From Deltaproteobacteria bacterium (GTDB taxonomy: Bacteria; Desulfobacterota; Desulfobacteria; Desulfobacterales; UBA11574), in assembly GCA_019308685.1 (NCBI GenBank), contig JAFDHQ010000018.1:1-35348 (forward strand): a stretch of 35,348 nt of DNA, in the 5' to 3' direction. This document shows, piece after piece, positions 1-35,348 of this stretch. Made by a program: the position numbers and the translations under genes. The number at the start of each line of letters is the position of its first letter. The first letter of the stretch is position 1. The notes beneath the pieces are model-generated. The model did not search any database, was not told where the DNA came from, and saw only the letters and a program-made list of their open reading frames with translations.

Positions 1-71
1 TGAAGAAGAGGCTTTAACGCTTCCGCCTTGTTCTCCGGGACTATCCTTTTAATGATTATTTTTACTGCCAT
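1..71 (-). CDS. N-terminus of a small protein (MAVKIIIKRIVPENKAEALKPLL...), possibly antibiotic biosynthesis monooxygenase (ABM)-like; truncated by window edge
   Basis: Open minus-strand frame from ATG at 71 to window edge; resembles N-termini of small ABM-domain proteins; only about 23 aa visible. Confidence 0.45.
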   Translation of the reverse strand, partial: MAVKIIIKRIVPENKAEALKPLL

Positions 72-204
72 TTTACCATCCTCCTTTCCTTTGATGGTTG
101 CGTAAAAAAGTGACGACTTGACTTTATAGTAACGGACCATAACCGCTGAACATTTCCTAAGATGAACTCGTAAAAAGCCTTTTACGTCACCTTCTCTTTT
201 GATT

Positions 205-1197
205 CTATATACAAGGGTTATTGTCAAGCAAAAAAAGAAGTCGGCTTGCCGCTATTGTGGATTCAGTGGTACCGTTTTCAACCTCTTTTAAGATCCCCGG
301 CAGCATCTTTTTAACCTCTGGATTTTTATAGAACCTTTCTTTTAGACCCTCTTTTACAAGGGACCACATCCAGTCAACAGCCTGTCTTTTTCGGTTTGCA
401 TCGAGTTCTCCGGTATCGGTTAACTTCTTTCGGTGATCTAAAACAGTTTCCCAGATCAGATCAATCCCGGTCATTTCCAGGGCACTGCAGCTCAAGACCG
501 GAGGTGTCCAGGTAAGCGACGACGGCGTTAAAAAGTGCAGGGCTGTTTCATACTGCTTTCTTGCAAGTTCTGCCTTTTCAATATTATCACCATCTGCTTT
601 GTTAACGACAACGGCATCCGCCAGTTCCAAGATTCCCTTTTTTAACCCCTGAAGTTCATCTCCCGCACCCGCAATCATCAGCACCAGAAAAAAATCAACC
701 ATGGATGCCACGGTCGTTTCTGACTGGCCCACACCCACGGTTTCAATAATCATAACATCAAAACCGGCAGCTTCGCATACTATCATTGTCTCCCGGGTTT
801 TTTTTGCAACTCCGCCCAATGTGCCGCCTGAAGGTGAAGGCCTTATAAAGGCTTTCTCTTCAACAGCCAGCTTTTCCATACGAGTCTTATCTGCCAGTAC
901 GCTCCCGCCACTTCTTTTGCTGCTGGGGTCAACGGCAAGCACAGCCACCCGATGTCCTTTGTCCACGAGCATGGTTCCGAGGCTCTCGATAAACGTACTT
1001 TTACCCACACCCGGCACTCCTGTAATTCCAAGGCGCACCGCTTTGCCCGTGTACGGAAGCAGCAAATCGATAATCGTTCGAGCCAGTTCCTGATGAGAAG
1101 AAAGCGAACTTTCGATCAATGTAATTGTCTTTGCGAGCACACGCCGGTTGCAATCCAGCACGCCCTGAACATAATGCTGGGGGTCATCGGATATCAT
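205..1197 (-). CDS. meaB: Methylmalonyl-CoA mutase-associated GTPase MeaB/ArgK family
   Basis: P-loop GITGVPGVGKST, AVDPSSKRSGGSVLADKTRM, IIETVGVGQSE, NKAD motifs. Confidence 0.93.
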   Translation of the reverse strand: MISDDPQHYVQGVLDCNRRVLAKTITLIESSLSSHQELARTIIDLLLPYTGKAVRLGITGVPGVGKSTFIESLGTMLVDKGHRVAVLAVDPSSKRSGGSVLADKTRMEKLAVEEKAFIRPSPSGGTLGGVAKKTRETMIVCEAAGFDVMIIETVGVGQSETTVASMVDFFLVLMIAGAGDELQGLKKGILELADAVVVNKADGDNIEKAELARKQYETALHFLTPSSLTWTPPVLSCSALEMTGIDLIWETVLDHRKKLTDTGELDANRKRQAVDWMWSLVKEGLKERFYKNPEVKKMLPGILKEVENGTTESTIAASRLLFLLDNNPCI

Positions 1198-1241
1198 TGT
1201 CGTTACCTAACCCGGATAAACCGGAAAAGTTGCAGGAGAAT

Positions 1242-2213
1242 CTATCCTGCGTCGTAAACGAAAGTTTTTAGCAATTCACCATCTTCATAAAGAAAAACCG
1301 TTGAATTATTGTAACTGGGTATTAACAGCCAAATTTCTTCTCCAGGCTTCATGAAACCGTCGAAAAGATCAGCTGAAACTCCAAAGCTGTTTAAGCGCAC
1401 CCTGATGTGTCTTTTTAAAAAACCATTTTTTAGCCTGTATCTAAAAAGGCCGCCTTCTTGGAATTCATTTAAATATTTTCGGCCTTTTTTTATGGGTTTT
1501 CGGTTTATGACAATATTGACAGCACTCCCCTGGGTTACGCGATAGCCGGAAAGCAGTTCCTGGGCCACAACGGTATGTAAGGGTTTGTCTTCGTGAAAAC
1601 GAGTTTTTATCTCTCCGAGGACCAAATCTATACTCTCAATCATAATAATCGCGCTGTTGAGAGACAGTCCTATAAGATCAGGCATCTTATAGGACCGGGG
1701 TCTGATCCCCATACTCACAAGCAGGTTCACACATTCGCCTCTGGTTATCATGGTTCCTGGAGACGGAATCTGGGCAATTATCTCGTCTTTTTTTATAGTA
1801 TTGCTGTAAGTACTCGATATCTCACCCCGGCGCAAGCTGTTTTCTTCCAGGATGATCCGAGCCTGTCGTACAAAAAGCTCTTTAAGGTTGGGCATCAAAA
1901 TAGTCTTTGCGCCTTTTGAAATTATGATTCTGACGTTACGTCCCTTTTTTATTTCCGCCCCCGGTTCCGGTTCCTGGAAAATTACGTTGTTTTCAGGAAT
2001 ATCAGCGCTGTATTCCGACCCTTTTACTTTTGTATTAAGCCCCAAATCGGTTAACAATTTAAGAACATAGACCACATTTTTCCCGGAAAGATCAGGAACC
2101 ACAACCGTATCCTCACTCTTTATAATAAGCGCAAGGGTGAGATAAGCACTTGCACCAACGATCAGGACAAATAAAAAAAACAGGGTCGATAGTTTAAATA
2201 TTCGTAAAATCAC
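1242..2213 (-). CDS. PASTA-domain membrane-anchored protein (three PASTA-like repeats plus C-terminal extension)
   Basis: N-terminal TM segment, then repeats VPDLSGKNV.., MPNLKEL.., MPDLIGLSLNSA.. each ending in xxNIVIN/RIIIS-type strands; no kinase domain. Confidence 0.88.
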   Translation of the reverse strand: MILRIFKLSTLFFLFVLIVGASAYLTLALIIKSEDTVVVPDLSGKNVVYVLKLLTDLGLNTKVKGSEYSADIPENNVIFQEPEPGAEIKKGRNVRIIISKGAKTILMPNLKELFVRQARIILEENSLRRGEISSTYSNTIKKDEIIAQIPSPGTMITRGECVNLLVSMGIRPRSYKMPDLIGLSLNSAIIMIESIDLVLGEIKTRFHEDKPLHTVVAQELLSGYRVTQGSAVNIVINRKPIKKGRKYLNEFQEGGLFRYRLKNGFLKRHIRVRLNSFGVSADLFDGFMKPGEEIWLLIPSYNNSTVFLYEDGELLKTFVYDAG

Positions 2214-3568
2214 TTTTTCCGTTTCATACAGACTGAAAAAAAACCGTCCATGTTGTTAAGATGAGGAAAGGTTTTTAAATATCCGTTACCCGTTACAAGG
2301 GAACACGCGTCAAAGGGCAATCCTGAGGGTTTTTTTTCTATAGCAAACTGATCATGTTTATTCAAAAAAACTTTTATCACCGATTCATTTTCCTCGGGTT
2401 CCATGCTGCAAACCGCATAAACTAAAATACCTGTCGGCTTGACAAGATGTGAAAGGTTGTCCAAAAACAGAAACTGTCTTTTTTGGCAGTATGCTAGATT
2501 TTGTTGTGATGTGCGCCATTTTGTATCCGGATTCCTCCTTAAAACGCCCAAACCTGAACAGGGTGCATCCAGAAGAATACGGTCAAACGTTCCAAACGCT
2601 TCCCGGTTTAAGGGGTTGCTTAGGTCATGGATACAGGTTGTCACAATGGAAACTCCGAGTCGATGCATTTCAGATCCCAATTGCATAAGCTTGTTTTCAT
2701 CTTTGTCCATTGCAACAAGCTTTCCGCTGTTTTTCATGATCTGGGCGATATGCCCGGTTTTCCCACCCAGACCTGAACATGCATCTAAAATAGTTTCACC
2801 AGGCTGAGGATTTAAAAGAAGGGTAACAAGCTGGGCGGCCTCATCCTGGACCTGAAATAGACCCTCTTCAAATGCTTCTATTTTTGGAATAGATATTTTT
2901 GGGTTGAAAAAAAAGGCGCCATCCGGTGCATACTTTGTAATTTCGATCTTTTCCGCATATCCCCCCAGCGCTTTCACCAGTTTTTCCCGGTTTGTCTTAA
3001 GGGTATTGCAACGCACGGTTATGGGAGGAATGGTGTTGATTGCATCACAGAGCAAACCGGTTTCTTTTAATCCGAATCGATCCAACCATCTTTTAATCAG
3101 CCATTTCGGGAATGACTTTTTTATTGCCAATGCTTTTACAGGGTCCTTGTCAACATCCGGAAAAGTGACATGGCGATATTCTCTAACGGTATTTCTAAGG
3201 AGTCCGTTTACATATCGCACAACCCAGGGCCCAGCAACGGCCTTTGTCATTTCAACCGATGTATTTACCGCAGCAGATACGGGTATTCTATCTAAATATA
3301 TTATTTGAAAGAGCCCGAGCCTCAGAATATTTAAAACTTTTGGATCGATTTTGTTCAGGCGGGTTTTAGAAAAATAGTCTATAATCCAGTCGAGCCGCTG
3401 TCGCCACCGCAGAACGCCGTACACCAGAGCTTGAAGTAACGCCCGATCCTTTTTTGAAAAAAGAGTCTTTTCCCGAAAAACATCCTCTAAAAGACGATCC
3501 AGAGTGTAGTGCCCTTTATTCAAGGTATCCAATATATACAGAGCCGTTTTACGGACTTCATCCGCCAT
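2210..3568 (-). CDS. rsmB: 16S rRNA (cytosine(967)-C(5))-methyltransferase RsmB
   Basis: NusB-like N-terminus, VQDEAAQLV..DACSGLGGKTGHIAQ, DAPCSGLGVLRRNPD, YAVCSMEPEENE; start placed at MADEVRKTAL (3568) rather than 3646. Confidence 0.93.
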   Translation of the reverse strand: MADEVRKTALYILDTLNKGHYTLDRLLEDVFREKTLFSKKDRALLQALVYGVLRWRQRLDWIIDYFSKTRLNKIDPKVLNILRLGLFQIIYLDRIPVSAAVNTSVEMTKAVAGPWVVRYVNGLLRNTVREYRHVTFPDVDKDPVKALAIKKSFPKWLIKRWLDRFGLKETGLLCDAINTIPPITVRCNTLKTNREKLVKALGGYAEKIEITKYAPDGAFFFNPKISIPKIEAFEEGLFQVQDEAAQLVTLLLNPQPGETILDACSGLGGKTGHIAQIMKNSGKLVAMDKDENKLMQLGSEMHRLGVSIVTTCIHDLSNPLNREAFGTFDRILLDAPCSGLGVLRRNPDTKWRTSQQNLAYCQKRQFLFLDNLSHLVKPTGILVYAVCSMEPEENESVIKVFLNKHDQFAIEKKPSGLPFDACSLVTGNGYLKTFPHLNNMDGFFSVCMKRKK

Positions 3569-3634
3569 GCGTTTAATTCTTAAGTCCCTTAAAATTGAAT
3601 TTTGTGCATTTTGTGGCAAAAAAAGTATGATCAC

Positions 3635-3689
3635 ACCACGAAGCACGAAGGATATATATTTTATACTTCTTTTCCTTCGTGATCGTGGT
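3635..3689. repeat. Inverted repeat ACCACGAAGCACGAAGGA ... TCCTTCGTGATCGTGGT
   Basis: 18/17-nt arms nearly complementary, 20-nt AT-rich loop; upstream of rsmB. Confidence 0.7.
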
Positions 3690-3737
3690 AAAAATAAAAC
3701 CGATCTTTTTTTGGTTCCGGTTTGTCCGGGGCAGATA

Positions 3738-4679
3738 TCAGTTTAAAATGGTTCCGGGAGGAATCTTATATCCTCGCAGGAAGTCCTTGATCAAAAGACG
3801 TTTTCCCGATTCCCCCTGAATGATAATCACTGACAGGGCTCCTTTTCCGGTCGCAACGCACAGTTCGCCGGGAAATCTTTCGATGACGGTCCCCGGAGTT
3901 TCCACAGTATCGATAATAATGGGCATGGCCTTGAAGATCTTAAGACGTTTATCTCCATGAAATGTAAATGCGCCGGGCCATGGCGTCATTCCGCGTATGA
4001 ATGCTTCTAAAGTTTCGGCCGGCATTTCCCAATTTATGTGACCGTCATTTTTTTTGAGAAGTGGTGCATAGGTGGCTTGGGTATGGTCCTGAGACATAGG
4101 AGTTATGTCACCGGTTTCAAAAGATTCTATGGTCTGTATCAAAAGATCTGCCGAGAGATCAGCCAGGCGGTCATGAAGGGTGGCTGAAGTGTCGTCGGAA
4201 TAAATTTTAATTTTTGAAGACAGGAGAATGTCACCGGTATCCAAGCCTTCATCCATTAACATGGTCGTGACCCCCGTTTCTCTTTCTCCATTTATAATCG
4301 CCCACTGGATAGGCGCCGGTCCACGATACTTTGGCAAGAGCGATGCATGAACGTTTATGGTGGCTATTTTGGGTATTGCAAGAATGTTTTTTGGAATAAT
4401 GTGACCGAATGCAACCACAACAATAATATCGGGTTTGAATCTTGCCATCCGGTTTGCGAACTCGGCGGTTCGAATAGATGCGGGCTGATCGACTTCAAAT
4501 CCCAGGTTTATGGCAACTTCCTTTACAGGAGGAGGGATGACTTTGCGCCCCCGCCCTTTGGGTCGATCAGGTCGGGTTACGACCAACGCCGGGTTTTTAT
4601 TGGTATTATGAAGGGCTTTTAACGCGGGCACTGCAAATGCCGGCGTGCCCATGAAGATTATCTTTGCCGTTTTATTCAT
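3738..4679 (-). CDS. fmt: Methionyl-tRNA formyltransferase
   Basis: [53 protein letters not shown]. Confidence 0.95.
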
Positions 4680-5185
4680 TTATTTTTCAAATTCTTTATT
4701 ACGCGTCTTTTATACATTCCTCTTTTTAAGGAACTTATTCGGTCGATAAACAAGATGCCGTTTAAATGGTCAATCTCATGCTGCAGCAAGACAGCTAATA
4801 ATCCTTCCGCTTCTATACGCAGCGGTTTTTCATTATTGTCAAAACCTTCAACAAGAACAGAAGCTGCCCGTTTAACATTAGCTCTGAAATCAGGGACACT
4901 TAGACATCCCTCGTCTTCAGAAATTGTCGTCCCTTCACTCTCTACGATCCTGGGATTAATCAGGACCTGTAACGATCGTTTTTCATCTCTGGGTGAAACA
5001 TCATAAACGAGAAGGCTTTTGTTAACTCCAACCTGTATTGCAGCCAGGCCAATGCCCGGTGCCTGGTACATAATGGACGCCATGTCTTTAACTAAATTCT
5101 GGATCTTTTCGTCGATATTTTCAACCGGCTTCGTGGGTTCACTCAAAAATTTGTCCGGATACGTTAATATTTTTAGTGTTTCCAT
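4676..5185 (-). CDS. def: Peptide deformylase
   Basis: [26 protein letters not shown] motifs; start at METLKIL (5185); overlaps fmt start. Confidence 0.95.
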
Positions 5186-5186
5186 A

Positions 5187-6290
5187 TTATGACCTCTTTT
5201 CCCTTTTTTCATATGAGACCTGCAATATATTTACACTTGTGACCATAGCTGAAACAAGACCGACAATTATAACGGGAAACATCTGGATGGCATGATTTGC
5301 CAGCGTATAGCCCGCAGCATCTTTTGAAGAAACCCCGAAAAGGACCAGTGCAAAGACGCCGCCTGCTTCCCAAATTCCCCAGAAGCCGGGTACAGAGGGA
5401 AGCGCTATAAAAAAACAAATGATGATCATGTGGGCAGTAATTTCAGTAAACGCCAGTTCGATGCCCGGACACCCTTGAGCCATTATATAATATGAAAAAG
5501 CTGCAATACCCCAAATAAAAACAGACAGCCCAATACAAATGCATATCTTAGACGGATACTTAACAAGGGCAAAACCGGAGGTAAAATTTTCGACAAAGCT
5601 CACAAGAGGTTCACAAAACTTTTTTTGTATTTTTTTTTTAAATTCGGACCCGGAAAAGAAAAACAGATACGGAATCGACATGATTACACGGTTTATCGCT
5701 TTTCTTGTTTTGCCGAAACTAACCATGATTATCCCGACAATAAGCAGTAGAAGCAGCTTGAAGGTCCCTCCACCTGCTGTAACAAGAGTTTCTCTATTGA
5801 GATGATACTTGCCAAAAACAATATCAAGGTTCGGATCTATATTTACAGTTACAAGCAGTATCGCAAAAAGTATAAGCAGCATGCCAACATCAAATACCCG
5901 TTCGGCGGCAACCGTTGCAAGCCCTGTTGAAAAGGGTATATTTTCCTTCTTTTGGAGAACCGCCGGTCTTGCAACTTCTCCAACCCTGCCCGGGAGGATA
6001 CAGTTGATCATAAAACCGATCATCAAAGGGTGAAATGCCTGCCAGAAACTTACTTTGGCCGACGATTCCAGTATGATCTGCCATCTAAAAACTCTTAAAA
6101 CAAAACTGGTTAAAACAAGCAAAACCGCCGGAAATATCCAAACGTAATTGATTGAGACAAGATAACCCAAAAGATCGGAAACCGGCACGTTTCTGAATGC
6201 CAGATAAAGTGCCAGTGCGGATGCTGTTATCCCTGTAATCAGATAAATGGTTATGTTTTTTTTCATAAGAGATATTAAAGACCGGGTCAA
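5187..6290 (-). CDS. Flippase-like / lysylphosphatidylglycerol synthase TM-region (YbhN/AglD-type) integral membrane protein
   Basis: Multiple TM helices, GRVGEVARP motif, [25 protein letters not shown] typical of the family. Confidence 0.85.
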
Positions 6291-6311
6291 AATAAGAAAG
6301 CTTGAGGATTA

Positions 6312-7244
6312 TCAAGACAGGATTTTGCGCGTCTTTACGATATCTTTTTTTATCTGATCAGACAATTCGGAAATATTTGAAAATTTTTTTTCATCTCTGA
6401 TGCGTTGTATGAAGTTAACACGGATTTTCCGGTCGTAAATATTTTCATTAAAGTCGAGGATATGAACTTCTACGGAAAAAACTTGGTCCCCGAATGTGGG
6501 GCTATAGCCGATATTGGCGACTCCTTTGTGTCTAATATTTCTACATTCCACGGTGACGGCATAGACCCCGGTTTTTGGGCACAGTTCATCATGAAGGATA
6601 ATATTTGCGGTTGGAAATCCTAAAAGCCTCCCCCCCCTGTTGCGCCCGGTTGTAACAACACCTCTGATCTGGTAGTTACGCCCCAACAGTTTTTGGGCTT
6701 CAGCCACCTTGCCCGCCATCACCAGTTCACGCGTCCGGGTACTGCTAATTCTATCAGGGTTTTTATTTAATGTCTGTATCCAATCGGCCACGATGACTTC
6801 AAAACCAAAAGTTTTGGCATAGGTTTGTAAAAGATCGAGATTCCCTTGACGATTCTTTCCAAACGTATAATCTTGTCCGACAACAATGGCTTTCATGCCG
6901 ATACGCGCTAACAGTATATCCTCCACAAACTCCTTTGCCGATATGGCTGCAAATTCCATGGTAAAGGGAATACAAATAAGAACATCTATTCCTGAGCTTT
7001 CAATAAGTTCGAGTTTCTGCTCATATAGAGTGATCAATGGCGGATGGCCGTTTTGCTTTAATACCCGTACAGGGTGGGGTTCAAAGGTCATGACGATGGA
7101 TGTACCGTCAATCGCGTCGGCTTTTTCTATCACCTCATGAAAAAGAGCTTGATGCCCAATGTGAACACCGTCGAAATTACCAATGGTAATCACGGCGTTA
7201 TTATACGGTTTTTCAATCTTATCAATATTTTCAACTATCTCCAT
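6312..7244 (-). CDS. ribF: Bifunctional riboflavin kinase/FAD synthetase
   Basis: AVITIGNFDGVHIGHQAL, FEPHP, GRNRGGRLLGFPTANI, GVYAVTVE..GVANIGYSPTFG. Confidence 0.95.
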   Translation of the reverse strand: MEIVENIDKIEKPYNNAVITIGNFDGVHIGHQALFHEVIEKADAIDGTSIVMTFEPHPVRVLKQNGHPPLITLYEQKLELIESSGIDVLICIPFTMEFAAISAKEFVEDILLARIGMKAIVVGQDYTFGKNRQGNLDLLQTYAKTFGFEVIVADWIQTLNKNPDRISSTRTRELVMAGKVAEAQKLLGRNYQIRGVVTTGRNRGGRLLGFPTANIILHDELCPKTGVYAVTVECRNIRHKGVANIGYSPTFGDQVFSVEVHILDFNENIYDRKIRVNFIQRIRDEKKFSNISELSDQIKKDIVKTRKILS

Positions 7245-7310
7245 TCTAACCTTTCCCGGCCAATTATGATGGTTGAATTCGAGTTTTTATGAATTCAACA
7301 TGTAATGGCC

Positions 7311-7340
7311 TTGACAAAATTAAAAAAAGATTAATATAAG
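7311..7340 (+). promoter_or_regulatory. Putative sigma70 promoter for tRNA-Leu (TTGACA-N18-TATAAG)
   Basis: TTGACA 7311-7316, TATAAG 7335-7340, about 47 nt before the tRNA. Confidence 0.45.
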
Positions 7341-7387
7341 ACAACTTGCATTTTAAATCAATATTTTTTAAATTACAGGTATTAGAT

Positions 7388-7474
7388 GCCGAAGTGGCGG
7401 AATTGGTAGACGCGCTAGGTTCAGGGTCTAGTGGGGGTTTCTCCGTGGGAGTTCGAGTCTCCCCTTCGGCACCA
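7388..7474 (+). tRNA. tRNA-Leu (anticodon CAG), CCA encoded
   Basis: Acceptor GCCGAAG/CTTCGGC, anticodon region CTAGGTTCAGGGTCTAG, long variable arm, GTTCGAGTC T-loop, ACCA end. Confidence 0.95.
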
Positions 7475-7491
7475 CAATTAACCGGTTATAT

Positions 7492-7525
7492 AAATAGGTT
7501 CTTTCATTAAAGGGCCTATTTTTTT
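7492..7525 (+). terminator. Rho-independent terminator after tRNA-Leu
   Basis: AAATAGG..CTTT/AAAG..CCTATTT stem followed by T-run. Confidence 0.75.
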
Positions 7526-8342
7526 GGCCTGGTCACCGTTTGGGTAAACATTTACACAAAAAACCTCCAGCCGTTCGATAGCTTTCCAGGCATTATTTTT
7601 ATCTGCTGTTTAAAAATGATAACAAATTTTCTGGTTTCATATCCTGTAATTTCTTTTATAACCGATGCCAATACACCAGCTCAGCAAATATTAAACCAAA
7701 AAATATGTCTTAAATCTGATATGTAAACCCGTCTTTTTTATTTCTTCCGTATCGTCTGCGCATTCAACGGGATTTCATCCCGTTACGATAGTTCCTATCT
7801 ATAGAGCCTCGATAACAGAATCTACGCGCTGCTTTTACAGGCAGGGGAGCGCAGAGATTGCGGAAAAGGGCCATTTCTGGATGGAAACTGGTTAATATTT
7901 TGATAAAGAAGATTGACAGTGCTACAATGTGGGGTTATTTTTGTCGTTAAGAATTCAATATATCTTTACTATTTAAAATATCAAGCTGTTAAAAAAATGG
8001 TAGTTGTAATGGATATTGGCCAGCTGTTTGGCAATATTAATGCCCTCTAAACACCCCAGATCTTGACCTGGTTAAAAGATAATTATAACACGCAAAATGT
8101 CATTCAATGATGACATGTTAGCCCCTTTTTATAAGGATATTTTTTGTTTAGAAAATGTTTGATAATGATTGGATTATTTGGTTTGATTGCTGTTGTTCAA
8201 TGGTAATAATTTCGTAAAAAGTAATTTCTTGAGCGATATTAAGCAATTTTTCAATCCAAAAAACCATTTTTGGGCGCACATATATTGACTCATTATCGTC
8301 CAGATCACAATTTACAGTATCATCACCATATGGAGGGTTGTC

Positions 8343-9764
8343 CTGAGATATTCGAACCGATTTTGGAAATTTTTCGTATCTGTTAAACTGACGGTAGTAC
8401 TTTTACTGGTTTTAGCCGTCACCTCGATTGTTGGAACTATTATTCCTCAGAATGAAAATCCTGCAGCATATTTTCGTGCCTACGGGGAGTTTGTTTACAA
8501 GCTTTTTGATCTTCTGGGCATTTTTGACATGTACCATTCCTGGTGGTTCCAGTTTTTGATTCTTTTGCTGACCATAAATATTGTTGTATGCTCAATCGAT
8601 CGACTGTCTGCCACATGGAAGATAATATTTGCTAAAAATCCATTATTTAATCTTTCTAGATTCAGAACGCTTTCTCAAAAGGAGATATTTACCGGTAGAC
8701 AGAGTCCCAAAGAATTGAGCACGGTCTACGAGACATTTATTTCAAGGCAATTTGGATATACTCGTGTTGAAGAGACCGACAAAGGGTTGTGCATTTTTGC
8801 CGAGAAATGGCGCTGGACCCGTTTCGGGGTTTACATCGTGCATCTCAGTGTAATCCTGTTGTTGCTGGGCGGACTGATCGGTTCGCTTTTCGGTTTTAAA
8901 GGATTTGCCATGATTCCGGAAAATGAAAAGATTGACAGCATCCGGATCAGAAATACCGGTCAGGTAAGGACGTTGGGTTTTGAAGTTTTATGCGATGATT
9001 TTAACATCAGTTTTTATGATAACGGAGCACCCAAAGAATACCGGTCGAGTTTAACCATCATTGAACACGGCCGGCCGGTATATAAAAAAGATATTATCGT
9101 TAACGATCCTTTGCGGTATAAGGGTATCAATATATTTCAGTCCAGCTACGGTAAAATGCCCTCAGGTGCTCTTCAAAACAAGAAAATTCATAAAAAAGAT
9201 CCGTCGGAAGACATTACATTAAATTTTGCCAGTAAAAAATCAGGAAAGTTATATAAAATAAAGGCTGTTATCGGTAAACCGGTGGATATTCCCGAGGATC
9301 TGGGCAAATTCGTTATTGTTGAATACCGAAAATCAGCCGAATTCGGCGGCCAAAACATCGGCCAGGCCTACATGGGAATTTTGACACCTAAAGACAAAGA
9401 GCCTGTCAAGATCATGCTCCCTTTGCATTTTCCCAATTTTGATAAGATGAGAAGGGGTGCCGTGGTTATTTCAGTGGGAGAGCAACAGGCGAAAAAATTT
9501 AACCCCGGTGAAAAATCAGACCAGAGGTATTATACCGGTCTCCAGATCACAAAAGATCCCGGGGTCTGGGTGGTTTACACGGGATTTATATTGATGATTA
9601 TAGGGATTTTCATTACGTTTTTCATGTCCCATCAAAGAATGTGTATCGAAATAGTTAAAACCGGCGAAAACAGCCAAGTTATCGTTTCAGGTACATCCAA
9701 CAAAAACAAACTTGCAATGCAAAACAACGTAAAAAAAATTGCAGAAAAACTTATCAATTTATAG
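8343..9764 (+). CDS. resB: ResB-family cytochrome c biogenesis protein (System II), apparent non-ATG start
   Basis: Frame is open from 8289; translated upstream part RYSNRFWKFFVSVKLTVVLLLVLAVTSIVGTIIPQNENPAAYFRAYGEFVYKLFDLLGIFDMYHSWWFQ is typical ResB N-terminus; GGAGGG 5 nt before CTG at 8343. Confidence 0.85.
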   Translation: MRYSNRFWKFFVSVKLTVVLLLVLAVTSIVGTIIPQNENPAAYFRAYGEFVYKLFDLLGIFDMYHSWWFQFLILLLTINIVVCSIDRLSATWKIIFAKNPLFNLSRFRTLSQKEIFTGRQSPKELSTVYETFISRQFGYTRVEETDKGLCIFAEKWRWTRFGVYIVHLSVILLLLGGLIGSLFGFKGFAMIPENEKIDSIRIRNTGQVRTLGFEVLCDDFNISFYDNGAPKEYRSSLTIIEHGRPVYKKDIIVNDPLRYKGINIFQSSYGKMPSGALQNKKIHKKDPSEDITLNFASKKSGKLYKIKAVIGKPVDIPEDLGKFVIVEYRKSAEFGGQNIGQAYMGILTPKDKEPVKIMLPLHFPNFDKMRRGAVVISVGEQQAKKFNPGEKSDQRYYTGLQITKDPGVWVVYTGFILMIIGIFITFFMSHQRMCIEIVKTGENSQVIVSGTSNKNKLAMQNNVKKIAEKLINL

Positions 9765-9785
9765 CATAGTTTTAAGGGAACAAAT

Positions 9786-10625
9786 ATGAACAGTTCGGTT
9801 TTATTATCAATCACGACATTTACTTACGGTCTGGCGGCATTTTTTTATTTTGCCTCTTTGATTTTCAAAAAACCCCTTACGGGAAAGCTGGCCACTTGGA
9901 CCGCATTAACCGGTGTTACCGTGAACGCAGCAGGCATTATCTTACGATGGATGGAATCATACCGTCTGGGTATCGGGCATGCCCCGCTTTCAAACATGTA
10001 TGAGTCTTTGGTCTTTTTTTCGTGTACCATCATAATTATTTATCTGGTCATCGAGCGCAGGTATAAAACAAGCGTTATTGGAGCCGTTGCCACTCCCCTG
10101 GCCTTTCTTGCCATGGCTTATGCTTCCCTGTCTCCCAATATCAATGATCGTATTCAGCCTCTGATTCCGGCATTGAAAAGCAACTGGCTGATTGCCCATG
10201 TGATCACTTGCTTTTTAGGGTATGCCGCCTTTGCAATCGCTTTCGGCATAAGCCTTATGTATCTTTTTAGGCAAAGAGACACAGAGGGTAAAATCCGTTT
10301 TCTCTCTCATTTCCCAAAATCTCGTGTTTTGGATGAGTTGACGCACCAGATGGTTATGTTCGGATTTCTTTTTTTGTCTATTGGCATCATAACCGGATCT
10401 GTGTGGGCCAATTCAGCCTGGGGGAGTTACTGGTCCTGGGATCCCAAAGAGACCTGGTCTTTGATCACCTGGTTTGTTTATGCAACATTTTTGCATGCCA
10501 GGATGATGCGGGGGTGGTCCGGCAAAAGGATCGCCTATCTTTCAATTTTAGGGTTCATGGCGGTGATCTTTACCTATTTCGGGGTGAATCTGTTGCCCGG
10601 CCTGCACAGTTACGGTTCGGGATAA
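9786..10625 (+). CDS. ccsB: CcsA/ResC-type heme-handling cytochrome c biogenesis protein (often annotated CcsB)
   Basis: WWD-type motif WGSYWSWDPKETWSLITWFVYA, multiple TM helices, directly downstream of resB. Confidence 0.92.
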   Translation: MNSSVLLSITTFTYGLAAFFYFASLIFKKPLTGKLATWTALTGVTVNAAGIILRWMESYRLGIGHAPLSNMYESLVFFSCTIIIIYLVIERRYKTSVIGAVATPLAFLAMAYASLSPNINDRIQPLIPALKSNWLIAHVITCFLGYAAFAIAFGISLMYLFRQRDTEGKIRFLSHFPKSRVLDELTHQMVMFGFLFLSIGIITGSVWANSAWGSYWSWDPKETWSLITWFVYATFLHARMMRGWSGKRIAYLSILGFMAVIFTYFGVNLLPGLHSYGSG

Positions 10626-10640
10626 AAGGGGGGATGAATC

Positions 10641-11543
10641 ATGAAAATATTTATTACCGGCGGATCCGGCTTTGTGGGCACGAACCTGTCATTTTATCTG
10701 CTCGAAAAGGGGCACACCATTATTGGTATCGGAACCTCTTCAGCACATAGCGTAATTCGGCATGATAATTTTCATTACATTTCGGCGGATACTACAATTA
10801 AAGGAGCCTGGCAGGATGCAATGAAAGATGTTGATGCAGTAATCAATCTTGCAGGAAAGAACATTTTTAAGCGATGGAGCGATACCTATAAGGATCAAAT
10901 ATATAACAGCCGTATTCTGACCACGCGAAACCTGGTTGAAGCCATGACCCACCAGAAAGACACAATACTTTGCAGCACTTCTGCGGTGGGATATTATGGT
11001 GACAGAGCAGATGACGTTCTAAAGGAAGATGCTCTGCCCGGAAATGATTTTCCTGCAAAAGTTTGCAGGGACTGGGAAAAAGAAGCTTTTCAAGCGGAAG
11101 CAAAAGGAGTCCGGGTCGCTGCGATGCGTTTTGGGGTGGTTCTCGGAAAAAACGGAGGTGCCCTTGCAAAGATGGTTCCGGCCTTTAAATCTTTTGCCGG
11201 CGGTCCTCTTGGAAGCGGTCTGCAATGGTTTCCATGGATTCATATGAATGATCTTATCGCCGCGATTATTTTTATACTTGAAAACCCGGATGTAAAAGGC
11301 CCGATCAATCTCTGTTCACCGAATCCGGTTAGAAACCGTGATTTCGCCGGCGTCCTTGGCCAAGTGCTAAACAGACCGTCTGTTCTGAGAACTCCGTCCT
11401 TCATGATCCGTTTGATAATGGGGGAAATGGGGAAATCTCTGATGAGCAGCCAGCGGGCAATCCCTGATAAGCTATTAAAATATGGTTTTAAGTTTCAATA
11501 TCCTGACATTAACAACGCCCTCTATAACTTGACGGTCTCGTAA
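10641..11543 (+). CDS. TIGR01777-type NAD-dependent epimerase/dehydratase (YfcH-like)
   Basis: MKIFITGGSGFVGTNLSFYLLEKGH, VINLAGKNIFKRWSD.YKDQIYNSRI, SAVGYYGDR, WFPWIHMNDLI. Confidence 0.9.
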   Translation: MKIFITGGSGFVGTNLSFYLLEKGHTIIGIGTSSAHSVIRHDNFHYISADTTIKGAWQDAMKDVDAVINLAGKNIFKRWSDTYKDQIYNSRILTTRNLVEAMTHQKDTILCSTSAVGYYGDRADDVLKEDALPGNDFPAKVCRDWEKEAFQAEAKGVRVAAMRFGVVLGKNGGALAKMVPAFKSFAGGPLGSGLQWFPWIHMNDLIAAIIFILENPDVKGPINLCSPNPVRNRDFAGVLGQVLNRPSVLRTPSFMIRLIMGEMGKSLMSSQRAIPDKLLKYGFKFQYPDINNALYNLTVS

Positions 11544-11655
11544 AAAGTCCAACTTCTGCGTTGTGCTGCATTTCGCAATCATTCAACGTACGAAAAGTAC
11601 GCCTCATGATTACAAAATTTGCACGCCTTGAATTTGAACTTCTTGACAGCATCGT
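11537..11655. repeat. Palindromic MITE-like element, copy C
   Basis: Imperfect TIRs TCGTAAAAAGTCCAACTTC.. versus reverse complement of ..GAATTTGAACTTCTTGAC; core GTACGCCTCATGATTACAAAATTTGCACGCC. Confidence 0.6.
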
Positions 11656-11761
11656 AAAAAATACAACTCCTGAGTTTTTCTGCATTTTTCTTCACAGCTG
11701 TGTACTATATAACTACGCCTCATTTTTCAGGATTCGTGCATCTCGAGTCTGACGCAAATAT
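11650..11761. repeat. Degenerate tandem copy D of the same element type
   Basis: ATCGTAAAAAATACAACTCCTGAG resembles start of copy C; core AGGATTCGTGCATCTCGAGTCTGACGCAAATATT. Confidence 0.45.
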
Positions 11762-11795
11762 TGGCGAAAAAGACCACTTTCGTTCAGGCACCAGG

Positions 11796-11940
11796 TGGTG
11801 TCCATCCATAAATAGTAGATTTTGGTTTCCGGCAAGGCCCGAACGAGTTTTCAACCGCAGGCATAGTGCGCTATTTCGAGGATTGAAAACGAGCGAGAAC
11901 GCGCCGGGAGCCGAAAGATGCCGTTTATGAATGGACACTA
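11796..11940. repeat. 145-bp palindromic MITE-like element, copy A
   Basis: TIRs TGGTGTCCATCCATAAA (11796-11812) and TTTATGAATGGACACTA (11924-11940); near full-length imperfect palindrome; core ACCGCAGGCATAGTGCGCTATTTCGAGGATTGAAAA. Confidence 0.75.
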
Positions 11941-12404
11941 GATAGGAAGTCGATAAGACCCAAAACCGCATCCTCAATATCAAGAAAGCAAAACCGGTAT
12001 GCATCGTACTTAAGCCCGTACGGATCGGCGATACCCCGCCGCTTTGAGCCAAAACGGGCAAAATGCCTGATTAACTGGGTTTTGCCTTCTGCTTCCGGGA
12101 AGTCGGTCAGAAGCGTATCTTGGTGAGATTTCTCCATTACAAGAATGAGACTGGACCATGCCACAAGCTCTTTGGACACCGATTTGGCTTTGTGCTCGGC
12201 AAGATCTACACCGAATTCCTCGGCAACGCGTTGTGCCATATGGGTGGCTGAATTGCCCGGAAGTGCAAGCAATCCCGCAGATTCAACGGTAATATCCCGA
12301 AGCCGCTTTTGATGTACCAACTTTGTCATAAAGGCATGAGCAAAAGGACTGCGACAAATATTGCCTGTGCACACAAACAGAATATTAGCTTGCAGTTTAG
12401 TCAT
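11925..12404 (-). CDS. Low-molecular-weight protein-tyrosine-phosphatase family protein
   Basis: ILFVCTGNICRSPFA P-loop CX5R; C-terminal DPYG aspartate loop. Confidence 0.92.
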   Translation of the reverse strand: MTKLQANILFVCTGNICRSPFAHAFMTKLVHQKRLRDITVESAGLLALPGNSATHMAQRVAEEFGVDLAEHKAKSVSKELVAWSSLILVMEKSHQDTLLTDFPEAEGKTQLIRHFARFGSKRRGIADPYGLKYDAYRFCFLDIEDAVLGLIDFLSSVHS

Positions 12405-12433
12405 GTTTACAAACCCTAGCCCGGATAAACCGG

Positions 12434-12582
12434 AAATAACAAATCACAAGCATCAAATCTCAAATAAATTCCAAACTACAAGCTCCAAATTCCAAATAAG
12501 ATCCACAGTCAATCGTTTGTTATTTGTTTTTTTGGTCATTGAAATTTGTTTGTTATTTGTTTTTTGTTATTTGATTTTTTGA
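12434..12582. repeat. CAAATCTCAAA/CCAAATTCCAAA-type AT-rich inverted repeat element, copy R1
   Basis: A-rich left half CATCAAATCTCAAATAAATTCCAAA..CTCCAAATTCCAAA, T-rich right half with GGTCATTGAAATTTGTTTGTTATTTG; shared phrases with 31804-32100 and 34434-34656. Confidence 0.65.
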
Positions 12583-12665
12583 CATAAAAACACAAGAAAT
12601 CAGAGTTTAGGTACTAAAGTGGTTGAGTTGTTGGTGACCCATGATATCGGTTTTGGTTGATCAAA

Positions 12666-13520
12666 TCATATGCTTCCGGTGAGATAATTTTCACCCAAAG
12701 ATCCGTTGATCACAGGGAGCGAATCCATATCCGGAGGCTTAAATCCAAAGATAATTTCTAGAAAAATCATTGCAATCCGAAAAGTTGCGCCCCAAAGCAC
12801 TTCAGGTTCATCCTGATATTTATGGAGAAAGCATGGATAATCTTTTGTATCCAAGTTGTTCCTGTTCTCATGGGGTGTAGCAATATGTAATCGATAACGT
12901 GCATAATTGGAAGGGGTCAACAGATTTTGGAGGGGAATATAAACCACACGTTCCACTTCCCAATTCGGGAAAAACTGCTTTTGATGTCCATTCCAGCACA
13001 CCATTGGATAGATTACCTTGCGGAATATGACAAGTTGCTGTGACGGCAGAGGTCCCAGAAACTTCACTCCCAGAGGGTTCAAACGTATTTCCTCAAAACC
13101 CTCCCGTAAACAAGTGGCAAAAAGCAACGCCAGTCTTCGTGCCTCCTTGTGCCGCTTTTTACGCCAAAGTGACCAGTAAGGCCAACGGGATAGTGGAGAA
13201 CCACTCAAATATAAAAGCTTTGCAAGATAAGAATCGAGACCGGAAGAGATACTTCCACCCGGACAGCAAAGGTCTCCTGGTTGTTTTACCTTTAAGGATC
13301 GTTTGGTTAAAATCAGACAGGGCGTTGGAGAAAATCCTTTTTCTTGGCAATTGGGACCGAGCAAAAACAGCACCGAAGATGTGATAGATGAATCTGTAAC
13401 GCCTTTGGAAAAAACGATATCATTGTGGTTTCTTCCTTGAAGTGCGTGCATAATCTTTTTTAATAAGACGGACGTATTCCCGAAAGAATTCAGCATTCCA
13501 TTACTACCTGTATATTCCAT
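12666..13520 (-). CDS. Nudix hydrolase family protein (CoA pyrophosphatase-like)
   Basis: LILTKRSLKVKQPGDLCCPGGSI.. plus CLREGFEEIRLNP (REx2EExG-like Nudix box). Confidence 0.72.
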   Translation of the reverse strand: MEYTGSNGMLNSFGNTSVLLKKIMHALQGRNHNDIVFSKGVTDSSITSSVLFLLGPNCQEKGFSPTPCLILTKRSLKVKQPGDLCCPGGSISSGLDSYLAKLLYLSGSPLSRWPYWSLWRKKRHKEARRLALLFATCLREGFEEIRLNPLGVKFLGPLPSQQLVIFRKVIYPMVCWNGHQKQFFPNWEVERVVYIPLQNLLTPSNYARYRLHIATPHENRNNLDTKDYPCFLHKYQDEPEVLWGATFRIAMIFLEIIFGFKPPDMDSLPVINGSLGENYLTGSI

Positions 13521-13671
13521 TAATAATCATCTTCTATTCTACATCACAATAGTCGGCAAATAAATATCATCAACCACCTATTTTATTCATTGTTGAACTT
13601 TTTGCAAGTTTGCGTTAAGGATTCTCGAGAAAATAAGAAAAAACCGAATGGTCCGGATTAGGAGGTATGGA

Positions 13672-14862
13672 ATGTATGGAAAACTGTCCGATGAGTTTTA
13701 CAATTGGCTTGTGGAGTTGCGTCGCTGGTTCCACCGGTTCCCGGAACCGGCGTATAAGGAAGAGAAAACCTCTGCCAAAATTTGCGAAGTGCTTGATGAG
13801 TTCAACGTTCCTTTCCAAGCAGGCGTGGGAGGAACCGGTGTTGTCGCAAAGGTCAGCGCAAGTCAACCCGGACCCATGGTGGCCTTTCGAGCGGATATGG
13901 ATGCCCTTCCTCTGGAAGAAAAAAATGTTATCCCTTACAAATCGCAAAATAAGGGATTCATGCATGCCTGTGGTCATGACGGACATACGACCATTGCCCT
14001 TGGTGTCATACGATGGCTCATGGAAAACCGGTGGCATGAGAATGGTTCCGGTAAAATCCTTTTCATCTTCCAACCCGCTGAAGAAGGCGGAGCCGGCGCC
14101 AGGGCCATGCTGGACTCCGGTGTTTTTAACTCGGAACCGGTGGAAGCAGCTTTTTCCGGCCATATGTATCCCGAATTTGCTGTGGGACATATCGGAATAG
14201 CTCCTGAAATCAGCAATGCGGCCGCGGATACACTCTTTATTCGATTAAGAGGTAAAGGCGGCCACGGCGCTCATCCGCATCACTGCAAAGACCCCATTGT
14301 GGCGGGAGCCCATCTGGTTACACAACTACAGTTTCTTATCAGCCGGGAGGTTCCGCCACTTGAAAGCGCAGTGCTGAGCATCGGCCGTTTTCAGGCCGGA
14401 ACGGCTTCAAATATCATACCGGAAGACGCTGTGCTCGAGGGAACCCTCAGAACCCTGCAGCCGGACATTCGCAAACAGATCATCAAACGTCTTGAAGAAC
14501 TGGTTAAAGGGGTGGCGCGGTCCTGCGGCATCCGGGCAACGCTTGAAGTTAAAAAGGGGTATCCCGTGCTGATCAATGATTCTGAACTGGTTAAGCACAC
14601 CGTTACCTGCGCCGGAGAAGTTCTGGGAGCGGACAAAGTGCACAGCGGACTTCCCCGAATGGGGGCCGAGGATTTTGCTTACTTTTGCCAAAAATGGGGC
14701 GGGATAATGGTAGGATTGGGATGCCACGATCCCCTCAAAGGCTTTCAATACGGTCTCCATTCTCCATATTTCAACATTGACGAAAGGGCCTTGGAAGTAG
14801 GAACCCGGCTTTTCGCACATGTTCTTACTCAATATATAGAAAGAAAAAAAAGAAAGTTATGA
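13672..14862 (+). CDS. M20 family amidohydrolase (hippurate/N-acyl amino acid hydrolase-like)
   Basis: RADMDALPLEE, HACGHDGHTT, FQPAEEGGAGA, MGAEDFAYF motifs; AGGAGG RBS at 13660 supports start at 13672. Confidence 0.9.
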   Translation: MYGKLSDEFYNWLVELRRWFHRFPEPAYKEEKTSAKICEVLDEFNVPFQAGVGGTGVVAKVSASQPGPMVAFRADMDALPLEEKNVIPYKSQNKGFMHACGHDGHTTIALGVIRWLMENRWHENGSGKILFIFQPAEEGGAGARAMLDSGVFNSEPVEAAFSGHMYPEFAVGHIGIAPEISNAAADTLFIRLRGKGGHGAHPHHCKDPIVAGAHLVTQLQFLISREVPPLESAVLSIGRFQAGTASNIIPEDAVLEGTLRTLQPDIRKQIIKRLEELVKGVARSCGIRATLEVKKGYPVLINDSELVKHTVTCAGEVLGADKVHSGLPRMGAEDFAYFCQKWGGIMVGLGCHDPLKGFQYGLHSPYFNIDERALEVGTRLFAHVLTQYIERKKRKL

Positions 14863-14888
14863 TTTTTTCCGTTTAATCCGGACTATGG

Positions 14889-16040
14889 TCAGGGTCTAGA
14901 AACCGTTACGGTGTTGAAACCTTTAGACAACCCCGCCAGATTTTTACCGTTGACTTCTATACCCAGTCCCGGCCCCTTCAAAGGATCGGCTTCACCCCCT
15001 GGTCCCATTGACACATCTTCGACGGTAAGATTTTTTTCGAGCAAAAATTCATCATATGAACCGTCACAGTATACGGCATCACTGCAAAGAAGGCATAAAA
15101 TCCTGCCGGCGGCCGAAAGAAGGCCGGACTCACCCAAATGGCATCCGATCTGGAAAGAAATTCCATTGGACCTTAAGTAATCGATAACCTTCAATGAATT
15201 TCTGAATCCTCCGCATTTGGACAATCTAACGTTGATCATCTTATAGGTGCCCTCTCGGACAATCTTTTTCATATCATCCAAAGAGCATGCCGACTCATCG
15301 GCCATCAGGACCACACCGGCATTTTGCATAAGCTCGGCAAAATCGGCAGTTTCCGGATCGTTAGGCCTCATCGGCTGCTCTACAACTTTTATCCCGTAGT
15401 TCTTTATCAAGGATAGGTGCTTTACGGCCAGAGCATAATCCCAGACACAGTTTATATCAATTTTAAGATCACAATCTTCTCCAAACACCATGCGAACCGC
15501 TTCCAGAATTTCTTTGTTTTGGGATAGATCTTTGCCCAATTTCAGTTTCAACTTTTTCACTTTCATTTTTTTGATCAGCTGACATATCTCAACAATTCTT
15601 TTTTTGCCGGCAAGCGGAAGTGCAGAGCCATAGTAAACTTTGTTTGTCATAAAATCTTTGGGAAAATAATCTATGATGTTTCTTCCCTGGCTTTTGCCCA
15701 AAGCATCCAGCAGCGCTGTTTCCAGAGCACAAATAGCAGCATTGTGAGCCTTTCCATGGAAAAGACCGTCAATAAAATTCCATATTTGAGAAATGTGATT
15801 CAACTCCCAGGGAAAATTATTCAAATTAATAAAGCGGTATATACTTTGAGCCACACTTTCCTGAGATTCTCCGGTTACAAAAGACCTTGGAGCGCCTTCA
15901 CCATATCCTTTGATTTTACCCTGTTCGGCAACCACTTCGGCGATGATGTTATTGACTGAATATCTTTTCCTCAGGGAGTGAGAGAACTCTTCTGAAAACG
16001 GAAGTATAATCGGATATACACAGATCTTGTCTATTCGCAT
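14889..16040 (-). CDS. Enolase-superfamily (muconate lactonizing subgroup) enzyme; dipeptide epimerase / N-acylamino acid racemase / OSBS-like
   Basis: KLKLKLG (KxK), DINCVWD, VVEQP, MADES, NVRLSKCGG, GCHLGESGLLSAAG motifs. Confidence 0.87.
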   Translation of the reverse strand: MRIDKICVYPIILPFSEEFSHSLRKRYSVNNIIAEVVAEQGKIKGYGEGAPRSFVTGESQESVAQSIYRFINLNNFPWELNHISQIWNFIDGLFHGKAHNAAICALETALLDALGKSQGRNIIDYFPKDFMTNKVYYGSALPLAGKKRIVEICQLIKKMKVKKLKLKLGKDLSQNKEILEAVRMVFGEDCDLKIDINCVWDYALAVKHLSLIKNYGIKVVEQPMRPNDPETADFAELMQNAGVVLMADESACSLDDMKKIVREGTYKMINVRLSKCGGFRNSLKVIDYLRSNGISFQIGCHLGESGLLSAAGRILCLLCSDAVYCDGSYDEFLLEKNLTVEDVSMGPGGEADPLKGPGLGIEVNGKNLAGLSKGFNTVTVSRP

Positions 16041-16083
16041 ATCATGGGTCCTTATATCAATCTTGTTTGGCGATGAGGAATGA

Positions 16084-18057
16084 TCAGGAAGGAATATTCG
16101 GCAGTATTAAAGTAAATATTGCCCCTTCATTCTTATTGTTTCTTACTTGGATAATCCCGCCATGATCTTGCATATTTTGATGGGCTACAAACAATCCAAG
16201 GCCTGTACCGCTGTGAATATTACTCTTATGTTTCGTCGTAAAATAGGGATCAAACACCCTGTCAATATGAGAAGGTGGAATTCCGGGGCCATTGTCTTTA
16301 ATCTCAATGCTAACTGTGGCCTGTTTTTCCTTTTCCGTACAATTTTTTGTTATTAATTCGATCTTTCCTCCCTCAGGGGTAAAATCCACTGCATTTGAAA
16401 GAATATTTAAAACGACCTGTTTCATTTTTTCAGAATCCATCCAGACTTGCCCGATATTTGGATCAAATTGACAGGAGACATCAATCTTCTTGGCCTTACT
16501 TTGGGGTGAGATCAGAAGAATCATTGTATCAATCAATCCATGCAGATCATTTAACTCCATGTGCGATTCTTTTGTCTTAACCAGGTCCAGAAGTTCGGTA
16601 ATAAGATTATTTATCCGGCGTGTCTCTTCCAGGGCAATCTTATGAAAGTCTTGTTGAAATTCTTCATCGTTGTATTTCTGCGGCATCATCTGTATGAAAG
16701 TCCCTATGGCTGTTAAGGGATTTTTGATCTCATGGGCAAGTCTTGCCGCCAGATTTCCTAAAAAAGAGAATTTTTCTGACCGGCTCAAGAGAGCATGTGA
16801 TTGCTTGAGTTCTTCCATCTGTTCTTGAAGCCTGCTGTAAAGTTTCGCATTTTCTATGGCAATAGCGATCTGAGGGGCAAAAACTTCCAGTGTTTCCCGG
16901 GTCTCTTTGGGTACCCCCTTCCCATCAACCGCATCCGTGGCAATAATACCGATCACTTTGGAGCGAGTGATGAGGGGAATTACATATACCGAAGTCGGTT
17001 TGCCGTGGGTCAACATAATATTCTCTTTTCTAAGGGTTGAGCTCTTTACCTCAGGCACATATTCCGGCCGTCCGGTATTGGTTACCCTGACAAGAATATT
17101 ACTTAAACGGTTTAAAGAAACCTTGTAATTTTTGATGGCCTCCGGCATTTCACCATTAACACCAATACCGTGAATGTATTCAAGAAACCCTCTGTCTTCA
17201 TTAACCAGCATAATTACGGCACGATTGATCCGGCATACGGTGGACAGAAGGTTCATAATGACCGAAAGGAGTTGTTCCAGGTCCAGCAAAGACAGGATCG
17301 CCTTACCGGTTTCCTGTATGGCTTCAAGTTGTTTGATTCTTTTATTAAGCTCTATATTCAGCAGGTTGACTTCCTCGTATTTTTGTTCGATGACCGCTTT
17401 ATCTTCTTCCATTTCCGTTATGGTTTCCATAAGAACCGATTTTGACGTGAAAAACCGTGAAAAAATCTCATGGAATCTGTTTTTGAAAGGCCATTTAATA
17501 TGGTATTCACAGTATGGATTTCCATCAAAGTAGCAACATTTTTCTTTAATTACTGCGGGGCTTCCTTTCCATATTTGCGGCATTGAAGCATAAACGCCTT
17601 GATTATACAGGCATATATTTTTTGTTACCTCCATCTTAGGGTCCCAGTGTAAACGGACAACCGCGTTATTTTTTTTAAGTTCAACAAGCTCGACTCTCTT
17701 ATTTCTATTCCAGCGGTCATTTACTTTCTGGCCATGCTTGAGCGCTTTTCTAACAGACCAAAATGCCTTGAATATAATACGCTGAGCGTAACCCAGAGAA
17801 ATGTTTTCTGTAGCATACCTGCCGATTTTATAAGCCGCCTTTTCATCATTAAGGATAGATGCCGCTCTTTTGTATAATTTTGAAATAACGCTGCAGGAAA
17901 TCCAACTGTTGGGATCTCTTAAAAAACTTTCAGGATCCTGGAGAGCATCAATTTCAGGGTCAAGATTCCCAAAAAGAGCACTGCAGTCACCGTCATTATA
18001 TTTTTTGACATAATCAAGGATTGCTTTAGAATTTATGCAACTCGTTTCCTTTTCCAT
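16084..18057 (-). CDS. Sensor histidine kinase: V4R-like N-terminal sensor, GAF, HisKA, HATPase_c
   Basis: CCYFDGNPYCEYHIKW (V4R-like), GAF-like EAIQETGKAILSLLDLEQLLSVI.., LAHEIKNPLTAIGTF H-box, NILSNAVDFTPEGG, DNGPGIP, GTGLGLFVAH. Confidence 0.92.
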   Translation of the reverse strand: MEKETSCINSKAILDYVKKYNDGDCSALFGNLDPEIDALQDPESFLRDPNSWISCSVISKLYKRAASILNDEKAAYKIGRYATENISLGYAQRIIFKAFWSVRKALKHGQKVNDRWNRNKRVELVELKKNNAVVRLHWDPKMEVTKNICLYNQGVYASMPQIWKGSPAVIKEKCCYFDGNPYCEYHIKWPFKNRFHEIFSRFFTSKSVLMETITEMEEDKAVIEQKYEEVNLLNIELNKRIKQLEAIQETGKAILSLLDLEQLLSVIMNLLSTVCRINRAVIMLVNEDRGFLEYIHGIGVNGEMPEAIKNYKVSLNRLSNILVRVTNTGRPEYVPEVKSSTLRKENIMLTHGKPTSVYVIPLITRSKVIGIIATDAVDGKGVPKETRETLEVFAPQIAIAIENAKLYSRLQEQMEELKQSHALLSRSEKFSFLGNLAARLAHEIKNPLTAIGTFIQMMPQKYNDEEFQQDFHKIALEETRRINNLITELLDLVKTKESHMELNDLHGLIDTMILLISPQSKAKKIDVSCQFDPNIGQVWMDSEKMKQVVLNILSNAVDFTPEGGKIELITKNCTEKEKQATVSIEIKDNGPGIPPSHIDRVFDPYFTTKHKSNIHSGTGLGLFVAHQNMQDHGGIIQVRNNKNEGAIFTLILPNIPS

Positions 18058-18147
18058 TTTATCAGCCGTTTTATGAGTTAAAAGCTGAGTAGGGTTGCTC
18101 CCGACCGAGGTGTGATACAGGCCGGGAATGCATAGCTTTTCTGAATT

Positions 18148-19686
18148 TTATAACTTTAAAATTCGGGTGTTTCTTTGATCTGACATCAATTTTTTATATT
18201 TTTCGGTTAAAACGGGCACCGATTTTCTGAAAATTGAAAGGCTTTCTCCCTGTACGTTAAATATTGATCTGTTATTGTCTCTGAAACATGGATCGGGTAC
18301 GGCATCATCTCTTAAGGACCAAGCCGGAAGTCTGAAAAAAGGCATAATATTTAAAAGTGCATTTTTTATTTTTTGCGTGTAATTGGATAGATTAAAAATT
18401 TTAGTATTATAATCGAGAATAGTCTCAAAGTCCAAATTTTTCGACGGCTGTCTGACAATGTTCTGGCCAAAAACACCGTCATCGTCAAAAACAACATCCG
18501 GCAGAGATACGGCAAGGTCATAAATCTTGGTTTTGGGATATACATGACATTCCCCTACCTTAAAGATATGTCCGCCCGGACCTTTGTATTTAGACAAATT
18601 TTGGACAAAATCAAAGCTTTCTTTAAGATCTTTTTCCGTATCACCCGGATACCCTGAAATCATAAAAATGATCATCGGAATTTCATTTCGGGACGCTTCT
18701 TTGAAAATAGCTTGGGTATTTGCAATATATTTTTCATAATGAGATTTATCCTTAACTTTATTCATGCGTCTTAACGTATTGTAACTGGCCGACTCAAAGC
18801 CAAGGGCGATAATGCTGCACACATCTGCAATGCCGGAGATAATGGAAGGATCAAGAACATCGCAACGACTTTCAAAATTCACTTTCATTCCCAATGACCT
18901 GAGGAGTGGAAACAGATCAAAGGATTTAAAAAGAGCATCACTCACCAGCAGTGTGGGTGCATTAATTTTATCTACCAAATTTTTCAAATCGTTCTGGATG
19001 ATTTCTGACGGCACTTTTCTTCTATGGGGTCGTATAAATTCCTCCATGCAAAAATTACACCCATAGGCACAGCCCCTGCTGAATGCATAGGGTAGAATAT
19101 CGTAATCACCGGGATACATTAATAAATCAAGGTTAAGAAGCGCTTTTTGGGCAAGATCAAACCGTTTCCCTCTCCTGCTTAAATGGGTTTGGCCCTCTTT
19201 TTTCCACACAATGTTGGGGATATTCTCATTTATCGGGTTTTTCCCCTCATGCAAAAGTTCAACGATCTTCAGTGAAGGCTCTTCGCCTTCACCCAAAACA
19301 ATCAAATCGACGGCCGTGGTTTTGGAAAAGATTTCTTCATAGTAAATGGTCGGGAAATACCCCCCTAAAAAGATAAAAATATCAGGGTCCAACTTCTTAA
19401 TAAGATTGCAAATATCAACAACCTCTTCTGCCTGGGAAATTGCCGTGCATGATATGCCGACTCCCTTTGGTTTTATTTTAGCCAGGTCTTTAAAGAATTC
19501 CCGAATTATCTGTTTTTTTCCATCTTTGTTAAGAGGCAAACCATAGTCCATGGCTATGGAAATAACTTTGATTTCTATGTCCGGTCTTTTAATCTTTATA
19601 AAACTCGTGATTTCCAGAATAGGTAAGGGATAAGCAGGGACATACATCCCTGTATTTTTTGAAATCGGCTCAATAAACAAGAACAT
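18148..19686 (-). CDS. B12-binding-domain radical SAM protein
   Basis: N-terminal B12-binding-like fold (PAYPLPILEITSFIK.., LGGYFPTIYYEEI, DLIVLGEGEE), radical SAM CAYGCNFC (CxxxCxxC). Confidence 0.92.
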   Translation of the reverse strand: MFLFIEPISKNTGMYVPAYPLPILEITSFIKIKRPDIEIKVISIAMDYGLPLNKDGKKQIIREFFKDLAKIKPKGVGISCTAISQAEEVVDICNLIKKLDPDIFIFLGGYFPTIYYEEIFSKTTAVDLIVLGEGEEPSLKIVELLHEGKNPINENIPNIVWKKEGQTHLSRRGKRFDLAQKALLNLDLLMYPGDYDILPYAFSRGCAYGCNFCMEEFIRPHRRKVPSEIIQNDLKNLVDKINAPTLLVSDALFKSFDLFPLLRSLGMKVNFESRCDVLDPSIISGIADVCSIIALGFESASYNTLRRMNKVKDKSHYEKYIANTQAIFKEASRNEIPMIIFMISGYPGDTEKDLKESFDFVQNLSKYKGPGGHIFKVGECHVYPKTKIYDLAVSLPDVVFDDDGVFGQNIVRQPSKNLDFETILDYNTKIFNLSNYTQKIKNALLNIMPFFRLPAWSLRDDAVPDPCFRDNNRSIFNVQGESLSIFRKSVPVLTEKYKKLMSDQRNTRILKL

Positions 19687-19714
19687 TTAAAATCCTATAG
19701 TATCTGACTCAGGC

Positions 19715-20680
19715 TCAAATAAGGGAAGGTTCAAGCACAGGAGATGCCGGTGTTTCTGTTGCCACGTCAGTGGGTGCAAAAATATCCAAATTCGAATATT
19801 TTTTCCATTGATACCATTCTTCAGGAAATTTGTATATATAATGTTCCATAAATTTTAGGACGACCTCCCCGATGGACATATCCATGGATCGCTGATACTG
19901 CTTTGTCATTTCTTCCCAAGAAGATGTTATAAATTTATATCTTTGCCAGGAATCTCTGTGCATAGCTCCAAAAACGATAGCGGCCTTACATCTTTTGGAC
20001 AGAATATTTATTGTTTTGTCCATATGAATATGCTTGCCCAGAAAATCTATTTTTTTATTACGACAGGGCCTCCATTCATCTATCTCGTCACATTGGGTTA
20101 TCACAACCCGGTTTTCTTTTAGATTTTCAGAAATCGCTTTCATGATATTTGGGGTCCGGTCCGGGTCAATAAATCTGGCTGAAACTTCGCCGGCGCGTTG
20201 ATTTGATATTTCCCGCAACCGGTTTGTTTTAAATTTCACCACAATGGTTACCGGGTAATTATTTAACGCCAAATAACCCGGAATGAATTCAACCCCCCCG
20301 AGATGACCGGTGATTAAAAGAACACCCTTACCTTTGTTAAGCGCTTGATTTATATAGGTTATACCTTGATTCTCTATGTGTGTTCGGAAAAAGGTTTTCC
20401 ATGTTTCATTAGCGGAAAAGGCATTAAAAATTTTTTCGTAGTAATGGAATAAAATCCCTCTAAAAACGTCTCTTGTAATGGATTTTATTTCAGAGCTGTT
20501 TTTATGGTCCATGAAAACCGTTTTAACAGCCCTTTTGATTTTCCATTTTTCTTTTCTATTAAAGAAAAAATATAATTTACCCAAAATGCTCATATAAAAT
20601 AGGGTCATCCTCCACCCCAGCATCCTGCATAAAAAAATGTTGAATCGCCCTTGTAGAAAAGAACTTAAATTGATCTTCAT
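19715..20680 (-). CDS. Lysophospholipid acyltransferase family protein (LpxL/HtrB-like)
   Basis: LLITGHLGGVEFIPGYLAL (H-x4-E-like), ITQCDEIDEWRP, FLGKHIHM..., C-terminal PEEWYQWKKY. Confidence 0.87.
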   Translation of the reverse strand: MKINLSSFLQGRFNIFLCRMLGWRMTLFYMSILGKLYFFFNRKEKWKIKRAVKTVFMDHKNSSEIKSITRDVFRGILFHYYEKIFNAFSANETWKTFFRTHIENQGITYINQALNKGKGVLLITGHLGGVEFIPGYLALNNYPVTIVVKFKTNRLREISNQRAGEVSARFIDPDRTPNIMKAISENLKENRVVITQCDEIDEWRPCRNKKIDFLGKHIHMDKTINILSKRCKAAIVFGAMHRDSWQRYKFITSSWEEMTKQYQRSMDMSIGEVVLKFMEHYIYKFPEEWYQWKKYSNLDIFAPTDVATETPASPVLEPSLI

Positions 20681-20782
20681 GGGTATACCTCCATCGTGTT
20701 CTTGGATTTTTTTCCGCTTATAGCTGGATAGAATTTCAAAAACGTATAATTCACAACATCAAGATGAAAATAGAGGCGCAAC

Positions 20783-20809
20783 GAGGATTATTTTTTGAGC
20801 ATAACGCAG
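20783..20809. repeat. Remnant core of the MITE-like family (GAGGATTATTTTTTGAGCATAACGCAG)
   Basis: About 21/27 identical to core of the element at 28728-28871 (GAGGATTAAAATTTGAGACTGACGCAG). Confidence 0.4.
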
Positions 20810-20914
20810 AGACTTGTCCGCCTCCGGCGGATTGTGCGAAAAGACCATTAATCAACAGACTCATCTATTCAGGTTGAACCTATGATGTCTATCAATCCAT
20901 TTGCTTTCTTTTTT

Positions 20915-20930
20915 ATCAAAAAACGTGCCA
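20915..20930 (-). promoter_or_regulatory. Candidate sigma54 promoter (TGGCACGTTTTTTGAT on minus strand) for acyltransferase operon
   Basis: Matches TGGCACG-N4-TTGCW except TTGAT at the -12 box; about 235 nt upstream of the 20680 start. Confidence 0.42.
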
Positions 20931-21113
20931 CAACCTGCCGAATAGATGGGATCTGGGTTTTAAAAAGCTGTTTTGAGATAGACTTACGATAAGAATCTAT
21001 TTAAGATCCTTGTTTAGAGCGATGTTACATTAATTGAATAATATGAAAATATATAACAAAACAATTTATACTTTTAATAGACGAGGCTCGGCATGGAGAA
21101 TCAGATAAGAGAT

Positions 21114-21154
21114 ATGCACAGAAAAATGTGCACGATGCACATTTTTCTGTGCAT
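21114..21154. promoter_or_regulatory. Perfect 19-bp inverted repeat with 3-nt spacer; double TGCACA-N6-TGTGCA dyad, candidate NtrC-family enhancer (UAS)
   Basis: ATGCACAGAAAAATGTGCA-CGA-TGCACATTTTTCTGTGCAT; two dyads with centres 21 bp apart. Confidence 0.7.
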
Positions 21155-21287
21155 TTTAGTTTTGAACACTCTATGATTGACGAAAATAAAATTTTATGAT
21201 GAAATATTTTTTAAGGATCTTAACACCGAATTAACCATAAAATAATAATAACTTAACATAGTCTGACGCAGGTGGGCTTAAAAAACA

Positions 21288-21303
21288 TGGCATAAAGTTT
21301 GCT
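21288..21303 (+). promoter_or_regulatory. Candidate sigma54 promoter (TGGCATAAAGTTTGCT)
   Basis: TGGCAY-N5-TTGCW with GG-N10-GC spacing, about 90 nt before ATG of the NtrC-family regulator. Confidence 0.7.
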
Positions 21304-21392
21304 TGTTCGGCCATTGTTTTAAATCTCCCGATATTTGTAAACCGGCCCATCCGAAACTTGCGGATTATAAATGAAGAACGAGTAAACTGGAT

Positions 21393-22745
21393 ATGAAAAA
21401 AAATCATACGATTCTTGTTGTGGATGATGAAAATGGCGTTCGCCAGTCATTCAACATGGTCTTAAAAGATGACTATAATGTGCTTCTGGCGGGTACAGGT
21501 CAACAAGCTATAGATATTTTTATAAAAAATAAAGTCGATCTGGTTTTGCTAGATATCCTTTTGCCGGATACCGGAGGCCTGAACCTCCTTGAAAAATTCA
21601 AGGAAGCAGATCCTAATACAGAAATAATCATGGTAACCGCAGTTAATGAAGTTCAAACGGCGGTAAAGGCGATTAAACTGGGGGCGTATGAATATATTAT
21701 TAAACCGTTTGTTGTGGATGATGTCTTGACGGTAATCCATCGGGCCATGGAAAAACGAAGTCTGGTAAAAGAAGTTGCCTATCTAAAGGACGAACTCGAA
21801 CGATATTGCCCCTTTGAGAAGATGGTCGGCAAAGATGAAAAGATGATAAAAATCTTTGAGTTGATATCGATTGTTTCTCAAGGTGATGGCAGCGTACTGA
21901 TACAGGGGGAAAGCGGTACGGGCAAGGAACTGGTTGCCAGAGCCATTCATAACCGGGGATCAAGACATAAAGATCCGTTTGTGGTTATTAATTGTTCCGC
22001 CATACCGGCGACCCTGATGGAGAGTAAAATTTTCGGTCACAACAGGGGAGCGTTTACCGGGGCCACCCATACCAGTGTCGGAAAACTGGAAATTGCAGAC
22101 AAGGGGACTATTTTACTGGATGATATCGATTCTCTGGATATCAATATGCAGGCTAAGCTTCTACGAATCATTCAGGAAAAAGAATTTGAAAGACTCGGCA
22201 GCACCAAGGTTGTCAAGGTTGATGTCAGGTTTGTGGCATCTTCGAACAAAGACCTCAATAATTTGATTTTACAGGAAGAATTTCGTGAAGATCTCTATTA
22301 TAGGCTGGCCGTTTTTCCCATCGAACTCCCTCCCCTAAGAGAAAGAAAAGACGATATCCCACTTCTATTGAACCACTTTTTGGAATTAAATTCCATGAAT
22401 ACCGGGAAACCTCCCAAAATATTTTCCGAAGAGGCCGTTGACATATTAACAGAATATGATTGGCCGGGAAATGTCAGAGAACTTCAAAACCTGGTAGAAA
22501 GATTGTTTGCCATTACAAAAGGCTCTGTGATTCATCTTAAAGATATTTCCACTTTCAACACTGGTAAAAGGGGAATTAAAGATATGACCCTTAAACAAGC
22601 CGTTAGAGAATTTGAGAAAAATTACATTTCCGAGATTCTTGAAAGCGTTGACGGCAATAGAAAAAAGGCTGCAGAACGACTGGGAATACACCGTAATACA
22701 CTTTTTGCCAAAACCGTCGAATTCGGTTTGAATACAAACAAATAA
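21393..22745 (+). CDS. Sigma54-dependent NtrC-family response regulator (receiver, AAA+, HTH)
   Basis: ILVVDDENGVRQ receiver, GESGTGKELVARAIH Walker A, GAFTGA loop, AERLGIHRNTL HTH. Confidence 0.95.
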   Translation: MKKNHTILVVDDENGVRQSFNMVLKDDYNVLLAGTGQQAIDIFIKNKVDLVLLDILLPDTGGLNLLEKFKEADPNTEIIMVTAVNEVQTAVKAIKLGAYEYIIKPFVVDDVLTVIHRAMEKRSLVKEVAYLKDELERYCPFEKMVGKDEKMIKIFELISIVSQGDGSVLIQGESGTGKELVARAIHNRGSRHKDPFVVINCSAIPATLMESKIFGHNRGAFTGATHTSVGKLEIADKGTILLDDIDSLDINMQAKLLRIIQEKEFERLGSTKVVKVDVRFVASSNKDLNNLILQEEFREDLYYRLAVFPIELPPLRERKDDIPLLLNHFLELNSMNTGKPPKIFSEEAVDILTEYDWPGNVRELQNLVERLFAITKGSVIHLKDISTFNTGKRGIKDMTLKQAVREFEKNYISEILESVDGNRKKAAERLGIHRNTLFAKTVEFGLNTNK

Positions 22746-22806
22746 ACCTATCGGAAATTCTACAAAGGAAACCTCCTCTATTTCACATCTTTTTTTTTAT
22801 TTATCC

Positions 22807-22835
22807 TTGACATGAATTTGCAAAATGTTTATAGG
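22807..22835 (+). promoter_or_regulatory. Putative sigma70 promoter upstream of the RsbRD_N/dsr operon (TTGACA-N17-TATAGG)
   Basis: TTGACA 22807-22812, TATAGG 22830-22835. Confidence 0.45.
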
Positions 22836-22993
22836 ACTTTTTTCAATGTGATTTTTCTGTTTTTTTTCTCCAAATGGAAATGGTTTATCTCCAACGGGAA
22901 CGGTCGATTAACCAACTGATATTAATAGGCAATTTTGTTAATATCGACTGGTGATCGACTCAATAGAAGTGGAAATTTGGAGCGGTCCTGAAT

Positions 22994-23539
22994 ATGAGGC
23001 TCAACAATTTGCTGGCGCAAAGAAAAACCGCGATTATAAAAAACTGGTTTACTTTAGCAGTTGAAACTTATCCGCCCGACACCGCATCATTTCTAAAAAA
23101 GCAAAAAGATCCGTTTGCCAACCCTGTTGGAAGAACCATATCCCGGGGATTGGAAGCATTGTATAATGAACTCCTCAAAGAGATGGACCATGACTCCATA
23201 ATTTCCTTCCTCGATCCTATCATCAGGATCAGAGCGATTCAAAACTTCTCCCCTGCACAAGCCATAAGTTTCATCTTTCTTTTAAAAAAGGCCATAAGAG
23301 AAAATATAAAAAAGGAGGCTTTGGAAGAGCAGCTTTTCAATGAACTGCTGTTGTTCGAGTCAAAAATCGATCAATTGGCCATGATTGCGTTTAACCTTTA
23401 CATGGAATGCAAAGAAAAGATTTACGACCTCAAAGCCAATGAGATGAGAAATACAACTTATAAGGCTTTTAAGAGGGCGGGTTTGGTTAGAGAGATGCCG
23501 GTGGATGAACCGGACATTAAACCTAATGTTAATACTTAA
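22994..23539 (+). CDS. RsbRD N-terminal domain-like protein preceding dsrM
   Basis: LLAQRKTAIIKNWFTLAVETYP.., NPVGRTISRGLEALYNELL, FSPAQAISFIFLLKKAIRE; helical RsbRD_N-type pattern. Confidence 0.75.
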   Translation: MRLNNLLAQRKTAIIKNWFTLAVETYPPDTASFLKKQKDPFANPVGRTISRGLEALYNELLKEMDHDSIISFLDPIIRIRAIQNFSPAQAISFIFLLKKAIRENIKKEALEEQLFNELLLFESKIDQLAMIAFNLYMECKEKIYDLKANEMRNTTYKAFKRAGLVREMPVDEPDIKPNVNT

Positions 23540-23656
23540 GGAGGCTTCAAACGGTATATTAGTTTTTTGAAAAATCATTTGTAAAAAAGCTGCCTGAGAC
23601 GATTTTGGATAAACTTTATATGTTGTTATGAGGCCATTAAGTGAGGTAATGGTATA

Positions 23657-24694
23657 ATGAATATTAGTTACATGTATTCCCTCGTAGCGGTAATCGTTCT
23701 GTTTCTGGTTGCCTATGTGGGCGTTATGTTGCCGGGGGGTGAGGTATTTTTTGGTATTATCATACCTTATCTGGCGTTAGTTATTTTTATTTTGGGATTT
23801 ATAAACCGCATTATAGACTGGGCCCGTTCACCGGTTCCTTTTCGCATTCCCACAACATGCGGTCAGGAAAAATCTTTGCCCTGGATCAAACCCAACAGCA
23901 TTGACAACCCCACGACTATCGGCGGCGTTATTATTCGGATGTTTCTGGAAATCGTTTTTTTCCGGTCATTATTCAGAAATACAAAAATGGCATTAAAAGA
24001 GGGCGATAAGCTTTCCTATGAATGGGAAAAGTGGTTGTGGCTCTTTTCGCTGGCATTTCACTGGACCTTTTTCGTCGTATTATTCAGACATCTTCGATTC
24101 TTTTCGGAACCGGTGCCGGCTTTAGTGGAATTAGTGGCAAAACTGGACGGTTTTCTGCAGATCGGACTGCCGGAGCTTAGAATTTCCGGCGTGGTCCTGC
24201 TGGCCGCTTTAATCTTCTTGTTCTTAAGAAGAATATATATTCCACAGATGAGATATATTTCACTGGCTTCAGACTATTTCCCCCTGTTTTTGATTATTGG
24301 CATTGCGTTTACCGGAATCTTGATGCGCTACTTTACTAAGGTGGATATCGTGGGTGTAAAAGAGTTTACCATGAGCCTGGCAACTTTTAAGCCCCATATC
24401 ACTGAAGGAATCGGCAGCATTTTTTATGTGCACCTATTTTTTGTCAGTGTTCTTTTAGCCTATTTCCCCTTCAGCAAACTCATGCACCTGGGAGGAATTT
24501 TTATGAGCCCCACCCGAAATATGGTCAACAACAACCGTTTTAAAAGACATATCAATCCATGGAATTATCCTGTCAAGGTTCACACATATGAAGCATATGA
24601 AGACGAGTTCAGGGAAAAGATGGTCGAAGCAGGATTGCGCGTGGATAAACCGTTAGCGGCGAAACCGCCGGAGGAACCAGAGGAAAAGGAGTAA
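23657..24694 (+). CDS. dsrM: DsrM, membrane cytochrome b subunit of the Dsr sulfite-reduction-associated complex
   Basis: NarI-like TM protein with conserved His, LGGIFMSPTRNMVNNNR; first gene of dsrMKJOP. Confidence 0.94.
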   Translation: MNISYMYSLVAVIVLFLVAYVGVMLPGGEVFFGIIIPYLALVIFILGFINRIIDWARSPVPFRIPTTCGQEKSLPWIKPNSIDNPTTIGGVIIRMFLEIVFFRSLFRNTKMALKEGDKLSYEWEKWLWLFSLAFHWTFFVVLFRHLRFFSEPVPALVELVAKLDGFLQIGLPELRISGVVLLAALIFLFLRRIYIPQMRYISLASDYFPLFLIIGIAFTGILMRYFTKVDIVGVKEFTMSLATFKPHITEGIGSIFYVHLFFVSVLLAYFPFSKLMHLGGIFMSPTRNMVNNNRFKRHINPWNYPVKVHTYEAYEDEFREKMVEAGLRVDKPLAAKPPEEPEEKE

Positions 24695-24697
24695 GTA

Positions 24698-26350
24698 ATG
24701 TCAGAACTTCCAAATCCGGATGAATTTTTAGCAAAAATAGAGCATAAACCCTCCCCTAGGGGATGGATGGATACGCCTGTCGAAATCAGGAAAGGCATCG
24801 CATGCCATGCGGCTAAGCCTGAACGGCTTGAAACTGTCGGTTTTCCCAATCCCAGAGATTGGAGCTGCTATGACGAAGACTGGAAACTTCCTGAAAACTG
24901 GCAGGAAATACTTCACAAAGGCTTCAAGGAGCGGCTCGACAGGTTTCGTTCCATAAAAGTCTTTATGGACATCTGTGTGCGCTGCGGCGCCTGTGCCGAC
25001 AAATGTCATTTTTTTATCGGGTCCGGCGATCCCAAAAACATGCCGGTTGTGCGGGCCGAATTGCTTCGTTCCATTTATAGAAACGATTTCACCACCGCCG
25101 GTAAAATTCTCGGATTATTCGGAAAGAAAGTCAAAAAGAGCTACGGCGCCAGAGAGATGACCCTGGAGGTGTTAAAAGAATGGTGGTATTATCTCTTTCA
25201 GTGTACAGAATGCCGTCGCTGCTCGGTTTTTTGCCCATACGGCATTGACACGGCAGAGATTACCATTTTCGGCCGGGAATTATTGAATCTCATCGGCCTG
25301 AACATTGACTGGGTTGCAGCGCCGGTGGCCTTTTGCTACCGAACAGGGAATCATTTGGGTATTCAGCCCCATGCTTACAAGGATATGATAGATTTCTTTA
25401 CCGATGAGATCGAAGATGTTGCCGGCATCCGGGTAGAACCCCATTTCATGAAAGAGAAGGCCGATATCCTTTTTATAACCCCTTCCGGTGATGTTTTCGC
25501 CGATCCCGGAACGTTTACCTGCATGGGATACATGATGCTGTTTCACTTTTTACAGGAGAAATATGGTCTTGAAATCACCTGGAGCACTTACGCTTCCGAA
25601 GGTGGAAATTTTGGTTTTTTTACCTCTCATGAGATGATGAAGCGGCTGAATGCCAAAATGTATGCGGAAGCCAAACGACTGGGCGTAAAATGGATTCTGG
25701 GCGGAGAGTGCGGTCACATGTGGCGGGTGGTACATCAGTACATGGATACCATGAACGGTCCCGCCGATTTTCTGGAAGAACCGGTATCTCCCATTACCGG
25801 AACCAAATTCGAAAATGCCAGATCTACGAAAATGGTTCATATTACCGAGTTTGTCGCCGACCTTATCAAGCACGGAAAACTCGATCTGGACCCTTCCAGA
25901 AACGACCATTTGAAGGTCACCTATCATGACTCATGTAACCCTGCCAGAGGAATGGGATTGCTGGAAGAACCTCGTTATGTCATCAAAAACGTATGTAATC
26001 ATTTTTACGAAATGCCTGCCAACACCATCCGGGAACAGACGTTTTGCTGCGGCAGCGGGGCGGGTCTCAATGCCGGAGAAAACATGGAGCTGAGGATGCA
26101 AGGCGCTCTGCCCAGACTCAATGCGGTCAAATATGTCCACGAAAAACACGGTGTGAATATGCTGTCGTGTATCTGCGCCATTGACAGAGCCGCGTTTCCC
26201 ACAGCGTTGGAGTACTGGCTTCCCGAAGTGGATAACTGCGGTGTTCACGAGCTGGTGGCCAATGCCCTGATTTTGCCCGGAGAAAAAAAGCGAACGGTAG
26301 ATCTGCGCAATGAACCGTTGCCGGGAATGGAGGATGAAGATGCCGAATAA
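24698..26350 (+). CDS. dsrK: DsrK, HdrD-like iron-sulfur subunit
   Basis: CVRCGACADKCHFF and CTECRRCSVFCPYG ferredoxin motifs, CCG-type YHDSCNPARG / FCCGSGAG. Confidence 0.95.
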   Translation: MSELPNPDEFLAKIEHKPSPRGWMDTPVEIRKGIACHAAKPERLETVGFPNPRDWSCYDEDWKLPENWQEILHKGFKERLDRFRSIKVFMDICVRCGACADKCHFFIGSGDPKNMPVVRAELLRSIYRNDFTTAGKILGLFGKKVKKSYGAREMTLEVLKEWWYYLFQCTECRRCSVFCPYGIDTAEITIFGRELLNLIGLNIDWVAAPVAFCYRTGNHLGIQPHAYKDMIDFFTDEIEDVAGIRVEPHFMKEKADILFITPSGDVFADPGTFTCMGYMMLFHFLQEKYGLEITWSTYASEGGNFGFFTSHEMMKRLNAKMYAEAKRLGVKWILGGECGHMWRVVHQYMDTMNGPADFLEEPVSPITGTKFENARSTKMVHITEFVADLIKHGKLDLDPSRNDHLKVTYHDSCNPARGMGLLEEPRYVIKNVCNHFYEMPANTIREQTFCCGSGAGLNAGENMELRMQGALPRLNAVKYVHEKHGVNMLSCICAIDRAAFPTALEYWLPEVDNCGVHELVANALILPGEKKRTVDLRNEPLPGMEDEDAE

Positions 26351-26744
26351 AAAAAAGATTTATGATAAAGGAGCAGTTTTAGTCGGTCTTTGCATCTTTG
26401 TAATTGTGATAACGTTTCCCTTCTGGTTCAACTTTGGAAATGCCGCTCCGGCGCCGGAACCCAAAATTTCTGACAAAGCCAAAGCCGCAAAAGAGTGTGT
26501 CATGCCCAAAGAATACATGAAGATGGAGCATATGCAGCTTCTGAATGAATGGAGGGATACGGTTGTACGAGACGCCAAAAGGATCTTTGTAAGCAGCAGT
26601 GGGAAGGAATTTAATATGAGTCTTACCAATACCTGTTTGGATTGTCACGTGGAAAAGGCTGAATTTTGTGACAAATGCCATAATTATGCTTCGGTAACCC
26701 CTTACTGCTGGGAGTGCCACATCGATCCAAAGGAGACCAAGTGA
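26340..26744 (+). CDS. dsrJ: DsrJ, periplasmic triheme cytochrome c
   Basis: Three CxxCH motifs (CLDCH, CDKCH, CWECH), N-terminal TM anchor; start at 26340 with GGAGG upstream. Confidence 0.94.
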   Translation: MPNKKKIYDKGAVLVGLCIFVIVITFPFWFNFGNAAPAPEPKISDKAKAAKECVMPKEYMKMEHMQLLNEWRDTVVRDAKRIFVSSSGKEFNMSLTNTCLDCHVEKAEFCDKCHNYASVTPYCWECHIDPKETK

Positions 26745-27532
26745 TGAAAAGCAGCAGAAGAAAATTTTTGAAAATAGCCGGTGTTTCAGCACTCGGTTTA
26801 GGGGCTAAGCCGGTACTCGACGTACTGGCCGCGTCCGGTGAACATGAAGAAACATCTAAGCCTGAAATCATGAAAGGCAAAGATGCTTTGATAGCCAAAA
26901 GATGGGCCATGGTTGTTGACACCCGCAAAATCGAATCCGAAGAAGACCTCAAGCCCATGATTGAGGCCTGCCATAAAATCCATAATGTTCCTGAATTTGA
27001 AAATAAAAATCATGAGATCAAATGGATTTGGCTGGAAGAGTTTAAACATGAATTTCCGACCCAGGAACATGAATTTGTAGATGAAAGGGTCAAGCATTTA
27101 CCTTTTTTAACCCTTTGTAATCATTGTCAAAATCCTGCCTGTGTTCGGGTTTGTCCTACAAAGGCAACGTTTAAACGCGAAGACGGAATCGTACTCATGG
27201 ATTTTCATCGATGCATCGGCTGCAGATTCTGCATGGCGGCCTGCCCCTATGGATCCAGAAGTTTCAATTTCAGAGATCCGCGCCCCTTTATCAAGGAGAC
27301 CAACCCCGAATTTCCCACCAGAACAAAAGGGGTTGTTGAAAAATGTAATTTCTGTGCGGAAAGACTGGCGGTGGGGAGAATGCCGGCCTGTGTTGAGGCG
27401 TCCAACGGTGTGCTGACCTTCGGCGATCTGGATGATCCTGAATCGGAAGTCAGAAAACTGTTAAAAGCCAATTATGCGATACGTCGTAAACCGGCCCTGG
27501 GAGCTGGGCCATCAGTATTTTATATTATATGA
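26744..27532 (+). CDS. dsrO: DsrO, periplasmic Tat-exported ferredoxin-like subunit
   Basis: Tat motif SRRKFLK, cysteine clusters CNHCQNPACVRVCP, CIGCRFCMAACPYG; start at 26744. Confidence 0.94.
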   Translation: MKSSRRKFLKIAGVSALGLGAKPVLDVLAASGEHEETSKPEIMKGKDALIAKRWAMVVDTRKIESEEDLKPMIEACHKIHNVPEFENKNHEIKWIWLEEFKHEFPTQEHEFVDERVKHLPFLTLCNHCQNPACVRVCPTKATFKREDGIVLMDFHRCIGCRFCMAACPYGSRSFNFRDPRPFIKETNPEFPTRTKGVVEKCNFCAERLAVGRMPACVEASNGVLTFGDLDDPESEVRKLLKANYAIRRKPALGAGPSVFYII

Positions 27533-27539
27533 GGTGGAT

Positions 27540-28703
27540 ATGCTTGAAAAGGCGTTAACAGGAAGCAAAAGATACTATGGATGGATGGCGGCGTTACTCG
27601 CCGTTATCAGTGTTGGTTTTGTCTGCTATCTGTGGCAGTTTCGTTTCGGCTTAGGGATTACAGGCATGAGCCGGGACGTATCCTGGGGATTTTATATCGC
27701 CCAGTTCACGTTCCTTGTCGGTGTGGCTGCATCGGCGGTAATGGTGGTTCTTCCCTATTATCTGCATGATTATAAAGCATTCGGCAGGATTACCATTTTG
27801 GGAGAATTTCTGGCGGTGGCTTCGGTGACCATGTGCATCCTGTTTATTTTCGTGGATCTGGGCCAGCCCATACGGGTCATGAATGTGCTGTTGCACCCCA
27901 CACCCAATTCGATTCTTTTCTGGGATATGATCGTGTTAAACGGCTACCTTTTACTGAATATTGTTATCTCCTGGAAAGTACTGGAAGCAGAGCGCAACAA
28001 TGTTGCCCCGCCCAAATGGTTAAAACCTTTTATATATATTTCAATCCCATGGGCTGTGAGTATCCATACGGTAACGGCATATCTGTACTGTGGTCTTCCG
28101 GGCAGGGGGTTCTGGCTCACCGCTATTTTGGCACCCCGCTTTCTTTCTTCGGCCTTTGCTGCAGGTCCGGCGCTTTTAATCCTGTTGTGCATGATTGTCA
28201 GGAAATTTACCAAGTTTGATCCGGGCAAGGAACAGATCCAGTCTCTCGCCAAAGTCGTGGCATATGCCATCACCGTCAATGTATTCTTTTTTCTGTGCGA
28301 GGTCTTTGTGGTATTCTACAGCAAAATACCGGATCATATGGACCATCTAATCTACCTTTTTGTGGGATTGCACGGACACGGTGTTTTAGTGCCCTGGATG
28401 TGGGCCTCCATGATACTTATGGTGGTGTCGATTATTTTGCTGGTCAACCCGGTAACCCGCAAAAACGAGACGGTTCTGGTTGCAGCCTGCATCACCGTGT
28501 TTGTCAGCACCTGGATTGACAAGGGCCTGGGAATGATATCCGGCGGGTTTGTCCCCAACCCCTTGCATCATGTGAATGAATATGTCCCCACAGTACCTGA
28601 AATTCTTATTTCCATCGCGGTATGGGCCATAGGCTTTCTGGTATTGACGGTTCTGTACAAAATCGGTGTAACCGTCAAAGAAGAAATCGCAGGATTAGCA
28701 TAA
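27540..28703 (+). CDS. dsrP: DsrP, NrfD/PsrC-like integral membrane subunit
   Basis: Multi-TM NrfD-type sequence, position in operon; start at MLEKALTGSKRYYGW (27540). Confidence 0.94.
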   Translation: MLEKALTGSKRYYGWMAALLAVISVGFVCYLWQFRFGLGITGMSRDVSWGFYIAQFTFLVGVAASAVMVVLPYYLHDYKAFGRITILGEFLAVASVTMCILFIFVDLGQPIRVMNVLLHPTPNSILFWDMIVLNGYLLLNIVISWKVLEAERNNVAPPKWLKPFIYISIPWAVSIHTVTAYLYCGLPGRGFWLTAILAPRFLSSAFAAGPALLILLCMIVRKFTKFDPGKEQIQSLAKVVAYAITVNVFFFLCEVFVVFYSKIPDHMDHLIYLFVGLHGHGVLVPWMWASMILMVVSIILLVNPVTRKNETVLVAACITVFVSTWIDKGLGMISGGFVPNPLHHVNEYVPTVPEILISIAVWAIGFLVLTVLYKIGVTVKEEIAGLA

Positions 28704-28727
28704 ACTGTTGTTGATGTTTTTTTTTAG

Positions 28728-28871
28728 AGAGACCTTTGAAAAATGCTCAATTTTGTTCAATAACAAGGAAGGCGAAAATTTTAACCACAGGAATACATTG
28801 AGTATTTTGAGGATTAAAATTTGAGACTGACGCAGGAATTGAGCAAAAGGGGGCGTTTTGCAAAGGTCTCT
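28728..28871. repeat. 144-bp palindromic MITE-like element, copy B
   Basis: TIRs AGAGACCTTTG(A)AAAA and reverse complement TTTTGCAAAGGTCTCT; core ACCACAGGAATACATTGAGTATTTTGAGGATTAAAATTTGAGACTGACGCAG. Confidence 0.78.
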
Positions 28872-28875
28872 TAGA

Positions 28876-28906
28876 GGGGTTCATCCTCAGGGTGAGCCCC
28901 TTTTTT
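28876..28906 (+). terminator. Rho-independent terminator of dsr operon
   Basis: GGGGTTCA..TGAGCCCC stem followed by TTTTTT. Confidence 0.75.
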
Positions 28907-29010
28907 CTTGACATTCTCTCATTAACCATATAAAAATTATCTAAATTTTACGTAATAAGAAATTGCGTTTTTAGCGTTACATCTCCTTTTAAAATTAACT
29001 GTAAAAATTA

Positions 29011-29066
29011 AAAAAGCCAGGAAGGCTCAAATGGATTGAAATCCAACAGGCATTCCTGGTTTTTTT
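29011..29066 (+). promoter_or_regulatory. Terminator-like hairpin in the leader of nikM/cbiM (possible attenuator)
   Basis: CCAGGAA (29017-29023) / TTCCTGG (29053-29059), inner GGAT/ATCC, T7 run, only 16 nt before ATG at 29083. Confidence 0.55.
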
Positions 29067-29082
29067 GTTTGCGGGTAAAAAA

Positions 29083-29700
29083 ATGCATATATCCGAGGGA
29101 GTATTATCCGCACCGGTGCTTGTCACGGGTGCAGCCCTGGCGGTAACCGGGATCTCAGTGGGTCTGAAAAAAATGGATTACGATAAGATTCCAGAGGCCG
29201 CGGTCCTGTCAGCCACTTTTTTTGTCGCCTCTTTGATCCACGTTCCAATGGGTCCATCCAGTGTCCACCTCGTCCTCAATGGGATAAACGGACTCCTTTT
29301 GGGCTGGCTCTGTTTTCCTTCAATATTGGTCGCTTTGGCGCTTCAGGCAATTCTTTTCCAGTTCGGTGGGATCACTGTGCTTGGCGTTAATACGGTAATC
29401 ATGGCCCTGCCCGGTTTAATGGGTTACTATGTTTTCGGCAACCTTATAAAAGGAAAAAACAGGCTTTTGAGTTTGGCAGCCGCCTTTGCCTGTGGATTTT
29501 TCTCTGTTCTCCTTTCAGGCATTTTTGTGGCAGGTGCTTTGTTGTTTACAGGGAAATCATTTATATCGGCGGCCAAACTCATTTTATTGGCTCATCTGCC
29601 CGTAATGATTATTGAAGGAATCATTACGCTTTTTTGTGTAGCATTTTTGAAGAAGGTAAAACCAGAGATTCTGGGAGGTGTTTATGAAAAAGGGTCATAA
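29083..29700 (+). CDS. cbiM: CbiM/NikM substrate-specific component of ECF Ni/Co transporter
   Basis: MHISEGVLSAPVLVTG N-terminus with His2, HVPMGPSSVHLVLNGINGLLLGWLCFPSI; start reassigned to ATG 29083. Confidence 0.93.
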   Translation: MHISEGVLSAPVLVTGAALAVTGISVGLKKMDYDKIPEAAVLSATFFVASLIHVPMGPSSVHLVLNGINGLLLGWLCFPSILVALALQAILFQFGGITVLGVNTVIMALPGLMGYYVFGNLIKGKNRLLSLAAAFACGFFSVLLSGIFVAGALLFTGKSFISAAKLILLAHLPVMIIEGIITLFCVAFLKKVKPEILGGVYEKGS

Positions 29701-30274
29701 TACCCGGTTTTCCTTTATTATTCTTTTAACCGCTATCATCCTAATAGGGAGCCATGTTCCTGCCAAGGCCCATAAGGTAATGATTTTTGCCTGGGTTGAG
29801 GGAGACACGGTTTTCACTGAGAGTAAGTTTAGCGGAGGAAAAAAGGCTATTCATGCACCGGTTGAAATATTTGATAAGGACGGCAAAAAACTTTTGGAAG
29901 GAAAGACCGATAACGAAGGAGAATTTTCTTTTAAAATACCTAAAGTAACTGATTTGAGGATCGTCCTTAATGCCGCTATGGGCCATAAAGCAGAGTGGAC
30001 GGTCCCGGAATCAGAAATTCGTGAAGCAGGCGCTATTGTGGAGAAAAAAAGTACTGCTGAGCCTTCCGGGCCAATAGCGGTCGGGTTAAGCAAAAAAGAA
30101 GTCCAAAAGATTGTTGAGGATTCCCTGGATAAAAAACTCAGGCCCATTATCAGGATGATAACCGAATCCAGGAATACCAAGCCCTCTCTCACCGAAATAA
30201 TCGGGGGCATCGGGTATATCTTCGGACTCATGGGAGTCGCACTATATTTTAAAAACAGAGGGAAAAAGCGTTGA
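29684..30274 (+). CDS. NikL-like additional component of Ni/Co ECF transporter (exported, C-terminal TM)
   Basis: Signal peptide then AHKVMIFAWVEGDTVFTESKFSGGKKA..VEIFDKDGKKLLEGKTDNEGEFSFKIP, C-terminal TM, lies between cbiM and cbiQ. Confidence 0.78.
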   Translation: MKKGHNTRFSFIILLTAIILIGSHVPAKAHKVMIFAWVEGDTVFTESKFSGGKKAIHAPVEIFDKDGKKLLEGKTDNEGEFSFKIPKVTDLRIVLNAAMGHKAEWTVPESEIREAGAIVEKKSTAEPSGPIAVGLSKKEVQKIVEDSLDKKLRPIIRMITESRNTKPSLTEIIGGIGYIFGLMGVALYFKNRGKKR

Positions 30275-30290
30275 GGTTTAGAAATACAAG

Positions 30291-31049
30291 ATGATTGAGG
30301 AACAATTTTCTACGGGCAACTCCATTATTCACGGTCTGGATCCAAGGGTTAAACTTATCATCGTTGCATTTTTTTCTGTGATAGTTGCCATATCAAGCAG
30401 ATTTTTAGCATTGCTTCCCGCATTGGCCATATCGCTATTTCTTGTGGCCATGGCCAAACTGTCAATAAAAAAAGTCTTCCATAGGTTATTATTAGTCAAT
30501 GGATTCATCCTTTTCCTCTGGTTGGTTCTTCCGTTTACATACAACGGTGAAGAATGGTTTGCCATAGGGCCGTTTGTCGCAACCAAAGAAGGGATATTGC
30601 TTGCGAGTCAAATTACGGTCAAAAGCAATTCTATCCTTTTGTCCATGATTGCTCTTTTGTCCACAACACCGATTTTTTCACTGGGCCATGCCATGGGACA
30701 ACTCCATTTTCCAAATAAAATAACACACCTTTTTTTGTTTACTTTCCGCTATATCCATGTAATTTATAAGGAGTATCGCAGGCTGACAAACGCGATGAGG
30801 GTGCGTGGTTTTGTCCCTCGATCAAATATGCACACCTACAAGAGTTATGCTTATCTTGTGGGAATGCTTCTGGTCAGAAGTTATGACCGGGCGGAAAGAA
30901 TCCACAAGGCTATGCGTTGCAGGGGATTTAACAAAAAATATCATTCATTAACACAATTTTCCCTCAAAATGGAAGATATCTTTTGTCTGTCACTGATGCT
31001 GGCCGTAATTTCAGGACTGGCGGTTTTGCAATGGGTCGTAACAACCTGA
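30291..31049 (+). CDS. cbiQ: CbiQ/NikQ ECF transporter transmembrane component
   Basis: IHGLDPRVKLI, AMRVRGFVPR and AMRCRGFNKK coupling motifs. Confidence 0.92.
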   Translation: MIEEQFSTGNSIIHGLDPRVKLIIVAFFSVIVAISSRFLALLPALAISLFLVAMAKLSIKKVFHRLLLVNGFILFLWLVLPFTYNGEEWFAIGPFVATKEGILLASQITVKSNSILLSMIALLSTTPIFSLGHAMGQLHFPNKITHLFLFTFRYIHVIYKEYRRLTNAMRVRGFVPRSNMHTYKSYAYLVGMLLVRSYDRAERIHKAMRCRGFNKKYHSLTQFSLKMEDIFCLSLMLAVISGLAVLQWVVTT

Positions 31050-31762
31050 TCATTAATTTAGAAGGGGTATCATTCTCATATTCAGCGGGTAAACCCGTAA
31101 TTGATAACCTGAGTTTTCATCTTCATCCAGGTGACCGTATCGGTCTTGTGGGGCCGAACGGCAGCGGTAAAACCACGCTTTTTCATATTATCCTGGGTCT
31201 ATTAAAACCCTATTCCGGCACCGTCAAACTTTTCGGCAGGCATGCCAAAGAGGAAAAAGATTTTAGAGAGGCCAGAAAAAGGATAGGGCTCCTTTTTCAA
31301 GACCCTGATGACCAATTATTCAGTCCCACGGTCCTTGAAGATGTCGCCTTTGGCCCGCTGAATCTGGGGAAATCCCCGGAAGAGGCAAAAGACATTGCCT
31401 TGAACACACTTGCCAGACTTGACCTTTCCGGGTTTAAGGATAGGATAACCTACAAACTATCAGGAGGTGAAAAAAGGCTGGTCTCCTTGGCTACGGTCTT
31501 TGCAATGGACCCGGAGGTCCTTCTCCTTGACGAACCTACCAATGGACTGGATGAAGAAACAGAAAAAAAAATAACCAATATCTTAAAAAAATTGGAGCTA
31601 TCCTACATTTTTATTTCTCACAACTTTGATTTCCTTTCAAAAACCACGAACAGGATATATGCCATGTCAAAGGGAAAAATTTCCTCTGATGAGGCCATGG
31701 TCCCCCACTCCCATATTCATATCCATAAATCCGGCAAGATACCTCATAAGCACAAATCTTGA
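31031..31762 (+). CDS. cbiO: CbiO/NikO ECF transporter ATPase with His-rich C-terminus
   Basis: GLVGPNGSGKTTL, LLFQDPDDQLFSPTVLEDVAFGPLN, LSGGEKRLVSLA, LLLDEPTNGLD; tail HSHIHIHKSGKIPHKHKS; start at 31031. Confidence 0.93.
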   Translation: MGRNNLIINLEGVSFSYSAGKPVIDNLSFHLHPGDRIGLVGPNGSGKTTLFHIILGLLKPYSGTVKLFGRHAKEEKDFREARKRIGLLFQDPDDQLFSPTVLEDVAFGPLNLGKSPEEAKDIALNTLARLDLSGFKDRITYKLSGGEKRLVSLATVFAMDPEVLLLDEPTNGLDEETEKKITNILKKLELSYIFISHNFDFLSKTTNRIYAMSKGKISSDEAMVPHSHIHIHKSGKIPHKHKS

Positions 31763-31771
31763 GTCATTATA

Positions 31772-31799
31772 ACCGGTGACCCGGCTCCGGGTCACCGGT
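31772..31799. terminator. Perfect 13-bp GC-rich hairpin between convergent cbiO and porin genes
   Basis: ACCGGTGACCCGG-CT-CCGGGTCACCGGT; no clear T-run. Confidence 0.55.
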
Positions 31800-31803
31800 G
31801 TTG

Positions 31804-32100
31804 TAAATTAGATAACCGTTCACGGACTTTTTGAAACCCAAAATTCCAACCGCCAAAGATCAATTAAATCTCAAATTCCAAGCACCAAATCTCAAACAAA
31901 TTTAAAACTCCAAATTCCAAACCGGTTCAAAGCGATTGTTTTTTTGTTTGGGATTTTGAATTTCGGTCATTGGTGTTTGCCTGCCCTGTTAAATAAATCG
32001 TAGATTTAATGCGAAGCATTATTTAACAGGGTAAATGTTTTGGGATTTGTTATTTGGAATTTCCACTAACTCCATTACACCGTGAACAGATACTAAATTA
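31804..32100. repeat. Composite inverted-repeat element (outer TIR + CCAAATTCC-type repeat copy R2 + inner hairpin)
   Basis: Outer TIR TAAATTAGATAACCGTTCACGG (31804-31825) versus ACCGTGAACAGATACTAAATTA (32079-32100); internal CCAAATCTCAAACAAATTTAAAACTCCAAATTCCAAA. Confidence 0.65.
31984..32031. repeat. 48-bp inner palindromic element CCCTGTTAAATAA...TTATTTAACAGGG
   Basis: Perfect 13-bp arms, 22-nt loop; remnant ATTTAACAGGGTAAAT also at 34606. Confidence 0.7.
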
Positions 32101-32101
32101 G

Positions 32102-33364
32102 TTAAAACTCAACAGCAAGCTGTGTGGTCACTAAATCCCTTTCATCATCATTCTCGAATTCTCCATGGAGATATTCGAGAGACAGGGATGTGCTCTCAAA
32201 CAGGCCATACGTGACCGCCACGCCATACTGGTCTTCAGGAAGGAACTGATCTTCAGTAAGTAAGGGACCACCGAGATCATCGCCGCCCTCATACTTGACG
32301 GCAATTTCGAGCCGATCCGTTGCCGCATACGCCAGTTCGAAGTTCCATGTTTCGGGCTGAAATTCCTTTCCTCCGTCAAAAGATAATTCGTTCGCTTTAA
32401 ACTCATCAAGAGCCCCCAGATATTCACACTCAAGGAAGAATTTATCTATAAAAGATATGCTTAAAAAGGCGTTGAATCCACCCACATAGTCTTTAATTTG
32501 GCCGGGAGTTTCTCCCTCAAGGCCATCACTATCCGCAATATTACTGATGTAAGACACCCCGCCGGCAATGCCGAAATTCGAAATGAGTTCCTGGGGAAGA
32601 GAAAAGGAAGCAGCGGCGACATAGCTCTCTATATGATTATCTTCTCCGGTTTCATCGATGTCCCCGTTAAAGGCACTCACGGAAACGTCCATCCATTCAT
32701 TCACATATCCCACACTGAGTGCGCTTTCCCGGGTCTCCCCGAGCTCTAACGTTAACGGATCGCTGATAAAATGGCTTTCAAAATTGCCGAATGGAACATA
32801 GAGCTTGCCCACATTCAAATAAAGGGGCACCACATCCGCTCCGTCCAGGGTAATAAACCCTTCATCCACGTCCACGGGCTCCGTATCATCCTCTTCCCAT
32901 AAAAAGAGTACATGCCCCTTGACATGTTTTGTTATGTCCACATCAACCCCTAACTCCACCGTAGCGAGGGTTATATCACTCGAGTCCTCATCATTGGTCG
33001 CGGGATTATCATAGTCATAATCTTCGTAACCAGCTTCCGCCTCGATCACTCCGCTCAGGGTTATTTTATCCGCCCATTTTTCCAGTATACCCTCTTGTTT
33101 TTGTGCCATTTTTTCTTCAATTCGACGGACCCGTTCCGGCAGACCTTGACCTTCAAGACCGGTGGGAACATCTTTGGAAATTTTCTCTTTGGATACTTTT
33201 TCCTGCTTTTCCAGTTTCTCTTCGAGAATTCTGATTTTCTCTTTGAGCGCTTTTAATTCTTGCATGAGTTCGGTGTTGGACATCTCTTGGCAAATGCAAA
33301 CGCCCGGCATCATTAATGATATAACGATAAATGTTAAGAAAGTACTCATCAATCCCTTATTCAT
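32102..33364 (-). CDS. Outer-membrane porin, LbtU-like siderophore-porin family
   Basis: Signal peptide, coiled coil ELMQELKALKEKIRILEEKLEKQEK, alternating beta-strand body, C-terminal aromatic ..QLAVEF. Confidence 0.78.
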   Translation of the reverse strand: MNKGLMSTFLTFIVISLMMPGVCICQEMSNTELMQELKALKEKIRILEEKLEKQEKVSKEKISKDVPTGLEGQGLPERVRRIEEKMAQKQEGILEKWADKITLSGVIEAEAGYEDYDYDNPATNDEDSSDITLATVELGVDVDITKHVKGHVLFLWEEDDTEPVDVDEGFITLDGADVVPLYLNVGKLYVPFGNFESHFISDPLTLELGETRESALSVGYVNEWMDVSVSAFNGDIDETGEDNHIESYVAAASFSLPQELISNFGIAGGVSYISNIADSDGLEGETPGQIKDYVGGFNAFLSISFIDKFFLECEYLGALDEFKANELSFDGGKEFQPETWNFELAYAATDRLEIAVKYEGGDDLGGPLLTEDQFLPEDQYGVAVTYGLFESTSLSLEYLHGEFENDDERDLVTTQLAVEF

Positions 33365-33412
33365 AAGTATTCTCCCTGTTCAGTCTATTATCTATCTGTT
33401 ATTAGAGAAAAA

Positions 33413-34189
33413 TTACTTTTCCTTCCATTCATGAAAGTTAACCCAGATTACAGCACCGATTTCTATGTCTTTTTCCTCACCCTTATGCTTCAGTTTTTCA
33501 TCAGCGGTATTCAGTGCGGCAAATCCCCACCAGCCGGCCTTCGGCACTGCATAAGTAAATACTCCGTTTTTATCGGCCTTGATCGTCTGGGTGACCATGT
33601 AGTCCGTGGGTGCTTGGGCCTTCCCATCTTTGTTATAGTATTCCACTTCCACCTCGGCATAAGGGACCGGGTTTCCATCCAGTTTGACAATTCCCTGGAA
33701 AACGTTTCCGGTATAAAGACCGAAGGGCTTTGATAGGGGGACGATCTCGGTTTTCAGCCCGATTTCTTCATCCCAGCCTTCATCGTCGCCGAATGCCGTA
33801 ACCACGGTCTTTGTATAATGCACGATAAAACAATCCTCTGCCGGTTCCCAGTAGGGTTTGGGCTCCATAAAGAACATGTATACACCCGGCCTTTTGACAG
33901 AGTAAGCCAATTCCCAGGCCGTATGCTCCATGATCGTCGTCTTTTTTAGACTGCCGAGCAAACTCTGTTTCTTGCCGTTTGCCACGACCCCAAAAGCAAT
34001 CGGTTTTACCAGTTCCATGCCATGCCCTTCAAAGGGATGAGAAAATGAGAGCGTCACCGTCACATTTTTGTTCTCGCCCTGCATAACCATACTGTCCGAG
34101 GGGATCACCATGCCGAAATGCGCAGAAGCCTGTCCTGCCAGTATGAAGATGGTTGTAATGATAACCGAAAAAATCATGCCCTTTTTCAT
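33413..34189 (-). CDS. DUF4198 / NikK-like periplasmic metal-uptake protein
   Basis: Signal peptide then [41 protein letters not shown]; typical DUF4198 pattern. Confidence 0.85.
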
Positions 34190-34207
34190 GAAAACCTCCT
34201 TTTGTGC

Positions 34208-34262
34208 AAAAAAAAACCATGAACTTATGGCATCTTCATGATACCCATACCTTCATGGTTTT
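34208..34262 (-). promoter_or_regulatory. Terminator-like hairpin in the leader of the DUF4198 gene
   Basis: On minus strand AAAACCATGAAGGTATGG ... CCATAAGTTCATGGTTTT (16/18 complementary) followed by T9, then AGGAGG and ATG. Confidence 0.55.
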
Positions 34263-34433
34263 ATGTGTTTTTTGATGAATTAATTTTTATCGCAGCCTTC
34301 TGACTGCTATTTTTTCAGGAACAAATATATTATAAAATGGATGATGTCAATAAAATTTCATACATATCCGGCATTTTCCCCCTGGGTTGTTTGTCCGGGG
34401 TTAACAACCTTTTTCGTGAAAATCATGAAAATT

Positions 34434-34656
34434 CCAAGTACCAAAATACAAATCTCAAACAAATATCAATGACCGAAATTCAAAATTCAAAACAGATAGA
34501 ATGACGGCGAGACATCCAATAAGTGATTGAAATCTTTTGGTCATTGGAAATTGATCAGTAACAAATGTGATCTTAATGACCGATAGGTTCGCGCTATTCA
34601 TAATCATTTAACAGGGTAAATAATTTGAGTATTGTGATTTGGGATTTTAGTACCGT
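34434..34656. repeat. Degenerate CCAAATTCC-type element, copy R3
   Basis: ACAAATCTCAAACAAAT, GGTCATTGGAAATTG, ATTTAACAGGGTAAAT, GTGATTTGGGATTTT shared with R1/R2. Confidence 0.6.
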
Positions 34657-34899
34657 TTCCGGGAAAGTAAATAGCTTCTATCTGAATCAGTTAGAGTTGA
34701 CTTTGACGTTTCCCCGTGTTGCCTGCAAAGTCACTTGACTTGGGAATAAAAAGTCTTTATGAATTGCAATTTTTGTAAAGAAACACTATTAGATAAAGCA
34801 ATCCTTCGGATCTTTGAAACAAATCGATTTCCATTAAGCCATAATATTTAAAAAAACCATAGTGTTACCCAAAAAATAACAAGCGTACACATAAATTAA

Positions 34900-35348
34900 A
34901 TGAAACAAAAATTAATAAAACTGATCCGTAATGCCGCAAACTCTGCATATGAAAAAGGTGATCTGCCTTCAAAAGCGTTTCCAGAGATTGAAGTTGAAGT
35001 GCCCAAAATAGAATCGCATGGTGATTTTTCAACAAACATCGCAATGGTTACGGCATCTGTCCAGAAGATGGCCCCGCGAAAGATTGCAGAATCGATTGTA
35101 AAACATCTCGAAGATCCGAACAATATTTTGGCAAAAACAGAGATTGCCGGTCCCGGCTTTATCAATTTTTTTGTAAACATAGGGTCCTGGTATCCGGTGT
35201 TACACAAAATCCATCAAGAAGATATCCGTTATGGCGCTTCGGATATGGGCAATGGTGAAAAAATCCAGGTGGAATTTGTAAGCTCTAATCCAACAGGGCC
35301 TTTGCATGTGGGACACGGACGAGGTGCTGCGGTTGGCGACAGCTTGGC
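34900..35348 (+). CDS. argS: Arginyl-tRNA synthetase, N-terminal part (runs off window)
   Basis: [23 protein letters not shown].., [26 protein letters not shown] (HIGH-type motif); not in ORF track because no stop within window. Confidence 0.95.

Follow-up and report, generated by a model that had tools for sequence, protein, structure and literature searches.

A paired dyad element as the probable enhancer of a sigma54-dependent two-component regulon in sulfate-reducing Desulfobacterota

The stretch of DNA analysed here, 35,348 nucleotides long (the window), is contig C241 of a 3.26-Mb genome in 283 contigs; it has 42% G+C and contains dsrMKJOP at about 23.7-28.7 kb (names from products), hence its host is a sulfate reducer. 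Between the gene of an NtrC-family response regulator and an operon transcribed in the opposite direction lie two neighbouring copies of the palindrome TGCACA-N6-TGTGCA, with a putative sigma54 promoter on either side, which raises the question of which protein reads them and which genes it controls. As argued below, the double dyad is very probably the upstream activating sequence of the regulator encoded at 21393, which would act, together with its kinase, on both divergent promoters and on a regulon.

The double dyad and its putative divergent promoters

The two dyads predicted between the divergent boxes were borne out base for base, and so was the rightward GG-N10-GC match ahead of the NtrC-family gene (Table 1), which is the sole strict TGGCA[CT]-N5-TTGC match of the whole window. 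The centres of the dyads are 21 bp apart. Measured from the dyad edge, the right box is 134 bp away and the left box 184 bp, and they precede the ATG codons of the regulator and acyltransferase genes by 89 bp and 234 bp, respectively. By chance, 0.0018 exact dyads are expected in the window and 0.17 in the genome; eight were observed in the genome, and none in a reversed-pattern control. The long leader of the acyltransferase gene also contains a perfect palindrome, CCGCC-TCC-GGCGG (20818-20830), which was not found in 94 kb of other loci of the same genome.

Table 1. Position and assignment of the features around the double dyad
Feature	Position	Strand	Basis
Enolase-superfamily enzyme (dipeptide epimerase / OSB synthase-like), last gene of proposed operon	14889-16040	-	PF13378; synteny
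Cytoplasmic histidine kinase, V4R/H-NOX-superfamily sensor and GAF, proposed cognate kinase	16084-18057	-	Pfam GAF, HisKA, HATPase; model and fold match
B12-binding radical SAM protein	18148-19686	-	PF02310, PF04055; synteny
Lipid A-type acyltransferase, first leftward gene	19715-20680	-	PF03279; synteny
Leftward -24/-12 box TGGCACGTTTTTTGAT, predicted acyltransferase-operon promoter, non-canonical -12	20915-20930	-	TTGA/TTGT class
Dyad 1 of predicted enhancer, TGCACA-GAAAAA-TGTGCA	21115-21132	.	letters and pattern search
Dyad 2 of predicted enhancer, TGCACA-TTTTTC-TGTGCA	21136-21153	.	letters and pattern search
Rightward -24/-12 box TGGCATAAAGTTTGCT, predicted regulator promoter	21288-21303	+	consensus match
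NtrC-family response regulator (receiver, sigma54 AAA+, Fis-type HTH), proposed activator	21393-22745	+	Pfam PF00072, PF00158, PF25601, PF02954; recognition helix IHRNTL

The element was compared with the double dyads of ten related genomes (the present one, G002, G003, G006, G011, G013, G020, G031, G045 and G047), 70 in all, which include orthologues and are hence non-independent. The contigs of these metagenome-assembled genomes are short. In the window, the arms ATGCACAGAAAAATGTGCA (21114-21132) and TGCACATTTTTCTGTGCAT (21136-21154) are perfect reverse complements flanking CGA, each holding one exact dyad; thus the 19-bp inverted repeat of the original prediction (21114-21154) is perfect as described, but it is not a conserved unit, since the A/T-rich N6 spacers have the same orientation (++ or --) in 25 of the 70 sites and the +- arrangement of the window in 35. 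The spacer between the paired dyads is 3 bp in 37 sites, 4 bp in 26, 2 bp in four and 5 bp in three. Judged by these copies, the unit of the element is the tandem dyad rather than a long inverted repeat.

Promoter boxes were sought within 250 bp of these double dyads by our own simple sigma54 consensus, TGG[ACT]A[CT]-N5-TTGC, with the -12 variants TTG[AT] and TTGG admitted after looking at the data. TTGC boxes pointed away from the dyads in 22 cases and toward them in none, TTG[AT] boxes in 31 and one, TTGG boxes in two and none, so that all strict boxes together amount to 55 away versus 1 toward, a contrast that does not depend on the independence of the sites; the background expectation was about 1.1 TTGC and about 1.8 TTG[AT] boxes, calculated from the density of the loci with the sites themselves included. 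For 18 of the 70 double dyads, no outward box was recognised at 200 bp or less. The window's left promoter falls into the TTGA/TTGT group, and its -12 base is never C in 13 aligned regions of the home family; the predicted leftward box with a single -12 deviation is therefore present, but the deviation is no oddity, being typical of a recurring class. These results suggest that GA or GT at -12 marks a functional sigma54 promoter class in these bacteria.

By distance, the boxes can be divided into class A, about 96-185 bp from the dyad, which includes the left promoter of the window, and class B, at 49-51 bp, where all ten boxes have TTGC. An IHF-like WATCARNNNNTTR lies between dyad and box in 9/10 class B and 3/42 class A sites, although the pattern was spotted before counting and in the same data. 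In the compact class B arrangement (L178, L209, L211, L212, L218, L219, L220, L221, L223) the double dyad is followed, after 49-51 bp, by TGGYAYNNNNNTTGC, and the genes downstream are heterogeneous and often distant.

Conservation of the locus and its link to the regulator

Alignment of 13 orthologous intergenic regions confirmed that the dyad is conserved: identity is 99.7% at its half-site bases, 96.8% in the N6 spacers and 69% over the 3-4 bp separating the dyads, with 89% for the right box and 92% for the left, against an overall 64% in the intergenic region. The regulator has 22 named orthologous loci, 60-95% identical, most of them with exact or near-exact upstream dyads; the closest named relative is “Desulfobacteraceae bacterium Eth-SRB2” (95%). 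In the home family the gene order is enolase-kinase-radical SAM-acyltransferase, then the element, then regulator-RsbRD-dsrMK on the other side, and both boxes are retained in nearly all orthologous loci; at more distant loci the enolase, the kinase and often the acyltransferase still adjoin the regulator. The leftward box is retained in the distant G031, G045 and G047, where the rightward box was not found by our consensus scan, so that sigma54 autoregulation may be restricted to the home family. At four distant orthologues (L028, L030, L032 and L034) one or two exact dyads occur up to about 360 bp past the regulator stop, followed by a forward box, perfect in L030 and L032 (TGGCATGAACATTGCT and TGGCATGATCATTGCT), and another operon is thus probably regulated there.

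The regulator contains a receiver domain (PF00072, E 1.5e-25), a sigma54-interacting AAA+ domain (PF00158, E 4.8e-65) and a Fis-type HTH (PF02954, E 1.6e-12); the genome has one RpoN gene. Among 60 relatives, double dyads were found in all 22 genomes with an orthologue of this regulator and in 8/38 without it; six of these eight are from the home family, most of them incomplete, and the others are G025 (family f3) and G039 (family f17). At least three exact dyads occur in 18/29 genomes with the orthologue versus 7/263 without, over 292 genomes of the order (Fisher p 6e-16), or, counted by family, in 5/9 versus 2/64 (p 1.6e-4); G181 and G199 have the regulator and no exact dyad. The HRNTL helix is identical in all orthologues examined, and the best regulator matches in five genomes lacking the orthologue have the helices DRQTL, NRKTL, SFRSL and SRRTL. 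G025 and G039 encode a regulator that is 45-46% identical, has the HRNTL helix and has dyads beside its gene; dyads 19 bp apart (spacer 1) are found in these two families (G025:C83, G025:C102, G039:C85, G039:C119), pointing to a variant of the system with a shifted spacing. The recognition helix of Escherichia coli NtrC has the core RNTL, and NtrC reads TGCAC half-sites arranged over 17 bp; this agrees with a related reading head of 18-bp spacing in the present regulator.

Several known systems resemble the present one. The NtrC site is a 17-bp palindrome, TGCACCAnnnTGGTGCA, with TGCAC half-sites (PMC8743547); the statement that NtrC-family activators recognise TGCAC-type dyads thus holds for NtrC itself, but not across the family, and the present site is 18 bp long. 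The two systems share the TGCAC half-site palindrome, the RNTL helix core and paired sites upstream of sigma54 promoters, but the present dyads have an AT-rich N6 and their targets include no nitrogen genes. Identity with NtrC was rejected on the basis of scores of 419.8 (TIGR01818, cut-off 558.6) and 322.6 (NF008176, cut-off 620). In the enterobacterial ZraSR/zraP (HydHG) system, an NtrC-family response regulator acts on the divergent sigma54 promoters of zraSR and zraP and so controls both itself and its kinase (PMC4987338), as is predicted here; unlike that system, the present kinase is cytoplasmic and V4R-like and its gene belongs to the operon that faces away from the regulator gene, the target genes differ and the predicted regulon comprises about nine or more loci. 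ZraR and AtoC were likewise rejected (343.8 against the NF007689 cut-off of 760, and 438.6 against the NF008469 cut-off of 714). The PrsK/PrsR system of PEP-CTERM proteins, in which an enhancer motif and a sigma54 box precede many surface-protein genes (PMC1569441), also combines an NtrC-like response regulator and a kinase with a regulon of surface genes, but PrsR motif 1 ends in TTTACA at about 63 nt from the box and PrsK is a transmembrane protein; PrsR identity was rejected as well (405.2, TIGR02915 cut-off 502.6). By its domains and by these curated cut-offs, the regulator is classified as an NtrC-family member distinct from NtrC, ZraR, AtoC and PrsR. For Desulfovibrio vulgaris Hildenborough, also a sulfate reducer with many NtrC-family regulators, the enhancer motifs of the sigma54 regulome were defined by DAP-chip and comparative genomics (PMC3333781, PMC4641369); a TGCAC motif does not appear in the main texts of these papers, in which the motif logos are figures and thus lie outside the text covered.

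Extent of the predicted regulon

The scan of the genome for TGCACAN6TGTGCA near sigma54 promoters, run as a double-dyad pattern with up to three mismatches and a spacer of 3 or 4, gave nine double dyads (C241, C12:3811, C116:16298, C209:7981, C217:3918, C110:39841, C151:2754, C244:3695 and C250:4556) and none with the reversed pattern. An outward -24/-12 box lies no more than 200 bp from seven of them; at the other two, those of C217 and C110, none was recognised. Outside the window, the nearest genes code for a DUF6765 protein (perfect box TGGCACAGGTATTGCT), a PilZ protein, a receiver-domain protein whose site is flanked on its opposite side by a PilZ gene, a receiver and adenylate/guanylate cyclase protein, a GAF-MshEN-T2SSE ATPase (perfect box) and, where a contig ends, the first part of a secreted protein (L007:4851-4970; perfect box), whose N-terminus resembles teneurin-like proteins of G002; an FKBP/DUF362 gene pair and a ComEA-like helix-hairpin-helix protein adjoin the double dyads with no recognised box. 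In the relatives, the further predicted targets are again PilZ and receiver proteins, as well as secreted proteins of giant size. The latter have teneurin NHL, TTR-like or FN-plug domains or RHS repeats (L174:2-3118, L181:3764-7000, L190:4102-6999, L195:2-3283), and outward -24/-12 boxes are present at several of these loci.

The original prediction that the regulator controls its own gene and the acyltransferase/radical SAM/kinase/enolase operon agrees with the conservation of dyads and boxes, the outward orientation of the latter and the co-occurrence; the predicted regulon, however, is far wider than that, and the rightward box, not found by the scan in the three distant genomes, limits the first half of the claim. 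The whole apparently represents an undescribed two-component regulon, mostly of surface, secretion and signalling proteins, that would be unusually wide as well as conserved. No account of the TGCACA-N6-TGTGCA motif was found in the literature covered, that is, outside subscription papers, figures and supplements.

Four integron integrase genes also have an upstream double dyad with an outward -24/-12 box: two in G011, one in G031 and one in G002 (L221:3493-4633, L222:257-1684, L203:300-1793 and L262, upstream of intI); TIGR02249 confirmed the assignment for the G011 and G031 genes. Where enough upstream sequence was available, the element was present at 4 of about 9 intI genes in regulator-bearing genomes versus 0 of about 17 elsewhere (p 0.008), a hand count on small numbers. 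Within the same literature coverage (subscription papers, figures and supplements excluded), no link between integron integrases and sigma54 was found.

The sensor kinase, the proposed mechanism and its rivals

The first leftward gene in G031 is the kinase itself (L202), which supports its pairing with the regulator; the kinase is probably the cognate partner. The model of its N-terminus (pLDDT 81) gave H-NOX as the best Foldseek match (E 4e-7) and a poorer match to the MopR sensor 5kbe (E 7e-4); sensor-domain sequence searches against the PDB gave no match, and the V4R family PF02830 matches 5/17 kinase N-termini with a best E of only 0.012. Heme H-NOX proteins are recognised by an invariant proximal His and a Y-x-S-x-R motif. 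Despite the fold match, a heme sensor was rejected, because no His is invariant in 17 sequences and the kinase of the window has no YxSxR. C149, E172, C175 and C183 are invariant in all 17 (C-X22-E-X2-C-X7-C), likely forming a metal site, and their spacing is, we assume, that of the MopR zinc site. Since the Cys/Glu/Cys/Cys set is invariant and the heme residues are missing, a V4R-like, metal-containing ligand sensor is the favoured reading of the modelled domain.

On the other side of the element, around 22745-23657, the regulator gene is followed in the home family by an RsbRD_N protein and dsrMKJOP, and a sigma70-like TTGACA-N17-TATAGG precedes RsbRD at about 22807-22835; this site may drive the dsr side separately. 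Control of dsrMKJOP by the dyads is not claimed: synteny is conserved, but the window has no second dyad and the sigma70-like site stands before RsbRD.

In the mechanism that we consider most likely, the cytoplasmic kinase of the divergent operon would sense a small ligand, or a redox or metal state, through its V4R-like domain and phosphorylate the regulator. A regulator dimer would then occupy each dyad through the Fis-type helix IHRNTL and, as family knowledge suggests, paired dyads about 21-22 bp apart, or two helical turns, would nucleate the AAA+ oligomer. The oligomer would loop to sigma54 polymerase at the rightward box, for autoregulation, and at the leftward box, for the acyltransferase/radical SAM/kinase/enolase operon; with both flanking promoters activated, the two halves of the two-component system would be induced together. 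Copies of the element would drive the larger regulon, mainly PilZ, receiver, cyclase, secretion/pilus and giant secreted teneurin/RHS-like proteins.

The dyads might instead be read by a different sigma54 activator, either true NtrC or a paralogue of the response regulator, with the neighbouring regulator gene just one of its targets. Many NtrC-family proteins are encoded in the genome (28 scored matches), and NtrC itself reads TGCAC half-sites (PMC8743547); yet dyad counts track this regulator orthologue over the 292 genomes, most orthologous loci have dyads adjoining its gene, the NtrC site has 17 bp and not 18, and the regulators that match best in the five genomes without the orthologue differ in their helices, all of which makes this explanation unlikely. 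It is improbable, too, that the enhancer serves a single promoter, with a dead leftward TTGA box or an incidental rightward one: the left box does lack GC at -12 and the rightward box was not found in three distant orthologues, but TTGA/TTGT boxes as a class point away from the dyads almost without exception, and in the home family the left and right boxes are conserved at the 92% and 89% given above.

If the inverted repeat were no protein site but a hairpin in RNA, a terminator working in both directions or a palindromic repeat of the dispersed kind, this would account for its perfect 19-bp stem and 3-nt loop, which should fold strongly, and for the copies scattered through the genome. This explanation is very hard to sustain, however, as the long stem is not conserved, the outward sigma54 boxes are left unexplained and there is no Rfam match at the element; the hairpin or terminator reading was rejected on the dyad orientation, which is the same in 25/70 copies.

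With an enhancer read by the neighbouring regulator as the preferred explanation, a broader picture can be drawn, although only tentatively. In one order of Desulfobacterota, made up of sulfate reducers and related bacteria, about nine families may share a hitherto undescribed two-component sigma54 regulon through which an internal V4R-type sensor acts on surface and second-messenger functions (PilZ, receiver, receiver-cyclase, MshEN-T2SSE ATPase and giant teneurin/RHS-like proteins). Its promoters would be of two kinds, looped at about 96-185 bp and compact at 49-51 bp with an IHF-like site, and it may have repeatedly captured integron integrase genes. Probable c-di-GMP effectors, a cyclase, the machinery of pili or secretion and teneurin-like proteins of bacteria would thus be tied to a cytoplasmic sensor kinase. 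According to these data, some integron integrases may respond to a sigma54 activator and, if true, integron recombination would be under sigma54 enhancer control. For a large, mostly uncultured lineage of sulfate reducers, the analysis provides a concrete assignment of regulator, motif and regulon that is testable from sequence.
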